Source: Halobaculum magnesiiphilum
GTDB taxonomy: Archaea > Halobacteriota > Halobacteria > Halobacteriales > Haloferacaceae
Direction: 5' to 3'
Assembly: GCF_019823105.1 (NCBI RefSeq)
Contig: NZ_CP081958.1
Coordinates: 1,550,001 to 1,614,000 of the forward strand
Length of the DNA stretch: 64,000 bases
Of this stretch, positions 1 to 64,000 are shown piece by piece. Within the stretch, counting starts at the first letter, position 1, and the number at the start of each line of letters is the position of its first letter. A program made the position numbers and the translations under genes. Below the pieces are notes generated by a model, which searched no databases, was not told the DNA's origin, and worked only from the letters and a program-made list of their open reading frames with translations.

Positions 1-300
1 CGCACGCCCGCGGACCTGGCGTCGGTAGTGACAGAGTTCGCCGAGGAGACCGAATACGACGAGGTGTTCGAGGATACGACCGGTTCGGGGGCGACCGGCG
101 GACACGGGCACTCGCACGACCACGGGGATCAGGAGCGCCCGGACGTCGCCGGCGGCGGTGGCATCGCCGAGGCGGTGACGGACGAGGCGGTCGAGTCGGT
201 GCTGGAGGAGGCACAGGAGTTGACCGAGGAGATGTACGGGTTGGACGAGGACCGCGACGGCGACAGCGACGGCGACGGCGACGACGCGACCGAGGAGTAG
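1..300 (+). CDS. C-terminal part of a DUF5810-like protein (5' end outside window)
   Basis: The reading frame is open from the first base of the window to a TAG at 298-300, so only about 99 C-terminal residues are visible. They comprise an acidic helix (EFAEETEYDEVFEDT), a His/Gly-rich stretch (GGHGHSHDHGD) that could bind metal, a second helix ending EEMYGLDED, and an Asp/Glu/Gly tail. From memory this ending and the following DUF5809 gene match the haloarchaeal DUF5810-DUF5809 pair; DUF5810 proteins begin with a C2H2-like zinc finger, which would lie upstream of the window. A GTG at 28 is an unlikely start because the frame continues upstream in protein-like sequence. Function unknown; family assignment is tentative. 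Confidence 0.6.
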   Translation, partial: RTPADLASVVTEFAEETEYDEVFEDTTGSGATGGHGHSHDHGDQERPDVAGGGGIAEAVTDEAVESVLEEAQELTEEMYGLDEDRDGDSDGDGDDATEE

Positions 301-356
301 CCGGTCGCGGTCCCGGAAGGGAACGACTCTTGGCTCGCACGCCCGCACCGACGGGT

Positions 357-824
357 ATGGACACCGAAGGGACGCTCGCGCCGGCGACGCCCGCGGAGGC
401 CCGCGAGGAGTACGACACGCTCGTGCCCGCCGCGAAGGTCGCCGTCCGCGAGGCGGCGAAGGCGATGGAGTTCGACCGCGAGGAGTACGCCGACCGCGTC
501 ACCGGCGAGGTGATCGAGACGGTTCGCGACGCGCTGTTCGCGTCGCTGCTGGAGGTTCACGTCGGCACGCGCGAGGAGTACGAGGCGTGGCTCGACGACC
601 ACCCCGAGTACGAGTCGGACATGGCCGGCAGCGACAACGTCGACAACGTCGTCTGGCACCCGGTCGCGTTCGCGCCCGACGGCGAGGTCCCCAAGCCCGT
701 GGTCGCGGCGACGTGGCAGGCCGAGCGAGAGGCCGCGCTCGGCACGCTCCGCCGGCGCGCGTTCGGACGGGCGTACCGACCCGTCGTCGACGACGGCGGC
801 GAAACCGGCAGCGACGAGGCATAA
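357..824 (+). CDS. DUF5809 family protein
   Basis: Encodes 155 residues. The sequence pattern (EAREEYDTLVPAAKVAVRE near the N terminus, then ASLLEVHVGTREEYEAWL in the middle) matches the haloarchaeal DUF5809 family, whose function is unknown. It looks like a soluble, mostly helical protein with an acidic tail; no catalytic motif is visible. I chose the ATG at 357 rather than the upstream TTG at 330 because a TATA-like ACTCTTGG lies about 27 bases upstream, which fits a leaderless transcript. It follows the DUF5810-like gene by 56 bases, and the conserved adjacency of the two suggests a shared role, possibly as protein partners (inference). Confidence 0.75.
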   Translation: MDTEGTLAPATPAEAREEYDTLVPAAKVAVREAAKAMEFDREEYADRVTGEVIETVRDALFASLLEVHVGTREEYEAWLDDHPEYESDMAGSDNVDNVVWHPVAFAPDGEVPKPVVAATWQAEREAALGTLRRRAFGRAYRPVVDDGGETGSDEA

Positions 825-856
825 CGCGTTTTGCGCCGCCGTCCCCTACCGCGCCC

Positions 857-1258
857 ATGCGACCGGTCACCCGGAAATTCCTCGTCGGCATCGTCGCCGT
901 CGTCCTCCTCCTGCTCGCGCTCGGGGCGCTCCCGTCGTACCTCGGGTCGGGCGACCCGTACTACCTGGAGGCGACGCCCGCGGCCGAGGCCGACGGCCCC
1001 GCCTACGAGCTGAACGCGACCGAGGGCGGCATCGCCGAACAGCGGTTCCAGTACTTCTTCTCGGCGGTCGAGGCGGACGACGGGCGCTCGGAGGCGTACC
1101 GCCGGGGACCGTACGGCCTGAAGGAGGAGTTCAGCCACTCGCCGTTCGACGAGCTGTCGACGTTCCGGGAGTTCGCGCCCGCGGGCGCCGTCGACGGCGA
1201 CGCCGTCTTCGTCCGGTACAACGATACCCGCTACCGCGTAAGCGTCGTCCAACCGTGA
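857..1258 (+). CDS. small exported or membrane-anchored protein of unknown function
   Basis: Encodes 133 residues. It starts with a short basic segment (MRPVTRKF) followed by a hydrophobic run (LVGIVAVVLLLLALGALP), so it is a signal anchor or uncleaved signal peptide with the remainder outside the cell. The outer part is mixed alpha/beta with aromatic-rich motifs (EQRFQYFFSAVE, VFVRYNDTRYRVSVV). No family is recognised. The stop overlaps the GTG start of the Nudix gene (GTGA at 1255-1258), so the two are almost certainly co-transcribed and translationally coupled. The ATG at 857 begins the membrane segment; upstream in-frame sequence is not protein-like. Confidence 0.7.
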   Translation: MRPVTRKFLVGIVAVVLLLLALGALPSYLGSGDPYYLEATPAAEADGPAYELNATEGGIAEQRFQYFFSAVEADDGRSEAYRRGPYGLKEEFSHSPFDELSTFREFAPAGAVDGDAVFVRYNDTRYRVSVVQP

Positions 1259-1896
1259 ACGACGACAGCCGCGACGCGAACGACGCGAACGACTCGGAGG
1301 CGGCCGCCGACGAGTGGACCACCGACGAACCCGACTTCGGCGACGGCCGCCGCCACGACTGGCCGGGCGAGCCAGAGTGGCCCGTGCTGGAGACGGCGGT
1401 GGAGTACGAGACGGGGTGGGTGACGGCCGGCTACGACCTCGTCGAACACCCCGACGGCTCGACGAAGAAGTACTACTGGTCAGAGCTGGCGACGGCCGTG
1501 GTCGTCGTTGCCCGCGCCGGCGACGATCTCCTCATGGTCGAGCAGTACCGCCCGACCGTCCGCAACACGCAGCTTGAACTCCCCGCGGGCATCGTCGAGG
1601 CCGGGGAGTCGTACACCGGAGCGGGCCGGCGGGAGCTGCGCGAGGAGACCGGCTTCGCCGCCGACTCGCTCTCCGTGCTCGGCGAGGTGCAGTGTACGAC
1701 CGGACTGCTTCGCCACACCCGCGGGTTCGTCTTCGCGGAAGGGTTGGAGCCCGTCGGACAGGAACTCGACGACAACGAGTACCTCGTCCCCCGGGCGGTC
1801 CCCGTCGACGAGGCGGTCGACGTGGTCCGCTCGCCGCCGACCAACGACGCGACCCTCGAGGGCGTGCTGCTCGCCCGCGAGGAGGGGGTGCTGTAG
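1255..1896 (+). CDS. Nudix hydrolase, ADP-ribose pyrophosphatase-like
   Basis: Encodes 213 residues. A full Nudix box (G-x5-E-x7-REL-x-EE-x-GF) spans AGIVEAGESYTGAGRREL and the following REETGF at about residues 111-134; it provides the Mg2+-binding glutamates. The N-terminal half has the beta-rich layout of the ADP-ribose/UDP-sugar pyrophosphatase branch (ETGWVTAGYDLVEHPDG, then LLMVEQYRP before the box). The likely reaction is hydrolysis of a nucleoside diphosphate-linked molecule such as ADP-ribose to AMP plus ribose 5-phosphate; the substrate is inferred. The first ~35 residues are an acidic extension typical of halophiles. It starts with a GTG overlapping the stop of the upstream membrane-protein gene. 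Confidence 0.88.
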   Translation: MNDDSRDANDANDSEAAADEWTTDEPDFGDGRRHDWPGEPEWPVLETAVEYETGWVTAGYDLVEHPDGSTKKYYWSELATAVVVVARAGDDLLMVEQYRPTVRNTQLELPAGIVEAGESYTGAGRRELREETGFAADSLSVLGEVQCTTGLLRHTRGFVFAEGLEPVGQELDDNEYLVPRAVPVDEAVDVVRSPPTNDATLEGVLLAREEGVL

Positions 1897-1983
1897 CCGG
1901 GACGGTCCGGTCGGCGATCGACGGGGTCCGACGGGGTCGCCGACGGCGGAGCGCTTTTCACCCGGCGACGGCTCCCCACGGGC

Positions 1984-2358
1984 ATGGACGGCGAGATCAC
2001 GCCCGACGAAGTCGAGCGGCTCCTCGCGGAGGACGCGGACGTCCGCGTCGTCGACATCCGCTCGCCGGGGGCGTACGAGCGCGGCCACATCCCCGGCTCC
2101 GAGAACGTCCCGTTTCAGGAGCTACCCGACCGGGTGGCGTCGCTGACCGGGAGCGAACACATCGTGACGGTGTGCCCGCACGGCAAGGCGAGCGTCCAGG
2201 CGGCGAACCTCATCACGTCCTTCGAGGGGACGACCGACGCGCGCGTCGAGAGCATGGCAGGCGGGCTGGAGGCGTGGGACGGCGAGCTCGAAGCCGGCGT
2301 CGCCGACGCGGACGGGGACGCCGCCGCGGCCGACGACGGCCCGCAGTCACCCTTCTGA
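1984..2358 (+). CDS. rhodanese-like sulfurtransferase, single domain
   Basis: Encodes 124 residues. It has the classic rhodanese layout: an N-terminal VRVVDIRSPGAYERGHIPGS segment, then the active-site loop CPHGKAS with the catalytic cysteine (about residue 61), then MAGGLEAWDGE. Such proteins carry sulfur as a cysteine persulfide in sulfur transfer or cyanide detoxification; the partner is not evident from context. A TATA-like GCGCTTTTCAC lies about 28 bases before the ATG, so the message is probably leaderless. The last 12 bases overlap tail-to-tail with the converging peptidase gene on the other strand. The final ~20 residues are an acidic halophilic tail. Confidence 0.87.
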   Translation: MDGEITPDEVERLLAEDADVRVVDIRSPGAYERGHIPGSENVPFQELPDRVASLTGSEHIVTVCPHGKASVQAANLITSFEGTTDARVESMAGGLEAWDGELEAGVADADGDAAAADDGPQSPF

Positions 2359-4572
2359 CCGGCGCCCCCGCAGGGCCGCCAGCGCGAGCGCGAGCGCCAG
2401 CGACGCCGCGGCCGCGCCGACGCCGAATCCGGGGGCGGAGACGCCGAGGTCGTCGGCGTCCCCGTTCGCGTCGCCACCGCCCGCGTCGTCCCCGCGTTCC
2501 CCGTCAGCCGCCTCGACGGTGAGCGACGCGGTCGCGTCGCCGACCGACACGGTGTAGGTTCCCGGCTCGTCGACGCGGATCGGTACCCGCAGCGTCGCTG
2601 CGTCGTCGGGGGCGACGCGGACGCGCTCGGTCGCGACCGTGCGGCCGTCGACGCGGACCGCGAGGTCGCCCGCGGCGGGAACCGCCCCGTCGGCGACGAC
2701 CTCGGCGGTCACCAGCACCGCGTCGCCGGCGGCGACGCTCGTCCGGTTCAGCGACACCGCGGCGACCGAGGGCGTCGACGGCTCCTCGACGAAGACCTCG
2801 TAGGTGTGCCCGCGCACCGTCAGCGCGTACGTCCCGGGCTCGGTCGGCGTCCACGACAGCGGCACGGTCGCGTTCTCGCCGGCCGAGAGCGTCCCGTTGG
2901 CGACGGCGACCGTCCGGTCGTTCGCCGCGAGCGCGACCCGGTAGTCGCCGGCGGCGCCGCCGTCGTTCGAGACCGACAGCGGGACGGTGACCGTCTCGCC
3001 GACGGCGACCGTGACGGGCGGCGCGAGGCTCCCGTTCCGGAACTTACTCCCGACGCCGACCTCCGCCGGCGAGTCGACCGCGATGCGAGCGACCGGGGTG
3101 CCGAACGCTGTCTCGTGGGCCGATGCCGACCACATCTCGGGGACGGCGTCCGTCCGGACGACCCGTCCCGTCTCCTCGGCGACCGACTCGTCGCCGGCCT
3201 CAGCGACGAGCGCGAGGAAGCGGTCGCCGGAGACGGGGGCGGACTCGGGGTTCAGGCGAGCGAACACCGTGTCGAAGCTGGCGCCGCCGTCGGCGGCCAG
3301 CCGGACCCGGCGGTCGGTCTCCCCGACGACGAGCGAGCCCTTGCGGTAGGGCGTGGCCGTCGTCCACGTGTCCGGGTTTGCAAGCACGTCGTCGGCGTAC
3401 GGCGCCTCGGCGCCGCGTTCGAGGTGGTCGGCGAACGCCGGGAAGTCGATCAACCCCTGTCGGAGCGCGAGCAGGGCGGCGTAGTAGTCGGCCGAGCCCT
3501 CGATCACCCAGCGCGTCTCGGCGGTCGTCGTGAACGACTGCCGCGTGTGGACGTACTCGTGGAGCCAGGCGCTTCGGGGGTCGGCGAGCGGCTCGTCCGC
3601 GCGAACCCACGCGTCGGCGTCGCCCGTCTGGATCCCGGCGACCCCCCAGTCGACGCCGGTCGGCGCGGCGACGAGGAACACCGACTCGTCGCGGTCGCCG
3701 ACGCGGAGCGTCTCCGAGGCCGACGCCAGCGAGTCGAGCACGCGGTCCGGCGTCGCCCGCATCGCGTCGGCCGACGCGGCGGGGACGACGAGCCGGAACG
3801 TCTGCCCGTTCGCGCTGTGCTCGCGGACGGTGTGCTCGCCGAGGAACGCCACGCGCTCGCCGACGGCGCCCGGGCCGTCGGTCGTCGCATCCCGCGAGAG
3901 TCCCACGGTGTCGCCGCGGTAGCGCCACGACACGCCCGTCCCCGGAACCTGCACGAGTGCCCAGGGGCCGGGGTCGACGAAGACGTACCCCTCGTCGCCG
4001 GCGGCGGAGGCGGATGCTGTGGCTCCCTTCAGCGTTCCGCCCGAGAACGCTGGTTCGGCCCGATCGAGCCGGCCGGACGTGGTCGTCCGGTTGGCCGGGA
4101 GGCGATAGCGGATCGTCGGCGCCGCCGTCTCGCCGTCCCACTCGTAGGTGTCGCCGTCTGTCGCGTCGAACCCGTCGGTCGCCACCGACTCGGCGTCGGC
4201 GGCGATCCGCGCCTCGATGGCGGTGACGCGGTCGGGGGCCTCGAACCGGAGCGTGACCGCGACCGAGCCCGGCCGGTCGGGCGTGAGCGCGAGCGTCGTC
4301 GTGAGCCGGATGTCGTCGCCAGCGGCGGTCGAGGCGGCCGTCGGCGACGACGGCGACGACGACGGTGAGACGGTTCTCGGCGACGACGTGGAATCGATCG
4401 CCGCCGGGGGATCGGAACCGACCCCCGTCGGAGGCGTGACGTGAGCGATAGCTACGGCGTCAGCGTCGGCGTCGCCGCCGGCGTCAGTCGCCGGCGCGGC
4501 CGCGACCGCGGGCGCGACGAGCGACGAGACGAGGCAGACGACGACGAGCGCGACGAGGCCTCGCTGCTGCAT
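2347..4572 (-). CDS. secreted HExxH zinc-peptidase-like protein with PGF-type C-terminal anchor
   Basis: Encodes 741 residues. It has a Sec-type signal peptide (LVALVVVCLVSSLVAPAVAAAP), then a beta-rich region, then a metallopeptidase core with H338-E-Y-V-H342 and a third-ligand candidate E358 in WVIEGSADYY, the gluzincin arrangement seen in M1/M61-type enzymes. The C-terminal third holds two Ig-like/CARDB-type beta domains (about residues 500-690), an acidic Gly/Asp linker, and a tail with APGFG, a hydrophobic helix and RGRR. That tail resembles a PGF-CTERM signal cut by archaeosortase A and replaced by a lipid anchor. Its substrate is unknown. It converges on the rhodanese gene with a 12-base overlap. 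Confidence 0.78.
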   Translation of the reverse strand: MQQRGLVALVVVCLVSSLVAPAVAAAPATDAGGDADADAVAIAHVTPPTGVGSDPPAAIDSTSSPRTVSPSSSPSSPTAASTAAGDDIRLTTTLALTPDRPGSVAVTLRFEAPDRVTAIEARIAADAESVATDGFDATDGDTYEWDGETAAPTIRYRLPANRTTTSGRLDRAEPAFSGGTLKGATASASAAGDEGYVFVDPGPWALVQVPGTGVSWRYRGDTVGLSRDATTDGPGAVGERVAFLGEHTVREHSANGQTFRLVVPAASADAMRATPDRVLDSLASASETLRVGDRDESVFLVAAPTGVDWGVAGIQTGDADAWVRADEPLADPRSAWLHEYVHTRQSFTTTAETRWVIEGSADYYAALLALRQGLIDFPAFADHLERGAEAPYADDVLANPDTWTTATPYRKGSLVVGETDRRVRLAADGGASFDTVFARLNPESAPVSGDRFLALVAEAGDESVAEETGRVVRTDAVPEMWSASAHETAFGTPVARIAVDSPAEVGVGSKFRNGSLAPPVTVAVGETVTVPLSVSNDGGAAGDYRVALAANDRTVAVANGTLSAGENATVPLSWTPTEPGTYALTVRGHTYEVFVEEPSTPSVAAVSLNRTSVAAGDAVLVTAEVVADGAVPAAGDLAVRVDGRTVATERVRVAPDDAATLRVPIRVDEPGTYTVSVGDATASLTVEAADGERGDDAGGGDANGDADDLGVSAPGFGVGAAAASLALALALAALRGRRSEG

Positions 4573-4756
4573 TGGCTCCCGGTAGCGCGAGGGCGGCTAA
4601 AGCCGTTGGCGTCTCGGCTGCGTCGGTCGGCCGGTCGCCGGCGGGGCCGAGGCCGGGGCGCGTGTCGGCCGTGCGCGACGACGCAGTAGCTCGCGGCGTC
4701 GAAAACGGGAGAACGAAACGCGACTGCTCGAGTGCGGTGTCAGGTCGGTCCGATGG

Positions 4757-5062
<306 letters not shown>

Positions 5063-5073
5063 CTACAAGAGCG

Positions 5074-5086
5074 CCGTATTAAATCC
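5074..5086 (-). promoter_or_regulatory. TATA box of the aIF1 gene
   Basis: On the coding (minus) strand the sequence reads GATTTAATACGG. Its centre is about 29 bases upstream of the ATG at 5050, the standard archaeal TATA spacing to a transcription start at or next to the start codon. Confidence 0.65.
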
Positions 5087-5175
5087 TGTCGGGTGTTCGC
5101 ATACGGATTCCGACCCACGGGCGCGCGGTCGCGGGGAATCCGGACGGACGCAGGGGGCAGCGGCCCGAACGTCGA

Positions 5176-7518
5176 TCACGTCGGTTTGCCGGCGCCGCCC
5201 AGGCGCCGGAGCACGGGGGCGTGCCGACGGATCAGGTCGTCGACCGCCTCGACGGCCCGCCGGGCCTCCGCCTCGTCGACGCCGCCGCCGTAGCGGGCGC
5301 GCTCGTACGCCTCCGCGACGGTGCGGGCGGACTCGCCGAACCGATCGCGCGAGAGCGCCTCGACGTACTGCCGGGGCGTCTCGCCGGGACGGCGCGACCG
5401 GTAGACGACCGACGCGAGGTACTCCAGACGCCGGAACGCCCGCTCGGCGTCCGTGTCGGGGTCGGCGCTGGACTGGTGGAGCAGCCAGATCGTCCGTCGG
5501 ACCCGCCCCGTCAGGCCGAAGCGGCGCGCGCCGGCGACGACGCCGACCAGCGCGGCGGCGCCGACGGCGACGTCCTCGCGGGTGGGCGCCCACCCCTCGT
5601 TTCCGTCGCCGCCGCCGGATCCGCCGCCGGCGGGCGTCGCGTTCGCGGTGAGGCCGCCGGGGCCGGCGGTGGCGACCGTCGCGTTGCCGAACTGGTCGAT
5701 GCCGGGGTCGATCGCCTCGACGCCGGGCGCCGAGTCGGCGGGGGTGGATCCGCTGTCCGGCGTCGCGGTCGGCGTCTCGTAGCTCCCGTCCTCCGAGCCC
5801 GCGGCGTCGACGTTCTCCTCGCCCTCCTCGCGGGCGGACTCGACGCTCGCCTGTTCGGCGGTCTCGCGCGGACCCGAGGGAGTTGGGTCGAACTGGACCC
5901 AGCCGTGGCCGGGGAAGTACACCTCGACCCACGCGTGCGAGTCGAGACCCCGGACGACCCACTCGTCCTCGGCGACGCGCTGGCCGGACGTGTAGCCGGT
6001 GACGAACCGGGCCGGGACGCCCTGGGTTCGCAACATCGCGACCATCGTCGTCGCGTAGTAGACGCAGTAGCCCGCGTTCATCTCGAACAGGAAGCTGTCG
6101 GCGGTGTTCCCCTGCGGCGGGGGTACGTCCAGCGAGTACTCCTTCGTCCGTTCGAGGTACCGCTCGATCGCGACGGCCGCCTCGTAGGGATTCGACGCGT
6201 CGGTCCGGTCGATCACCTCGGCGGTGCGCTCGCCCACGCGGTCGGGCGTGCTCTCGGGCAACTGCGTGTACCGCGAGGAGACCGACGACGGGTAGTCCGT
6301 CCCGGCGCGGCGAAGTTCCCCGGGGGTCGCGTTCGGGCGCCGGCTGACGACGGTGTAGGTGTCGTTCTCCAGCAGCGTCGTCCCGGGCTTGAGCCCGTCG
6401 TGGTCGGTCACCTGCGCGGTGTCGGCCGCGCGCCCGCGGAGCTCGACCGGCTTCCACGCCGCCGGCAGCGCGTCCATCTGCCCGCGTGCGGTCACCCGCT
6501 GGGCGAGGCGGTCGCTCTCCCCGGGCGGGTCGCCGAGCGATCCGGGGCCGGTGTAGGGAGTCGTCTCGCCCGTTCTGACCCACCTGCCGCCCGTGTAGCG
6601 GTCGTACGAGCCGACGCGCCAGTAGGCTGGCTCGTCGGCCTCGACGGTGAAGCGGACCTCGGGCGAGAGGCGGATGCTGCCGAGCACGCCGACGGAGTCG
6701 GTGTTCGCCACCAGGCTCGACTCGACGGTCGGGGAGTCGCCGCCGGGGAGCACGGGGTTCGTCGCGCTCCCGGGGACGACGGTGACGACGGAGGTGACGA
6801 CGACCATCGCCGCGACGACGACCGCGAGCGTGTCCCACTGGGCGAGCACGCCGGAGCGCCCGGCGGCGGACAGCTCGGAGAAGCCGACCGCGAGGGTGAC
6901 CCCGACGGCGGCAGCGAGGGCGACGCCGACGCCGGCGTCGCCGGTGAGGACGAAGAAGCCGGTCGTGGCCGCGCCGACCGTCGCCGCGGCGGCGTAGCGC
7001 CGACGGACGAGGAGGTACGTCGACAGGAACGTCGGCACCGGAACGAGGAACAGCGCCCACGCGCCGGCGTTGAGCAGCCGCAGCACCGACAGCCCCGTGA
7101 GCAGCGCGAGCACGTCGCCGACGACGCGCCCGGCCGTGAACAGCGCGCGCGCCGACGGCGGCACCGACATGAAGTACCCGACCAGCGCGAGCGCGAAGCC
7201 GACGGCGGTGAGGCCGACGGCGGTCCGCTCGCGGAGGAAGCCGCCGAGCCACGCGGCCGCCGCCGCGACGAGCGCCACCTCCATCAGGAGGAGTGTCGCG
7301 CCGCCGACCACGTCGACGACGTGGTGGAACACCGCGAGGAACGACGCGACCGCGAGGGCGACGCCGGCGGCCGCCGGCGTCCGGACCGCCGCGGCGACCG
7401 AGTAGCGGCCGGCGGCGTCCCCGTCGTCGCCGGAACCGCCACCGCGGTCGGCGGAGCCGTCGCCGGCGGTCCGTCCGGATCCCATCCCGCCGAACCGGTT
7501 TCCGACGGGAGTGCTCAC
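5176..7518 (-). CDS. membrane transglutaminase-like protein (TgpA type)
   Basis: Encodes 780 residues. After a Gly/Asp-rich start there are about seven membrane helices (residues ~45-260), then an extracellular beta region, then a transglutaminase-like cysteine-protease core with triad C485 (AGYCVYYAT), H528 (DSHAWVEVYF) and D544 (FDPTPS). A further membrane helix at ~660 is followed by a C-terminal region (RAFRRLEYLASVVYRSRRP) like the DUF4129 tail of this family. It is the last gene of a MoxR-DUF58-transglutaminase operon; its ATG overlaps the DUF58 stop by 4 bases. The family is linked to envelope or cell-surface protein processing, but the substrate here is unknown. Confidence 0.88.
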   Translation of the reverse strand: MSTPVGNRFGGMGSGRTAGDGSADRGGGSGDDGDAAGRYSVAAAVRTPAAAGVALAVASFLAVFHHVVDVVGGATLLLMEVALVAAAAAWLGGFLRERTAVGLTAVGFALALVGYFMSVPPSARALFTAGRVVGDVLALLTGLSVLRLLNAGAWALFLVPVPTFLSTYLLVRRRYAAAATVGAATTGFFVLTGDAGVGVALAAAVGVTLAVGFSELSAAGRSGVLAQWDTLAVVVAAMVVVTSVVTVVPGSATNPVLPGGDSPTVESSLVANTDSVGVLGSIRLSPEVRFTVEADEPAYWRVGSYDRYTGGRWVRTGETTPYTGPGSLGDPPGESDRLAQRVTARGQMDALPAAWKPVELRGRAADTAQVTDHDGLKPGTTLLENDTYTVVSRRPNATPGELRRAGTDYPSSVSSRYTQLPESTPDRVGERTAEVIDRTDASNPYEAAVAIERYLERTKEYSLDVPPPQGNTADSFLFEMNAGYCVYYATTMVAMLRTQGVPARFVTGYTSGQRVAEDEWVVRGLDSHAWVEVYFPGHGWVQFDPTPSGPRETAEQASVESAREEGEENVDAAGSEDGSYETPTATPDSGSTPADSAPGVEAIDPGIDQFGNATVATAGPGGLTANATPAGGGSGGGDGNEGWAPTREDVAVGAAALVGVVAGARRFGLTGRVRRTIWLLHQSSADPDTDAERAFRRLEYLASVVYRSRRPGETPRQYVEALSRDRFGESARTVAEAYERARYGGGVDEAEARRAVEAVDDLIRRHAPVLRRLGGAGKPT

Positions 7519-8609
7519 GCGATCACCTCCCCGTCGCCGGCGGCCTCGCGACTCCCTCGGGCGCGGTCGAGGCGCGGGTCAGGTCGGGAGACGCCGTACG
7601 TCGCGGGCCGGTCCGAGCGGAAGTCGGCGAACTCGTGGTCCTCGCCGGCGACGGAGACGCGAACGGCGTCGGCCTCGCCGTAGACGGTGACGTCCGCGTC
7701 GGCGTCGGCGACGCGTCCGGGCCCGATCACCGCCAGGCGCTCCAGCAGGCGCACCTGGCTGCCGCGCTCGCCGGTGACGGTGAGCGTCCCGTCGGGGAGG
7801 GACACGTCGACCGGGACGCCGTCCTCGACGAGCGCGAGCGCGAGGCTCGCGGTCGCCTCGGCCATGCCGTCGGCGGCGCCGGGCGCGGCGGCCGCGCCGG
7901 CCGCGACCGAGACCGCCTCCGTCTCCGCCTCCGCGGAGAACTCCTTCACGATGAGGTCGTCGCGCTTGGCGGTCGACTTCCAGTGCACGTCGCGCAGCGA
8001 GTCGCCGCGGGCGTACTCGCGGAGGCGGTCGAACTCGCGGCGCTCCTCGTGGACGCCCGTCTCGTGGAGCGCGCGCAGGTCGCGGCGGGCCCAGCCGGCG
8101 ATGGCGTGGACCGCGGGGTAGACGAGCACCTCGTCCGTCTCCGTCGTCGAGAGGTCGGTCTCCGCGAGCCCGAGCGCGTCGCGGGCGGTCACGCCGGCCG
8201 GGCCGAGGCGGTGGCGCCCGCGCGACTCGTAGGTAACGTCGTACTCGACGGGGACGGCGCCGACGACCGTGTCGAAGACGACCCGGTCGGCGGCGACGCC
8301 GTCGCCGACCCGCTCGCGGACGCGGCCGGCGAACGGGCGGTCCATTCCCTCATCGACGCTCGGGCGGGGGCCGTCGCGGTCGCCGAAGAACAGCCGGACC
8401 GGGTACGTCCGGCCGACGTGGTCGTCCGGCGGCACGTCGCGCGCGACCGCCGGGGGCTCGACCCAGCGCAGCTGGAGATAGGCGGCACTCAACGCGACGA
8501 CGGCGGGCACGACGACGGCGTTGAGTGATCGCGGGCCGAACGCGAGCCCGGAGGCGACGGCGACGAGCGCCACGGCGACGACCGTCTTTCCACGTCGGGT
8601 GAGTCGCAT
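7515..8609 (-). CDS. DUF58 domain protein
   Basis: Encodes 364 residues. Two N-terminal membrane helices (VVAVALVAVASGLAFG and LNAVVVPAVVALSAAYL) are followed by a beta-rich region and the DUF58 hallmark FDRLREYARGDSLRDVHWK leading into STAKRDDLIVKEF (about residues 190-225). DUF58 proteins are von Willebrand A-like and work with MoxR AAA ATPases, probably in assembly or maturation of surface complexes. The gene sits 2 bases after moxR and overlaps the transglutaminase start by 4 bases, so it is the middle gene of a tight operon. The specific role here is not known. Confidence 0.88.
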   Translation of the reverse strand: MRLTRRGKTVVAVALVAVASGLAFGPRSLNAVVVPAVVALSAAYLQLRWVEPPAVARDVPPDDHVGRTYPVRLFFGDRDGPRPSVDEGMDRPFAGRVRERVGDGVAADRVVFDTVVGAVPVEYDVTYESRGRHRLGPAGVTARDALGLAETDLSTTETDEVLVYPAVHAIAGWARRDLRALHETGVHEERREFDRLREYARGDSLRDVHWKSTAKRDDLIVKEFSAEAETEAVSVAAGAAAAPGAADGMAEATASLALALVEDGVPVDVSLPDGTLTVTGERGSQVRLLERLAVIGPGRVADADADVTVYGEADAVRVSVAGEDHEFADFRSDRPATYGVSRPDPRLDRARGSREAAGDGEVIA

Positions 8610-8611
8610 GG

Positions 8612-9610
8612 TTACTCGACTGCCACGGACGAGAGGGCGTCCTCGACCACGTCGAGGCCGGACTCGCTGCCGGTCCGGGGGCGGACGCGATGGGCGAACA
8701 CCGACGGCGCCTCCGTCTGCACGTCGTCGGGGACGACGTAGTCGCGGCCGTCGATGACGGCGCGCGCCTGCGAGGCGCGCACGAGGGCGATGCTTCCGCG
8801 GGGACTCACGCCGAGCTGGGCGTGCTCGCGGGTGTAGGTGGCGAGGTCGGTGACGTACTCGCGCACGGGTTCCGAGACGCCGACCTCGCCGACGGTCGCG
8901 CGGGCGCGGCGAAGCTCTTCGGTGGTCGCTACCGGCTCCAGCGACTCGATCGGGTGCTCGCCGGCCGTGCGGTCCAGCATCTCCGTCTCGTCGGCCCGGT
9001 CGGGGTAGCCCAGCCGGAGCTTCTTCATGAACCGGTCGATCTCCGCCAGCGGGAGCTCGTAGGTGCGCCCCGGCTCCACGTCGTTCTGGGTCGCGATGAC
9101 AGTGAAGGGGTCGGGGAGGCCGCGGGTGACGCCGTCGACGGTGACCTGCCCCTCCTCCATCGCCTCCAACAGCGCCGACTGCGTCTTCGGCGGCGCGCGG
9201 TTGATCTCGTCGCCAAGGACGATGTTGGCGAACACCGGTCCCGGCCGGAACTCGAACTCGCCGGTCTTCTGGTTGTACACGTTGATCCCGGTCACGTCCG
9301 ACGGGAGGAGGTCGGGCGTGAACTGGACGCGCTTGAACTCGCAGTCGACCGAGGTCGCCAACGAGCGCGCGAGCATCGTCTTGCCGACGCCGGGCACGTC
9401 CTCCAGGAGGAGGTGGCCCCGGCCGAGCACGGTCACGAGGATGTGCTCGACGGCGGCGTCGTTGCCGACGATGACGCGGGCGACGTTGTCGGCGACCCGA
9501 TCGACGAGGTCGGCCGCCTCCGAGACGGGAAGCGGCGCGAGGTCGTGGGGCGTCCCCTCCGGGTCCGCGCCGTCGCGGTCGGTCTCGGGCTCGGCCTCCG
9601 CGTCGCTCAC
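8612..9610 (-). CDS. MoxR-family AAA+ ATPase
   Basis: Encodes 332 residues from the GTG at 9610. The longer frame to 9676 adds a basic, non-homologous stretch and was not used. Walker A is GVGKT (residues 74-78, in EDVPGVGKTM), Walker B is in IVLGDEINRAPPKTQSALLEAMEEG (shown as overlapping parts: VLGDEINRAPPK and ALLEAMEEGQVT), and a sensor 1-like VIATQND follows. MoxR ATPases act as chaperones for protein complexes and pair with DUF58 and vWA proteins. It is the promoter-proximal gene of the three-gene operon running leftward. A TATA-like element (GTGTATTCTC on the coding strand) lies roughly 20-25 bases upstream of the GTG. Confidence 0.9.
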   Translation of the reverse strand: MSDAEAEPETDRDGADPEGTPHDLAPLPVSEAADLVDRVADNVARVIVGNDAAVEHILVTVLGRGHLLLEDVPGVGKTMLARSLATSVDCEFKRVQFTPDLLPSDVTGINVYNQKTGEFEFRPGPVFANIVLGDEINRAPPKTQSALLEAMEEGQVTVDGVTRGLPDPFTVIATQNDVEPGRTYELPLAEIDRFMKKLRLGYPDRADETEMLDRTAGEHPIESLEPVATTEELRRARATVGEVGVSEPVREYVTDLATYTREHAQLGVSPRGSIALVRASQARAVIDGRDYVVPDDVQTEAPSVFAHRVRPRTGSESGLDVVEDALSSVAVE

Positions 9611-9919
9611 GCGTCGTACACCCCGGCGGGAGAATACACCCGGATGCGGGCTGTCTGGGTGCCGTTCACAGACCACGTCAAGGGCCGAACGGACCTAACT
9701 CTGCCGCATGCGGACGTATGTCACGCCGAACCGTCACGGCGTCGCAGTCGTACCGTTCCGGGGACCTATCGAGCCGTCCGGATCCGAACGAAGGCGCGAC
9801 GAGCCGACCGGAGCGAACCCGATCGCTTCGGGTGGAACTCGGCCGCCGACCGTCCGAAACCTGGCCGGTCGACTGAGAAAGGATTAGGTAGGTCCGATTT
9901 CGAGGGATAGCCGATTCGG
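9611..9919. other. 309-base divergent intergenic region
   Basis: Lies between the leftward moxR operon and the rightward methyltransferase-like gene. It should hold both promoters: a TATA-like GAATACACC near 9633 for moxR and AAAGGATTAGG near 9880 for the rightward gene. It is slightly richer in A/T than its surroundings from about 9860. No convincing small gene, RNA or repeat was seen in it. Confidence 0.5.
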
Positions 9920-12172
9920 GTGCGAGACATATCAGGTGCCCCACGCGGTTCGTACGGACAGGGCTTCGTAGAGCGCGTCGTCGAGGCGGCCGACCGGGCC
10001 GAGGCGACGCTCGACGCCGACGCCGGCGCCGAGACCGTCGCGGCGACGCTGTGTGCGGCGCTGTTCGGCGACGTGCTGGGGTACGACCCCGACGCGTACG
10101 AGCTGGACGGTCGCGTCGGGCGGCTCCGCGACGACGACGGCGCCGTGAGCGCGACGTTCGCGGCGGTCGGACGCGACGCCGAGAACGTGGGTGCCGCGGT
10201 GGTCGCGGCGTTCGAGGCCGCCAGCGCCGAGCCGACGGCTCGATACGTCGTCGCCGGGGGCTTCGACCGGCTGCTCGTCTTCGAGCGCCTCGACCGCGGG
10301 GGAGCCGAGAAGGGAGGGGACGGCGGAAGCGCCGGGGACATCGAGAACGCCGAGGACGGCGAGAGCGCAGAGGAGGTCCGGACCGTCGCGGGCGTCTCCG
10401 CGGTCACCCACACCGAGATCCCGCTGGCGCGGATCGTCGACGCCGGGCGCCGGGGGCGGCTCTCGAAGACGCTCCGGCCGGCTCAACAGCTCGCCGTCGC
10501 GAAGCTGACCGCGTTGCGGCCGGCGGAGCTGTCCGCGGTCGACGAGGCGGGCGATGTCGACGACGCCGACGGCGTCGGTACGTCCGGACGCCACGCCGTC
10601 GCCGACGACGACGGGCTCGACACGCTCGTCGGGACGCTGCGCGACTGCCTCGGCGACCTGCTCGCGCCGGCCGTCGAGTCGGCGCAAGCGCGGCTCGTCG
10701 ACGACCTCGACGGCTACGACGAGCGCGCGGCCGACCTCCGGGACGCGGTCCGCGCCGCCCGCCGCGGCGACGGCGACGAGACCGCCGCCGGGCCGGCCCG
10801 CGCGCGACTGCTCGCCCACGAGCGCGACCACGCCGACGCGCGGGCGCTGCGTGCCGCCTACGGCACGTGGGTCCGCGGCGCCGGCCGGACGGGCTTTACG
10901 CCCTCGGAGAACCGCCGGGCGTTCGCCCGCGTCGTCGCCTTCCAGCTGGTCGAGGAGGCGCTGCTGGAGCGGGTGCTCGCGGGGACGGACCTCCTCGACG
11001 AGGCGCTCACCGGCGACGCCGTCGAGCGGTTCGAGGAGTTCGCCGAGGCGACGGGCGTCGAGCGCGACGCGGGCGACCTGCTCGGGCTGGCCCGCGAGCG
11101 ACGCGGGACGGTGTACGACCGCCGTGCGCCGGATCTGGCCGGCTGGGCGCTCGACGACGACGGGGTCTGTGCGGCGCTCTCGCGGACGGTCGGCTACCTC
11201 GATCACTTCTCCTTCGACGGCGACCCCGACCGCGCGGTCGCCGCCTACGACCGCCTGCTGTCGGTCGCGGACCTCCACGGCATCGACACAGATCCCGCCG
11301 AGCCGGACCCGCTTCCCGAGGCCCTGCTCGACGCGGCCGGCTACGACGCCTCGGCGGAGGCGGACCTGCACGGGATCGATGGCGACCTCCTCGACCCCGC
11401 CGTCGGCGACGGGCGGTACCTGCTCGCGTCCGCGGAGCGGCTCCGTTCGGGGCTCGCGGACGCCGAGCCGGCCGACCGGCTGCGGACCCTCGGCGACCGG
11501 CTGACGGGCGCGAGCCCGGACCCGCTGGCGTGTCGCGTGACCGAGACGCGGCTGTTGCTGCGGCTGCTCGGCGACTACCGCGAGGCGCGGTGGGAGGACC
11601 CGACGTTCACGCTCGACTCCCTTCCGGTATACTGCACGAACCCCCTGATCCGAGACGGCCACGAGCCGGCCGCCCTGGCCCGGGAGGACTACAACTACGT
11701 GGTCGGAGCGCCGCCGGCGACGCTGCGGCGCGACGTGGCCGACGGGCCCGTCGCGGACGCGTACGCCGACTACGAGGCGGCGTACTACACCTACGACACC
11801 TCCGCGCTGTACGTCGAGCGCGCGAGCGACTGGCTCGCCGAGAACGGGACGCTCGCGCTCCGGGTCGCCGGCCGGTTCCGCGACACGCGGTTCGGGGAGA
11901 AGCTCCGCGAGCGCATCCCGCAGTGGTACCGGCTGGAGGCGCTTCGGGAGGTCCCGGGCGAGGCGGCCGGCGGCACCCCGGTCCTGCTGGTCGCGCGGCG
12001 CTTCCGGAGGAACGAGTCGGTCGTCGACCCCGACGAGTACGAACCGCCGACGTACGGCTTCACCTACGCCGAGGGGCTCGCCGACGGGGGCGTGCGGCGC
12101 TCGTCGGCCCGGCTGACCGCCGAGCACTGGGAGTGGGACGCCGACGGCGACGACGACGAGATCGGGATCTGA
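9920..12172 (+). CDS. degenerate Eco57I-like restriction-methyltransferase family protein
   Basis: Encodes 750 residues from a GTG. The C-terminal half has the order of parts of an Eco57I/type IIG or PglX-like N6-adenine methyltransferase: a SAM-binding motif I DPAVGDGRYLL (D492 to ~502, compare DPACGSG), then DPLACRVTETRLLLRLL, YCTNPLI, and a motif IV region YNYVVGAPPATL, then SALYVERASDWLAENGTLAL and FGEKLRERI. The catalytic (N/D)PP(Y/F) tetrad is replaced by A597-P-P-A600, so methylation activity is predicted lost. The N-terminal ~130 residues (AVSATFAAVGRDAENVGAA, then RYVVAGGFDRLLVFERL) look like a worn nuclease or DNA-binding module without acidic-Lys catalytic residues. It lies 80 bases upstream of mutS in the same direction. 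Role unknown; a DNA-binding or SAM-sensing job is inference. Confidence 0.7.
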   Translation: MRDISGAPRGSYGQGFVERVVEAADRAEATLDADAGAETVAATLCAALFGDVLGYDPDAYELDGRVGRLRDDDGAVSATFAAVGRDAENVGAAVVAAFEAASAEPTARYVVAGGFDRLLVFERLDRGGAEKGGDGGSAGDIENAEDGESAEEVRTVAGVSAVTHTEIPLARIVDAGRRGRLSKTLRPAQQLAVAKLTALRPAELSAVDEAGDVDDADGVGTSGRHAVADDDGLDTLVGTLRDCLGDLLAPAVESAQARLVDDLDGYDERAADLRDAVRAARRGDGDETAAGPARARLLAHERDHADARALRAAYGTWVRGAGRTGFTPSENRRAFARVVAFQLVEEALLERVLAGTDLLDEALTGDAVERFEEFAEATGVERDAGDLLGLARERRGTVYDRRAPDLAGWALDDDGVCAALSRTVGYLDHFSFDGDPDRAVAAYDRLLSVADLHGIDTDPAEPDPLPEALLDAAGYDASAEADLHGIDGDLLDPAVGDGRYLLASAERLRSGLADAEPADRLRTLGDRLTGASPDPLACRVTETRLLLRLLGDYREARWEDPTFTLDSLPVYCTNPLIRDGHEPAALAREDYNYVVGAPPATLRRDVADGPVADAYADYEAAYYTYDTSALYVERASDWLAENGTLALRVAGRFRDTRFGEKLRERIPQWYRLEALREVPGEAAGGTPVLLVARRFRRNESVVDPDEYEPPTYGFTYAEGLADGGVRRSSARLTAEHWEWDADGDDDEIGI

Positions 12173-12252
12173 TCGGCGGCGCGCTCGGCGAGTCGGACCG
12201 GGTCGGTGCGAAACCCTTTCGCCGCTCGCCCGCCCGCTGGCAACCAACGACT

Positions 12253-15069
12253 ATGGTCACGGGAGCGCCGGCGACGATGCTCGACCGCCGCGAGGAGCTG
12301 ACGCCGATGCTCGCCCAGTACGTCGAGGTCGCCGAGCGATACGACGACGCGATCGTTCTCTTCCGCGTCGGCGACTTCTACAAGGCGTTCTGCGAGGCCG
12401 CCGACGAGGTCGCCCGCGTCTGCGAGCTCACCCGGATCGAACGCGAGGACTCCACCGGCACCTACACCGCCTGCGGCATCCCCGTCGACAACGCCCCGAA
12501 GTACCTGAAGCGCCTGCTCGACGCCGAGTACCGCGTCGCCGTCGCCGACCAGGTGGAGGACCCCGAGGAGGCCTCCGGCCTCGTCGAGCGCGCGGTCACG
12601 CAGGTGCTCACCCCCGGCACCGTCGTCGAGGAGGAGTTACTCGCCGAGGGGTCGAACACCTACGTCGCCTGTGTCGCGAGCGAGGCCGAGGGAACCGAGG
12701 CCTCGGCCCGAACGGGGAGCGGAGCGACCCGTGAGGACGAGGACCAGAACGACCCCGCCTACGGCGTCGCGTACGTCGACGTGTCGACCGGCGAATGCGC
12801 CGTCACCGCCGGCGACGCGGCCGCCGTCGACGAGGAACTCGCGCGGATCGACCCCGCCGAACTCCTCGTCGCCCCCGGCGTCGACCCCGCCGTCGTCGAC
12901 GGCGCCGACTGCATGCGAACCGAACGCGACCCGGAGACGTTCGACCCCGAGGCCGCCCGCGGGGTGCTCGACCGCTACGCCGACCCCGACCGGTTCGACG
13001 CCGCCGAGCGCGTCGCCGCCGGCGCGCTGCTGTCGTACGCCGAGTACACCCAGGGCGACGACGGCCCCCTGGAGTACGTCCGTCGCGTGCGGCGGTACGA
13101 CCCCCGGCGCTCGCTGCGCCTCGATGCGACCGCGCTCAGGGGGCTGGAGCTGTTCGAGAACCACGTCGGGTCCGGGCGGACGCTGTTCGACACGCTCGAC
13201 GAGACGCGCTCGGCGCTGGGCCGTCGGCGCCTGCGCGCGTGGCTTCGTCGACCGCTCGTCGACCGCGAGGCGATCGAGGCGCGCCACGACGCGGTCGCGG
13301 CGTTCGCCGAACGCACGCTCGCCCGCGAGGCGGTTCGCGACGCCCTCTCGGCCGCCTACGATCTGGAACGGCTCGCGGGGCGGATCTCCCGGGGGCGCGC
13401 GAACGCCCGCGACCTCCGGTCGCTCTACGACACGCTCGCGGCGGTGCCCGACATCCGCGAGGCGATCGGCGGCGTCGACGCGCTGGCCGAGGTTCGCGGT
13501 GACCTCGACCCGCTCGACGACCTCCGTGAGCTGATCGACGAGGCCGTCGTCGAGGAGCCCCCCCAGGAGATCACCGAGGGCGGCGTGATCCGCGCGGGCT
13601 ACGACGGGGAACTCGACGAGATCCGGACGACCGCCCGCGAGGGACGCGAGTGGATCGCGAACCTGGAGGAGCGCGAGCGCGAGCGCACCGGCATCGACAA
13701 CCTGGAGGTGGGGTACACACAGGTCCACGGCTACTACATCGAGGTGACGAACGGGCAGCTCGAGAAGGTGCCCGACGACTACACCCGCCGCCAGACGCTG
13801 AAGAACTCCGAGCGCTTCTACACGCCCGAGCTGAAGCGCCGCGAGGACGAGATCCTCGGCGCCGAGGAGCGCGCCGACGCCCTGGAGTACGAGCTGTTCG
13901 CCGACCTGCGCGACCGGGTCGCCGACGAGTCCGACCGGATCGGCGCGCTCGCGGACGCCGTCGCCCGCGTCGACGCGCTCGCGGCGCTCGCGACCGCAGC
14001 CGTCCAGCGCGACTACGTCCGCCCGGAGATGGGCGCCGACGGGATCGCGCTCGATCGCTCGCGACACCCGGTCGTCGAGGAGACGGAGCCGGAGTTCGTC
14101 CCGAACGACGCCGCCCTCCCGCGGGGGACCGTCGCGCTGATCACCGGCCCGAACATGAGCGGGAAGTCGACGTACATGCGCCAGGTGGCGCTCGCGGTCG
14201 TGCTCGCGCAGGCCGGCTCGTTTGTCCCCGCCGACGCCGCGCGCCTCCCGGTGGTCGACCGGGTGTTCACCCGCGTCGGCGCCAGCGACGACATCGCCGG
14301 CGGCGAGTCGACGTTCATGCGCGAGATGCGCGAGCTGACCGACGTGCTCCACGACGCGACCGGCGACTCGCTGGTCCTGCTCGACGAGGTGGGCCGCGGC
14401 ACCTCGACGGCCGACGGCCGGGCCATCGCCCGCGCGGCCGTCGAGTTCCTCCACGACGAGACCGGCGCGACGACCCTCTTCGCGACCCACTACCACGAAC
14501 TCACGGATCTGGCGGACGAGTACGAGCGCGTCGTCAACCGCCACTTCGCGGCGACCGAGCGCGACGGCGTTCGCGGGAGCGAAGCTCCCGCGAGCCAACC
14601 AGAAACGCCCCGCGTTTCTGGTGACGAGGTGACGTTCCTCCACCGGATCCGCGAGGGGGCCGCCTCCTCGTCGTACGGCGTCGAGGTCGCCGAGCTGGCG
14701 GGCGTTCCCGAGTCCGTCGTCGCCCGCGCGCACGACCTCGTCGCCGCCGACCGCGACCGCGACGAGGGAGAACCGACAGTCGACGCCGGGTCCGGGTCCG
14801 GGTCCGGGTCCGCCGGGGCGACACCCCAGCGCACGCTCGACGAGATTTCGACGAACGGGCACGGCCACGGCGACGACGGCGGCGACGCGCCGTCCGCCGA
14901 CCCCGAACCGCCCGCCGTCCGCGACGACGCCGTCGCCGACCTGCTCGCGGACCTCCTCGACCACCCGCTCGCGGAGACGACGCCCTTGGAGGCGCTGAAC
15001 GCGCTGCACGAGTACCAGCGCCGCGCCGAGGAGGCCGCGAACGCCGACGACGCGGGTGAGAGGGCGTGA
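12253..15069 (+). CDS. mutS: DNA mismatch repair protein MutS (MutS1 type)
   Basis: Encodes 938 residues. MutS recognises mismatched bases and signals through its ATPase. Visible parts: an N-terminal mismatch-recognition domain with VGDFYKAFCEAA (F42-Y43-K44), a connector and core, a clamp (GYTQVHGYYIEVTNGQL), and a C-terminal ABC-type ATPase with Walker A GPNMSGKST (from G632), VLLDEVGRGTST and FATHYHEL. The Glu of the usual Phe-x-Glu mismatch motif is Lys here. Two in-frame palindromic inserts (12682-12734 and 14571-14622) and a (GGGTCC)4 tract (14788-14811) enlarge the protein. The ATG at 12253 follows a TATA-like ACCCTTTCG by ~35 bases; ATG 12277 is an alternative. The stop overlaps the mutL GTG by 4 bases. 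Confidence 0.95.
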   Translation: MVTGAPATMLDRREELTPMLAQYVEVAERYDDAIVLFRVGDFYKAFCEAADEVARVCELTRIEREDSTGTYTACGIPVDNAPKYLKRLLDAEYRVAVADQVEDPEEASGLVERAVTQVLTPGTVVEEELLAEGSNTYVACVASEAEGTEASARTGSGATREDEDQNDPAYGVAYVDVSTGECAVTAGDAAAVDEELARIDPAELLVAPGVDPAVVDGADCMRTERDPETFDPEAARGVLDRYADPDRFDAAERVAAGALLSYAEYTQGDDGPLEYVRRVRRYDPRRSLRLDATALRGLELFENHVGSGRTLFDTLDETRSALGRRRLRAWLRRPLVDREAIEARHDAVAAFAERTLAREAVRDALSAAYDLERLAGRISRGRANARDLRSLYDTLAAVPDIREAIGGVDALAEVRGDLDPLDDLRELIDEAVVEEPPQEITEGGVIRAGYDGELDEIRTTAREGREWIANLEERERERTGIDNLEVGYTQVHGYYIEVTNGQLEKVPDDYTRRQTLKNSERFYTPELKRREDEILGAEERADALEYELFADLRDRVADESDRIGALADAVARVDALAALATAAVQRDYVRPEMGADGIALDRSRHPVVEETEPEFVPNDAALPRGTVALITGPNMSGKSTYMRQVALAVVLAQAGSFVPADAARLPVVDRVFTRVGASDDIAGGESTFMREMRELTDVLHDATGDSLVLLDEVGRGTSTADGRAIARAAVEFLHDETGATTLFATHYHELTDLADEYERVVNRHFAATERDGVRGSEAPASQPETPRVSGDEVTFLHRIREGAASSSYGVEVAELAGVPESVVARAHDLVAADRDRDEGEPTVDAGSGSGSGSAGATPQRTLDEISTNGHGHGDDGGDAPSADPEPPAVRDDAVADLLADLLDHPLAETTPLEALNALHEYQRRAEEAANADDAGERA
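12682..12734 (+). repeat. palindromic insert in mutS shared with an intergenic copy
   Basis: The left part holds a 12-base perfect palindrome (CCGAGGCCTCGG, 12695-12706). The right part (12710-12734) begins GAACGGGGAGCG and ends ACCCGTGA, with a 5-base stem ACGGG/CCCGT. The same 25-base unit occurs with two changes at 28889-28913 outside any gene. The insert adds a stretch including ASARTGSGATRED between the first two MutS domains without breaking the frame. Confidence 0.65.
14571..14622 (+). repeat. double-hairpin palindromic insert in mutS
   Basis: Two adjacent near-perfect hairpins. The first has a 10-base stem TCGCGGGAGC/GCTCCCGCGA with a GAA loop (14571-14593). The second has an 11-base stem ACCAGAAACGC/GCGTTTCTGGT with a CCC loop (14598-14622). 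They encode VRGSEAPASQPETPRVSG in the MutS ATPase domain between ATERDG and DEVTFLHRIREG, a place where MutS proteins normally have a short turn. Confidence 0.75.
14788..14811 (+). repeat. (GGGTCC)4 hexanucleotide tandem repeat in mutS
   Basis: Four exact copies of GGGTCC encode (Gly-Ser)4 in the linker before the C-terminal MutS region. Gain or loss of units keeps the frame. Four GGG runs spaced by three bases also fit a G-quadruplex pattern on the coding strand. Confidence 0.8.
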
Positions 15070-16754
15070 GCGAGGAGTCGTCCGGTACAGCGGTCCGCGA
15101 ACTGTCCGAGGACACCGTCGAGCGCATCGCCGCGGGCGAGGTGATCACCCGGCCCGCCCGCGTCGTCGCCGAGCTGGTGGAGAACGCGCTCGACGCCGGC
15201 GCCGACCGGATCGAGGTGGCCGTCGACGGCGACGGCACCGACCGGATCCGGGTCGCCGACGACGGCCGCGGGATGGGCCGCGAGGACGCCGCCCGCGCGG
15301 TCGAGCCGCACACGACGAGCAAGATCCGTGCGGCCGACGACCTCCGAACGTCGACCACGATGGGCTTTCGCGGCGAGGCGCTGGCCGCGATCGCCGACGC
15401 CGGCGACCTCGACCTCGTGACGAGCGACGGCGCCGCGGTCGGAACGCGCGTGACCGTGTCGGACGGCGAGAAGACGGTCGAGGACGCCGGGCGCGGGCGC
15501 GGCACCACGGCCGTCGTGACGGACCTGTTCGGCGACCGCCCCGCGCGCCGGGAGTCGCTGGCGTCGCCCGCCAGGGAGTTCGGCCGAATATCGGAGCTGC
15601 TCACGTCGTACGCGCTCGCCCGACCCGAGGTGGCGTTCTCGCTGGACCACGACGGCCGCGAGACGGCGTCGACGCCGGGAACCGGGCTCCGGGACGCGCT
15701 GGTGGCGCTGTACGGCCGGGAGACCGGCGGCGAGTCGACGGCGGTCACCCACCGCGCCGGCGTCGATCTGGCCGACCGGTCGGCCGACCTCACCGTCGAG
15801 GGGCGGCTCTGTTACCCCTCCACGACCAGGTCGACCCGCGAACACGTCCACGTCGCCGTGAACGGCCGACCCGTCCGCGACGACGACCTCCGCAAGGCGG
15901 TCGCGCGGGGGTACGGCAGTCTCCTCCCGAACGGTCGCGAGCCGGTCGCCGTCGTCCGCCTCGACCTGCCGGCGTGGGCGGTCGACCCGAACGTCCACCC
16001 CGCGAAGGAGCGCGTCGCGATCCGCGGGGGCGACGCCGTCGCCGACGCGGTCGAGGCGGGGGTCCGGGAGGCGCTGACGACGGCCGACCTCCGCAGGTCC
16101 GGCGAGGTGGCGATGGATCTCGACTCCTCGCTTTCGCCCGCAGAGGCGACGGAGTCGGACTTCGCCGACGCGACGGTGCTGGGCGTGTTCCGCGACCTGT
16201 ACGTCGTCTGCGAGGCCGGCGAGGACCTGCTCGTCGTCGACCAGCACGCCGCCCACGAGCGCGTCAACTTCGAGCGCCTGCGGGAGGCCCTCGCGGACGA
16301 GGCGGTGCCGTCGTCCGAGCTGGACCCCGCGGAGACGGTGACGCTGGATCCGCCGACCGCAGCGGCCGTAGAGGAGCACCGCGAAGAGTTGGCGACGCTC
16401 GGCTTCTCAGTCGACCCGTTCGGCGGGACGACCTACCGAGTCACGGCGGTGCCGGCGCCGCTGGGACGCGTCGCCGACGCGGACTCGCTGCGAGGGGTCG
16501 CGACTGACCTCCGGGAGTCGGGCGGCCGCGGCGGCGACGCCGCGGCGGCCCTCCGGGAGGATCTGCTCGCGGATCTGGCCTGCCATCCGTCGCTGAAGGC
16601 GGGCGACGCGCTCGACCGCGAGACGGCGGGGCGGCTGGTCGAGCGCCTCGGCGAATGCGAGCAGCCGTACGCCTGTCCGCACGGCCGCCCGACGGTGCTG
16701 TCGGTCGGGGCGTCGACGCTGGCGGACGGGTTCGAGCGCCACGGCTCGCGGTGA
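15066..16754 (+). CDS. mutL: DNA mismatch repair protein MutL with endonuclease motif
   Basis: Encodes 562 residues from a GTG that overlaps the mutS stop. The N-terminal GHKL ATPase has ELVENALDAGAD, VADDGRGM and TTMGFRGEAL, and the linker side has VDPNVHPAKERV. The C-terminal dimerisation domain carries the metal-dependent endonuclease motif DQHA-x2-E-x4-E (D392-Q-H-A, E398, E403) and the accompanying ACHPSLKAGD and CPHGRPT motifs. It is therefore the nicking type of MutL found in organisms without Dam/MutH strand marking. It is short for the family because the linker between the two halves is only a few dozen residues. It forms an operon with mutS. Confidence 0.95.
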   Translation: MSEESSGTAVRELSEDTVERIAAGEVITRPARVVAELVENALDAGADRIEVAVDGDGTDRIRVADDGRGMGREDAARAVEPHTTSKIRAADDLRTSTTMGFRGEALAAIADAGDLDLVTSDGAAVGTRVTVSDGEKTVEDAGRGRGTTAVVTDLFGDRPARRESLASPAREFGRISELLTSYALARPEVAFSLDHDGRETASTPGTGLRDALVALYGRETGGESTAVTHRAGVDLADRSADLTVEGRLCYPSTTRSTREHVHVAVNGRPVRDDDLRKAVARGYGSLLPNGREPVAVVRLDLPAWAVDPNVHPAKERVAIRGGDAVADAVEAGVREALTTADLRRSGEVAMDLDSSLSPAEATESDFADATVLGVFRDLYVVCEAGEDLLVVDQHAAHERVNFERLREALADEAVPSSELDPAETVTLDPPTAAAVEEHREELATLGFSVDPFGGTTYRVTAVPAPLGRVADADSLRGVATDLRESGGRGGDAAAALREDLLADLACHPSLKAGDALDRETAGRLVERLGECEQPYACPHGRPTVLSVGASTLADGFERHGSR

Positions 16755-16775
16755 TCCGCCGGGGCGACGTCCCGC

Positions 16776-17051
16776 TCACCACTCCTTGCAGTCGCCGCAG
16801 ACGTAGTCGCCGTCGTCGCGCCAGCGACGGGTCACCGACTCGCCGCAGGCCGCGCAGGCGGCGCCGTCGGGCGAGTAGTCGTACGTCGGCTCCGCGAGGT
16901 CGACGGTGTCTACTGCTTCCGCGTCCGCGCCGGCGTCGGTGTCGGCCTCCGCGTCCGCGTTCGTGTCGGCGTCCGCGTCCAGCTCGGCGCCGGCGAACTC
17001 CTCCAGCGATCGGTCTTCGGGCACGGTCGAACCGAACGCCGCACGGGGCAT
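16776..17051 (-). CDS. small zinc-ribbon protein with acidic linker
   Basis: Encodes 91 residues from the ATG at 17051; the frame extends further upstream but in basic, unlikely sequence. A short N-terminal motif EDRSLEEFAG is followed by a long Asp/Ala linker and then a C-terminal zinc ribbon with two CxxC pairs (AACAACGESV and YVCGDCKEW). The layout matches a family of small haloarchaeal proteins ending in CxDCKEW (possibly DUF7573). Function unknown; nucleic-acid or protein binding through the zinc ribbon is likely. It converges with mutL, 21 bases apart. Confidence 0.75.
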   Translation of the reverse strand: MPRAAFGSTVPEDRSLEEFAGAELDADADTNADAEADTDAGADAEAVDTVDLAEPTYDYSPDGAACAACGESVTRRWRDDGDYVCGDCKEW

Positions 17052-17145
17052 AACTCCGGCGCGAGCCGACCGCGACTCCCCCGCCCATGCTCGCGCCGTC
17101 GCCGACACATCAACGCTCAAGTCCCCGCGGGACCGAGCGCCGAGC

Positions 17146-17391
17146 ATGGTAACCGTCATCGACTTCCTCACGCGGCTGGTCACCAGCGTCGTCGACCTGA
17201 TCGTCATCTTCGTGACGGACGTGGCGCTTCGGGACCCGCTGTCGTTCGTCTCGTTCCTGTTCGGCGCCGCGTTCGTCGGCGGCGCGTCGCTGGTGATGGG
17301 CTATCTCGCGCTCGGCGCGCTGGGGTACGAGTTCGGCATCGGCAACCTCGCGGCGAAGAGCCAGCGCGAACGCGCCCGCGGCCAGCGCTGA
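17146..17391 (+). CDS. small membrane protein of unknown function
   Basis: Encodes 81 residues. Two hydrophobic segments (IDFLTRLVTSVVDLIVIFVTD split around residue 12, and FLFGAAFVGGASLVMGYLALG) are followed by a short basic C terminus (KSQRERARGQR), suggesting a two-helix membrane protein with its tail in the cytoplasm. No family is recognised. The ATG at 17146 was chosen because it begins the hydrophobic part; the longer frame upstream is Ser/Ala-rich and shadows the opposite zinc-ribbon gene. Confidence 0.65.
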   Translation: MVTVIDFLTRLVTSVVDLIVIFVTDVALRDPLSFVSFLFGAAFVGGASLVMGYLALGALGYEFGIGNLAAKSQRERARGQR

Positions 17392-17433
17392 ACCGACCGG
17401 CCCGAACGAACTTCTCCGCCGTCCCGTTCCGTC

Positions 17434-18420
17434 CTACTCCGTCGCGCGAGCGGCCGCCTCGGCCGCCAGCTCGATCGCCGCGTCGAGATCCGGCCCCAGC
17501 GGCGAGCCGACGACCAGCGAGTCGGCGTGCTCCAGCACCGCGGCCATGCGCTCGGCGACCGCGTCCGCGTCGCCGGCCATGCAGAACGCGTCGACCATCG
17601 CGGGCGTGACCAGATCGAACGCCTCGGAGAAGTCGCCGGCGGCGATCCGGTCGCCGATATCACCCGCCAGACCCGCGTCGATCCCGTGGCGGTCCAGCAC
17701 CGGCGGCGCGGCGCCGGCGGCGATGAACGCCACGGGCGGCCGGGCGGCATCCCGTGCCGCGTCGGCGTCCTCGGCGACGCTGACGGCGGCGTAGGCCGCG
17801 AGGTCGAAGTCGCCGCGGGAGTCCGGACGGTCGGTCTTGCCTTGCTCCGCCTGCTCGCGCGCCCACGCGAGGTCGTCGAGGTGTGAGCCGTTGAACAGCA
17901 GGCCGTCGGCGTGCTTGCCCGCCATCCGGCACATGTGTGGCCCTTCGCCGCCGACGTACACCGGGATGTCGGCGCCCTGCGGGGGTTCGTAGTTCAGCCC
18001 CGCGTCGGCGGCGGCGAAGGTCGAGGCGCCGTCGACGCGCTCGCCGGCCCACAGCTTCTGCGCGGTTTTGAACGCCTCCAGCACCGGCCGGAGGCCCCGC
18101 TCATCGCCGAGGCCGAGGTTGCGGAGGGTGGAGGGGTCGCCGGGGCCGACGCCGAAGACGGCGCGGCCGCCGCTGGCCTCGTCCAGCGTCGCCACCTTCG
18201 AGGCGAGCGTGGCGGGGTGGAACTCCAGCGGGTTGACGACACCCGGGCCGAGGCGGGCGGTGTCGGTCGCGGCGGCCAGTTGCGAGAGCACGGAGAACGC
18301 GTCGCGGTTGTTGTAGTGGTGGGAGACGAACAGCGAGTCGAAGCCGGCGTCCTCGGCGAGCGTCCCGAGTTCGACCATCCGGTCGACCGGGTGTTCCGGC
18401 GCGAGTTCGATGCCGAGCAT
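17434..18420 (-). CDS. mer: 5,10-methylenetetrahydromethanopterin reductase-like F420-dependent enzyme
   Basis: Encodes 328 residues from the ATG at 18420 (an ATG at 18432 would overlap cofE by 8 bases). It belongs to the luciferase-like TIM-barrel family that uses F420H2: LGIELAPEHPVDRMVELG at the N terminus, FVSHHYNNRDAF, GVGPGDPSTLRNLG, and DIPVYVGGEGPHMCRMAG. In methanogens this enzyme reduces methylene-H4MPT to methyl-H4MPT; in haloarchaea the one-carbon carrier is thought to be a folate, so the exact substrate is inferred. It is 4 bases downstream of cofE, whose product completes the F420 cofactor, so enzyme and cofactor supply share an operon. Confidence 0.88.
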   Translation of the reverse strand: MLGIELAPEHPVDRMVELGTLAEDAGFDSLFVSHHYNNRDAFSVLSQLAAATDTARLGPGVVNPLEFHPATLASKVATLDEASGGRAVFGVGPGDPSTLRNLGLGDERGLRPVLEAFKTAQKLWAGERVDGASTFAAADAGLNYEPPQGADIPVYVGGEGPHMCRMAGKHADGLLFNGSHLDDLAWAREQAEQGKTDRPDSRGDFDLAAYAAVSVAEDADAARDAARPPVAFIAAGAAPPVLDRHGIDAGLAGDIGDRIAAGDFSEAFDLVTPAMVDAFCMAGDADAVAERMAAVLEHADSLVVGSPLGPDLDAAIELAAEAAARATE

Positions 18421-18424
18421 CGGG

Positions 18425-19180
18425 CTATCCATCGAACTCCCACCCCCGAACCGCCTGGCGGATCAGGTCGCCGTCCACGTCCCGGAAGTGCGCGTCCGAC
18501 TCCGCGTGGTCGCCCCACTCGAAGCCGCGGACGACGACGACCGGAGTTCCCCCGGCGCCCTCGCCGGCGACGAGGTTGGCGGCCGCCGCGAGTTCGTCGG
18601 CGACGTTCTCGACGGTCACCCCGAGTTCCCGGCCGTCGCGGTCCGACTCGCCGCGCCAGTCGCGGGCGGGCGCCATCCCGGCCCAGCCGACGGCGACGCC
18701 GCGCTGGCCGTGGCGGAACGGCCGCCCGCAGGTGTCGGTGACGAGCACGCGGTCGGCGGGCAGCCCATCGCGGATGCGCTCGGCGGACTCGGAGGGGCGC
18801 TTCGGCAGCAGGAGGAGGTCGCCCTCGGGGACGTTCGATCGGTCGATGCCCGCGTTGACGCCGACGTGGCCGAATCGGGACTCGGTGAGCAGGAACGGCG
18901 CCTCCATGATCACCTCGGTCGACTCCTCCAGGACGGCCTGCGCGAATCGGGGGTCCTTCTCGTCGCCGGAGATCTCCGAGAGCCGGGCGGCGATCTCCCG
19001 CGCTCGCGGGCCCGCCGGGAAGTCGTCCAGATCGAACGCGCGGCCCTCGGCCTTCGAGACGACCGTCGAGGCGACACAGACCACGTCGTCGGGTCGGAGG
19101 TCGACCCGGTCGCGGACGAGCGCCGCGAGGTCGTCCCCCTCCCGGATCTCGGGGAGGTCGGGGACGGCGAATAGCTCCAT
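18425..19180 (-). CDS. cofE: coenzyme F420-0:L-glutamate ligase
   Basis: Encodes 251 residues. CofE adds glutamates to F420-0 using GTP. Family motifs are visible: VVCVASTVVSKAEGR near residue 35, DPRFAQAVLEES, GHVGVNAGIDRSN, LPADRVLVTDTCGRPFRHGQ and GVAVGWAGM. Length fits the archaeal single-domain enzyme. A TATA-like GCGCTTTTGCG on the coding strand lies about 27 bases before the ATG at 19180, so it starts the cofE-mer operon with a leaderless message. It diverges from the Nudix-eIF2B-like gene on the other strand. Confidence 0.93.
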   Translation of the reverse strand: MELFAVPDLPEIREGDDLAALVRDRVDLRPDDVVCVASTVVSKAEGRAFDLDDFPAGPRAREIAARLSEISGDEKDPRFAQAVLEESTEVIMEAPFLLTESRFGHVGVNAGIDRSNVPEGDLLLLPKRPSESAERIRDGLPADRVLVTDTCGRPFRHGQRGVAVGWAGMAPARDWRGESDRDGRELGVTVENVADELAAAANLVAGEGAGGTPVVVVRGFEWGDHAESDAHFRDVDGDLIRQAVRGWEFDG

Positions 19181-19351
19181 GGCGGACCTGCGTCCGTCGC
19201 CCGCAAAAGCGCGCCGGTGGTGGTACACGTATCCGGTGTTCGCGTCCGCGGCGCGGCTGCAACGACGGCGACCGGGGCGATCGCGACGACGGCCGGCGGG
19301 ACCGTGACGACCCGCCGGTATCCCGAAGTCGCCCGCGGCCGACACGCCGGT

Positions 19352-20671
19352 ATGGCACACGTCGTCACCGCCTTCCTCCGCGACCGCGGCGAGGTGCTGC
19401 TCGTCCGCCGCAGCGACGCCGTCGGCACCTACTCGGGGCGCTGGGGCGGCGTCTCGGGGTACGTCGAGGGCGACGCCGACGACCCGGTCGACGACGCGCT
19501 CCGGGAGATCCGAGAGGAAACCGGCATCGGCAAGACGGACCTGACGCTCGTCCGCCGCGGCGACACGGTCGCCGTCCACGACGCCGAGGGGGCGTTCACC
19601 GTCCACCCGTTCCTGTTCGACTGCGACACGCGGGCCGTGGAGCCGAACGAGGAGCTGGCCGCGACCGAGTGGGTCCAGCCGCCGGCGATGCTGGAGCGGG
19701 AGACGGTGCCGCGGCTGTGGGACGCCTACCGCGCCGTCGGCCCGACCGCCGAGACCGTGGCCGCCGACCGAACGCACGGCTCCGCGTCCGTCTCGGTCCG
19801 CGCGCTGGAGGCGCTTCGCGACGAGGCCGCCGACGCGACGCTCGCGGGCCACCCGTGGGAGTCGGTCGCCGACGCCGCCCGCGACCTGCGGGACGCCCGG
19901 CCGGGAATGACCGCGCTCGCGACGCGAGTGAACCGCGTGATGCACGAGGCCGATCGGACGCCGGCGGCGGTTCGGGATCGGGCGGTCACGGCCGTCGCCG
20001 ACGCGGTCGACGCCGACGACCGGGCGGCGCGTGAGGCGGCCAGGGCGCTGGCCGACCACGGGGACGGCGACGACGGCGAGCCGCCGGCGGTGCTCACGCT
20101 GTCGCGCTCGGGCACCGTCGCCGCGGCGCTGGAACGCCTCGACGGCCCGGTGTTCGTCGCCGAGTCCGAGCCGGGCGGCGAGGGACGCGAGGTGGCCGCG
20201 TCGCTGGCGGCCGACGACGACGATCCGGGGGCGACTGACGACCGCGCGGTGACGCTGCTCCCCGACTCGGCGATCGCGTCGCTGCTCGCCGACGGCCGCG
20301 TCGACGTCGCGCTCGTCGGCGCCGACGCGGTGTTCCCCGACGGCGGCGTCGCCAACAAGGTCGGCACCCGCGGGCTGGCGCTGGCGGCCACCCGCGAGGG
20401 CGTGCCGGTGTACGCGGCGACCGCGCGCGACAAGGTGGTCCCCGCGGGGGCGGCGTTCCACCCGGAGACGGCTCCCTTCGAGGCGGCCGAGCCCGTGGCG
20501 ACGTACGCGCCGCTGTTCGAATGCGCGCCGGCCGACTGCGTGACCGTCGTGACCGAGGACGGCCCGCTCGATCCCGAGACGGTGCGTGCGGTGGCCGAGG
20601 AACACCGCGCGCTCGCGGCGTGGGACCGCGACGGCGACGCGGACGCCCGCGGCGACGATGGGAAGGAGTGA
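19352..20671 (+). CDS. fusion of Nudix hydrolase and eIF2B-alpha/ribose-1,5-bisphosphate isomerase-like domain
   Basis: Encodes 439 residues. Residues 1-140 form a Nudix domain (box GYVEGDADDPVDDALREI then REETGIG). Residues ~150-425 match the eIF2B-alpha/beta/delta and ribose-1,5-bisphosphate isomerase family: helical N part, then TLSRSGTVAAAL, VALVGADAVFPDGGVANKVG and PVYAATARDKVVP. The GADAV and N-K pair belong to the isomerase-type active site. The ATG at 19352 starts the Nudix domain. Joining a nucleotide pyrophosphatase to a sugar-phosphate isomerase fold suggests linked steps in nucleoside or ribose salvage, but this is inference; it may instead be a regulatory eIF2B-like protein. Confidence 0.82.
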   Translation: MAHVVTAFLRDRGEVLLVRRSDAVGTYSGRWGGVSGYVEGDADDPVDDALREIREETGIGKTDLTLVRRGDTVAVHDAEGAFTVHPFLFDCDTRAVEPNEELAATEWVQPPAMLERETVPRLWDAYRAVGPTAETVAADRTHGSASVSVRALEALRDEAADATLAGHPWESVADAARDLRDARPGMTALATRVNRVMHEADRTPAAVRDRAVTAVADAVDADDRAAREAARALADHGDGDDGEPPAVLTLSRSGTVAAALERLDGPVFVAESEPGGEGREVAASLAADDDDPGATDDRAVTLLPDSAIASLLADGRVDVALVGADAVFPDGGVANKVGTRGLALAATREGVPVYAATARDKVVPAGAAFHPETAPFEAAEPVATYAPLFECAPADCVTVVTEDGPLDPETVRAVAEEHRALAAWDRDGDADARGDDGKE

Positions 20672-20702
20672 TACGCGCCGGTCGGCTACGTCGGCCCGGG
20701 CG

Positions 20703-20762
20703 GCCGTGACGAGGGTTACCCCCACCGAGCCCCGTGTGACGAGGGATTCACCCGAGCCGCCC
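20703..20762. repeat. two-copy 30-base imperfect tandem repeat
   Basis: GTGACGAGGG starts at 20706 and again at 20736, each followed by a T-rich step and CCC, then CGAGCC. The copies differ at a few bases. They lie in the gap after the Nudix-eIF2B gene. Confidence 0.5.
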
Positions 20763-20772
20763 GCTACCGACT

Positions 20773-20812
20773 CGCGAGCCGCGGCTGTGTGGCGTGCACG
20801 TGAGGGCTCGCG
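20773..20812. terminator. hairpin between converging genes, possible bidirectional terminator
   Basis: An 8-base stem CGCGAGCC (20773-20780) / GGCTCGCG (20805-20812) with a 24-base loop lies between the rightward Nudix-eIF2B gene and the leftward thrC. There is no long T-run, so the terminator role is only suggested by position. Confidence 0.35.
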
Positions 20813-20883
20813 GTGTGTTACATCACGACCGACTGCCCCCGTCTCCGTACAAGAACATCCGCCGGGAGCGCTGCGTCCGTCGG

Positions 20884-22116
20884 CTACTCGGCCGCCTCGC
20901 CCGCGGCGCCGTCCTCCCGCGCGCCGAGGTGGCTCCGCAGCGTGTCCACGTCCTTGTTGCCGGCGCCGGTGTTGAGCAGGACGACCGTGTCGTCGGCCCC
21001 CAGTTCGCCGCGCTCGGCGAGTTCGAACGCGCCCGACACCGCCGACGCGCACGTCGCGCCGACCTCGATCCCCTCCGCCTGCGCGACCTCGACGGCGGCG
21101 TCGAGGATGGCCCGGTCGCTCGTGGCGACGGCGCCGCCGCCGGACTCCTCGATCGCGTCGAGGATCCACGGCGACGCGCCGGGGTCCGGCACGGCGATGC
21201 CGTTACAGACGGTGGTGATGTCCGCCCACGCCTCGTGGACCTCATCGCCCTCCTCGAAGGCGCGCACGACCGGCGCACAGCCCTCCGCCTGCGCGGCGTA
21301 CATCCCGGGCAGGTCGTCGGTGAGGCCGAGTTCGCGGAACTCGGTCGCGGCCTTGTGCATCCCGATCAGGCCGACGCCGCCGCCGGTGGGGTAGACGACC
21401 GCGTCGGGTACGTCCCAGTCCAGCTGCTCGATCGTCTCGTAAGCCATCGTCTTCTTCACGTCGTGGCGGTACGGCGTTACGAACGTCTTCGTCGAGTACC
21501 AGCCGGCCGCGTCGCCCTCGGCGCCGGGCTCCATCGCGGCGGCGTACTCCGCGCCGGCGTCGGTGATCTCCCCCTCGGCGACCCGGAGGTCCCCGCCGTG
21601 GACCTCCGTCATCGCCTTCTGGGTGAAGCCGGCGCGGCCGGGGAGGAACACGTGCGAGTCCAGCCCCGCGCGGGCGGCGTAGGCGCTCGCGGCCTGTCCC
21701 GCGTTGCCGGCGCTGTTGAGCGCGATCGACTCGGCGCCGTGTTCGACCGCGGCGGTGACGGCGCCCGTCTGCCCGCGGTCCTTGAACGTTCCCGTCGGGT
21801 TGCGCCCCTCGTCCTTGATGTAGACGGCGCCGACGCCCATGCGCTCGGCGAGCGTCGGACACTCGACCAGCGGCGTCGCGCCCTCGCCCAGCGAGACGGC
21901 AGCCTCTGGGGGGAACGGGAGCAGTTCCTCGTAGCGCCACAGCGAGTCGAACGGGCGCGACTCGAGGTCCTCCCGGGAGAGGTCGACCGCGTCGAGGTCG
22001 TACTCGGGGTCGGTGATGCCGCCGCAGTCGGGACAGCGGTGGGTCACCTCGCTCGGGTCGTGGCGCGCGTCGCAGTCGAGACAGCGCAACGCGACGAAGG
22101 CGTCGGTGGTTCGCAT
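20884..22116 (-). CDS. thrC: threonine synthase (PLP-dependent)
   Basis: Encodes 410 residues. It converts O-phosphohomoserine to threonine. An N-terminal zinc-ribbon-like segment (LRCLDCDARHDPSEVTHRC, then PDCGG) precedes the fold-type II PLP enzyme. The PLP lysine is in NPTGTFKDRG; SAGNAGQAASAYAARAG and a phosphate-binding PTGGGVGLIGM loop follow. The N-terminal CxxC form is typical of archaeal threonine synthases; many haloarchaea carry more than one paralogue, so a related PLP role cannot be excluded. A TATA-like GGTTAGTCC lies about 26 bases upstream of the ATG. Confidence 0.9.
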   Translation of the reverse strand: MRTTDAFVALRCLDCDARHDPSEVTHRCPDCGGITDPEYDLDAVDLSREDLESRPFDSLWRYEELLPFPPEAAVSLGEGATPLVECPTLAERMGVGAVYIKDEGRNPTGTFKDRGQTGAVTAAVEHGAESIALNSAGNAGQAASAYAARAGLDSHVFLPGRAGFTQKAMTEVHGGDLRVAEGEITDAGAEYAAAMEPGAEGDAAGWYSTKTFVTPYRHDVKKTMAYETIEQLDWDVPDAVVYPTGGGVGLIGMHKAATEFRELGLTDDLPGMYAAQAEGCAPVVRAFEEGDEVHEAWADITTVCNGIAVPDPGASPWILDAIEESGGGAVATSDRAILDAAVEVAQAEGIEVGATCASAVSGAFELAERGELGADDTVVLLNTGAGNKDVDTLRSHLGAREDGAAGEAAE

Positions 22117-22222
22117 GGGTGCCGGCTCGGTTCGGCGGGACTAACCGCTTGTGCATCCGGCGGTCCGCACGGTGAAGCGAGGCCGCGGTCGGGTCCCGCC
22201 GGCGCGACGGCGGTGACTCGCC

Positions 22223-22990
22223 TCACTCCACGCGCGTCACGATCCCGCGGACCTCCTCGCGGTACGCGTCGGGCGTGAGGCCCAGATCCACGTCGACGGA
22301 GACGGTGATCGCCTCCGAGAGCTCCTGATCGACGGCCCGTGTGACGTTCTCCGCGGGGTAGGCGCCGCCGGCGATCAGGAGGCCGCCGTCGTGGACCCAC
22401 GATGCGAGCAGCCCCTCGACGGCGACGCTGCCGCCCTCGACGGTGACCGTCTCCCCGCGCACGTCGAACGAGAGCGAGTCGAACGCGAATGCGGCATCGT
22501 ACTCGGTGAGCGAGGCGTCCTCGCCCGTCTCGACCGTGAGCGTGCCCGCGTCGCTGGCGGAGATGTCGGCGAGCCCGGCCGACGAGAGCTGCGACTCGAA
22601 CTGGCCCCGTGCGACCTCGCCCGCGCGGTCGGCGAGTTCCTCCCGCGCCGACTCCAGCGGGATCTCGGCGAGGTTCGGCGAGAAGGCGATCCGGCTGGCG
22701 AAGACGTTCGACAGCGGCGCGTCGAGCGCCCCCAGGGTCTTCTCGGAGACCTCGGCGCGCAGCGCCGCGTCGTCGTACACGCGGGTGACCGCCGTCGCGG
22801 TCACGTCGACGCCGGCGACCGTCCGCGAGAGCACCTCCTCGGTGTCGGCGCGCGTGCGCTCCCATCCCCCTTCCTCCAGTCGGTCCGCCGGCAGCGACGG
22901 GGCCCGGACGGTCCCCGACGCGGTCCCGCAGCCGGCCAGCCCCGCGACGCCGGCGGCGGCCGCCCCCGCGAGGAATCGTCGTCTGTCCAT
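22223..22990 (-). CDS. Tat-exported lipoprotein of unknown function
   Basis: Encodes 255 residues from the ATG at 22990. The start MDRRRFLAGAAAAGVAGLAGC combines a twin-arginine motif with a lipobox ending in cysteine (about residue 21), so it is exported folded and lipid-anchored on the cell surface. The mature part is mixed alpha/beta with repeated DVTATAVTRVY-like strands and a C-terminal ITVSVDVDLGLTPDAY. From memory it fits a haloarchaeal lipoprotein family (DUF6517), but I hold this loosely. No enzymatic motif is visible. The ATG at 23014 would put an extra basic octapeptide in front and is less likely. Confidence 0.75.
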   Translation of the reverse strand: MDRRRFLAGAAAAGVAGLAGCGTASGTVRAPSLPADRLEEGGWERTRADTEEVLSRTVAGVDVTATAVTRVYDDAALRAEVSEKTLGALDAPLSNVFASRIAFSPNLAEIPLESAREELADRAGEVARGQFESQLSSAGLADISASDAGTLTVETGEDASLTEYDAAFAFDSLSFDVRGETVTVEGGSVAVEGLLASWVHDGGLLIAGGAYPAENVTRAVDQELSEAITVSVDVDLGLTPDAYREEVRGIVTRVE

Positions 22991-23115
22991 GCAGGCGGGG
23001 AGCCGACGGGACACAAAAGCCCGTCGTCGCGGGTATCACCCCCGATAGCGACCGATCCGTTCCGGGTTCCGTCCCGGGTGCGAGCGCTTTTGCCCGTCCG
23101 GTCCCGCGCCCCGGT

Positions 23116-24081
23116 ATGGAGTTCGGCTTCGAGTTGGCGCTGTGTGCCCACCTCGAGCGCGCGACCGACTGGGTGATCGCGCGCCAGCTCGGCGGCGCCG
23201 TCGCCGCCCCCGGGAGCCGCGTCGTCGACGTTGTCGGGCTCGTCCCCGGCCCGTCGTTCGAGGAGCGCGCCCGCATCACCGACCGGACGGTCCCGCCGAA
23301 GGCGGTCGAATCGGCGGCGGGCGTCGCCGAGGCGGTGCCGGTCGCCGAGGCCGTCGACGCCCACCCCGACCGCGCGCGCGGCATCGCCGACGCCGCCGTC
23401 GACTGTGGCTTCTTCACCGAGGAGCGTCGCGGCGGGCGGCGCTACGTCCGCAAGGCGACGCGCTACCCCGACGACTGGGTCGACGAGCTGGTCGCCATCG
23501 AGAACAAGCCCGATCTCGGGCGTCCGGGCGACCTCCGGCGACAGCTCCGGGTCGACATCAGTCTCGCGCTGTTCGACCGCGTCGTCCTCGCGACCGAGAG
23601 CCACGTCACCGGCGCGCACCTGAACCGGATCCCCGAGGCCGTCGGCGTCTGGCGCTTCCGCCCGGAGACGGGCGAGCGACGGGTGATCCGCGAGGCGACC
23701 CCGCTCGACGCCGACGGCCCGGGCGTGGAACTGCTCGCCGAGCACCCCGGCCGCGCGGACGTGGCGCTCGTGAGCGCCGTCGAGAAGGCCGAGAAGCGCC
23801 GCCGGATCGCCGAGCGCGCCTACGGCAAGGGCTGGCGGACCTACGAGTTCCCGGCCTGCGGCAACTGCGAGGCGACCGCCGACGGGCGCCCCCGGTGTGC
23901 GCACTTCGACCGCGTCGTCGACCCCGCGAGCGACTGCGGGGAGTCGTGTCCGGGGTGGGAGCCGGACGAACCGGCCGCCGACGGCGACGACGCCGCGGCG
24001 CTGCGCGACGCGCGGACCCCCTGGACGCGCGACCCGCCCGGCGTCGCGCGCCGGCAGGCCGGACTGGACCGGTTCGGCTGA
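23116..24081 (+). CDS. DUF5787 family protein, possible Fe-S PD-(D/E)xK nuclease
   Basis: Encodes 321 residues and matches the haloarchaeal DUF5787 family. Its plan resembles Cas4/AddB-type nucleases: an N-terminal Cys (C10, LALCAHLE), a strand with Asp (RVVDVVGLVPG), a D119-D120...E129-N-K131 segment (YPDDWVDELVAIENKPDL), a Gln-containing helix (LRRQLRVDISLALF), then a C-terminal cysteine cluster C248-x2-C251, C261, C274, C278. E-x-K after a hydrophobic strand is the core nuclease signature; the Cys set could hold a 4Fe-4S cluster or zinc. Nuclease activity is inference. A TATA-like GCGCTTTTGCCC lies ~27 bases before the ATG, so it is probably leaderless. Confidence 0.78.
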   Translation: MEFGFELALCAHLERATDWVIARQLGGAVAAPGSRVVDVVGLVPGPSFEERARITDRTVPPKAVESAAGVAEAVPVAEAVDAHPDRARGIADAAVDCGFFTEERRGGRRYVRKATRYPDDWVDELVAIENKPDLGRPGDLRRQLRVDISLALFDRVVLATESHVTGAHLNRIPEAVGVWRFRPETGERRVIREATPLDADGPGVELLAEHPGRADVALVSAVEKAEKRRRIAERAYGKGWRTYEFPACGNCEATADGRPRCAHFDRVVDPASDCGESCPGWEPDEPAADGDDAAALRDARTPWTRDPPGVARRQAGLDRFG

Positions 24082-24140
24082 CAGTCGGGCGGCAGTCAGG
24101 GGCGAGCGAACCGGCGCGATCGAACCGCCACCGGATCCGC

Positions 24141-24980
24141 TCAGTGGATGTCCGCGCGCTCGAAGCGCCACAGGCCGATCGCGAGCGGCACGACCGCCCA
24201 CGCCGCCAACACGACGAACCCCATCCAGTCGCCGAGGTACCACGCGCTCCCCTCCGGGTAGAAGGTGAGCGCCTCGTACTCGGGGATCACCGTCCGAACC
24301 GCGTGCATGAACGCCGTCGAGGGGTTCACCAGCCCGATGAACTTGAACCAGTCGGGGAGCCCGGCCTCCGGGATCTCGTTGCCGTAGATCGCCAGCTGCA
24401 GTGCCAGTAACAGCACGTCCCACCCGAGGATGAACAGGGCGTACAGCCCGCCCGCGCCCGAGAGCGCCCGGAGCCGGGAGTCCATCGCCGCGGAGAACCC
24501 CGTCGCGAGCGCGACGTACACCGCGCCGTAGCCGACCGTGAGGACGGTGTACAGCGCGAACACCCGCACGTCGAACGACTCGTACGTCGCCAGCGCGATG
24601 ACGCCCGCGACCGCGTAGGCGACGCCGATCGCGACGGCGATCACGCCGGTCCGGCCGATGAACTTCCCGAGCACGGCGTGGTGTCTGGCGTTCGGCAGAC
24701 CGAGGAGGAGCCGGAGGCTGCCGTCCTCTCGCTCGCCAGCGAGTGTGTCGTACGCGATCAGCAGCCCGATCAGCGGGATCATGAACACCGTCGGCTGGCG
24801 CATGCTGTTCAACAGCGCCAGCGTGCTCTTGGTCGCCGTGCTCGCCCCGTACAGGTCAGGGACCCACTGGATCGCGGCGAGGAACGCCGCGAAGAGAACG
24901 AACAGCAGCGTGGTCGACGCCAGCGTGAACGACCGGATCGAGTCCGTGAAGTCCTTGCGGACGACCGCCTGGAGGGGCAT
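24141..24980 (-). CDS. ABC-2 type transporter permease, unpaired
   Basis: Encodes 279 residues with six membrane helices. The N-terminal AVVRKDFTDSIRSFTLASTT and the motif AYDTLAGEREDGSLRLLLGLP after helix 2 are hallmarks of haloarchaeal ABC-2 permeases (NosY/NatB type); SMRQPTVFMIPLIGLLIAY forms helix 2. No ATP-binding subunit is encoded next to it, so its partner must be elsewhere. The start at the ATG 24980 gives the standard length; the frame further upstream is basic shadow sequence. An A/T-rich stretch (AATATTGAACTA near 25005) could be its promoter on the coding strand. Confidence 0.85.
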   Translation of the reverse strand: MPLQAVVRKDFTDSIRSFTLASTTLLFVLFAAFLAAIQWVPDLYGASTATKSTLALLNSMRQPTVFMIPLIGLLIAYDTLAGEREDGSLRLLLGLPNARHHAVLGKFIGRTGVIAVAIGVAYAVAGVIALATYESFDVRVFALYTVLTVGYGAVYVALATGFSAAMDSRLRALSGAGGLYALFILGWDVLLLALQLAIYGNEIPEAGLPDWFKFIGLVNPSTAFMHAVRTVIPEYEALTFYPEGSAWYLGDWMGFVVLAAWAVVPLAIGLWRFERADIH

Positions 24981-25060
24981 GCGCACACGATCCGCGCCCA
25001 GGAATATTGAACTACTGATACGAAGGCCGTCCGAGCGGTCGCGGCGCGGCGACGACCGAT

Positions 25061-26548
25061 CTACTCGCGGCTCCGGCGCCGAACCGCGACGAGGCCCGCG
25101 AGCGCGACGGCCGCGACGAACGCGGTCAGCGCCGCCGGGACGCCGAACCCGGGCGTCTGGACGAACGACTCGTCCGGGACGGTCGTCCACTCGCGGTCGG
25201 TCGAGTCCGCGTCGCCGCCGGCGTCGTTTGCGCCCGAGCCGTCGGCGTCGCCGGGCGTCGCCGCGTCGCCCAGCTCGCCGCCGTCGCCCCACAGCTCGTC
25301 GTCGGGGACCAGCCGGTCGCGCTCGACGCCGGTGAGGTACGCGTAACACGACTCGATCTCGGCGGTGTCGAAGACCGTCCCGCCGGTCAGCTCCCGGTCG
25401 CCCTCGGCGCCGACCTGGCGCATCGTCGGCCCCTCCGATCCGGGGTCGGTGCCGACGCGCTCGGCGTCGTACGGCTGCCACGGGGTGTACACCTCCCAGA
25501 CGACCTCGCCGCGCGGGGTGACCTCCAGCACCCGGTGCCCGCGGCGGTCGGTGACGAGCGTGTTGCCGTTCGGCAGGCGGTCGGCGTCACGGGGCTCGTG
25601 GAGGCCGCCGCCCGAGAGCGACCACGTGCGCTCCCACTCGCCGTCGTCGGTCCTGCTGTACTCCACGACGCGGTCGTTCTCGGAGTCGGCGACGATGACG
25701 GTCGTGCGGCCGTCCTCGCCCTCGATGAAGTCTGGGTTGTGCTGCTCGTTGAGGATGTCGTAGTCGTCGTCCTCGCCGAGCGTCCACTTCACCTCCTTCG
25801 TATCGCGATCGATGGCGATCACCTGGTCGAAGTTGCGGACGGAGACGAGCAGCGTGTCGTTGCCGATGGGGTCCACGTCGTTGACGTGGGTCCAGTCCTC
25901 GCCGTAGGGACCGCCGCCCTCGCGCGGGAAGCGGTCGGTGTGTTCGTCGAAGCGCCAATGCCAGACGATCTCGCCGGAGTCGTCGAAGATCACCACGCGG
26001 TTGCGCTCGTCGCCCTTGTCGACGGTGACGAACTCCCCGTCGCCGAGGTAGTCCACGTCGTGGGCGTCCTCGACGTTCTCCAAGTCGGTCGTCGAGGTGG
26101 TCTCGCCGGTCGCGGGGTCGATCCGCTCGATCACCGTGTGGCGGTCCTGCGTCGTCGCCATCAGCAGCTCGCCGTTCGGGAGCGGGTCCACGTCGTAGGA
26201 CCACCAGCGGCCGTCGGCGGTGTCGTTGTGGACGCCGACGACCGAGCCGTTCGGCGCGAAGCCGACCAGCAGCGCGGCGGTCTTGTCGCCGGCGCGCGCG
26301 CCCTGGATCGACACGAGCGTCGTCGTGTCCGGACGGCGGTCCTCGTCGATGGTGCCCACACAGGGGTTGAGGCCGTCGGACCCCGACTGGGCGAACCCGG
26401 TGCCCGACGCGCCGGCGGCGCCGTGCGCGCCCGGTTCGCCCGCAGTTCCCGCGCCCATGGCCGCCGCCCCGACCGCGGGAGCGACGCTCGCGACCACGAG
26501 CGCGAGCGCCGCCAGAAGCGCGAGCCCGCCGGTTCTGCGCCGGCTCAT
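25061..26548 (-). CDS. exported arylsulfotransferase-like beta-propeller with PGF-type tail
   Basis: Encodes 495 residues. A signal peptide (LALLAALALVVASVAPAVGA) leads into a propeller made of repeated blades such as GVHNDTADGRWWSYDVDPL, HDVDYLGDGEFVTVDKG, HVNDVDPIGNDTLLVSVRN, LHEPRDADRLPNGNTLVTDR. This pattern is typical of the haloarchaeal arylsulfotransferase (ASST) family. After an Asp/Gly linker the tail has TPGFG, a hydrophobic helix and RRRSRE, a PGF-CTERM-like sorting signal. Sulfotransfer in vivo is not shown; it may only be a surface sensor or scaffold. Its ATG overlaps the stop of the upstream PQQ-dehydrogenase-like gene by 4 bases, so they form an operon. Confidence 0.8.
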   Translation of the reverse strand: MSRRRTGGLALLAALALVVASVAPAVGAAAMGAGTAGEPGAHGAAGASGTGFAQSGSDGLNPCVGTIDEDRRPDTTTLVSIQGARAGDKTAALLVGFAPNGSVVGVHNDTADGRWWSYDVDPLPNGELLMATTQDRHTVIERIDPATGETTSTTDLENVEDAHDVDYLGDGEFVTVDKGDERNRVVIFDDSGEIVWHWRFDEHTDRFPREGGGPYGEDWTHVNDVDPIGNDTLLVSVRNFDQVIAIDRDTKEVKWTLGEDDDYDILNEQHNPDFIEGEDGRTTVIVADSENDRVVEYSRTDDGEWERTWSLSGGGLHEPRDADRLPNGNTLVTDRRGHRVLEVTPRGEVVWEVYTPWQPYDAERVGTDPGSEGPTMRQVGAEGDRELTGGTVFDTAEIESCYAYLTGVERDRLVPDDELWGDGGELGDAATPGDADGSGANDAGGDADSTDREWTTVPDESFVQTPGFGVPAALTAFVAAVALAGLVAVRRRSRE

Positions 26549-27912
26549 TCGCTCGCCTCCAGCTTCACGAGCACGTCGTGGTTCTCCTTGGGGAACGCCT
26601 CGGTGGAGCGCCCGTCCCGGTTCGACGTGATCGCATACAGCTCGCCGTCGACGCCCTGCTCGACGTGACGGATCCGGCCGAGCACGTCGGTCAACATCGG
26701 GTGGGCGGTGGCGGTGTAGGCGTCGTCGAGCCAGTCGGCGTCGAACCGGCGCCCGTCGTCGCCCGGCGGCGGCAGCTCGGCCTCCGGGGGTGACAGCGTG
26801 ACGACGATCAGCTGCTGGCTGCCCAACCCGCCGATTATCAGGCGGTTGCGCCACGAGGGGACGGTCTCGCCCGTGTAGAACAGCGCCCCCGTGGGCGCCC
26901 AGGTGCTCCCGCCGGTGTTCGCCAGCGGGCGCCGCACGTCGCTGTCCTCCGGCAGCCCGCGGTACTCCTCAGCCGTCCGGGTGTCGGGCCAGCCGTAGAA
27001 GCCGCCCGGGACCAGTCGGTTGATCTCGTCGCGGCCGGAGGGGCCGTGCTCGGTCGCGACGGGCGTGCCGTCGGGGAGCCAGACCAGGCCCTGGGGGTTG
27101 CGGTGACCGTAGGTGAACACCCGCGGGTCGCCGCCGTCGATGTCGGGGTTGTCCGGCGCGGGCTCGCCGTTGACCGTGACGCGCAGCACCGACCCCGGGA
27201 GTTCGCCGGGGTCGGCCGCCATCGCCTCCTCGCCGGCGTCGCCGGTGGTGATCCACAGGTAGCCGCGGGGACCGAACGCGATCCGGCCGCCGTTGTGGAA
27301 GTTGTTCGCGGCCATGTCGCCGACGACGACCTCCTCGGTCGCGGCGGGGTCGTCGGCCGAGAGGTCGAACCGCGAGACGCGGTTGATCCGCTCGTCGCCG
27401 CCGACGCTGGCGGTGTAGTAGACGTACAGCACCTCGACGTCTGGGTAGTCCGGGTGGACCGCGACGCCGAGAGTGCCGCCCTCGCCGCCCTCGACCCACC
27501 ACTGCTGTTCCTGCGGCTCTGAGGCGATCGATCCGGCGTCGATCGCGTCCTCGGGGGCGAACACCGTGTCGAGGTCGCCGCCGGCGACGCGGCTGACGCG
27601 GCCGACGCGCTCGGTGACGAACAGGTCGCCGTTGTCCGCGACTGAGACGTCCCAGGGGACCTCCAGGTTCTCCACGAGGACGGTGCGCTCGACGTCGCTC
27701 GTCGGCGCGTCGGTCGGGGCGCTCCACTCCGCGGGCGTGAACGAGGTGTCGGGCTCGGGGACGGGCGTCGGCTCCGGCGTCGGCGTTCCGTTCGACCCGT
27801 CGGCGGGGTCGTCGCCGGCGGGCTCGTCGGAGGGTGCCGAGCCGCTACAGCCGGCCAACAGCGCCGCGCCGGCGGCCGCGAGGGTCCGACGACGGGACCA
27901 GGTGGTCGTCAT
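26545..27912 (-). CDS. exported PQQ-dependent sugar dehydrogenase-like lipoprotein (GSDH family)
   Basis: Encodes 455 residues from the ATG at 27912. The signal RRRTLAAAGAALLAGC has twin arginines and a lipobox cysteine. The mature protein is a six-bladed propeller of the soluble glucose/sorbosone dehydrogenase family: ENLEVPWDVSVADNGDLFV, EGGLGVAVHPDYPD-like GGTLGVAVHPDYPDV, NFHNGGRIAFGPRGYLWI, GHRNPQGLVWLPDG, TEHGPSGRDEINRL. These enzymes oxidise sugars with bound PQQ outside the membrane. No PQQ biosynthesis gene is in the window, so the cofactor must come from elsewhere or the protein is a non-enzymatic relative. First gene of a two-gene operon. Confidence 0.85.
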   Translation of the reverse strand: MTTTWSRRRTLAAAGAALLAGCSGSAPSDEPAGDDPADGSNGTPTPEPTPVPEPDTSFTPAEWSAPTDAPTSDVERTVLVENLEVPWDVSVADNGDLFVTERVGRVSRVAGGDLDTVFAPEDAIDAGSIASEPQEQQWWVEGGEGGTLGVAVHPDYPDVEVLYVYYTASVGGDERINRVSRFDLSADDPAATEEVVVGDMAANNFHNGGRIAFGPRGYLWITTGDAGEEAMAADPGELPGSVLRVTVNGEPAPDNPDIDGGDPRVFTYGHRNPQGLVWLPDGTPVATEHGPSGRDEINRLVPGGFYGWPDTRTAEEYRGLPEDSDVRRPLANTGGSTWAPTGALFYTGETVPSWRNRLIIGGLGSQQLIVVTLSPPEAELPPPGDDGRRFDADWLDDAYTATAHPMLTDVLGRIRHVEQGVDGELYAITSNRDGRSTEAFPKENHDVLVKLEASE

Positions 27913-27990
27913 GTGCGTGGGAAGCGAACACGTCCGCAAGTGTCTTCGGGTATTTCCCGTGTCCGCGAGGCCGACCTCGGCGTCGGCGGC

Positions 27991-28815
27991 TCACAGGTCG
28001 TACGTCTCGCCGTCGACCGCCAGCGGCTCTGCGAACGCCTCCTCGGGCGGGTAGTAGTGCGCGAGGTGGACCAGCCGCGTCTCGGGGGCGTCGAGGTCGG
28101 CGGCGAACGCCAGCGCGCCCTCCCGGGTCATGTGCTTGGTTCCGAAGGTGTAGGGCGTCCCGTCGGGGCCCTCGTCCTTCCCGCCCATCGGGTGGTACTC
28201 ACAGAAGCGCGCCGGAACGATGCCGTCGGCCAGCAGGAGGTCCGGGTCCGCGAGCGCCGCCCGCGACTCGTCGGACACGTCGTAGCTCGTGTCGCCCGAC
28301 AGCGACAGCTTCGCGCCCGTCTCGGGGTCCTCGACGCACAGCCCGTAGCACACCAGCGGCGGGTGATCGACCGGGACGAGCGTCACGTCGAGCCCGCAGA
28401 TCCGGGTCGGCTCCAGCGGCGCGGTATCGTGGACGGTGACGCGGTCGAGGTAGTCGTACTTCGAGCGGATCGTGTCGGCGACCGACTCACCGGTGACGGG
28501 GTCCGTCTCGTCGGCGGCGTACACCGGGAGGTCGTCGAACAGGCGGTAGGCGTTGCCGAGGCCGTCGAGGTGGTCGAAGTGAATGTGCGAGACGATCCCG
28601 GCGTCCGGGAGCGGAACGTCGTGAGTGAGGAACTGTTTACGGAAGTCCGGCGAGAAGTCGATCAGGAGGCTCTCGCCGGTGCGGTCGTTCTCGACGTGGA
28701 CGGAGAAGCGCGAGCGTTCGATCCCGCGCTCGCGGGCCGCCTCGCAGGTGTCGCAGTCGCAGCCGACGGTGGGGGTGCCGGTGGTGTCGCCCGTGCCCAG
28801 GAGCGTGACGCGCAT
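27991..28815 (-). CDS. MBL-fold metallohydrolase, PhnP-like phosphodiesterase
   Basis: Encodes 274 residues. The N terminus MRVTLLGTGDTTGTPTVGCDC plus CEAARE is typical of PhnP/RNase Z-like enzymes, with a cysteine pair for a structural metal. The metal-binding HxHxDH motif is SHIHFDHLDG (about residue 80), with later ligands in LVPVDHPP, LSLSGDTSYD and LVHLAHYYP. Such enzymes hydrolyse cyclic phosphodiesters or related compounds; the substrate is inferred. It lies alone, transcribed leftward, with its ATG at the edge of the repeat-bearing gap before the AAA ATPase gene. Confidence 0.87.
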   Translation of the reverse strand: MRVTLLGTGDTTGTPTVGCDCDTCEAARERGIERSRFSVHVENDRTGESLLIDFSPDFRKQFLTHDVPLPDAGIVSHIHFDHLDGLGNAYRLFDDLPVYAADETDPVTGESVADTIRSKYDYLDRVTVHDTAPLEPTRICGLDVTLVPVDHPPLVCYGLCVEDPETGAKLSLSGDTSYDVSDESRAALADPDLLLADGIVPARFCEYHPMGGKDEGPDGTPYTFGTKHMTREGALAFAADLDAPETRLVHLAHYYPPEEAFAEPLAVDGETYDL

Positions 28816-28888
28816 CTACCCGATGGTGTGGGAGGGGCGACTAAGCGGTGTCGGGAGCGAGGTCGAGCGCAGCGAGGCCACGCAACGC

Positions 28889-28913
28889 GAACGGGGAGCG
28901 TAGCCACCCGTGA
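28889..28913 (+). repeat. intergenic copy of the mutS palindromic insert
   Basis: This 25-base unit begins GAACGGGGAGCG and ends ACCCGTGA with an ACGGG/CCCGT stem. It differs at two positions from 12710-12734 inside mutS. The upstream bases (GAGCGCAGCGAGGCC) resemble the AGCGCAGCGAG segment found in the large structured repeats near 32 kb. Confidence 0.6.
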
Positions 28914-28935
28914 AGGATCGTTCGACAGATCGCCG

Positions 28936-30303
28936 TCAGTGGTCGTGGTCGTGGTCGTGATCGTGTCCGCCGCCGTCGCCGACGACCTCCGCGCCCTCGC
29001 CGTCGATCATGTCCATGTTCTTGAGGTTGTCGCGCTCCTCGAAGTCCTGGACGGCGTCCATGATGTCCTCCTGGGTGATCTCCATGCGGTCGTCGGTGAG
29101 CGCCTCCAGCACGGCCTCGCGGAGGACGAGCCGGAGGTCGCTGCCGGTGAGCCCCTCGGTGCGGTCGGCGACCGCCTCGGGGTCGAACTCGGCGATCTCC
29201 ATCTGCCGGGTGATGACGCGGAGGATGTCCGCGCGCATCTGGCGGTCCGGCTTGGGGAAGTTGACGATCTCGTCGAAGCGCCGCCACGCCGCGGCGTCGA
29301 GCTGGTCGGGGTGGTTCGTCGCCGAGATGAGCAGCACCTCGTCGCGCACGAGCGAGATGTCGTCGATCGACTTCAGCAGGGTGTTGACCGCGCGCTTGAG
29401 CGCGGCGTGCTCGTCGGACTTGCGCGTCTTGGCGACGGAGTCGAACTCGTCGATGAACAGGATACAGGGGGCCAGCCGCTTGGCGACCTCGAACGTCTTC
29501 TCGACGTTCTTGGCGGTCTCGCCGAGGTACTGGCTCGTCACCATCGAGAGCTTCACCTCGACGAACGGGAGGCCGAGTTCGTGTGCGAGCGCGCGGGCGG
29601 CGGTCGTCTTCCCCGTGCCGGGCGGGCCGACGAACAGGAGCTTGCCGATCTCCCGGAGGCCGATGGTGGCGAGGTACTCGCGGTGCTCGATCGCCTTCAT
29701 CAGCTTGCGTATCTCGCCCTCCTGATCCTCGGTGAGCACCAGGTCGTGCAGCGTCATCTCGATCTCCTCGGGCGCCTTCACCGTGACGAGATCGAGCATC
29801 TCGGCGTCCTCCTCCTCGTCGAAGTACTCGCCCAGCAGGGCGTCGATCCACACGCGGTCGGCGCGCACGGGGCGGTTCTCCCCGCGCGCCTCCTCGTGAG
29901 AGACAGTGAAGTCGGCGTCGTGTTCGACCTCGGGGTCCTCGGCGATCGCCGCGAGCACGGGGTTCTCGCGGAGGTTCTCGTCGTCGATGCGCTCCAGCAG
30001 CCAGTCGACGGCCATCTCCGGCTGCGACAGCGACACCTCCCCGGAGAACTCCTTGCGCTGGGAGAACAGCAGATCCGAGATCGCATCCCATGGGCGCTCG
30101 ACGCCCGTGGCGGTTTTCGCGGTCGATTCTGTCACGTGAAGCGGGCGCTCCACGCCGCCCGGTCCGTCCTCCTCTTCCGGCGATTCGCTCCAGAAGACCT
30201 GGCGGTACCGCGGCGGTAGGTCGTCGGCGTCGAGGTCGCGGTCCTCGTTGTACCGGTGGACGGTTACGAGAAGCTCGACCACGTCCTCTGCCGGGTCACT
30301 CAT
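28936..30303 (-). CDS. AAA+ ATPase, FtsH/Cdc48-like module with His-Asp tail
   Basis: Encodes 455 residues. The N-terminal ~200 residues are haloarchaeal and uncharacterised (ELLVTVHRYNEDRDLDADD). The AAA domain has Walker A GPPGTGKTT, Walker B ILFIDEFDS, sensor 1 LLISATNHPDQLD and arginine finger region AAWRRFDEIVNFPKPD, then a helical lid. The C terminus ends GGGHDHDHDHDH, a likely divalent-metal-binding tail. No protease or membrane segment is present, so it probably remodels or unfolds a protein partner. The ATG at 30303 follows a TATA-like GCGCTTAACAG by ~27 bases (leaderless). It diverges from the thiolase gene. Confidence 0.85.
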   Translation of the reverse strand: MSDPAEDVVELLVTVHRYNEDRDLDADDLPPRYRQVFWSESPEEEDGPGGVERPLHVTESTAKTATGVERPWDAISDLLFSQRKEFSGEVSLSQPEMAVDWLLERIDDENLRENPVLAAIAEDPEVEHDADFTVSHEEARGENRPVRADRVWIDALLGEYFDEEEDAEMLDLVTVKAPEEIEMTLHDLVLTEDQEGEIRKLMKAIEHREYLATIGLREIGKLLFVGPPGTGKTTAARALAHELGLPFVEVKLSMVTSQYLGETAKNVEKTFEVAKRLAPCILFIDEFDSVAKTRKSDEHAALKRAVNTLLKSIDDISLVRDEVLLISATNHPDQLDAAAWRRFDEIVNFPKPDRQMRADILRVITRQMEIAEFDPEAVADRTEGLTGSDLRLVLREAVLEALTDDRMEITQEDIMDAVQDFEERDNLKNMDMIDGEGAEVVGDGGGHDHDHDHDH

Positions 30304-30418
30304 CCCCCAGGGATTGCCGCCGGAGGCTGTTAAGCGCGTCGAAGCGGCGGAAACGACGCGTGCGAAACGCACGCACACGCCGGGATAAACCCGCGGCCAC
30401 GTACGGCCGGTTCTCCCG

Positions 30419-30428
30419 GATTTATCAG
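30419..30428 (+). promoter_or_regulatory. TATA box of the thiolase gene
   Basis: GATTTATCAG is centred about 27 bases before the ATG at 30451, the standard spacing for a leaderless haloarchaeal message. Confidence 0.6.
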
Positions 30429-30450
30429 GCAGGACCGCCGAGTGCGATCC

Positions 30451-31584
30451 ATGGCAACGCCCGTCATCGCGGCCGCGTACCGGACCCCGTTCGGCAGGCA
30501 GGACGGCGTCTTCGCGGACACACGCAGCGAGGATCTCTCGGTCACGCTCATCGATCACATCCTGGAGGAACACGATCTGGACGCCGACGACGTGGACGAC
30601 CTCATGTGGGGGGTCGCCCAGCAGCGCGGCGAGCAGGACAACAACGTCGCTCGGGTCATCGCCCTCCTGTCGGAACTGGGGGAGGGGACGCCCGCGACGA
30701 GCATCAACCGCTGGTGTGCCTCCTCGATGCAGGCGATCATCTCGGCGTCGGACGCCGTCGCCGCCGGCAACCGCGAGTGCATCGTCGCCGGCGGCGTCGA
30801 GAGCATGAGCCGCGTCCCGATGGACGGCGACTCCTACCAGCACCTCCACCCCGAGCTCTCCGAGCAGTACAACGTCTTCCAACTGCAGATGGGGATGACC
30901 GCCGAGAAGGTCGCCGACGAGTACGGCGTGAGCCGCGAGGCCCAAGACGAGTTCGCCGCACGCTCGCACCACCGCGCAGCCGAGGCGACCGAGACCGGCC
31001 GCTTCGACGACGAGATCGTCCCGGTCGAAACCGACGACGGCGTCGTCACCGAGGACGAGGGTATCCGCCACGACACCGACGTGGAGACGCTCGCGGGGCT
31101 GTCGCCGGCGTTCACCGGCGACGGGACCGTGACGGCGGGCAACTCCTCGCAGATCACCGACGGCGCGGCCGCGACGCTGGTGTGTTCGAAGGAGTTCGCC
31201 GACGAGCACGGGCTCGACGTGCTCGCGGAGGTCGGCACGAACAACGTCGCCGGCGTCGACCCGACCGTCATGGGGATCGGCCCGGTCCCGGCGACCCGGG
31301 GGCTGCTGGAGCGCGCCGGCAGCGACATCGACGACTACGGGCTGGTCGAGGTGAACGAGGCGTTCGCCTCCCAGTGTGAGTACTCCCGGCGCGAGTTGGG
31401 CGTCGACGAGGACAAGTTCAACGTCAACGGCGGCGCGATCGCGCTCGGGCACCCGCTGGGGGCCTCGGGCGCTCGGCTGCCGGTGACGCTGATCCACGAG
31501 ATGATCAAGCGGGACGTGGACCGCGGGCTGGCGTCGCTGTGCGTCGGGTTCGGCCAGGGCGCCGCGATCGAGTTCAGTCGGTAG
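30451..31584 (+). CDS. thiolase (acetyl-CoA C-acyltransferase)
   Basis: Encodes 377 residues. It forms or cleaves beta-ketoacyl-CoA. The nucleophilic cysteine is C89 in SINRWCASSMQA; the His region is NGGAIALGHPLGASGAR near the C terminus, VEVNEAFAS precedes it, and the second cysteine is in SLCVGFGQGAA. Length is close to the usual ~390. The ATG at 30451 begins the conserved MATPVIAAAYRTPFGR start. Context does not show whether it serves fatty-acid breakdown, the mevalonate route or polyester synthesis. A terminator-like hairpin with TTTT follows the stop. Confidence 0.92.
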   Translation: MATPVIAAAYRTPFGRQDGVFADTRSEDLSVTLIDHILEEHDLDADDVDDLMWGVAQQRGEQDNNVARVIALLSELGEGTPATSINRWCASSMQAIISASDAVAAGNRECIVAGGVESMSRVPMDGDSYQHLHPELSEQYNVFQLQMGMTAEKVADEYGVSREAQDEFAARSHHRAAEATETGRFDDEIVPVETDDGVVTEDEGIRHDTDVETLAGLSPAFTGDGTVTAGNSSQITDGAAATLVCSKEFADEHGLDVLAEVGTNNVAGVDPTVMGIGPVPATRGLLERAGSDIDDYGLVEVNEAFASQCEYSRRELGVDEDKFNVNGGAIALGHPLGASGARLPVTLIHEMIKRDVDRGLASLCVGFGQGAAIEFSR

Positions 31585-31586
31585 AT

Positions 31587-31608
31587 CCGCAGTTCAGTCT
31601 GCGGTTTT
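31587..31608 (+). terminator. terminator of the thiolase gene
   Basis: Stem CCGCAG (31587-31592) / CTGCGG (31599-31604), six-base loop TTCAGT, then TTTT. It starts three bases after the stop codon. Confidence 0.6.
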
Positions 31609-31637
31609 CAGTGGGTGTCTTCACGTCCGAGCGACAG

Positions 31638-31733
31638 GTGTCGACCGGACGAACACGTCCGCCGCACGTGGCCCGCGAGGTGAGCCTCGGATGACCCTCG
31701 ACAGTGTCGACCGGACGAACACGTCCGCCGCAC
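31638..31733. repeat. pair of exact 30-base direct repeats, each a hairpin
   Basis: Identical 30-base copies at 31638-31667 and 31704-31733 begin GTGTCGACCGG and end CCGCCGCAC. Each contains CGGACG-AACA-CGTCCG, a 6-base stem with an AACA loop. The 36 bases between them are unrelated. With only two copies and no array this is not a CRISPR. Confidence 0.8.
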
Positions 31734-31737
31734 AGTT

Positions 31738-31863
31738 CCCGAATGCCCCCGTGGCGCTCGGGTCGGGGGCCTCGCTGCGCTCCTCGTCACTCACTCCGTT
31801 CGCTCCTGCGGTGCTTGCATCGGCCGCCTTCCCCGAGCGCCACGGCCCCTTTCAGCCCCACCC
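31738..31863 (-). repeat. structured repeat, copy A (minus strand)
   Basis: Read on the minus strand: head GGGTGGGGCTGAAAGGGG, then stem arm CCGTGGCGCTCGGG (31832-31845), an internal region containing AGCACCGCAGGAGCG and GAGGAGCGCAGCGAG, the perfectly matching arm (31749-31762), then tail GGGCATTCGGGAAC. The 14-base stem is perfect. See copies B and C for stems of different sequence. Confidence 0.8.
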
Positions 31864-31937
31864 ACGCCTCTCCCTCCCCAACCGCCTGCGGTGCTCGCTC
31901 GGCCTCCGGCCTCGCTGTGCTCCTCGTCCCTCGCGCG

Positions 31938-31963
31938 GTCGGCGGGCACGCAGGCCCGCCGAC
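31938..31963. repeat. 10-base-stem hairpin
   Basis: GTCGGCGGGC (31938-31947) pairs perfectly with GCCCGCCGAC (31954-31963) across the loop ACGCAG. It lies between the two head-to-head structured repeats and may be part of a decayed third copy, since GCGGTGCTCGC and CGCTGTGCTCCTCG just before it resemble their internal boxes. Confidence 0.55.
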
Positions 31964-32036
31964 GCGCGCCGCAGCAGGCGATCGCGGTTCGCACACACCG
32001 GGCAGACAGGTTCGACGCTCGGCCCGTCCGACCTCA

Positions 32037-32189
32037 GGGTGGGACTGAAAGGGGCCGCATCGCTGGGCGAAGCCCGACGACGTAAGCACCACAGCGAGCG
32101 GAGCGAGGTCGAAAAGTGAGACCTCGTTGCGAGCGAGAAGCGCAGCGAGTCGCGCGAGTCCAGCGATGCGGGGGCTTTCGGGAACTGTG
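32037..32189 (+). repeat. structured repeat, copy C (plus strand)
   Basis: Head GGGTGGGACTGAAAGGGG (32037-32054), stem arm CCGCATCGCTGG (32055-32066), internal AGCACCACAGCGAGCG, an inner hairpin CGAGGTC/GACCTCG (32104-32126), AGCGCAGCGAG, matching arm CCAGCGATGCGG (32160-32171), then tail GGGCTTTCGGGAACTGTG. It faces copy A head to head, 173 bases apart. Confidence 0.8.
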
Positions 32190-32280
32190 TCCACGCGGTA
32201 GCCGTCCCGGTGGCATAGGACGCGAACACGCAAACCACAGCACCGAACCACCTACCGAATCGCTCACACAGACCCGACAC

Positions 32281-32289
32281 GGTTTAGGC
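32281..32289 (+). promoter_or_regulatory. TATA box of serS
   Basis: GGTTTAGGC is centred about 28 bases before the serS ATG at 32313, consistent with a leaderless transcript. Confidence 0.55.
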
Positions 32290-32312
32290 GGGACCGCCGG
32301 AACTCCCACCAA

Positions 32313-33692
32313 ATGATTTCGAGGCAGTACCTCCGCGAGCACCCGGAGGAGGTCCGCGAGGGGATCGAGAACAAGGGGGTCGACGTGGACCTCGACCGGA
32401 TCCTCGAACTCGACGAGGAGTGGCGCGACCTGAAGGGGCGCGGCGACACCCTGCGCCACGAGCGCAACGAGGTCTCGTCGGAGATCGGCCAGTTGAAACA
32501 GGAGGGCAAGGAGGAGGAGGCCCGGGAGGCGATCGAGAAGAGCCAGGACCTCAAGGAGGAACTCCAGGAGATCGAGGAGCGCGCCGACGAACTGGAGGCG
32601 GAACTCCACGACGCGATGCTACACCTCCCGCAGATCCCCGACGACGACGTGCCCGTCGGCGCCGACGAGTCGGAGAACGTCGAGCGCTGCCGCGAGGGGT
32701 TCGACGACCTCCGCGAGTTGCCCGACGAGGTGATCCCGCACTACGACCTGGGCGAGGACCTGGACATCCTCGACTTCGACCGCGGGGCGAAGGTGTCGGG
32801 CGGCGGCTTCTACTTCGCCAAGGGCGAGGGCGCGATGCTGGAGCACGCGCTCATCCAGTTCTTCCTCGAGGTCCACCGCGAGCAGGGGTACACCGACGTG
32901 TTCCCCCCGATCCCGGTGAACTCGAAGTCGATGGAGGGCACCGGCCAGTTCCCGAAGTTCGTCGAGGACGCCTACCGCGTCGGCGACGAGAACGCCGACG
33001 AGATCGACGACGACGACCTCTGGCTGCTCCCGACCGCGGAGGTGCCCGTCACGAACATGTACCGCGACGAGATCCTGCTCGACGACGACCTCCCCGTGAA
33101 GCATCAGGCGTACTCGCCGAACTTCCGCCGGGAGGCCGGCGAGCACGGCACCGAGACGCGCGGCATCGTTCGCGTCCACCAGTTCAACAAGGTGGAGATG
33201 GTGAACTTCGTGCGCCCGGAGAACAGCGAGGAGCGCTTCGAGCACCTCGTCGAGGAGGCCGAGGAGGTACTGAAGCGCCTCGGGCTCCCGTACCGTATCC
33301 TGGAGATGTGTACCGGCGACCTGGGGTTCACGCAGGCGAAGAAATACGACATCGAGGTATGGGCTCCCGGCGACGACATGGCCGACGGCCCCGAGCAGGG
33401 CGGCCGCTGGCTCGAGGTGTCGTCGGTGTCGAACTTCCGCGACTTCCAGGCGCGGCGCGCCGGCCTGCGGTTCCGCCCCGAGCGCCACGAGTCGGCCGAG
33501 TACCTCCACACGCTCAACGGCTCGGGCGTGGCGGTCCCCCGCGTCGTCGTCGCGATCTTAGAGTACTACCAGAACGACGACGGCACCGTCGACGTGCCCG
33601 AGCCCCTGCAGCCGTACATGGGCGGCAGGGAGGTCATCGAGGGGGGTGAGAAGATCGGCGAGAGCGCGGTCGGCGCCGGCGAGAAGGAGTAA
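32313..33692 (+). CDS. serS: seryl-tRNA synthetase
   Basis: Encodes 459 residues. It charges tRNA-Ser (and tRNA-Sec where present) with serine. The N-terminal ~110 residues are the long antiparallel coiled coil that grips the tRNA variable arm (ERNEVSSEIGQLKQEGKEEE and on). The class II catalytic core shows motif 1 FPPIPVNSKSMEGTG, LWLLPTAEVPVTNMY, motif 2 FRREAGEHGTETRGIVRVHQF and motif 3 LNGSGVAVPRVVVAILE. It is the bacterial-type SerRS used by haloarchaea, not the rare methanogen type. The C-terminal tail is short and acidic. It is monocistronic; a SnoaL-like gene converges on it. Confidence 0.97.
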   Translation: MISRQYLREHPEEVREGIENKGVDVDLDRILELDEEWRDLKGRGDTLRHERNEVSSEIGQLKQEGKEEEAREAIEKSQDLKEELQEIEERADELEAELHDAMLHLPQIPDDDVPVGADESENVERCREGFDDLRELPDEVIPHYDLGEDLDILDFDRGAKVSGGGFYFAKGEGAMLEHALIQFFLEVHREQGYTDVFPPIPVNSKSMEGTGQFPKFVEDAYRVGDENADEIDDDDLWLLPTAEVPVTNMYRDEILLDDDLPVKHQAYSPNFRREAGEHGTETRGIVRVHQFNKVEMVNFVRPENSEERFEHLVEEAEEVLKRLGLPYRILEMCTGDLGFTQAKKYDIEVWAPGDDMADGPEQGGRWLEVSSVSNFRDFQARRAGLRFRPERHESAEYLHTLNGSGVAVPRVVVAILEYYQNDDGTVDVPEPLQPYMGGREVIEGGEKIGESAVGAGEKE

Positions 33693-33738
33693 GCGCGGGC
33701 CGACCGCCGGCCCCCACCGGGCCCCGCTTCTCGGCTTC

Positions 33739-34119
33739 TCAGTCGGTGTACGTCGTGAGGTGCGCGATGACCGCGTCGGCGTCGGCCGATTCGAACTCGA
33801 ACACGTCGACGAAGCCGAACAGCTCCCCGCCGTCGTCGAGGAGTCGCCCGCGGACCGCGATCCCGTCGGGAGCGTCGCCGTCGCTCTCGGGGTCGCCATC
33901 GTCGGTCGCGTCGGACTCGACGTACACCGCGTCGATCCGGTGTTCGGTGTCCGTCCGCGGCCGTTCCTCGCGCATGAACCGAACGAACTCCTCGCGTCCC
34001 GAGAGCGTTCGATCCGGACGTTCGTGGACGAACGCGGGCGCGAGCAGCGCCGCGAGGTCGTCGTACGCCGCCGCGTCGATGGCGCGGTAGTAGGCTCGGG
34101 CGGTTGCCTCGTGTGACAC
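33739..34119 (-). CDS. SnoaL/NTF2-like fold protein
   Basis: Encodes 126 residues from a GTG at 34119 (the frame runs further upstream only as shadow sequence). Pattern [50 protein letters not shown], then strands [13 protein letters not shown] and [21 protein letters not shown] matches the NTF2-like cone used by SnoaL-type isomerases and by many non-enzymatic binding proteins. No clear catalytic residue set can be assigned. It converges with serS and diverges from tsr3. Confidence 0.75.
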
Positions 34120-34242
34120 GTCCGGATCGGCGGGCGCGGGCGGCTTGAATCGGTCGGCGCCGGTGGTTCCCCCCGCCGCGACGGCGCACCGTCGGTCCGC
34201 CACTCCGGGGCGCTTATTCGCCCGCGTCGCCTCGCCCGGATC

Positions 34243-34743
34243 GTGGACCTGCACGTCCGGTACGAGGGCGACGACGACCCCGACAAGTGCACGGCCCGGA
34301 AGCTCGCGCGCTTCGATCTGGCGGAACTGCACCGCTCGGACGCGGCGACGCCGTACGGGGTCGTGCTCAACCCCCACGCCGAGCGGGCGTTGTCGCCGGC
34401 CGACCGCGACGCGGCCGACGGCGAGACGCTCGTCGCGCTCGACTGCTCGTGGGAGTCCGCGGGAGAGGCGATGTTCTCGCTGCCGGGGGAACACCGCGCG
34501 CTCCCGTATCTCGTCGCCGCCAACCCCGTGAACTTCGGCCGGCCGATGCAACTCACCACGGTCGAGGCGTTCGCGGCCGCGCTCCACATGCTCGGCGAAC
34601 CCGCGCAGGCGGAGGCGGTGCTCGCGAAGTTCACCTGGGGGGAGACGTTCCTCGAACTCAACGAGGAGCCGCTGCGGCGGTACGGCGAGTGCGACGACTC
34701 CTCGGAGGTCGTCGCGATCCAGCAGGAGTACCTCGATCGCTGA
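34243..34743 (+). CDS. tsr3: rRNA aminocarboxypropyltransferase Tsr3 (DUF367)
   Basis: Encodes 166 residues from a GTG. Tsr3 transfers the 3-amino-3-carboxypropyl group of SAM to a hypermodified uridine in helix 31 of the small-subunit rRNA. Family motifs: [18 protein letters not shown], then LALDCSWES-like [42 protein letters not shown] and [18 protein letters not shown]. The SPOUT-like fold and length fit the archaeal family well. A CTTATTCG box ~27 bases upstream of the GTG fits a leaderless message. Confidence 0.92.
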
Positions 34744-34752
34744 ATCCGAACC

Positions 34753-35118
34753 CTACTCCGCGAGCACGGCGCCGATGGCGCCGGCGATGGCCGAGTCGAT
34801 CGCGAACACGAGCGTGATCACGATCCCGAGCACCAGGATGCCCGCGCCGCCGAGGAGCCCGCCGAGCGGACCGCCGCCCGCGAGTCCGAGAACACCCCCA
34901 AGCAGCGCGAACAGGAGCGTGTAGGCGACGCCGGTCACCGAGCCCGCGAGCAGGCCGTGCCACGCGCCGTTGCCGAGGCCGCCGCCGGCGAGGTAGCCCG
35001 CGACGGCGCCCCCGACGAGCCCGGCGCCGAGCTGCCCGACGACCGGAATGGCGGTGCCGAACGCCGCGATGACGAAGAAGACGACCGCACCCCACGCGAC
35101 CGCACGCCAGTCTGTCAT
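34753..35118 (-). CDS. small Gly-rich membrane protein (DUF5518-like)
   Basis: Encodes 121 residues with four predicted helices rich in Gly zippers: AVAWGAVVFFVIAAFGTAI, LVGGAVAGYLAGGGLG, GLLAGSVTGVAYTLLFALLGG and a last ILVLGIVITLVFAIDSAIAG (given as overlapping parts). This pattern is common in haloarchaeal membrane families of unknown function such as DUF5518. No transport motif is seen. It converges with tsr3, 9 bases apart. Confidence 0.72.
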   Translation of the reverse strand: MTDWRAVAWGAVVFFVIAAFGTAIPVVGQLGAGLVGGAVAGYLAGGGLGNGAWHGLLAGSVTGVAYTLLFALLGGVLGLAGGGPLGGLLGGAGILVLGIVITLVFAIDSAIAGAIGAVLAE

Positions 35119-35145
35119 ACCCCGAGATAGGCGCGAGAGCGGTAT

Positions 35146-36234
35146 CTACCTGTCGTCGCCGTCGGTCCGATCGCGGTCGCCTTGACCGTCGCTGGTGACG
35201 TTGTCGTCGCTGCCGTCGTCGCCGTCGCGGTTGCCGTCTTCGCGGTCGAACGCGGCCGCGCCGTCGATGACCCGACCGCCGTCGTCCGCGTCCGAATCCG
35301 CGTCGTCGCCGTCGCTTCCCTGGACCGCGTACTCCGGGAGGTCCGCGGCCTCGACCTCGCCCGCGAGCAGGTCGTCCGGATCGATGTCGGCGAGGCCGTC
35401 GGGGTCGGGGTCCGAGTCGGGATCCGGGGTCGGGCCCGAATCGTCGCCGGCGTCGATGTGGTCGGTGCCGACGGAGTCCTCCGTGTCGGCCTCGTTGCTG
35501 CCCTCACCCTCGTCCTCCTCGCTGGCCTCCCGCGCGGCCGCCAGTTGGTCGGTCGTCGGGACGAACAGCCGATCCGTCTCGGGGTCGTACGGCCCGTCCG
35601 GGACGCCCTCGCGCGCCTCCGCCCGGAGTCCGTCCGCGGCCTCCGGCGCCGGGTCGGGCGCCTTCTCGGCGTTCGCGCGGACGCGCTCGGCGCTGACGCC
35701 CCGGAGGTCGGCCCACTCGTCGGGGTCGGCGCCCGCGGCGTCGACGGCCCACGCGTCCAGCGCGGCCGCCGGCGACGATCCCGACTCCAGCAGCCCGACC
35801 AGCGATCGCAGGGCGCGCGTCTCGGCCTCGCGCCACCAGTCGGGCTTGGCGACGTAGACGGGATAGAAGAACGGCGTGTCGCTGGCGTCGGCCAGGTTGC
35901 GGGGGAACGAGACGGTTCGGTCGTGGACCTCCTGGAAGACGGTCATGTTGACGGCGGCGACGGCCGCGAGCAGGTCGGCGTCCATCTCGTAGCCGGCGGC
36001 CTCCAGCTCCGCCCGGAGGTCGGCGAAGGCGAACGCGAACCACGCCGACTCGGCGTCGTCGGTCAGCAGGTGGTTCGGCGTCGAGTCGTCGCGGGCGCGG
36101 CGGTACTGCTCGACGATTCGGTCCTGGACCGCGTCGTGGAGGACGCGCAGGCCGATGCGCACGTCCTCGACGGCGAAGTCGGTGCGCTCGGCGACCTCCT
36201 CGATGTAGGCGTCGGGAACCGCCGGGCGATGCAT
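35146..36234 (-). CDS. conserved haloarchaeal protein of unknown function with long acidic tail
   Basis: Encodes 362 residues. The N-terminal ~165 residues look folded and helical (YIEEVAERTDFAVEDVRIGL, LLTDDAESAWFAFAFADLR, DTPFFYPVYVAKPDWWREAE). A middle segment has ADLRGVSAERVRANAEKA and DRLFVPTTDQLAAAREA. The last ~130 residues are Asp/Glu/Gly/Ser-rich and probably disordered. I do not recognise the family. The first motif resembles a helix-turn-helix, but DNA binding is only a guess. It sits 27 bases from the small membrane gene and is transcribed in the same direction, so the two may be co-transcribed. Confidence 0.65.
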   Translation of the reverse strand: MHRPAVPDAYIEEVAERTDFAVEDVRIGLRVLHDAVQDRIVEQYRRARDDSTPNHLLTDDAESAWFAFAFADLRAELEAAGYEMDADLLAAVAAVNMTVFQEVHDRTVSFPRNLADASDTPFFYPVYVAKPDWWREAETRALRSLVGLLESGSSPAAALDAWAVDAAGADPDEWADLRGVSAERVRANAEKAPDPAPEAADGLRAEAREGVPDGPYDPETDRLFVPTTDQLAAAREASEEDEGEGSNEADTEDSVGTDHIDAGDDSGPTPDPDSDPDPDGLADIDPDDLLAGEVEAADLPEYAVQGSDGDDADSDADDGGRVIDGAAAFDREDGNRDGDDGSDDNVTSDGQGDRDRTDGDDR

Positions 36235-36596
36235 TGTGGGGGGATGCGTCGGTTTCCGGGTTAAGGGTTCGCCTTCTCGCGATCGGTTCGCTCTGGTGTG
36301 CGATTCCCCGGTGTCGTTGTGAACAGCACCGCCGAGGCGACGGAGTTGACTGCCGCGAAAGCCCCCGGCGCGTTCGGATCGGTGCGGCCGGCGCGCTCCT
36401 CGTCGCTCGGCGACGCCTCGCTCCTGCGGTGCTCACCGGTCCGCGCCGTCCCCGAACGCGCCGGCCCCTTTCAGTCCCACCCGACGGTCGGACGGGCGTC
36501 GTCGCGACGGCGGTTCTTCTGGGTCGGGTCGTCACGGACACCCGCTCGTGTCGCTGTGGGGGTGTCGGGGATCGTCGAAGCGGTTCAGTCCCCGCC
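36235..36596. other. 362-base intergenic region with structured repeat B
   Basis: Lies between the acidic-tail gene and hemB, both leftward. It holds copy B of the structured repeat (36356-36482) and otherwise no open frame I would defend. The part nearest 36235 (GGGTTAAGGGTTCGCC) may include the promoter of the gene starting at 36234. Confidence 0.6.
36356..36482 (-). repeat. structured repeat, copy B (minus strand)
   Basis: On the minus strand: head GGGTGGGACTGAAAGGGG, stem arm CCGGCGCGTTCGG (36452-36464), internal GAGCACCGCAGGAGCG, an inner hairpin CGTCGC-CGA-GCGACG, GAGGAGCG, then the perfectly matching arm (36365-36377) and tail GGGCTTTCGCG. The 13-base stem shares only its first CCG with the stems of copies A and C yet pairs fully. 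Confidence 0.8.
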
Positions 36597-37577
36597 TCAG
36601 AGCCGGTCGGCGATGTCCTCCGCGAAGTACGTGAGGATCAGGTCCGCGCCGGCGCGCTTCATCGAGAGGAGGGACTCGTGAGCGGTCTCCTCCAGGTCGA
36701 GCCACCCGCGGTCGGCGGCGGCGTGCAACATCGCGTACTCGCCGGAGACGTTGTAGGCGGCGACCGGCAGGTCGGAGTGCTCGCGCACGTCGCGAACGAT
36801 GTCGAGGTACGGCAGGCCGGGTTTGACCATCAGCACGTCCGCGCCCTCATCGGCGTCGAGGCGGGCCTCCCGGAGCGCCTCGCGGCGGTTCGCGGGGTCC
36901 ATCTGGTAGTGCCGGCGGTCGCCGAAGGCGGGCGCGCCGTCGGCGGCGTCGCGGAACGGCCCGTAGAAGGCCGACTCGTACTTCACCGCGTAGCTCATAA
37001 TCGGCACCTCCGCGAAGCGCGCCTCGTCCAGCCCCTCGCGGATGGCGCCGACCATCCCGTCGGTCATCGAGGAGGGCGCGACCATGTCCGCGCCGGCATC
37101 GGCGTGCGAGACGGCCGTGTTCGAGAGGAGGTCGAGCGTCTCGTCGTTGCGGACGGTGAGCGTCGGGTCGTCGGCCGCGTCGTCCTCCAGGACGCCGCAG
37201 TGGCCGTGGTCGGTGTACTCACAGAGGCACACGTCCGTGATGACGTACGCGTCCGTCTCGGCGGCGATATCGCGGACCGCGCGCTGGACGACGCCGTCCT
37301 CGGCGTACGCCCGCGAGCCGACCTCGTCCTTGGACTCCGGGATGCCGAACACCATCACCGCCTCGACACCCGTCGCCAGCACCTCCTCGACGCGGTCGAC
37401 CGCCTCGCCCACGGGCACGCGCTCGTGGCCGGGCATCGACTCGATGGCGACGCGCTCGTCGGTCGTCGCGTCGACGAACACCGGCGCGATCAGGTCCGAC
37501 GCCGAGAGGTCCGTCTCGGAGACGAGCGGCCGGACGCCGTCCGTGCGCAGGCGGCGCGGCCGGTCGGTCGGGAACAT
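36597..37577 (-). CDS. hemB: delta-aminolevulinic acid dehydratase (porphobilinogen synthase)
   Basis: Encodes 326 residues. It condenses two 5-aminolevulinate molecules into porphobilinogen for haem and cobalamin. The zinc site [14 protein letters not shown], the two Schiff-base lysines in [16 protein letters not shown] and [12 protein letters not shown], and [10 protein letters not shown] are all present. The ATG at 37577 follows a TATA-like GGGTTTACC by ~28 bases, and the frame upstream is unlike the family, so this start is preferred. Other haem genes are not next to it. Confidence 0.96.
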
Positions 37578-37705
37578 GCCTGAGCGTCGGCCCGCGTGGG
37601 AGGTAAACCCGACGCTCGCGGCTGTCGACGCGGCGACGCTGTCAGCGACGGCGCCGCCGGGGTGACGCCGGCGACCGCCGTCGCCGCACGGCGAATCACA
37701 CAAAC

Positions 37706-37714
37706 CCTATATCC
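37706..37714 (+). promoter_or_regulatory. TATA box of the DedA gene
   Basis: CCTATATCC lies about 27 bases before the GTG at 37736, supporting that GTG as the start of a leaderless message. Confidence 0.6.
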
Positions 37715-37735
37715 GGAGACGGGCAAGCGGGATCC

Positions 37736-38263
37736 GTGACGCTCTCGCCCCTCCAGGTCGGCGCGATGCCCCCGTGGCTGGAGTCGATGCTGGCCTCGGA
37801 GTACGCCTACCTCGCGCTGTTCGCCGTCTTCGTGCTGGAGGGCGCGATGCTGATGTACTTCATGCCGAGCGAGCTGATCGTCCCCGGGTCGCTCATCCTC
37901 TTCGGCCATTCCCCGGGGACCGTCGTCGCGGTGATCGGGATCGCGGTGCTCGGCGCGACCGTGGGACAGGTGGTGCTGTTCACCGTCGCCCAGCGGGGTG
38001 GCCGCGAGTGGCTCCTGCAGAAGCGGTGGTTCCGCGTGAGCGAGGAGAGCCTGGACCGGTTCGACGGCTGGTTCGATCGCTGGGGTCCGGTCGTCGTGCC
38101 CGTCTCGAACGCGCTGTTGTTCACCCGCGGGATGCTCACCGTCCCCGCGGGGCTGGCGGAGATGGACCGCCGCCGGTTCGTCGTGCTCTCGGCGCTCGGC
38201 ACGCTCGCGTTCGAGTCGGCGCTCGCGGGGCTGTACGTGTTCGGCGTCGATCTGCTGTGGTGA
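37736..38263 (+). CDS. DedA/VTT-family membrane protein
   Basis: Encodes 175 residues with about four or five membrane segments. Typical features: FVLEGAMLMYFMPSELIVPGS with the re-entrant-loop Pro and Glu, GATVGQVVLFTVAQRGGREWL, and RWGPVVVPVSNALLFTRGM with the conserved Arg, then PAGLAEMDRRRF. DedA proteins include phospholipid scramblases or transporters and affect membrane potential; the substrate here is unknown. It diverges from hemB. Confidence 0.88.
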   Translation: MTLSPLQVGAMPPWLESMLASEYAYLALFAVFVLEGAMLMYFMPSELIVPGSLILFGHSPGTVVAVIGIAVLGATVGQVVLFTVAQRGGREWLLQKRWFRVSEESLDRFDGWFDRWGPVVVPVSNALLFTRGMLTVPAGLAEMDRRRFVVLSALGTLAFESALAGLYVFGVDLLW

Positions 38264-38300
38264 GGAGGGGACGAACCGCGGGGACCGACCGCCGTCCGTC

Positions 38301-38474
38301 TCAGGACTCCCGGTCGGCCTGCGTCACGTCGACCTGTTCCCGGAGCGCCTCGAGGCCCTCGCTCTCGGCGAGTTCCTCGACGCGGTCGCGGAAGTGCGAC
38401 TCGCACAGGCCGACCGTGACCCCGCCGCGCTCGGCGGCGTACGCCGCCTCCCGGTCGCAGTAGTGACACTGCAT
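38301..38474 (-). CDS. small zinc-binding protein (DUF6757-like)
   Basis: Encodes 57 residues, below many ORF-length cut-offs. The start MQCHYCDREAAYAAERGG has a CxxC pair, GLCESHF supplies further Cys/His ligands, and the rest is a charged helix (RDRVEELAESEGLEALREQV). It matches a family of ~55-residue haloarchaeal zinc proteins I recall as DUF6757. It converges with the DedA gene, 37 bases apart. An A/T-rich TTAAGTACG on the coding strand near 38500 could be its promoter. Confidence 0.78.
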   Translation of the reverse strand: MQCHYCDREAAYAAERGGVTVGLCESHFRDRVEELAESEGLEALREQVDVTQADRES

Positions 38475-38532
38475 ACTCGGATCGAGGGGCTCGATCGTAC
38501 TTAACCCCGCGCCTCCCGTGGCCGGTCAGGGT

Positions 38533-38600
38533 TCCGGCAACCGATCACGGCCCAGGTAGCCGATCACGGCTCCGGCAACCGATCACGGCCCAGGTAGCCG
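38533..38600. repeat. 30-base direct repeat duplicating the 3' end of the PHP gene
   Basis: Identical copies at 38533-38562 and 38571-38600 begin TCCGGCAACCGATCACGG and end AGGTAGCCG. The second copy contains the last codons and stop of the PHP gene; the first lies just beyond it, 38 bases away, with the stop codon repeated. Confidence 0.8.
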
Positions 38601-39380
38601 CTCGCGCACCGCGGCCCACCGCCGGGCGTCGAGCCCGTCGACCGCGAGTTCCTTCCCGTGGGCGTCGCTGCCCCCTGTCAACAGGAGGTCGTGCTCGCGC
38701 GCCAGCGACTCCACCACGTCCGGGTCGTCGTCGACCGCGGCGGCGTACGGGTAGAACCGCTCCACGGCGTCCAGGTCGTACTCGACGAGGAGGTCGAGGG
38801 CGGCCGGCGGGTCGTCGTACCGGAACGGGTGTGCGAGGCCGACGACGGCGCAGGCGTCCCCGAGGAGGTCGACGCCGCGCTCGCCGGGCGTGACCGCGCG
38901 GGGGACGAAGCAGGGACCGTCGTCGCCGATCAGGTGCGCGAAGGCGTCCTCGTAGTCGTATGCTGCGTCGCTCTCGTCGATCGCGCGGGCGATGTGCGGT
39001 CGACCGAGCCCGGCGCGCGGCTCGACGTCGAGGTCGACGCCGAGGTGCTCCTCGACGCGCTCGATGATCCGCCGACCGCGCTCGCGACGGTCACGCTGGA
39101 GGCGGTCGCACTCGGCGCGCAGGTCGGGGTCGTCGTCGACGCCGTAGCCGAGGAGGTCGACGCGCTCGCCGTCCGGCAGCTCCACGCGCAGCTCGATGCC
39201 CCGCACGACCGTCACGCCGTCGCGGTCGACGACGGGCGCGTCGAGGTCGGGGTGGATCCGGTCGTGGTCGGTGACGGCGACGGCGTCGAGGTCGGCCTCC
39301 CGGGCCGTCGAGACCAGCGTGTCGAGCGTGAACGTCCCGTCGGAGACGGTCGTATGCGCGTGGAGGTCCGCGACTACCAT
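38583..39380 (-). CDS. PHP-domain phosphoesterase
   Basis: Encodes 265 residues. PHP metal motifs are clear: DLHAHTTVSDG at the N terminus, AVTDHD, GIELRVE, GRPHIAR, VGLAHPF and GGSDAHGK. This single-domain form resembles YciV/RNase AM-type enzymes that hydrolyse 3',5'-nucleotide bisphosphates or trim RNA 5' ends. The substrate is inferred. The 3' end has been duplicated (see repeat). It diverges from the DUF5789 gene. Confidence 0.88.
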   Translation of the reverse strand: MVVADLHAHTTVSDGTFTLDTLVSTAREADLDAVAVTDHDRIHPDLDAPVVDRDGVTVVRGIELRVELPDGERVDLLGYGVDDDPDLRAECDRLQRDRRERGRRIIERVEEHLGVDLDVEPRAGLGRPHIARAIDESDAAYDYEDAFAHLIGDDGPCFVPRAVTPGERGVDLLGDACAVVGLAHPFRYDDPPAALDLLVEYDLDAVERFYPYAAAVDDDPDVVESLAREHDLLLTGGSDAHGKELAVDGLDARRWAAVRERLPGP

Positions 39381-39477
39381 TGCCGGATCGGGGGCGCGCG
39401 GCGCGGAAGGGCGTTCCGGTCGGCCGCGCGCCGGACGGCAGGGACGACGATCACGCGCTGAAAGGCCATAATAATAC

Positions 39478-39487
39478 GTTATATTCT
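39478..39487 (+). promoter_or_regulatory. TATA box upstream of the leader peptide and DUF5789 gene
   Basis: GTTATATTCT in a local A/T-rich patch. The expected transcription start, about 27 bases downstream, coincides with the ATG at 39510 of a 13-codon leader ORF rather than with the main gene at 39551. Confidence 0.65.
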
Positions 39488-39509
39488 ACCGTTCCCACGA
39501 AGGTCGTAC

Positions 39510-39551
39510 ATGGACAATCATTACATACTCGGCTCGCGTCGGACCAGTTGA
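39510..39551 (+). CDS. 13-residue leader ORF coupled to the DUF5789 gene
   Basis: ATG at 39510 gives MDNHYILGSRRTS and ends in TGA at 39549-39551, whose A is the first base of the DUF5789 ATG (TGATG). The ATG is where the transcription start is expected, so ribosomes would load leaderlessly on it and re-initiate on the main gene, which has no Shine-Dalgarno of its own. The peptide itself may have no function. Confidence 0.45.
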   Translation: MDNHYILGSRRTS

Positions 39552-39835
39552 TGCGCCTGAACGGCACCGAAGACGAGCTATCCGCCCACGAGTACCCCGC
39601 GACGAGCGGCGAACTCATCGACGCGTACGGCGATACCCGTATCGAACTGCAGGACGGGAGCGAGACGATCGGCGCGGTACTCGGTCGCCTGGGTTCGGAG
39701 ACCTTCCACTCCGCCGACGACGTGTGGATGACCCTCCGCGGCGGCGTCGGCCACGAGGCCGTCGGTCGCCGCTTCTACAGCGATCGCGACGCGCCGGCGG
39801 TCGGCGAGGACGGACCGGATCCCGTCTCGTTCTGA
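39551..39835 (+). CDS. DUF5789 family protein
   Basis: Encodes 94 residues: MRLNGTEDELSAHEYPATSG then ELIDAYGDTRIELQDGSETI, AVLGRLGSETFHSADDVWM, GVGHEAVGRRFYSDRDAP. This matches the haloarchaeal DUF5789 family, small soluble proteins of unknown function often ending in YSDRDxP. No catalytic motif is seen. Translation is probably coupled to an upstream 13-codon ORF through a TGATG overlap. It converges with the DUF5784 gene, 115 bases apart with nothing notable between. Confidence 0.82.
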   Translation: MRLNGTEDELSAHEYPATSGELIDAYGDTRIELQDGSETIGAVLGRLGSETFHSADDVWMTLRGGVGHEAVGRRFYSDRDAPAVGEDGPDPVSF

Positions 39836-39950
39836 TCGCCACCCCGCGGCGGCCCGCCACCGCCGCGGCCACACACCACCGCCATGCATCCGGCTCCGGT
39901 CCGGCTCAGTCACCAGCGTTCCGGGGCCACACCTTCTGCCGACTGCCGTC

Positions 39951-40991
39951 TCAGACCCACTCCAGCGCCGCGTCCAGCTCCAGCGGGACGCTCCCCGTGC
40001 TGTACGCCTCGGTCCGGCCGTCGGGACGCGAGCGGAACACCACCGCCGGCCGGTGGCCCACCTCGGGGCGCTCCCCGCGGACGGCGAACCAGTCGTCGTC
40101 GGGGAACGACGAGCAGTCGACGAACAGCGTGATGCCGCCGCCGTGGGCCTCCAGCTGCCCGCTCGTCTTCGTCTCGACGGTGTCGCGCACGGCCGCCGAC
40201 GGGGTGCCGGCCGAGCGCCGGTTGGGTGCGACGGGGCGGGTCACCTCGACGAGCGTCGAGGTGCCGTCCGCGCGGGTCGCGCGGTAGTCGATGACGTGGT
40301 CGGTCGACACCTCGATCTCCGGCTCGATGTCGTAGCCGGCGTTCACCAGGAGGCGCGCCACGTCGAACTCGCCCATCGTCGCGGTCATGCGGGTGAGGTC
40401 CATGTACTCGCTTGTGCCGAGCTTGCTCGCCATCTCCTCGCGCTCGTCGTCCATGACGCCGGTCGCGAGGAACTGCTCGTAGAAGCCCAGCGCCTCGAAC
40501 CGGTCGGCGTCGGGGAACCCCGCCGCGTGCTCGCGGAAGAACTCGCGGGTGGTCTCGGCCCCGTCCTTCGAGCACAGCACGGGGAGGAAGTACCACGCGA
40601 GGTGCGGGAAGTCCTCGAGCCACGGCTCCTCTTCGTAGAGGACGGCCGTCAACTCGCGCTCGGCCCACCGCGTCACCGGGAACGGCACGTCGGCGAACGC
40701 GTACTTCTCGGTGCGCCACAGCGCCGACGGCGTCTCCGTGTTGCCGAGCCAGTAGGCGCCGGGGCCGCCGCCGACGCCCGCCGGGCCCTCGCCGTCGTCC
40801 GTCCAGCAGAACAGCGCGAGGCTGCCGTCGTCCATGTCGAACCGTCGGGCCTCGTAGCCCGCCGGCGGCGCGAACCACGGGTCGCGCTCGGTCGCCCCGA
40901 GGTTGGCGTCGAGCGGCCCGTAGAGGTCGTCGCGGATCCGGGACGCCGACCAGGTGCCGGGAGCGTATCTGAACCGTAGGGGACGTGCCAC
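39951..40991 (-). CDS. DUF5784 family protein
   Basis: Encodes 346 residues from the GTG at 40991; the start ARPLRFRYAPGTWSASRIR then DDLYGPLDANLGATERDPWF matches the haloarchaeal DUF5784 family of unknown function. The N-terminal two thirds are helical with WFLP-rich motifs (PHLAWYFLPVLCSKDGAE). The C-terminal third has strand-rich HVIDYRATRADGTSTLVEVTR followed by AVRDTVETKTSGQLEAHGGG and LFVDCSSFPDDDW (overlapping parts), which resembles a restriction-nuclease fold with D and E in place but Thr where the catalytic Lys should be. Activity is therefore uncertain. The longer frame to 41096 is not family-like. Confidence 0.75.
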   Translation of the reverse strand: MARPLRFRYAPGTWSASRIRDDLYGPLDANLGATERDPWFAPPAGYEARRFDMDDGSLALFCWTDDGEGPAGVGGGPGAYWLGNTETPSALWRTEKYAFADVPFPVTRWAERELTAVLYEEEPWLEDFPHLAWYFLPVLCSKDGAETTREFFREHAAGFPDADRFEALGFYEQFLATGVMDDEREEMASKLGTSEYMDLTRMTATMGEFDVARLLVNAGYDIEPEIEVSTDHVIDYRATRADGTSTLVEVTRPVAPNRRSAGTPSAAVRDTVETKTSGQLEAHGGGITLFVDCSSFPDDDWFAVRGERPEVGHRPAVVFRSRPDGRTEAYSTGSVPLELDAALEWV

Positions 40992-41078
40992 ACCGGAACT
41001 GGTCGGGCCGGCGGTTTGAAGCCTCCGCTCGTGGCGCCGATCCTCTCGGCGGGGCGCCGGTATCCCACGAACGACCGA

Positions 41079-41089
41079 TACATATATTA
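41079..41089 (+). promoter_or_regulatory. TATA box of the DUF5786 gene
   Basis: TACATATATTA lies about 33 bases before the ATG at 41118, putting the transcription start within a few bases of the start codon. Confidence 0.65.
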
Positions 41090-41117
41090 CACACAATTTG
41101 TTACGTCATGTCGTACC

Positions 41118-41288
41118 ATGTCAATGGGTGCCTACGACGAGGACGAGCACGAACGTCGCGAATCGAAGACCCGCCTCGACGGCGACTTCGCGGAGGCTCG
41201 AAGCGAGTACCGCGGGAGGGTCACCTACGACTCCGGCGAATCCGCGGAGGCACTCCTCGACCAGTTCGAGTCGATCAAGGACGACTGA
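41118..41288 (+). CDS. DUF5786 family protein
   Basis: Encodes 56 residues: MSMGAYDEDEHERRESKTR, then VTYDSGESAEALLDQFESIK. This is the haloarchaeal DUF5786 family, very small, acidic and highly conserved, of unknown function. It has a strong TATA box and a likely near-leaderless transcript, which suggests high expression. An ATG two codons later would give MGAYDEDE and is possible, but the MSMGAYDEDE form is the common one. A GTCGTCGAC-rich palindrome (CGGTCGTCGACCG near 41310) lies just after the stop and may help end transcription. Confidence 0.85.
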   Translation: MSMGAYDEDEHERRESKTRLDGDFAEARSEYRGRVTYDSGESAEALLDQFESIKDD

Positions 41289-41347
41289 ACCCGGCAGCGA
41301 TTACTGCACGGTCGTCGACCGTCGACCGTCGGTCGTCGTTCTCCGCA

Positions 41348-41410
41348 CTACTCCGTCGCCAGCGGTAGTTACTCCGCCGCCAGCGACACCTACTCCGCCG
41401 CCAACGACAG
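41348..41410 (-). repeat. three tandem 21-base units at the 3' end of a membrane-protein gene
   Basis: Units at 41390-41410 (inside the gene), 41369-41389 and 41348-41368 each read, on the coding strand, as (C/G)T(G/A)(T/C)CG-(C/T)TGGCG(G/A)CGGAGTA(G/A). Each is seven codons ending in a stop, so the gene has two spare copies of its last codons and stop. Confidence 0.8.
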
Positions 41411-42211
41411 CGCGATCGCCGCCCCCGAGACGACGGTGACGGCGACGACGTGGCCCACCAGCGCGGCCAGCAACACCGGTCGGTCGGCGACGAACGGGAC
41501 CAGCGCGAGTTGGACGAACGCGAACCCGACGTTGAGCGCGTCCAGCCGCCGGAACCGTGGACGGGTTCCGGCGCCACACTCCAGGCGGAGTTCGCGGTAC
41601 AGCGAGACGATCGCGGTCCACCAGGAGGTGCCGATCCGGTAACACAGGTCCCACACGACGACGAGCGCGAGGAAGACGGCCGGCGCCGGCGGCCGCTCGC
41701 CGAACAGCTCCGCGACGATCGGCTCCCCCGCCGGCGCCACTGCGACCGGGAGCAGGCGGAGGAGGACCGCCGGCGGGCCGGCCGCCGCCGGGTCGACGAC
41801 GAACAGGTGGGTGACCACCCCCGAGAACGCCAGCACCGCGAGCACCACCTCGATGCTCGACCCGAACAGCAGCCGGTAGTACCTCGGCGACACGTCGAGC
41901 GTCCGGTTCTCGTCGCCGAGGGTGAGCATGAGGAGGCTCCCGACGGCTGCGACGCCGACCGCGACGGTCCCGACCGGGACGGCGTCCCACAGGTCGTACG
42001 CCGCCGCGAGCGCGAGGATCCCCGCCTCGAAGACGACGATCTGGAGGCCGACGGCGACGGGCGCCGAGAGCGCCGCCCCCGGCACCGCGCCGACGATGCT
42101 CTCGTACACCCACGCGTCGCCGAAGTCGGCACGCAGCGGGGGCTCCTCCACCGCCGCCCCGCCGGCGGATCGGTCCGGTGTGTCCTCCTCGCCAGCGGTC
42201 GGTTCGCTCAC
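41390..42211 (-). CDS. multi-pass membrane protein of unknown function
   Basis: Encodes 273 residues with about six or seven membrane helices (for example GLQIVVFEAGILALAAAYDL, GSLLMLTLGDENRTL, VVLAVLAFSGVVTHLFVVD, VFLALVVVWDLCYRIGTSWW, ALVGHVVAVTVVSGAAIALS). A Glu/Asp-rich N terminus faces the cytoplasm. WDLCYRIGTSWWTAIVSLYRE is the most distinctive segment. No family is recognised. Its ATG overlaps the stop of the upstream SDR gene by 4 bases, so they are co-transcribed. Confidence 0.72.
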   Translation of the reverse strand: MSEPTAGEEDTPDRSAGGAAVEEPPLRADFGDAWVYESIVGAVPGAALSAPVAVGLQIVVFEAGILALAAAYDLWDAVPVGTVAVGVAAVGSLLMLTLGDENRTLDVSPRYYRLLFGSSIEVVLAVLAFSGVVTHLFVVDPAAAGPPAVLLRLLPVAVAPAGEPIVAELFGERPPAPAVFLALVVVWDLCYRIGTSWWTAIVSLYRELRLECGAGTRPRFRRLDALNVGFAFVQLALVPFVADRPVLLAALVGHVVAVTVVSGAAIALSLAAE

Positions 42212-43356
42212 GCGGACCCCTCGGAGTCAGTCGAGTCCTCGACCGCGGTCCGTGACCGCTCGGCGGCGTCGCCGCGCGCCCCGCCGGTGGCGCCCCCGGC
42301 GGGTTCGGTCGCCCGCCCGTCGGAGGGGTCAGCCCGGTCGTCTCGATCCTCTCGGTCGCCCGGATCGATCCGGTCGTCCCGCCGCGCGAGCGCGGTTCGG
42401 ACCGCCTCGTCGAACGGCGTCAGCTCGACCGGGACCAGCTCGCGGATGGCGGCGTCGTCGGCGACGACCGGCGTCCGGAGGCCGTCGACGAGGGGGTCGA
42501 CCACGCCCCTCGGCACGTCGGTGACGAGCCTGACCCACCGGGACGACAGGCGTGGCGTGAGCACCGGGGCCGGGACCACGAACAGCCGCCCGCCCAGCGC
42601 CTCCCGGGTCCGGCGGAGCACCTCCTCGTAGGTGAGCACGTCCGGCCCGCCGATGTCGTAGACGCCGCCCGCCGCCGCCGGGGCATCGAGCACGCCGACG
42701 AGGTACGCGATCACGTCGTCGACGAAGATCGGCTGACACTCGGTCCGGACCCAGCGGGGGGTGACCATCACGGGGAGTCGGGCGGCGAGCTGACGGACGA
42801 TCTCGAAGCTCGCGGAGCCGTCGCCGACGATCACCGCCGCCCGCAGCGTCACCAGGTCGTACTCCCCCTCACCGAGGATCCGGCCGACCTCGCGGCGCGA
42901 CCGGAGGTGCTCGGAGAGCTCCTCCTCGCGCTCGTCGCCGAGGCCCCCGAGGTAGACCACCCGATCGAGTCCGCCCTCGTCGGCGGCGGCGCGGAACGCC
43001 TCGGCCGCGCGGCGGTCGGTCTCCGCGAAGTCGTCGCTTTCGCCCATGGAGTGGACGAGGTAGTACGCGGCGTCACAGTCGAGGGCGGCGAGCCACCGCC
43101 CCAGCGGCTGGGGTGCCGTCTCCCCGGGGCCGGTGACGAGGCGGACCTCGTCGGGGGCGAGGAGGTCGCCCTCGAGGACCCGGACCGCGGGGTCGGCGTC
43201 GTCCGTCCCGGACCGTTCGTCGCCGTCGGGGCCCTCGGTCCCGCCGTCCCGTTCGGCGTCGCGGACGAGAACGACCACCTCGTGTCCCGCAGCCCGAAGG
43301 GCGGGGACGAGACGGCTCCCGACGAACCCGGTCGCGCCGGTCACGAGCACGCGCAT
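42208..43356 (-). CDS. NAD(P)-binding SDR/atypical epimerase-like protein
   Basis: Encodes 382 residues. A Rossmann fold opens with VLVTGATGFVGSRLVPAL (GxxGxxG). AAYYLVHSMGE, RVVYLGGLGDEREEELSEHL and the SxxEVGxIL-like RREVGRILGEGEYDLVTLRA follow the pattern of NmrA/complex-I-assembly-like atypical SDRs; PIFVDDVIAYLVGVLDAP and GGVYDIGGPDVLTYEEVL are typical of the C-terminal half. The classic YxxxK is not clear, so it may bind rather than reduce. The last ~55 residues are an Asp/Arg-rich tail. It heads an operon with the membrane protein downstream. Confidence 0.83.
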   Translation of the reverse strand: MRVLVTGATGFVGSRLVPALRAAGHEVVVLVRDAERDGGTEGPDGDERSGTDDADPAVRVLEGDLLAPDEVRLVTGPGETAPQPLGRWLAALDCDAAYYLVHSMGESDDFAETDRRAAEAFRAAADEGGLDRVVYLGGLGDEREEELSEHLRSRREVGRILGEGEYDLVTLRAAVIVGDGSASFEIVRQLAARLPVMVTPRWVRTECQPIFVDDVIAYLVGVLDAPAAAGGVYDIGGPDVLTYEEVLRRTREALGGRLFVVPAPVLTPRLSSRWVRLVTDVPRGVVDPLVDGLRTPVVADDAAIRELVPVELTPFDEAVRTALARRDDRIDPGDREDRDDRADPSDGRATEPAGGATGGARGDAAERSRTAVEDSTDSEGSA

Positions 43357-43434
43357 ACGCTCCCCTGGCGGCCGGCGCCGATAACAGTTGGTCCCGGGCC
43401 CGGCGAGTCGACGCTGCCGGCGTTCCCGACCCGG

Positions 43435-44313
43435 TCAGCTCTCCCAGTCGGTCGTCGCGGGCGCCCCGCGGTCGACCTCCACGCGCTCGGCGTCGGGCGC
43501 GTCGCCGACGCGGTCCCCGGGGTCGCCGGCGGCGGCGTCCCACTCGGCCGCGGCGTTGCCCACCCACGAGTCGGCCGCGAGCACGCGCTCGCGGGCCAGT
43601 TCGTAGCGGTCGTCGTTCACCGCGGCCGTGCCGGGCGCCGACGCGGCGGCCGCGGCGACGAACGCGGCCCGGTCGGCCGGCGTCGCCTCCCCGTCGATCA
43701 GCCGCCCGACGGCGCCCGAGTCGGAGAGCGCCTCGGGATCGTGGTGAAGGAACACTGTCGAGCCCAGCGCCCCCCGGCCCAGCGGGGGCGGCGGGAGGTC
43801 CTCGGGGACCGTGTCTTCGACGAGGCGCTCGCCCGTGTCGCCGTGGACCCGCTCGACGCGCTCGCACTCCGTGTCGGCGTCGAGTTCGAGGTTGTGTCCG
43901 GGGTAGGTTCGACAGCGGTCGGGGTAGCGGTCGGTGTCGTGGAGCCGGCACTTCAGCGTGTCCGGGTCGAGGAAGGCGCACGCATCGAGCCAGACACGCT
44001 CGCCCTCGAACGGCGCGACGGGCTTCGGGGGCTTGCGAATGCCGACGAGGAAGGCGGGGCGGCCGTCGACCCCCGCGACCTCGTGTCCGTCGACCGTCGT
44101 GGCGCGGTCGCCGTCGGCCGCGAACAGCCGCGGGACGAGCGCGTCGCCGAGGCCCGAGTCGACGAACCCGCGGATCTCGTCGCGCGAGAGCGGGACGAGG
44201 TGGTACGCGTCGTCGAGCGCTCGGTAGCGTCCCTCGCGCTCGCGGTCGTCGGGCGCGCCCAGCGGCCGCCAGTCGAGACAGCAGCCGGCACAGCCCTCGC
44301 AGTTCACGTCCAT
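43435..44313 (-). CDS. YkgJ-like cysteine-cluster protein
   Basis: Encodes 292 residues. The N-terminal CEGCAGCCLDWRPLG and central DACAFLDPDTLKCRLHD...RYPDRCRTYPGHNLELD segments form the cysteine cluster (zinc or Fe-S binding) that defines the UPF0153/YkgJ superfamily. The C-terminal ~100 residues are Ala/Asp-rich and helical. Members are often annotated as Fe-S oxidoreductase-like but lack proven activity. It is transcribed alone, leftward, with a divergent zinc-ribbon gene upstream. Confidence 0.82.
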   Translation of the reverse strand: MDVNCEGCAGCCLDWRPLGAPDDREREGRYRALDDAYHLVPLSRDEIRGFVDSGLGDALVPRLFAADGDRATTVDGHEVAGVDGRPAFLVGIRKPPKPVAPFEGERVWLDACAFLDPDTLKCRLHDTDRYPDRCRTYPGHNLELDADTECERVERVHGDTGERLVEDTVPEDLPPPPLGRGALGSTVFLHHDPEALSDSGAVGRLIDGEATPADRAAFVAAAAASAPGTAAVNDDRYELARERVLAADSWVGNAAAEWDAAAGDPGDRVGDAPDAERVEVDRGAPATTDWES

Positions 44314-44402
44314 GCCACCCCTAGCCGACGCCGGCTCCGCGCAAGAAGCTGTCCCCGGTCCGCGAGCCGCGGGCTTATGACCGCGCCGTCCCGAGCGGTG
44401 TC

Positions 44403-44624
44403 ATGAGCAAGCAGCGCTGCAACGGCTGCGACCGGCGCGTCCGTCTCGGCGGCGGGATCGGCGACCTCTGGTCGTTCGAGACCGGGAGCACCGACGGCCT
44501 AACGCTGGAGCTGGCGGACGGCTCCGAGCACTTCCTGTGTTACGACTGCATCGAGGGGCTGCCCGACGACGAGGAGGTCACGCGCGGGCACGTCGAGGCG
44601 CTTCCGGGGGACGTGGAGGACTGA
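44403..44624 (+). CDS. small zinc-ribbon protein
   Basis: Encodes 73 residues. Two CxxC pairs (QRCNGCDRRV near the start and FLCYDCIEGL in the second half) make a zinc ribbon around a beta core (GDLWSFETGSTDGLTLELAD). It ends with an acidic helix. This is a common haloarchaeal small-protein design of unknown function. A GCTTATGAC box ~28 bases before the ATG indicates a leaderless message. Confidence 0.75.
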   Translation: MSKQRCNGCDRRVRLGGGIGDLWSFETGSTDGLTLELADGSEHFLCYDCIEGLPDDEEVTRGHVEALPGDVED

Positions 44625-44660
44625 ATTCGAGAAGTAGCGGAACGGTCGGTGGAGCGGGAG

Positions 44661-44771
44661 CTACTCGTGGGAGTGATCCGCTCGCGACGTGAACAGCTTC
44701 GCGATGAACGCGGGACCCTTGTACCCTCGCTGGCCCTCCAGCGGCGGCTCGGTCTCGCGGGGGTCTTCCAT
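44661..44771 (-). CDS. 36-residue leaderless small protein
   Basis: ATG at 44771 to TAG at 44661 encodes MEDPRETEPPLEGQRGYKGP then AFIAKLFTSRADHSHE. The sequence has an acidic, Pro-rich N half and a short basic/hydrophobic helix (FIAKLFTS), a plausible folded or membrane-touching micro-protein. A strong TATA box (CTTTATAG, 44795-44802) is centred 28 bases upstream, exactly the leaderless spacing, and no other gene could use that promoter on this strand nearby. I recognise no family. Confidence rests on promoter geometry and composition. Confidence 0.55.
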   Translation of the reverse strand: MEDPRETEPPLEGQRGYKGPAFIAKLFTSRADHSHE

Positions 44772-44794
44772 ACGACATGTTCCATCGTTCGTAG

Positions 44795-44803
44795 CTATAA
44801 AGC
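44795..44803 (-). promoter_or_regulatory. TATA box of the 36-residue small gene
   Basis: On the coding strand AGCTTTATAGC, in an otherwise G+C-rich gap, centred 28 bases upstream of the ATG at 44771. Confidence 0.6.
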
Positions 44804-44832
44804 TTGGCGTACGTCTGGTCACCGGAGAGACG

Positions 44833-45486
44833 TCATCGGCGGCCCTCTCTATTGAACGCCCCTTTCCAGAGCGCGGTCAGAACTAACCAGATCGCCAGAA
44901 AAGCCGAGATCGATACGACTCCGATCACGGGGTATGCTGCCTCAGGTGGCGGATAGGAGACGTAGCGCGAGATGTCGGTGAGTGTTTGTGCGACGCCAAT
45001 CACGAACAACCCAAGTCCGACGGCGAGCGCCGCCTGCGTTAGAGCCAATAACCAACCGTTGACCCTATTCACCCTTCCGGTCCGGTCGATCCAGTCCTCG
45101 TAGTTGTCCAGGACGATCACCAACCACTCTAATTCGATGAACCTTCGGTCGAGCACTCGTTCGATGTCCGACGGCCCGGGGCCGAGCTCGGGAGAGGACG
45201 AGCTGTACGTTATCACGCCGAGGACAACCGAGAGGACGAGCGATAGTCCGCCCCAAACCGTGTACTGATTTACGTACTGATCGGGGTTGTCGATGACCGA
45301 TGGGGCCGAGATAACCGCCGCGAGAACCAGCACGGTCAACCGAACCGTCCGCGCTGCCTTGTCGTCGATGTCTCCGAGGATCGCGAGCTGGTGGTCGAGC
45401 ACCGAACGGGCGTCCGTGTGAAGGAGACGCAGGGTTTCGACGTTTCGAGGGTGAGAGAACTCCGCCTCCCCGGGGTCGTCGTCCAT
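44833..45486 (-). CDS. four-helix membrane protein, S-4TM/SLATT-like, in A/T-richer DNA
   Basis: Encodes 217 residues from the ATG at 45486 (a TTG at 45504 is the only longer start). An N-terminal amphipathic helix (NVETLRLLHTDARSVLDHQL) is followed by TM1 (TVRLTVLVLAAVISAPSVI), TM2 (YTVWGGLSLVLSVVLGVITY), a long soluble helix (DIERVLDRRFIELEWLVIVL), TM3 (LLALTQAALAVGLGLFVIGV) and TM4 (AYPVIGVVSISAFLAIWLVL), ending basic. This 2TM-helix-2TM plan resembles SLATT/S-4TM proteins, predicted pore-forming effectors in some defence systems. The DNA is visibly richer in A/T than its neighbours, suggesting transfer. It diverges from the helicase gene over a shared TATA. Assignment is by topology only. 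Confidence 0.68.
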   Translation of the reverse strand: MDDDPGEAEFSHPRNVETLRLLHTDARSVLDHQLAILGDIDDKAARTVRLTVLVLAAVISAPSVIDNPDQYVNQYTVWGGLSLVLSVVLGVITYSSSSPELGPGPSDIERVLDRRFIELEWLVIVLDNYEDWIDRTGRVNRVNGWLLALTQAALAVGLGLFVIGVAQTLTDISRYVSYPPPEAAYPVIGVVSISAFLAIWLVLTALWKGAFNREGRR

Positions 45487-45508
45487 CGAGGTGAGTTCCC
45501 GCAATCTA

Positions 45509-45520
45509 CTATATTAATTT
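45509..45520. promoter_or_regulatory. shared A/T-rich promoter between the membrane protein and the helicase
   Basis: CTATATTAATTT. Read leftward (TTAATATAG) it is 27 bases from the ATG at 45486, a leaderless fit. Read rightward it would place a start near 45540, which supports the helicase start at GTG 45590 over the upstream GTG at 45530. Confidence 0.55.
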
Positions 45521-45589
45521 CAGGATCCGGTGTTCGAAGGTACCCATCCGACACGCTTACCCGCCGGCCGCCGATTCGGTCTGACGACC

Positions 45590-47518
45590 GTGGACCCCGA
45601 CCGGATCGGCTCCGAGTTCCCCGCGCCCTCCTTCCGTGGCGCCCAGGAGCGGGCGCTGTCGGACATCGCGGACGCGTTCGCCGCCGGCAACCGCGTCGTC
45701 CTCGTGCGCGCACCCACCGGCAGCGGGAAGTCGTTGCTGGCGCGCGCCATCGCTGGCGCCGCACGGAGCGTCGAGGAGGCGAGCCCTTCGGAGGCGACGG
45801 GCGCGTACTACACTACGCCGCAGGTGTCCCAGCTCGACGACGTGGCCGAGGACGACCTGCTCGACGACCTGAACGTCATCCGCGGGAAGTCCAACTACAC
45901 CTGCATCCTCCCGGGCGAGGAGGACACGCCCGTGAACCGGGCGCCCTGCGCCCGCCAGCGCGGCTACGACTGCTCGGTCCAGCACCGCTGTCCGTACTAC
46001 TCCGACCGCGCCATCGCCTCGAACCGCCCCATCGCCGCGATGACGCTGGCGTACTTCATGCAGACCGCCGGCTCGGACGTGTTCCGGAAGCGCGACGTGG
46101 TCGTCGTCGACGAGGCCCACGGCCTCGCGGAGTGGGCGGAGATGTACGCGACCATCGAGCTGTCGCCGGGGACCGTCCCCGTCTGGGACGACGTGGGGGT
46201 CCCCGACGTGCACAACGACGAGGTCGGGCCGGTCGAGCGCACCTCGCGGTTCGCGAAGGCGCTGCTGGGCGTCTGTTCGGACGAGAAGGACGAGCTGCTC
46301 CGGCAGAGCGATCTGAGTCCCGAGGAGGCCGCGCGGCGCGACCGCCTCCAGGAGTTGATCTCGGATCTGAAGTGGTTCCTGGAGGACTACCGCGACACGG
46401 AGTCGGCGACGACGTGGGTCGTCGACCAGCCCGACGGCGAGGGGGGCGCGCTCACGATCAAGCCGCTGGACCCCGAGAAGTACCTGAAACACACCGTCTG
46501 GGACCGCGGCAACCGCTTCGCCCTGCTCTCGGCGACGATCCTCAGCAAGGAGTCGTTCTGTCGCGGCGTCGGGCTCGACCCCGAGGACGTCGCGCTCGTC
46601 GACGTGGAGCACACCTTCCCCGTCGAGAATCGACCGCTGTTCGACACGACGCGGGGGAAGATGACGTACGAACACCGCGACGAGACGCTCCCGAAGGTCG
46701 CGCGCCTGTGCCTGCGGCTGATGGCGCGCCACCCCGACGAGAAGGGGCTGATCCACGCCCACAGCTACGCCATCGCGCGACAGTTGGCCGAGCGGTTCGA
46801 CCAGTTCGGCGTCGCCGCCCGCGTGCGGAGCCACGACAGCGACGACCGCGACGCCCAACTGGAGGCGTGGAAGGCCAGCGACGATCCCGAGGTCTTCGTC
46901 TCCGTGAAGATGGAGGAGGCGCTGGACCTGAAGGGCGACCTCTGCCGCTGGCAGGTGCTGTGTAAGGCGCCGTACCTCAACACCGGCGACTCCCGCGTCG
47001 CCGCCAGGCTGGAGGACGGTCGGTGGCCGTGGTATCACCGCGCTGCCCTCCGCACCGTCATCCAGGCGTGCGGCCGGGTCGTGCGCGCGCCCGACGACCA
47101 CGGCGCGACGTACCTCGCGGATTCGAGCCTCCTTGACCTCTTCGAGCGCGCCGAGGCCGACACGCCGCCGTGGTTCCGCGACCAGATCGACCGCATGTCG
47201 ACCCCCGATGTCCCCGAGTTCGACCCCGAGGCGGCGATGGCGGGGATGGACGCCGACCCAGGCCCGAGTTCGGGCGCCGGCCACGGGATCGGTCGCGGAC
47301 GGTCGGGCGGCGGCGGTGGCACCAAGGGATTCAGCGGCGGATCGGGGGGGTCCGGCGGATCCGGCGGATCCGGCGGGGCTGGCCGGTCGTCCTCGTCGTC
47401 TTCCTCCTCGTCGCGAGCGGCGGGAGCCTCGGACGGCGGTACCCGCGGCGGCGACGGCAACGACGGCGACGAGGACCCGATGGCCGACCACCCGTTGTCG
47501 GACGTGTGGGGGGAGTAG
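45590..47518 (+). CDS. XPD/DinG-type Fe-S DNA helicase
   Basis: Encodes 642 residues from GTG 45590 (GTG 45530 adds an unlikely 20-residue leader). SF2 helicase motifs: Walker A APTGSGKSLLARAI, DEAH box VVVDEAHGLAEW, SATI in FALLSATILSKE, and motif VI VIQACGRVVRAPDD. Between I and II lie four cysteines (NYTCILPG, RAPCARQRGYDCSVQHRCPYY given in part) that should hold a 4Fe-4S cluster as in XPD and DinG, 5'-3' helicases of repair and R-loop removal. The last ~110 residues are low-complexity Gly/Ser (GGSGGSGGSGG, then a Ser run) ending MADHPLSDVWGE, a conserved haloarchaeal tail. It diverges from the S-4TM-like gene. Confidence 0.9.
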   Translation: MDPDRIGSEFPAPSFRGAQERALSDIADAFAAGNRVVLVRAPTGSGKSLLARAIAGAARSVEEASPSEATGAYYTTPQVSQLDDVAEDDLLDDLNVIRGKSNYTCILPGEEDTPVNRAPCARQRGYDCSVQHRCPYYSDRAIASNRPIAAMTLAYFMQTAGSDVFRKRDVVVVDEAHGLAEWAEMYATIELSPGTVPVWDDVGVPDVHNDEVGPVERTSRFAKALLGVCSDEKDELLRQSDLSPEEAARRDRLQELISDLKWFLEDYRDTESATTWVVDQPDGEGGALTIKPLDPEKYLKHTVWDRGNRFALLSATILSKESFCRGVGLDPEDVALVDVEHTFPVENRPLFDTTRGKMTYEHRDETLPKVARLCLRLMARHPDEKGLIHAHSYAIARQLAERFDQFGVAARVRSHDSDDRDAQLEAWKASDDPEVFVSVKMEEALDLKGDLCRWQVLCKAPYLNTGDSRVAARLEDGRWPWYHRAALRTVIQACGRVVRAPDDHGATYLADSSLLDLFERAEADTPPWFRDQIDRMSTPDVPEFDPEAAMAGMDADPGPSSGAGHGIGRGRSGGGGGTKGFSGGSGGSGGSGGSGGAGRSSSSSSSSSRAAGASDGGTRGGDGNDGDEDPMADHPLSDVWGE

Positions 47519-47597
47519 GCCCTTCGATATCCACGACGATCCGAGTACGTCCTTATATCACGATCCCGGAGCGGCGCGGATCGCCACGCGTATCATG

Positions 47598-47641
47598 ACA
47601 TATTATCTCACGAAGGATTATGTATTCCCTTGGAGAAGGGA
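47598..47641 (+). promoter_or_regulatory. TATA box and inverted repeat before the small HTH gene
   Basis: ACATATTATC (47598-47607) is followed by TCCCTT-GGAG-AAGGGA (47626-47641), a 6-base inverted repeat that covers the expected transcription start and ends 5 bases before the ATG at 47647. Its place suggests an operator for autoregulation or a 5'-end hairpin. A second TATA-like TTATATC lies near 47552. Confidence 0.45.
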
Positions 47642-47646
47642 GAATC

Positions 47647-47832
47647 ATGACGATCCACGGTGTCGACACCGCCCTGACGCTGTTCAAGGCCGGAACGCTC
47701 ACACGGACGCAGGCCGCCCGGAAGGCCGGCGTCGACCTCGACCGCTTCGACGAGCTGTGCCGCCGCCGCGGCATCGGATCCGCGGGGCCGTCGCTCGACC
47801 CGAGCGGCCCCTCGCACGTCAACGCCGACTGA
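47647..47832 (+). CDS. small helix-turn-helix-like protein
   Basis: Encodes 61 residues. HGVDTALTLFKAGTLTRTQA then ARKAGVDLDRFDELCRRRGI reads as a compact HTH (helix, turn at TLTRTQAARKAGV, recognition helix DLDRFDELCR), a pattern shared by many small haloarchaeal regulators. The ATG at 47620 is also in frame but lies upstream of the expected transcription start, so 47647 is preferred. Target unknown; autoregulation through the adjacent inverted repeat is inference. Confidence 0.7.
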   Translation: MTIHGVDTALTLFKAGTLTRTQAARKAGVDLDRFDELCRRRGIGSAGPSLDPSGPSHVNAD

Positions 47833-47888
47833 TCGGGCGTTCTTCGTTCACTTCCTCCCCCACCGCCGAGCGACGCCCACGCCGTCGC

Positions 47889-48338
47889 CTACGGCTCGGG
47901 ATCCCACGCGGCGTCCTCGACGACGCACACGGACGCCGGGAGCGACGAGCGAAACCGGACCCGAACGCGGTAGCGGTCGACGCTCATGTCCGCCGTACAG
48001 CCGGGGCTGGGGACGGCGCCGAACCCGAACATCCCCTGCCTGCCGACGCCGACGTGGACAACGAGCGCGTCGTCGACGACGCGGGCCGACTCAAGGACCG
48101 CGCGGTCGCACGAGCCGGAGCCGACGTACATCGCCCCGTAGATCGTGATCTCGCGCGACTCGGGGCGGCGCTCGATCACCGGGTCGCCGCCGGGGTCGGG
48201 CGCCCGGCGGCCGCAGTCGCTGTCGAAGTCACAGATCCGGAACGAGCGGTCGGATATCTGACCGCCGCGCGCGCCGCAGCCGGCGACCGTCGCGGCCGGG
48301 AGCGTCGCGAGCGCGGCGAGGAGGGCGCGGCGCTGCAC
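47889..48338 (-). CDS. small exported lipoprotein of unknown function
   Basis: Encodes 149 residues. The start MQRRALLAALATLPAATVAGC is a signal with a lipobox cysteine (residue 21). The mature part has several cysteines (FRICDFDSDCGRR, GSGSCDRAVL, SPGCTADMSV, ASVCVVEDAA) that could form disulfides outside the cell, in a beta-rich fold (REITIYGAMYVG, DALVVHVGVG). No family is recognised. It precedes nmd3 on the same strand, 60 bases downstream of the nmd3 stop, and may be co-transcribed. Confidence 0.7.
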   Translation of the reverse strand: MQRRALLAALATLPAATVAGCGARGGQISDRSFRICDFDSDCGRRAPDPGGDPVIERRPESREITIYGAMYVGSGSCDRAVLESARVVDDALVVHVGVGRQGMFGFGAVPSPGCTADMSVDRYRVRVRFRSSLPASVCVVEDAAWDPEP

Positions 48339-48398
48339 GGCGGAGGCGACACCGCGAGCCGATAAACGGTTTGTGGCGCGGCGTGGGCGCTCGCGACG

Positions 48399-49571
48399 TT
48401 ACTCGTCGACCATCGGGTCCGCGTCGGCCGTGTCGTCCCCCTCGTCTCCGTCGTCGCCGTCCTCGGGGAGGACGTACAGTCCCGCGTCGGTCTTCACCGC
48501 CTCGACGCGCTCGGCGTCCTCGTCGACGCTCGGGGGACGCGCGACGGTGGTCGCCTCGTACGTCTCGGGGTCGAGCACCTGGACCGCGTTGTCGTCCTCG
48601 ACGGCGACGACGGTCGTCTCGACGGCGTCGTCGACGTGTCCGACCGTCTCGGCGTCGGGCGTCTCCCCCTCCTCGAATCGCGCCTCGTACGGCTCGCCGG
48701 TCGCCATGCGGACGCCCTTGAGGTTCCCCCGCACCGAGCGCACGAGCACCGGGCCGTCGCCGTCGTCGGGGTCGATCACGTCGCCGGGGCGGAACTTCGG
48801 CAGGCGGACCGCGAAGGTGACGCGGTACACCTCGTTGCCGTCGCCGTCCTCGGTGACGAGCGTCGGCGCCTCCGAGTAGCTCCCTCCTAACTCCTCGGTG
48901 ATCTGGGTCGCGACGGCCTTCCCGAGCTTGTTGGTGGAGAGCTTCACGTCCGTCCCCTCGGGCTGGTCGATCACCTCGGTGACGAACGACTCGCGGTCGC
49001 CGTCGGCCTCGCGCTCGGCGACGAGCGACTCGGCGATCTCGACCGCGCGCGACTGCTCCTCGGGGTCGGGGACGCGGTCGCGACCGCGGATCTGCACCTC
49101 CGCGGCGTAGCTCCCGCCGGAGATGCGGCCGCATCGGTCGCAGGTGCCGCGGCTGATCTTCACGGGGACGACGACCTCCTCCTCGACGTGGACCCCGCGG
49201 ACGACGCCCGCGAACGTGCAATGCATCCGGATCGTGTTCCGGTCGACCTGCTCGGGGTCGACGCCCCATTGGACCTGCTCCGCCTTCAGGTGGACCGCCA
49301 GCGCCTCCGACACCTCGTCGACGGCCACGTCGGTGTAGTCGCGCGCGCCCACGTCGACCCAGCGGTTGCCGCGGTGGACCGCGCCGCAGTGCGAACAGAC
49401 CGTCACCTCGACGCGGTCGGGCGCGTCGACCAGCTCGAAGTCCTCGAGGTAACAGGCGTCACAGAGCACGCGGTCGCGTTCGCGCGGCTCGCCCGGGAGC
49501 GGCTCCTCGCGCTCGGGCACCGGGTCGCCGCAGCGCGGGCAGAAGTCCCGCGTGTCGCGTGTCTCGCTCAT
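48399..49571 (-). CDS. NMD3-family 60S/50S subunit export-related protein
   Basis: Encodes 390 residues. The N terminus has the family zinc fingers (FCPRCGDPVPE, VLCDACYLEDFEL, TVCSHCGAVHRGNRWVD) and a third pair in GTCDRCGRISGGSYAAEVQIRG (given in overlapping parts). Eukaryotic Nmd3 escorts the large ribosomal subunit out of the nucleus; the archaeal form is thought to act in late large-subunit assembly. The C-terminal half has the eIF5A/SH3-like region (KFRPGDVIDPDDGDGPVLV, LKGVRMATGEPYEARFEEG) and an acidic tail. A TATA-like GCTTAACCG ~30 bases upstream fits a leaderless message. Confidence 0.92.
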   Translation of the reverse strand: MSETRDTRDFCPRCGDPVPEREEPLPGEPRERDRVLCDACYLEDFELVDAPDRVEVTVCSHCGAVHRGNRWVDVGARDYTDVAVDEVSEALAVHLKAEQVQWGVDPEQVDRNTIRMHCTFAGVVRGVHVEEEVVVPVKISRGTCDRCGRISGGSYAAEVQIRGRDRVPDPEEQSRAVEIAESLVAEREADGDRESFVTEVIDQPEGTDVKLSTNKLGKAVATQITEELGGSYSEAPTLVTEDGDGNEVYRVTFAVRLPKFRPGDVIDPDDGDGPVLVRSVRGNLKGVRMATGEPYEARFEEGETPDAETVGHVDDAVETTVVAVEDDNAVQVLDPETYEATTVARPPSVDEDAERVEAVKTDAGLYVLPEDGDDGDEGDDTADADPMVDE

Positions 49572-49686
49572 TGGCGCCTCGGTACACGACAGAGCCGGTT
49601 AAGCGGCGCGACTGGCGGACCGGGTCGCCGCCGCGGGCGCGAACGGGCGCGAGCGCGAGCCAACAGCCGGTGACCTCCGGCCCGCG

Positions 49687-50838
49687 TCACTCCGCCTCGT
49701 AGGTCGACTCCCACTCCGGGTCCGCCTCGGCGCCGTTTTGCGCCTCCGGTTCGAGCATCTCGGCGACGGAGTCCAGCCCGAGCAGCTCGCGCTCGTCGTC
49801 GTCGAACTCCAGGGAGTCCAGCGCCGCGGAGTCCTGCACGTCCGACCCCGAGAGCTGTTCGCCATAGCGACCGAGCAGGCTCGTCAGCTCCTGCGGGATC
49901 ACGAAGGTGGTGGACTCGCCCTGGCCGATGGCCGCCAGCGTCTCCATTCCCTTGTCGACGATGGCGCGCTCGCCCATCGACTCCGCCGCGCGGGCGCGCA
50001 GGACGGTGGAGATGGCGTCGCCCTGCGCCTCCAGCACCGACGCGACCTTCTCCCCTTGCGCGGAGAGGACGTTCGCCGTGCGCTCGCCCTCGGCGGTCTC
50101 GACGGCGGCGCGGCGCTCGCCCTGCGCCTCCAGGATCATGGCGCGGCGGCGGCGCTCGGCGGAGGTCTGCTCCTCCATCGCGTCGAGGACGCCCTGCGTG
50201 GGCAACACCTCCTTCACCTCGACCATCTCGACGTCGACGCCCCACTCGTCGGTGGGGCCCTGCAGGTTCGTCCGGATGCGGCGGTTGATCTCGTCGCGCC
50301 GCGAGAGCGTCTCGTCGAGTTCCATGTCGCCGATGACCGCCCGAAGGGAGGTCTGCGCGAGCAGCGCGGTCGCCCGGCGGTAGTCCTCCACGTTGAGGAA
50401 CGACCGCTCGGCGTCGACGACGCGGATGTACACGACCGCGTCGGCGGTGACCGGCGAGTTGTCGCGGGTGATCGCCTCCTGGATCGGCACGTCGATCGTC
50501 TGGACCCGCCTGTCGAACCGGTAGGTCCGGGAGACGAACGGGGGGATCAGGTGGATCCCGGGATCGAGGAGTCCGCGGTAGGAGCCGAGCACGGTGAGCG
50601 CGCGCTGCTCGTAGGCCTGCACGATCTCGACGGTCGACAGCAGCGTGACCAGCGCGAGGACGAGCACCATCCCCCCGATCGCGTACATCATCGGGAGCAC
50701 GGCCCACGCGAGGAGGGCGAGCGCGACGCCGAGACCGATCTGAACCCGGCCGTCGTCGGGGAGCAGGTCCGGGATGCCGACCTCGCCGGCGCTCATGCGA
50801 CCCAGCGTCCGAAAGAATCGACCGCCGGCGTCGTTCAT
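49687..50838 (-). CDS. SPFH/stomatin-like membrane protein
   Basis: Encodes 383 residues (ATG 50796 is an alternative start, giving 369). One membrane segment (LGVALALLAWAVLPMMYAIG, then GGMVLVLALVTLLSTVEIVQ) precedes the SPFH domain: EQRALTVLGSYRGLLDPGIH, RRVQTIDVPIQEAITRDNSP, VTADAVVYIRVVDAERSFLN, then a long coiled coil (MEEQTSAERRRRAMILEAQG and on). These proteins oligomerise on membranes and organise proteases or channels. The usual NfeD partner is not adjacent. The tail is acidic. A weak TATA (CTGTAAGTAG) ~25 bases before ATG 50838 favours the longer form. Confidence 0.88.
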   Translation of the reverse strand: MNDAGGRFFRTLGRMSAGEVGIPDLLPDDGRVQIGLGVALALLAWAVLPMMYAIGGMVLVLALVTLLSTVEIVQAYEQRALTVLGSYRGLLDPGIHLIPPFVSRTYRFDRRVQTIDVPIQEAITRDNSPVTADAVVYIRVVDAERSFLNVEDYRRATALLAQTSLRAVIGDMELDETLSRRDEINRRIRTNLQGPTDEWGVDVEMVEVKEVLPTQGVLDAMEEQTSAERRRRAMILEAQGERRAAVETAEGERTANVLSAQGEKVASVLEAQGDAISTVLRARAAESMGERAIVDKGMETLAAIGQGESTTFVIPQELTSLLGRYGEQLSGSDVQDSAALDSLEFDDDERELLGLDSVAEMLEPEAQNGAEADPEWESTYEAE

Positions 50839-50940
50839 GGCTTCGAGTTGGACGACACGCTACTTACAGGTTTCGCGGGATCGAACGGTTTCGGGGCGAC
50901 GGCGGCCGTCGGAGAAGGACCGACGCGAGGGCTCGCGACC

Positions 50941-52116
50941 TCAGCGGGCTGTGAGGTACCGCCCGCCGTCGACGCGGCGGTCGTCGCCGTCGGGAGACTC
51001 GGTCGGGGTCGCGGTGCCGTCGTCGGAGGGGGCGTTTCCGTTCCCCGGTCTCTCGTCGCCGCCGTCTGCGTCGTCGCTGCCGGCGCCGCCGGCGTTCGCC
51101 CCGTTGGACCCGTCGCCGGACCCGTTCCCGTCGCCTGCGTCCGCCGAACCGTCGGCGCCGTCGGCGCCGTGGTTCGCGTTCCCGCGGTCGTCGTGGGAGT
51201 CGTCCGTGTCACCCGAGGAATCCGGCGGCCCCGCGTCGTCGGTCCCGTTCTCGTCGTCCTCGCCGGCGTCCGTCGTTCGGTTCCCGTTGCCGCGGTCCTC
51301 GGCCCCGTCGGCGTCGTCGGTCCCGTTGGCGCCGGCCTCGCCGTTCTCGCCCGCGGTCTCGCTCCCGTTCAGGTTCCCGCGGTCGTCCGGCGGGCCGGCG
51401 GCGCCCTCGTCAGCGTCGCCTTCATCGTTCTCGTCGTCTTCCTCGTCGGCGTCGGCGCCATCGTTCCCGGGCGGTCCGGCGTCCTCGGGCGGTCCGGCGT
51501 CGTCACTTTCGGGCGGACCGGCGTCCTCGGGCGGACCCGCATCCTCGGGCGGACCGGGGTCGCCGGCGAGTCCCTTCCCGGTGTCGGCGCCGCCGATCCC
51601 CCGGGCGGCCTCCGCGACCTCGCCGTCGGCCATCTCCGAGGCGTTTCGGCGCAGCTCGTCGATCGCTGAGGCGTTCACGCCGCGCTCACGTAGCGTCTCC
51701 TCGGGGAGTTCCTCGGCTGCCGCCGCGGTGGCGTTCAGACGGCGTTCGAGCGTCCGGATCTGGGCGCCGATGCGAGCGAGCTTCGACCGGTACTCCCCGC
51801 GGGTGATCTCGCCGGACTCGTACCGCCGGTCCATCGTCTCGCGCCGCTCGCGGAGCTCCGAGAGCAACTGGCGGGCGTCCTCGGTCTCCCCGGCGACGAC
51901 GGCCGCCTTCGAGGCGTTCGACTCCGCGGCGGCGAGGCGACGGTCGAGCGTTCGCTGGGCGACCTCGCCCTCGACTTCCGCCCCCTGGACCCCAACGACG
52001 CCGGCGAACGTCGCCCCCGGCTGCTCCTCAGACGACTCCTGGGCGAACGCCGCCGTCGCCGGAACCCCGGCAACGACGAGCATCGCGACCGCCAGGAGCA
52101 CGGTCGTCCGACTCAT
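50941..52116 (-). CDS. secreted acidic, Gly/Pro/Asp-repeat protein (DUF7096-like)
   Basis: Encodes 391 residues from ATG 52116. A signal peptide (TTVLLAVAMLVVAGVPATAA) is followed by a helical domain (QRTLDRRLAAAESNASKAAV, LLSELRERRETMDRRYESGE, LARIGAQIRTLERRLNATAA), probably a coiled coil. From residue ~195 the protein is low complexity, with repeats of AGPPEDAGPPE and long Asp/Gly/Asn stretches, and there is no clear membrane anchor at the end. It lies 118 bases after the membrane-bound regulator gene on the same strand; such pairs recur in haloarchaea as I recall. A possible surface partner or signal for that regulator (inference). Confidence 0.72.
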   Translation of the reverse strand: MSRTTVLLAVAMLVVAGVPATAAFAQESSEEQPGATFAGVVGVQGAEVEGEVAQRTLDRRLAAAESNASKAAVVAGETEDARQLLSELRERRETMDRRYESGEITRGEYRSKLARIGAQIRTLERRLNATAAAAEELPEETLRERGVNASAIDELRRNASEMADGEVAEAARGIGGADTGKGLAGDPGPPEDAGPPEDAGPPESDDAGPPEDAGPPGNDGADADEEDDENDEGDADEGAAGPPDDRGNLNGSETAGENGEAGANGTDDADGAEDRGNGNRTTDAGEDDENGTDDAGPPDSSGDTDDSHDDRGNANHGADGADGSADAGDGNGSGDGSNGANAGGAGSDDADGGDERPGNGNAPSDDGTATPTESPDGDDRRVDGGRYLTAR

Positions 52117-52175
52117 ACCTCCGGCAACGGGGCCCACCCACTAATACCGTCGACTCGCTCGTCCCGGATTCACCC

Positions 52176-52203
52176 CGCTTAAGCGACGTTAAGTCGTCGC
52201 AGT
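52176..52203. promoter_or_regulatory. possible operator between the regulator and the secreted-protein gene
   Basis: The bases CTTAAG-CGA-CGTTAAG-TCGTCGC contain a near-palindrome (CTTAA on both arms) just downstream of the regulator gene and ~65 bases upstream of the secreted-protein start. A TATA-like GGTATTAG lies between. A binding site for the adjacent winged-helix regulator is possible. Confidence 0.3.
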
Positions 52204-52234
52204 GTGTCGGTTCCGAGCGTGAGCGATCGACCCG

Positions 52235-53473
52235 TCACTCGTCCGACCCGTCGCCGCCGCGTTCGGTGTCGCCGGGGTGGGGCTCGTCGTCGGCCTCCGG
52301 GATGCGGAGGACGTTCTCGCGGCCGAGCCGGAAGCTCTCGATGTCGCCGTCGTCGCGCAGGTCCCCGACGACCTGGCTGGTCCGGGCGGCGCTCCAGCCC
52401 AGCGCCTCGGTCACGTCCGCCTGCTTCATCCGCCCGCCGTTGTCCGTCACGAGCCGGAGCACGCGCTCGTGCGGGCTGAGGAGTTCCTCAGGCGGGGCCG
52501 TGGCGTCCCCGTCGGACGCGGCGGCGTCAGATTCGGCGGGGTCGGACCCGTCGCCGTCGGCGTCCGGGTCGCCGGCGGCCGCGGCGGAGTCGGCGTCGTT
52601 CGCACCCGAGCCGGGGGCGGAAGCTGCGCCCGAGTCGCCCGCGAGCCCGCCGTGGTCGTCGCCGGCGTCGATCGGGAGGTCGCCGCGACGGCGGAGGAGG
52701 ACGGCGCCGGCGATGCCGACCAACACGACCGCGGCGGCCGCGAGGTAGACGGGACGAACCGGCAGCGCGGAGCCGGAGATGAGCACCACGCTGGGCTGGT
52801 CCGGGCCGAAGTTTCGCTCGCCGCGCCAGGTCACCGCCGTCTCCGAGCGTTCGTCCGCCTCGGGCGACACCGAGCGGGCGTCGTACTCCTCGGGCCACGC
52901 GACCGTGAGGACGGTCCCCGAGTCGAGGTACAGCCCGGCCAACGCGTCGCCGGCGACGACGCGCTGGCCCTGCGTCTCCGCGAAGCCCTCCCACGTGAAC
53001 GTGTAGGCGACGACGCCGTAGTCGGTGCTGGTCGGGAACGGGTTGCGCTGGGCGGTCACCGAGAAGTTCGTGGCGGCCATCTCCCGCCCGGTCGCGTTCT
53101 CGGCGGCCGAGACGGTCGTCGCCATCCGCCCCTCGAAGCGGGCGGCGTACGCGGACGTGTTCTCGCGGATGTCCGCCTGGAGGCTCTCGAACGCCTCGGT
53201 CGTGTTCTCGTCGCTCAACTCGATCCGGTAGGCGATGCGCCACTGAGCGTCCCCGTCCTCGGCGATCTCCGCCCGGAGGACGACGGTGTCGGCGGCGATG
53301 TCGCCGGTCTGTGCGAACCCGGAGCCGAGATCGGCCGGGGGCGAAGTGGACGGATCGAGCGCGGCAGCGGCGGCGGTGGAACCTCCGGACGCCGTAGCGG
53401 CCGCGAGCGCCGGGGCGACCCCGGCGAACGCGATGAGGAACGCGAGTACGATGGCCGCCGCGGGGCGTCGCAT
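52235..53473 (-). CDS. membrane-anchored winged-helix regulator with extracellular sensor (DUF7345/DUF7343-like)
   Basis: Encodes 412 residues. A signal sequence (AAAIVLAFLIAFAGVAPALA) leads to an outer beta-rich domain (~40-245; ADTVVLRAEIAEDGDAQWRI, FPTSTDYGVVAYTFTWEGF), one membrane helix (VYLAAAAVVLVGIAGAVLLR), an acidic cytoplasmic linker, and a C-terminal winged helix (LSPHERVLRLVTDNGGRMKQ, ADVTEALGWSAARTSQVVGD, LRDDGDIESFRLGRENVLRI). It is therefore a one-component sensor: outside signal, DNA-binding inside. The order of parts matches haloarchaeal DUF7345 plus DUF7343 proteins, from memory. ATG 53473 is preferred to 53485. Confidence 0.83.
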   Translation of the reverse strand: MRRPAAAIVLAFLIAFAGVAPALAAATASGGSTAAAAALDPSTSPPADLGSGFAQTGDIAADTVVLRAEIAEDGDAQWRIAYRIELSDENTTEAFESLQADIRENTSAYAARFEGRMATTVSAAENATGREMAATNFSVTAQRNPFPTSTDYGVVAYTFTWEGFAETQGQRVVAGDALAGLYLDSGTVLTVAWPEEYDARSVSPEADERSETAVTWRGERNFGPDQPSVVLISGSALPVRPVYLAAAAVVLVGIAGAVLLRRRGDLPIDAGDDHGGLAGDSGAASAPGSGANDADSAAAAGDPDADGDGSDPAESDAAASDGDATAPPEELLSPHERVLRLVTDNGGRMKQADVTEALGWSAARTSQVVGDLRDDGDIESFRLGRENVLRIPEADDEPHPGDTERGGDGSDE

Positions 53474-53534
53474 ACCCACTCTCATCGCCGGGGTACCCAA
53501 AACGGTTTTCGTCGGCGGCGGGCCAAGCGGGAGT

Positions 53535-53717
53535 ATGGCACTGGACGTGGAGGATCTGTTGAAGATCGTGTTGCTGCTCGTGATCGTCTGGCTCGTCGTC
53601 GAGATCGTCACCGGTGTGCTCGACTTCACTATCTGGCTGATCGCCGGGCCGCTGAAGGGCCTCATCGGGGTCGTCATCGTCGTGCTCATCGTGCTGTGGC
53701 TGACGGACAACCTCTGA
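53535..53717 (+). CDS. small two-helix membrane protein
   Basis: Encodes 60 residues: an acidic start (MALDVEDLLK), TM1 (IVLLLVIVWLVVEIVTGVLD), a short turn with GPLKG, TM2 (LIGVVIVVLIVLWLTDNL). No family is assigned with confidence; similar micro-membrane proteins (DUF7554-like) are widespread in haloarchaea. It ends 6 bases before the GTG of the 2H phosphoesterase gene, so the two are likely co-transcribed. It diverges from the regulator gene. Confidence 0.7.
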   Translation: MALDVEDLLKIVLLLVIVWLVVEIVTGVLDFTIWLIAGPLKGLIGVVIVVLIVLWLTDNL

Positions 53718-53723
53718 GCCGGC

Positions 53724-54290
53724 GTGTACAGCGTCAACGTCCCCGTCCCCTGGCCCGTCCGACGCCTCGCGGCGTCGCTGGAACCCGATCTGACGGAGTT
53801 CGCGTCGATCCGCGACCGCCACACGCTCGTAGTCAAGCGCCTCGACGGCCGCGGCCTGAACGACCTCCACCGGATCCGCGAGCGGCTGCGGCCGGCGCTG
53901 CGTGGCGTCGCGCCCTTCGAGGTGCGCGTGACCGGCGTCGACGCGTTCGAGGACCCGCCGCTGGGGGAGGCGCCGGTCGTTTACCTCGCGGTCGAGGCCG
54001 TGGGATCGGGGGACAGCGACGGCGACGGAGGGTCGCCGGCGACGGATCCGCTCCGGACGCTCCACGAGCGGCTCGTCCGAGAGTTCGGTGCCGTCGAGGG
54101 GCTGGAGGAGGCCGACTACGTCCCCCACGTCACGCTCGCGCGGGGGTACGAGGGACCGGGCGATCCGGGGGAGGCGGTCGCGCGCCTTCGCGATCGCGAC
54201 CTCGACGACGTGCGGTGGACGGTCGACGAGCTGGGGGTCTGGACGCGCGAGTACAAGGAGATCGCAGCCCGGGTCCCGCTTCGGGGGTGA
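53724..54290 (+). CDS. 2H phosphoesterase (LigT/2'-5' RNA ligase-like)
   Basis: Encodes 188 residues from a GTG. The two HxTx motifs that define the 2H family are RHTLVVKRL (about residue 34) and PHVTLARGYEG (about residue 137), set in a duplicated beta-alpha fold (VPWPVRRLAASLEPDL, PFEVRVTGVDAFEDPPLG, DVRWTVDELGVWTREYKE). Such enzymes open 2',3'-cyclic phosphates or handle 2'-5' bonds in RNA, for example after tRNA splicing. An Asp/Gly insert sits between the halves. It is coupled to the small membrane gene upstream. Confidence 0.87.
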   Translation: MYSVNVPVPWPVRRLAASLEPDLTEFASIRDRHTLVVKRLDGRGLNDLHRIRERLRPALRGVAPFEVRVTGVDAFEDPPLGEAPVVYLAVEAVGSGDSDGDGGSPATDPLRTLHERLVREFGAVEGLEEADYVPHVTLARGYEGPGDPGEAVARLRDRDLDDVRWTVDELGVWTREYKEIAARVPLRG

Positions 54291-54346
54291 GGGGTCCGAG
54301 TTGGGGGTACCGGGACCCGAGCGTCAAATCGACGCTCGGTCCCCCC

Positions 54347-55699
54347 TCAGCGTTCCGAGAGCCGCAGCGGCATCGGGTGGTCGGGGTGCATCGTCAGCGA
54401 CCCCCGCAGGTCCAACTCGGGGCCCTCGTATTCGAAGTCGAACGCGCGCCCGACGGTCGCGAGGATGAGCTTCGCCTCCAGCAGCGAGAACTGCTTGCCG
54501 ATGCAGTGGCGCGGCCCGGCGCCGAACGGGAAGGAGGCGAACCGGGGACGGTCGCGGGCGCTCTCGGGCGCCCAGCGGTCCGGGTCGAACGCGAGCGGGT
54601 CGTCGTACCACCGTCCCGAGCGGTGGACGACCCACTGCGGGAGCATGAGCAGCGACCCCTCGGGGATCCGGTAGCCGGCGACGCGGGTGTCGACCTTCGA
54701 CTCGCGAAACAGCGTGTAGACGGGGGGGTACAGCCGCATCGCCTCCGAGAGCACGCGGTCGGTGAACTCCAGGCCCCGAACGTCGCTCGCGGTCGGCGTC
54801 CCGTCGAGGGCGTCCACCTCCCGCTGGAACCGCGCCTTCGCCTCGGGGTGTTGGGAGAGCAGGTAGAACGTGTAGGTGAGCGCGAGAGCGGTCGTGTCGT
54901 GGCCCGCGAGCAACATCGTCATCAGTTCGTCCCGGAGGTCCTGTTCGGTCTGCTCGCCCCGTTCGTGGGCGCGCAGGAGGATCGACAGCAGGTCCATCGG
55001 CATCGGGGAGTCGACGGCGTCGCCGGCGGGGTCGGATGCCGTCTCCTCGGTGCCGCGGCGGCGCGCCACGAGGTCGTCGATGACGCCCTCCAGCGTCGCG
55101 ACGGCGTCGTGGAACTCCCGGTTCTCCCGGGTCGGCGCCCAGTTGGGTATCACCGCGCGCATCGCGTTCGGCTCGAACCGCCGCCCGAGCGGTTCGAGGT
55201 TCCGCTGGACGGTCTTGACGGTCTCCTCGTCGACGTCCGTCCCGAACATCGCCGTGACGATGATCCGGACCGTCAGGCGCGCGAGTTCGAGTTGCACGTC
55301 GATCCGGTCGCCGTCCTCCCAGCCGGCGAGCGCGTCGGTCGTGTGCGAGACGATCGCGTCGTCGAGACCGGCGATGCGGCGGGCGTGGAACGCGGGGTTC
55401 GCGAGATCGCGCTGCCGTCGCCAGCGGTCGCCCTCGCTCATCAGCAGGCCGTCGCCGAGGAGGTCGTCGACGGCGTCGTCGAGGCTCGGCTTGCCGAAGG
55501 CCGCCCAGTCCGAGACGAGGACGCGCTCGATGTCGCGGGGGTTCGTGAGCATGTACGTCTCCCGCGGCCCGAGATCGAGGCGGATCACGTCGCCGTAGGC
55601 GTCCGCCACGTCGGTCATGAACGAGAAGGGGTCCCGGGAGTAGCGCCGCCCGTTCCCGAGCAGGGGCTCGCCGCGGGGGCCCGGGGGTCTCGAACTCAT
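54347..55699 (-). CDS. cytochrome P450
   Basis: Encodes 450 residues. The haem-binding loop FPFGAGPRHCIGKQFS carries the axial C399; the I helix has MLLAGHDTTALALTY (acid/alcohol pair for O2 activation), and the ExxR is in VLSEAMRLYPPVY. The N terminus SSRPPGPRGEPLLGNGRRY has no membrane anchor, so it is soluble. It most resembles CYP102/CYP197-type bacterial enzymes by eye. No ferredoxin or reductase gene is next to it, so electrons must come from a general partner. A TATA-like GGGTATTTCC lies ~28 bases upstream of the ATG. Substrate unknown. Confidence 0.95.
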   Translation of the reverse strand: MSSRPPGPRGEPLLGNGRRYSRDPFSFMTDVADAYGDVIRLDLGPRETYMLTNPRDIERVLVSDWAAFGKPSLDDAVDDLLGDGLLMSEGDRWRRQRDLANPAFHARRIAGLDDAIVSHTTDALAGWEDGDRIDVQLELARLTVRIIVTAMFGTDVDEETVKTVQRNLEPLGRRFEPNAMRAVIPNWAPTRENREFHDAVATLEGVIDDLVARRRGTEETASDPAGDAVDSPMPMDLLSILLRAHERGEQTEQDLRDELMTMLLAGHDTTALALTYTFYLLSQHPEAKARFQREVDALDGTPTASDVRGLEFTDRVLSEAMRLYPPVYTLFRESKVDTRVAGYRIPEGSLLMLPQWVVHRSGRWYDDPLAFDPDRWAPESARDRPRFASFPFGAGPRHCIGKQFSLLEAKLILATVGRAFDFEYEGPELDLRGSLTMHPDHPMPLRLSER

Positions 55700-55793
55700 G
55701 GACAGGAACAGGGGAGCGAGCCGGAAATACCCTCTGTCGAGCGCGAGCGCGCACGCGGGAGGGCAACGCCCCGGGTATCAGTCCGCCCGGGAA

Positions 55794-56648
55794 TCAGTCC
55801 CCGCCGTCGGCGTCGAACTCGACGTCCTGCGGGTCGCCCGCGAGCGCGACGTGGCCGTAGTTGAGCAGTCCGACGAAGACGCCGCCGCCGAGGACGTTCC
55901 CGACGGTGGTCGTCACGAGGAAGCCGGCGAAGTCGGCGACCGTGACGCCGTCGGTCAACGCCAGCGCCGCCAGCACCTCGGTCGTCCCGAGGATCGCGTG
56001 GTGGAACGGCCCGAACCCGATGGTCGCGGTGACGAGCAACACGAGCAGCACGCGGCCGACGGTGTCGCGGCTGGCGGCCGACAGCCACGTCGCCAGCCCC
56101 ATCAGCCAGCCCGCGACGACGCCCGACAGGAGCGTCACCCACCACGGGAGTCCCAACAGCGCGTCCGCGAGCGTCCCGAACGCCGCCGCCTCCGCGATCC
56201 CCATCGGCTCCCCGACGCCGGCGATCACCCCGACGAAGGCCGCACAGCCGACCAGGTTCGAGACGTACACCACGACCCACAGCCGGAGCACCTCCGACAG
56301 CGTGGCGTCGCCGTTCGCCAGCGGCAGGACCGCCATCGTCGTGTGGGCGGTGAACAGCTCCGTCTGCCCGACGACGACGAAGAGGAACGCGATCGCGGAG
56401 ATGCCCGCGAGCGCCGCCTGCCGGGTGAGCGCGGAGTCGAAGCCGCCGGAGAACGTGAGCACCATCGCCATGAACAGCGCGCCGAAGCTGAGGTTGAGCC
56501 CGGCCGAGAGCCCCGAGAGGAACACTCCCGTCGACGGGCGCTCGATCTCCTTGAGGGCGCTTTCCATCTCCCGCTCCAGGATGTTCCGATACGACAGCGT
56601 CGCGCCGGCGGGCCCCTCGCTCCGGTCGGCGCTCTCGTCGTCGGTCAC
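55794..56648 (-). CDS. formate/nitrite transporter family (FNT) channel
   Basis: Encodes 284 residues from a GTG at 56648 (no ATG is available). Six membrane helices in the FNT fold: GVFLSGLSAGLNLSFGALFM, AGISAIAFLFVVVGQTELFT, VLRLWVVVYVSNLVGCAAFV, LPWWVTLLSGVVAGWLMGLA, VTATIGFGPFHHAILGTTEV and TTTVGNVLGGGVFVGLLNYG. FTAHTT and the GFxHxI-like FGPFHHAI line the pore. It carries formate, nitrite or another small anion; which one is not clear. The frame upstream of the GTG runs into repeats and is not real protein. Confidence 0.9.
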   Translation of the reverse strand: MTDDESADRSEGPAGATLSYRNILEREMESALKEIERPSTGVFLSGLSAGLNLSFGALFMAMVLTFSGGFDSALTRQAALAGISAIAFLFVVVGQTELFTAHTTMAVLPLANGDATLSEVLRLWVVVYVSNLVGCAAFVGVIAGVGEPMGIAEAAAFGTLADALLGLPWWVTLLSGVVAGWLMGLATWLSAASRDTVGRVLLVLLVTATIGFGPFHHAILGTTEVLAALALTDGVTVADFAGFLVTTTVGNVLGGGVFVGLLNYGHVALAGDPQDVEFDADGGD

Positions 56649-57007
56649 TGTGGTCCACCCGTCACGGCCGTAGCGGCGTCGCCCCCGGTGAACAGTGTTA
56701 CGTCCGTTCCAGCGCCGCGAGCGCGCGGGCCGCCCCTCTTGAATCGGCGACTCGACACTGGGATCTCGCCGCTGTCCTCCGAGGCGCTGGCTTCGCTCAC
56801 GGCTCGTTTCACTCGCCGTTCGCGTATCCGAGGCCTCCCTTCGGTCGGCCTCGCTTCGCTCTACCGCATTCATGGGCGGCTCGGCACGGAGACCTCGCCG
56901 CCGTGGTCCGAGGTCTCCCTTCGGTCGACCTCGCTCCGCTAGCGTCTCGCGGGTCGCGTTGCTCCCCGCTCGACTTCCCGAGGCGCTCGCTCCGCTCGCG
57001 CCTCGCT
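56649..57007. other. 359-base intergenic region with hairpin repeats
   Basis: Between the FNT channel and ABC exporter genes, both leftward. Apart from the FNT promoter side near 56700 (AACAGTGTTACG) it is made of CGAGG/CGCTTCGCT-type repeats, including the two covarying hairpins at 56827 and 56907. The open frames across it are repeat-derived. Confidence 0.6.
56827..56940. repeat. two copies of a 34-base hairpin repeat with compensating changes
   Basis: Copies at 56827-56860 and 56907-56940 (period 80) differ at three positions. Both have the same loop TCCCTTCGGTC; the stems are GAGGCC/GGCCTC in the first and GAGGTC/GACCTC in the second, so one base pair has changed on both sides. Each ends with CGCT(T/C)CGCT. 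Confidence 0.75.
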
Positions 57008-58996
<1,989 letters not shown>

Positions 58997-59061
58997 TACG
59001 GGTCGAAACACGCCGGCGACGGAAAGGCCCACGGGACCCGGAACGTCGCGTCCGGCGGGCG

Positions 59062-59397
59062 CTACTCGTCCAGCAGCCTCGTCTGGTCGATCGGGACCGC
59101 CGCCAGCCCGCCCGTGTTCGTGGTGTTGTTGGAGTAGGCGTACAGCACGACGCCGGCCTCCACGTCGACCGCACGCTTGAGCGTCCCGTTGAAGTCGTCG
59201 TCGCGGAAGTTCGCGCCGACGAGCTTCGAGAGTACGTCCCCTTCGTCCGCGTCGCCCTCGCCGTCGGCCCCGTCGCCGTCAGCGTCCGCGGTGCCGGCGA
59301 TCGGCTCGAACGTCGGCCCGTCGGCACCGTCGGCGGCGTCGGCGCCCTCGTCGTCGTCGGACTCGCTCATGTCCGTGTCGCGGTCGAACAGACCCAT
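59062..59397 (-). CDS. small conserved haloarchaeal protein of unknown function
   Basis: Encodes 111 residues. An acidic Asp/Ala/Gly stretch (residues ~10-52) is followed by a compact folded part: DVLSKLVGANFRDDDFNGTL, KRAVDVEAGVVLYAYSNNTT, NTGGLAAVPIDQTRLLDE. The alternating strands suggest a small beta domain. I do not recognise the family. It lies alone between the ABC exporter and lpdA, leftward. Confidence 0.65.
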   Translation of the reverse strand: MGLFDRDTDMSESDDDEGADAADGADGPTFEPIAGTADADGDGADGEGDADEGDVLSKLVGANFRDDDFNGTLKRAVDVEAGVVLYAYSNNTTNTGGLAAVPIDQTRLLDE

Positions 59398-59480
59398 GGC
59401 GGACCGACTCCGCGTCGTGTGAAAAGCGTGACGCGAGCGGCGTCATCGCACGTCGGAGACCGACCGGCGGGCCGACCGGG

Positions 59481-60908
59481 CTACCGGTTCAGCGTGTGGA
59501 TCGCCTGCCCCATCGCGTTCTCGGCGGCCTCCATCGTCGCCTCCGCGAGCGTCGGGTGGGTGTGGATCGTCGCCGCCACGTCCTCCAGGGTCGCGCCCAT
59601 CTCGACGGCGAGCGCGAGCTCGGCGATCAGCTCGGAGGCGTCGGGGCCGACGATCTGCCCGCCGAGCACGAAGCCGGTCCCCTCGTCGGCGACGATCCGG
59701 ACGAAGCCCTCGGTGTGGGTGGTCGTCAGCGCGCGACCGGAGGCGTTGAACGGCATCTCGCCGACGACAGGCTCGAACCCCTCCTCGGCGGCCTCCGCCT
59801 CGGTGAGCCCGACGGTCGCGATCTCCGGTTCCGTGAAGACGGCCGCGGGCACGGCCTGATAGTCGAGGGCGGCGGGCTCGCCGGCGGCGACCTCCGCGGC
59901 GACGATCCCCTCCGCGCTGGCCTTGTGCGCGAGCATCGGCTCGCCGGCCACGTCGCCGACGGCGAAGATCGAGTCCACGTCGGTGCGGGCCTGGTGGTCC
60001 GTTTCGAGGAACCCGTTCTCGTTCGGTTCGAGGCCGGCGTTCTCCAGCTCCAGCGTGTCGGTGACGGGCGAGCGACCGACGGCGACGAGCACCTGATCCG
60101 CGAGGTACTCCGCCTCCTCCCCGGCTTCGGTCTCGGTCGTAACGGCGACGCCGCCCTCGGCGGTCTCCTCCCAGCCGGCGGCACCCTCGCCGAAGTGGAA
60201 CTCGACGCCGAGCTCCTCCGCACGCTTGCGGACGATCCGTTGCACGTCCTCCTGGTAGCCGGGGAGCACGTCGTCGAGCATCTCCACGACGGTCACGTCG
60301 GTGCCCAGTTTCGCGAGCATCGTCGACAGCTCCATGCCGATGTAGCCGGCGCCGACGACGACGAGGCTGTCCGGCAGCGACTCCATCCCCAGCAGGTCGC
60401 GCGAGGAGAGCACCTGCTCGCCGTCGAACTCGAACCCGGGGATCTGGATCGGTCGGGACCCCGTGGCGACGATGGCGTGCTCGAACTCGATGGACTCGCT
60501 GCCCTGTCCGGCGCCCTCGTGGGCGACGCGCAGTTTGTGCTCGTCGGCGAACGTCGCCGTTCCCTCGACGAGGTTGACGCCGTTGGCCTTGCACAGCTTC
60601 TCGACGCCGCCGGTGAGGCGGTCGACGACGCCGCTCTTCCAGCGCTGCATGCGCTCCACGTCGACCGCGGGGTCGGCGTAGATCCCCAGTTCCTCGGCGT
60701 TGCCCGCCTCGTGGGCGACGTTCGCGCCGTGGATGAACGCCTTCGAGGGGATGCACCCGTGATTGAGACAGGTTCCCCCGTATGCGTCCTTCTCGATGAG
60801 GGTCGTGTCGAGCCCCAGCTGTGCCGCGCGGATGGCGGCGACGTAGCCACCGGGGCCGGCCCCGATGACGGCCACGTCCGTTCCCGTCGAGATGTCTCCG
60901 ACGACCAT
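59481..60908 (-). CDS. lpdA: dihydrolipoyl dehydrogenase
   Basis: Encodes 475 residues. FAD-binding DVAVIGAGPGGYVAAIRAAQ, redox-active C47-x4-C52 in GGTCLNHGCIPSK, NAD-binding VVVGAGYIGMELSTMLAKLG, second FAD motif DSIFAVGDVAGEPMLAHKAS, and the C-terminal dimer-interface active-site HTHPTLAEA. It reoxidises dihydrolipoamide in 2-oxoacid dehydrogenase complexes or the glycine cleavage system. The other subunits are not in the window. A TATA-like TTTATCAT lies ~28 bases upstream of the ATG. Confidence 0.95.
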   Translation of the reverse strand: MVVGDISTGTDVAVIGAGPGGYVAAIRAAQLGLDTTLIEKDAYGGTCLNHGCIPSKAFIHGANVAHEAGNAEELGIYADPAVDVERMQRWKSGVVDRLTGGVEKLCKANGVNLVEGTATFADEHKLRVAHEGAGQGSESIEFEHAIVATGSRPIQIPGFEFDGEQVLSSRDLLGMESLPDSLVVVGAGYIGMELSTMLAKLGTDVTVVEMLDDVLPGYQEDVQRIVRKRAEELGVEFHFGEGAAGWEETAEGGVAVTTETEAGEEAEYLADQVLVAVGRSPVTDTLELENAGLEPNENGFLETDHQARTDVDSIFAVGDVAGEPMLAHKASAEGIVAAEVAAGEPAALDYQAVPAAVFTEPEIATVGLTEAEAAEEGFEPVVGEMPFNASGRALTTTHTEGFVRIVADEGTGFVLGGQIVGPDASELIAELALAVEMGATLEDVAATIHTHPTLAEATMEAAENAMGQAIHTLNR

Positions 60909-60930
60909 TACGCGAGGTATTCCGGATCCG

Positions 60931-60942
60931 GGATGATAAACA
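60931..60942 (-). promoter_or_regulatory. TATA box of lpdA
   Basis: Coding-strand CTGTTTATCATCC, centred about 28 bases before the ATG at 60908. Confidence 0.6.
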
Positions 60943-61028
60943 GGCAGGAATTGCGGCCGCGGCGCCGGGGGGTCCGGCGGGGCGGTCCGGCGGCGGATCG
61001 ATCGGGCCGACAGCCCGCTCGGGAGTCG

Positions 61029-62894
61029 CTACTCGGGGTGGAGCCGCCGCATCGCGGTCCGTACGTCCTCGCGGTCGCCGATGACGGTGACGCGGTCCCC
61101 CCTCCGCAGGGCGAACTCCGGGTCCGGGACGTGCGTCTCGCCGTCGCGGGCGACGAGCGCGATCAGGCTGTTGCCGGGGAGCTCGGATCCGAGCTCGGCG
61201 ACCGTCTTGCCGTTCGTGTCCTCCGAGGTGATCTCGATCTCCTGCACGTCGCCCGAGCGGCCGATCTCGCCCATCCAGTTGGCGAGCGCGGGGCGTTCGA
61301 TGTAGTTGTCGAGCGCCTGTGCGGTCGCGAACACCGAGGAGACGGTGCGAACGCCCAGCTCCTCGAACGCGTCGACGTTGTTCGGGTTGTTCGCCCGGGC
61401 GAGGATCGTCTCGGGGGCGAACTTCGACTCGGCCAACTGGGCCACGAGCAGGTTCGCGTCGTCGTCCCCCGTGGCGGCGACGACGACCCGGGCGTTCTCG
61501 GCGCCGGCCGACCGGAGCACGTCCGTGTCGGTGCCGTCGCCGATATGGACCGTGTGCCCCTCGTTTCTGGCGGTCTGTACGACCTCCTCGTCGTTCTCGA
61601 TGATGACCACGTTCTCGCCGCGGTCGTCGAGGCGGTCGGCGAGCGTCCGGCCCACCTTCCCGCCCCCGATGATGAGTACACGCATGGGTATGACGTCGAG
61701 CTTCTCCGCGATCTGTCTGGCGAACCCGCCCTCCAGCACCACCGTCGCCATGATGACGAGGAAGACGGTGCCCACGAGCGCGTTCGCCGCCGGCTCCATG
61801 CCCGCGTTCGCAAGCTCGACGGCGAACAGGGTGGCGACCGACGCCGGAATGATGCCGCGGGGACCGACCAGCGACATGAACACGCGCTCGTTGTACTGGA
61901 AGCTGTCCCCGATCGTCGACAGCATGACCAGTGCCGGCCGGATGAGGAACATCACCGCGGCGACGACGACGAGCCCGCCGAGGCCGAGCCGGATCAGGTT
62001 GTCGAACTCCAACAGCGCCGCCAGCGAGATGAACACGAACGAGAGGACCAGCAGCGTGATGTCGCCCTTGAAGTCCGTGATCTGTTCCTCGTAGGGGATG
62101 TCGGCGTTCCCGAGCAGGATGCCGGCGACCGCAACCGCCGCGATCCCCGCCTCCGTTCGCACGAAGTTCGCCTCGCCGTACGCGACCAGCGCGCCGGCGA
62201 GCACGAGCAGGCGCGCGTTCTGCGGGGCGTTGCCCGGCGAGAGGTCGATGTACCGGAGCGCGTAGTAGACGATCCCGGCCACGGCGACGCCGACGACGAC
62301 CCCGACGCCGAGGCGTTCGGCGAACAGCGCGATCAGCTCGACGGGGTCGGTCGTGTCGGAGACGATCGCCTCGAAGATGACGACCGCGAGGATCGCCGCC
62401 GTCACGTCGTTGACGATCCCCTCGGTGTCGAGCGCGGTGGCGACCTTGTCGCGAACGGGAACCACCCCCAGAATGGGCGCGATCACCGTCGGCCCCGTCG
62501 CCACGAGCAGCGCCCCGATGAGCGCGGCGACGAGCCACTCGACGCCGATCGCGACCCGCACGACCGCGGTCGTCGCGACGAACGCGATGGCGGCGCCGAC
62601 CGTGACGAGCCGCAGCGACGCCGCGGGCGCCTGCCGGAGCTCGTCGATCTTGAGGTGGAACGCCCCCTCGAACACGATGATCGCGACCGAGAGCCCGACG
62701 ATGGTCGACAGCCCCGTCAGCCCGAACGTCTCCTGGGTGACGATCCCCAACCCCTCGGGTCCGAGGGCGATCCCAGAGGCGATGAGGAAGATAATGCTCG
62801 GGAGCTGAAACCGGTCGGAGAGGACCTGTGCGGCGACGCCGACGGCGATGATGACTGCGACGATCGCGATCAGTTGTCCGGCGCCGGCCGACAT
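61029..62894 (-). CDS. Na+/H+ antiporter (CPA1/NhaP type) with TrkA-N and TrkA-C domains
   Basis: Encodes 621 residues. Residues 1-390 form ~12 membrane helices; FEGAFHLKIDELRQAP and LVATGPTVIAPILG then DTEGIVNDVTAAIL contain the acidic pair expected for cation exchange. Then a TrkA-N Rossmann domain (RVLIIGGGKVGRTLADRLDD, VVIIENDEEVVQTARNEGHT) that binds NAD or ATP, and a TrkA-C domain (DPEFALRRGDRVTVIGDRED). The nucleotide-sensing tail probably gates transport, fitting salt and pH control in a halophile. Unlike most genes here it has a clear Shine-Dalgarno and so a leadered message. Confidence 0.92.
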   Translation of the reverse strand: MSAGAGQLIAIVAVIIAVGVAAQVLSDRFQLPSIIFLIASGIALGPEGLGIVTQETFGLTGLSTIVGLSVAIIVFEGAFHLKIDELRQAPAASLRLVTVGAAIAFVATTAVVRVAIGVEWLVAALIGALLVATGPTVIAPILGVVPVRDKVATALDTEGIVNDVTAAILAVVIFEAIVSDTTDPVELIALFAERLGVGVVVGVAVAGIVYYALRYIDLSPGNAPQNARLLVLAGALVAYGEANFVRTEAGIAAVAVAGILLGNADIPYEEQITDFKGDITLLVLSFVFISLAALLEFDNLIRLGLGGLVVVAAVMFLIRPALVMLSTIGDSFQYNERVFMSLVGPRGIIPASVATLFAVELANAGMEPAANALVGTVFLVIMATVVLEGGFARQIAEKLDVIPMRVLIIGGGKVGRTLADRLDDRGENVVIIENDEEVVQTARNEGHTVHIGDGTDTDVLRSAGAENARVVVAATGDDDANLLVAQLAESKFAPETILARANNPNNVDAFEELGVRTVSSVFATAQALDNYIERPALANWMGEIGRSGDVQEIEITSEDTNGKTVAELGSELPGNSLIALVARDGETHVPDPEFALRRGDRVTVIGDREDVRTAMRRLHPE

Positions 62895-62898
62895 GTCC

Positions 62899-62906
62899 TC
62901 ACCTCC
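62899..62906 (-). promoter_or_regulatory. Shine-Dalgarno site of the antiporter gene
   Basis: GGAGGTGA on the coding strand, four bases before the ATG at 62894. A TATA-like GTCTTTTTAC lies ~38-46 bases upstream, leaving room for a short leader. Confidence 0.6.
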
Positions 62907-63034
62907 ATATCGTGTACTCGGTCGGGGTCGGTAAAAAGACGGCTACCGCGGCGAGTGGAATCGGGACGCTTCGGTCGAATCGGCGGCGTGCGACCGGCCG
63001 AATCTCGTCGGCGGGTGCGTGGGTCGAGGAGTCG

Positions 63035-64000
63035 CTACGACTCCGCGTACATGCTCCCGATATCGTCCGCGTACCGGTCGAGGATGTTGCGCCGCTTCTT
63101 CTTCATCGTGGGGGTGAGCAGGTCGTTCTCCTCGGAGAACTCCTCGGCGACGACCCGGAACTGCTTGATCGTCTCGTGGGACTCGAAGTCCTCGTTGACC
63201 CGGTCGACCTCCTCCTGGATCAGCCCACGAACGCGGTCGTCGCGACACAGCGCGTCGTCGTCCTCCGGGAGGTCGTACCCCTGCGCGTCGCCCCACTCTC
63301 GCACCGCCGGGAGGTTCGGGACGACGAGCGCGGAGACGAACTTCCGCGCGTCGCCGATCACCATGGCCTGCTCGACGTACTCGCTCGCGGCGAAGGCGTC
63401 CTCGATGGCGCCCGGCGGGACGTACTTGCCCGTCGACAGCTTCATCAGCTGCTTGGCGCGCTCGCGGAACGCGACGTAGTCGTCCGCGCGGATCTCGACC
63501 ACGTCGCCGGTGCGGAACCAGCGCTCGCCGTCGATCTCGACGAACGCCTCCTCGGTCCGATCGGGGAGGCGGTGGTACCCACGGAACACGTTAGGCCCGC
63601 GGACGAGCAGCTCGCCCACCTCGCCGCCGTCGGCGTCACCGTCGACCGCGCCGTCGCCGCCGGCGCCCTCGACGGCGTCGTCGACGCGGACCTCGACGCC
63701 GTGGACGGGCGGCCCGATCGTGCCGACCTTCGGCTCCTCGGGCGGGTTCACGGCGACGACCGGCGCCGTCTCCGTGAGCCCGTACCCCTCCAGGATTGGG
63801 ACGCCCATCCCGTGATACAGCTCACAGAGGTCCGCCGACAGCGACCCGCCGCCCGAGATGAAGAACTCGACGTTGCTGCCCAACGCCTCCTTCACGTTCG
63901 AGAAGACGAGCCGGTCCGCGAGCGCGTAGCGCGCCCGGAGGAGAGGGCCGGGGTCGGCGGCGCGGTGGTACTCGCGCCCGATGCCGGTCGCCCAGTTGAA
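63035..64000 (-). CDS. long-chain acyl-CoA synthetase (AMP-binding), 5' end outside window
   Basis: The frame is open to the last base of the window, so ~321 C-terminal residues are visible. Adenylation motifs: VEFFISGGGSLSADLCELYH, PILEGYGLTETAPVVAVNPP, RWFRTGDVVEIRADDYVAF, then KQLMKLSTGKYVPPGAIEDA with the lid lysine region. The long linker FNWATGIGREYHRAADPGP before the core is typical of the FAA/FadD15-like long-chain branch. It activates fatty acids with ATP and CoA. An Asp/Gly insert (DAVEGAGGDGAVDGDADGGE) is a halophilic addition. Confidence 0.92.
   Translation of the reverse strand, partial: FNWATGIGREYHRAADPGPLLRARYALADRLVFSNVKEALGSNVEFFISGGGSLSADLCELYHGMGVPILEGYGLTETAPVVAVNPPEEPKVGTIGPPVHGVEVRVDDAVEGAGGDGAVDGDADGGEVGELLVRGPNVFRGYHRLPDRTEEAFVEIDGERWFRTGDVVEIRADDYVAFRERAKQLMKLSTGKYVPPGAIEDAFAASEYVEQAMVIGDARKFVSALVVPNLPAVREWGDAQGYDLPEDDDALCRDDRVRGLIQEEVDRVNEDFESHETIKQFRVVAEEFSEENDLLTPTMKKKRRNILDRYADDIGSMYAES

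What the first reader, a model, noticed from the sequence alone, without database searches (positions are those of the whole stretch)
9920..12172. Methyltransferase-like protein with its catalytic tetrad erased
The protein keeps the order of motifs of Eco57I/PglX-type N6-adenine methyltransferases, including motif I DPAVGDGRYLL, but motif IV reads GAPPA instead of GNPPY: both the Asn and the Tyr needed for transfer are Ala. The gene is otherwise intact over 750 codons with normal composition, so it is under selection for something other than methylation, perhaps DNA or SAM binding.
Basis: partly seen in the sequence, partly recalled or inferred. Interest (0 to 1): 0.75.

Follow-up and report, generated by a model that had tools for sequence, protein, structure and literature searches.

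The report
Conserved doubly dead restriction-modification enzyme relic
In Halobaculum and three related genera of salt-loving archaea, an old restriction-modification enzyme has lost its DNA-cutting residues, its DNA-methylating residues and its DNA-recognition domain, yet the shortened gene has been kept in frame and under selection in about 15 species, so it probably has a new, non-catalytic job.

Summary
ORF 9920-12172 has motif I (DPAVGDGRYLL) and GAPPA where active relatives have (G)NPPY. It is not a single-strain mutation. In 15 readable orthologues from four haloarchaeal genera (Halobaculum plus three), all next to moxR and forming one clade (100/100), the Asn and Tyr of motif IV are never present: GAPPA, GAPPT, GSPPA, GRFPA, GAFPA, GRFPT, SDAPT, TDAPT, SDPPN. 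The pentapeptide itself drifts.

The closest active relatives are ~1,200-aa single-chain type IIG enzymes (nuclease, helical domain, N6-MTase, TaqI_C recognition domain). Compared with 12 of them, the family has also lost the nuclease E-x-K (0/15), motif X FYTP, an invariant Asn after motif IV (Gly in 15/15), the motif II Asp (in Halobaculum) and the whole recognition domain. It is a doubly dead, truncated pseudoenzyme, not 'otherwise intact'.

Codon-position bias, dN/dS of about 0.34-0.40, frame maintenance and a conserved promoter-like block indicate selection as a protein. It is dispensable: deleted or absent in 3 of 11 Halobaculum. Best reading: a domesticated, non-catalytic protein with a scaffold or regulatory role. 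The mechanism is not shown.

The parts
9920..12172 (+). Pseudoenzyme gene, 750 codons, GTG start (the ATG start of the orthologues is ATA at 9929-9931 in this strain)
9953..10429 (+). Dead nuclease-like domain, residues 12-170; HSDR_N-like fold order; Asp, Glu and Lys of the active relatives replaced (V66, A81, V83)
10430..11269 (+). Helical connector domain, residues 171-450, with the strongly conserved stretch WVRGAGRTGFTPSENRRAFARV
11294..11305 (+). Place of motif X (FYTP in active relatives), lost, residues 459-462
11387..11425 (+). Motif I, LLDPAVGDGRYLL, residues 490-502; retained, with Ser to Asp at residue 497 in all 15 orthologues
11513..11515 (+). Place of the motif II Asp (residue 532), Ser here
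11705..11719 (+). Motif IV, GAPPA in place of GNPPY, residues 596-600
11735..12079 (+). Conserved rest of the MTase fold, residues 606-720; includes N to G at residue 651. The protein ends about 30 residues later, without a recognition domain
9875..9889 (+). Promoter-like block GAGAAAGGATTAGGT, aligned upstream of the gene in the Halobaculum carriers

Best explanation
The gene encodes a domesticated pseudoenzyme. A single-chain type IIG restriction-modification enzyme (nuclease, helical connector, Eco57I-type N6-adenine MTase, TaqI_C recognition domain) settled next to moxR in an ancestor of Halobaculum and three related genera, lost its recognition domain and the catalytic residues of both enzyme domains, and was kept for a non-catalytic function. 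Shown: homology, fold, the losses, one clade, synteny and protein-level selection. Inferred: the retained helical domain and MTase fold act as a binding module, most likely a structural or regulatory partner on nucleic acid or in a protein complex, as METTL14 does for METTL3. About 0.7 that it is a functional pseudoenzyme; about 0.3 for the binding-module mechanism as stated.
For: Asn and Tyr of motif IV absent in 15/15 orthologues of four genera, nuclease Glu and Lys absent in 15/15. Dead clade monophyletic, 100/100, with shared position next to moxR. Codon-position bias 14/15/52 (p = 3e-8) in the closest pair; dN/dS 0.34 in that pair, 0.40 pooled, 0.175 around motif I and 0.24 after motif IV. 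Frame kept through many in-frame indels. Promoter-like block conserved with the gene. Confident fold, pLDDT 83, matching N6-MTases. About 20 positions fixed in the dead clade and rare or absent in active enzymes.
Against: Dispensable: internal deletion in G003, clean absence in G006, G010 and (another genus) G012. Faster evolving than its neighbours. Ancestral ATG start lost in the window strain. No partner, ligand or expression evidence. No single Eco57I-family MTase accompanies it in all carriers.
Confidence: 0.6

Rival explanations
1. A slowly decaying relic. The gene no longer has a function, and high G+C keeps the frame open.
For: Faster evolution than the neighbours, losses in several species, start codon change in the window strain, frameshifted copies in G009 and G077 (the G009 mutL is also broken into two pieces, so assembly error is likely there).
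Against: Third-position excess in the youngest pair, dN/dS well below 1, frame and both ends kept across four genera, strong conservation of particular segments.
Confidence: 0.2
2. A new catalytic activity on another substrate, using the remaining motif I pocket.
For: Motif I loop invariant in 15/15 and the most constrained segment; fixed S497D.
Against: Motif X lost, motif II Asp lost in Halobaculum and g40, motif IV variable without any new constant residue set.
Confidence: 0.1
3. It acts with mutS and mutL in mismatch repair.
For: Directly upstream of mutS-mutL on the same strand in Halobaculum.
Against: In g3 and in g40 species G122 the next gene is a PALP-family enzyme. A GCGAAACCCTTTCGCC block before mutS (about 12208-12223) remains where the gene is deleted, so mutS probably has its own promoter.
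Confidence: 0.04
4. It is still an active N6-adenine methyltransferase with an unusual motif IV.
For: Overall MTase fold and motif I retained.
Against: Asn and Tyr absent in all orthologues and the replacements drift; motif X and the recognition domain are missing; other Eco57I-like proteins keep NPPY.
Confidence: 0.02

Closest known systems
Type IIG single-chain restriction-modification enzymes of haloarchaea (HSDR_N + Eco57I/N6_Mtase + TaqI_C; e.g. L074, L086)
   Same: Same order of nuclease-like, helical and MTase domains; 26-29% identity over the shared part
   Different: Nuclease motif, motif X, motif IV Asn/Tyr and recognition domain all lost; fixed chromosomal position instead of scattered occurrence
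BREX PglX/BrxX
   Same: Related MTase fold, weak profile and structure matches
   Different: Far below the NCBIfam cut-off (15.9 against 400 bits); neighbours are moxR, DUF58, mutS and mutL, no BREX genes seen
Type ISP enzymes LlaGI and LlaBIII
   Same: Related MTase domain
   Different: No helicase domain in the 750-aa protein or in its active relatives
METTL14
   Same: An adenine-MTase fold with a degenerate motif IV (EPPL for DPPW), kept for a non-catalytic role (PMC5023411)
   Different: Analogy only; eukaryotic, RNA-directed, with a known active partner

Membership tests
Type IIG restriction-modification enzyme | Active-type nuclease motif (D...E-x-K) | tested here: not met
   Glu and Lys columns 0/15 in the family
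Type IIG restriction-modification enzyme | MTase motif IV N-P-P-Y/F | tested here: not met
   A-P-P-A here; Asn and Tyr 0/15
Type IIG restriction-modification enzyme | SAM-binding motif I | tested here: met
   DPA-GDG kept in 15/15, with S497D
Type IIG restriction-modification enzyme | C-terminal target recognition domain (TaqI_C) | tested here: not met
   Absent; present in active relatives
BREX PglX | Score above the curated PglX cut-off and a BREX gene neighbourhood | tested here: not met
   15.9 bits against 400; neighbours moxR, DUF58, mutS, mutL
Type ISP | Helicase domain in the same chain | tested here: not met
   No helicase match
Pseudoenzyme kept by selection | Catalytic residues lost across orthologues while the coding sequence is constrained | tested here: met
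Pseudoenzyme kept by selection | Demonstrated lack of activity together with a phenotype or partner | not testable with these tools
   Needs biochemistry and genetics

The most novel reading that the evidence does not exclude
A whole clade of restriction-modification enzymes has been domesticated in archaea into a non-catalytic regulator or scaffold, with both enzyme domains dead and the recognition domain discarded: a prokaryotic counterpart of METTL14.
Probability: 0.3. Interest if true: 0.75.

Novelty: new variant of a known kind. Interest (0 to 1): 0.5.

Why it matters
Restriction-modification genes are usually seen as mobile, quickly gained and lost. Here one lineage lost both activities and its recognition domain, yet was kept at a fixed chromosomal place through the divergence of four genera. 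It makes domestication of a restriction-modification protein testable in culturable archaea, and it warns that automatic annotation of Eco57I-like methyltransferases can count dead proteins as active.

Tried and rejected
Recent single-strain mutation: rejected. Antisense ORF 9932-12247 as the real gene: rejected, because variation peaks at the third position of the sense frame, which is the first position of the antisense ORF, and homology is in the sense frame. A mismatch-repair role: no ancestral support. Obligate pairing with a particular Eco57I-family MTase: no such partner in all carriers; other MTase classes were not tested. BREX or ISP membership: not met. A similar gene upstream of moxR in 20 further haloarchaeal genomes: none found. 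Literature searches found no description of an inactive type IIG family; subscription papers are not in that library.

Full report
Observation. The window is Halobaculum chromosome: named orthologues are H. gomorrense, H. saliterrae and H. litoreum, and the window is G000:C1:1550001-1614000. ORF 9920-12172 encodes 750 aa with DPAVGDGRYLL and VVGAPPA as reported. Pfam Eco57I matches weakly (22.4 bits). An AlphaFold model built from 21 sequences is confident (pLDDT 83, pTM 0.68), and its best solved matches are N6-adenine MTases: type I HsdM, CamA, M.BseCI, BrxX, LlaGI.

Orthologues. Seven of 11 Halobaculum species have a full-length frame, one (G009) has it with frameshifts, one (G003) keeps only a 48-codon remnant of an internal deletion, and two (G006, G010) have a moxR-mutS junction of about 228 and 341 bp without the gene. 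In the family (170 genomes) further orthologues divergent from moxR occur in genus g40 (three), g9 (one) and g3 (five, one of them frameshifted). One g3 species, G012, has moxR next to the PALP gene with about 120 bp between them and no pseudoenzyme gene. Twenty further haloarchaeal genomes have no homologue upstream of moxR.

Motif IV. It reads GAPPA, GAPPT or GSPPA in Halobaculum, GRFPA or GAFPA in g40, GRFPT in G178 (g9), and SDAPT, TDAPT or SDPPN in g3. The Asn and Tyr are never present; only the second Pro is constant. The other Eco57I-like proteins retrieved keep NPPY where that region is covered.

What was lost. The nearest active relatives are single chains of about 1,200 aa with HSDR_N-like nuclease, Eco57I/N6_Mtase and TaqI_C domains, found in scattered genomes. 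On columns invariant in 12 active enzymes, the 15 orthologues lack the nuclease Glu and Lys (0/15), the Asn and Tyr of motif IV (0/15), the Asn at residue 651 (Gly in 15/15) and the motif X FYTP block. The motif II Asp survives in 5/15. The D, P, A, G and G of motif I survive in 15/15, while the Ser of GSG is Asp in 15/15. The recognition domain is absent; the g3 proteins keep about 100 residues after the MTase fold. About 20 positions are fixed in this clade and absent or nearly so from active enzymes. The clade has 100/100 support, with the caution that its inner branches are long and G178 is a long branch; shared synteny supports it independently.

Selection. At this G+C an open frame proves little (antisense ORF of 771 aa). 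Differences between the window and G007 fall 14/15/52 on codon positions 1/2/3 (p = 3e-8); other pairs are stronger. Nei-Gojobori dN/dS is 0.34 for that pair, against 0.06-0.28 for moxR, mutL, DUF58 and mutS in the same pair, and 0.40 pooled over Halobaculum. These values are not corrected for codon bias or transition bias. Constraint is strongest around motif I (0.175) and after motif IV (0.24). A promoter-like block, 9875-9889, aligns upstream of the gene in Halobaculum carriers, and the search with this region did not find it in the species without the gene. In the window strain the orthologous ATG start is ATA, and the likely start is the GTG three codons upstream.

Function. Specific DNA recognition, cutting and adenine methylation are all very unlikely. 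SAM binding is possible but weakened. Linkage to mutS is largely confined to Halobaculum, and mutS has its own promoter-like block, so a mismatch-repair role has no ancestral support. The most economical reading is a domesticated pseudoenzyme that uses its helical domain and MTase fold for binding. METTL14 is a known case of a dead adenine MTase kept as a partner (PMC5023411), but no partner was found here. The repeated losses show that the function is accessory.

Limits. There are no expression, biochemical or polymorphism data. Model coordinates could not be inspected. Genera g3, g9 and g40 are unnamed in the tools. The literature search was limited to an open library.

Noticed in passing
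window 12208-12223: GCGAAACCCTTTCGCC block before mutS, kept (with small changes) where the pseudoenzyme gene is deleted or absent (G003, G010); likely the mutS promoter.
   Followed up: partly
window 9817-9833: Palindrome ACCCGATCGCTTCGGGT between moxR and the pseudoenzyme gene, with similar sequences in several Halobaculum, and part of it also in G006, which lacks the gene; possible operator of moxR.
   Followed up: partly
L083 8918-9235: In G003 the gene is reduced by an internal deletion to a 48-codon frame that joins the N-terminal part to the last few residues.
   Followed up: yes
L072 7598-9958: In H. litoreum (G009) the gene is broken by frameshifts; mutL and DUF58 there are also split into pieces, so assembly error is likely.
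   Followed up: partly
L081 7708-9855: G113 has a 716-aa relative with intact nuclease and NPPY motifs but no recognition domain in the same frame: a truncated or split active-type copy.
   Followed up: no
window 9929-9931: The start ATG of the orthologues is ATA in the window strain; GTG at 9920 is the likely start.
   Followed up: yes
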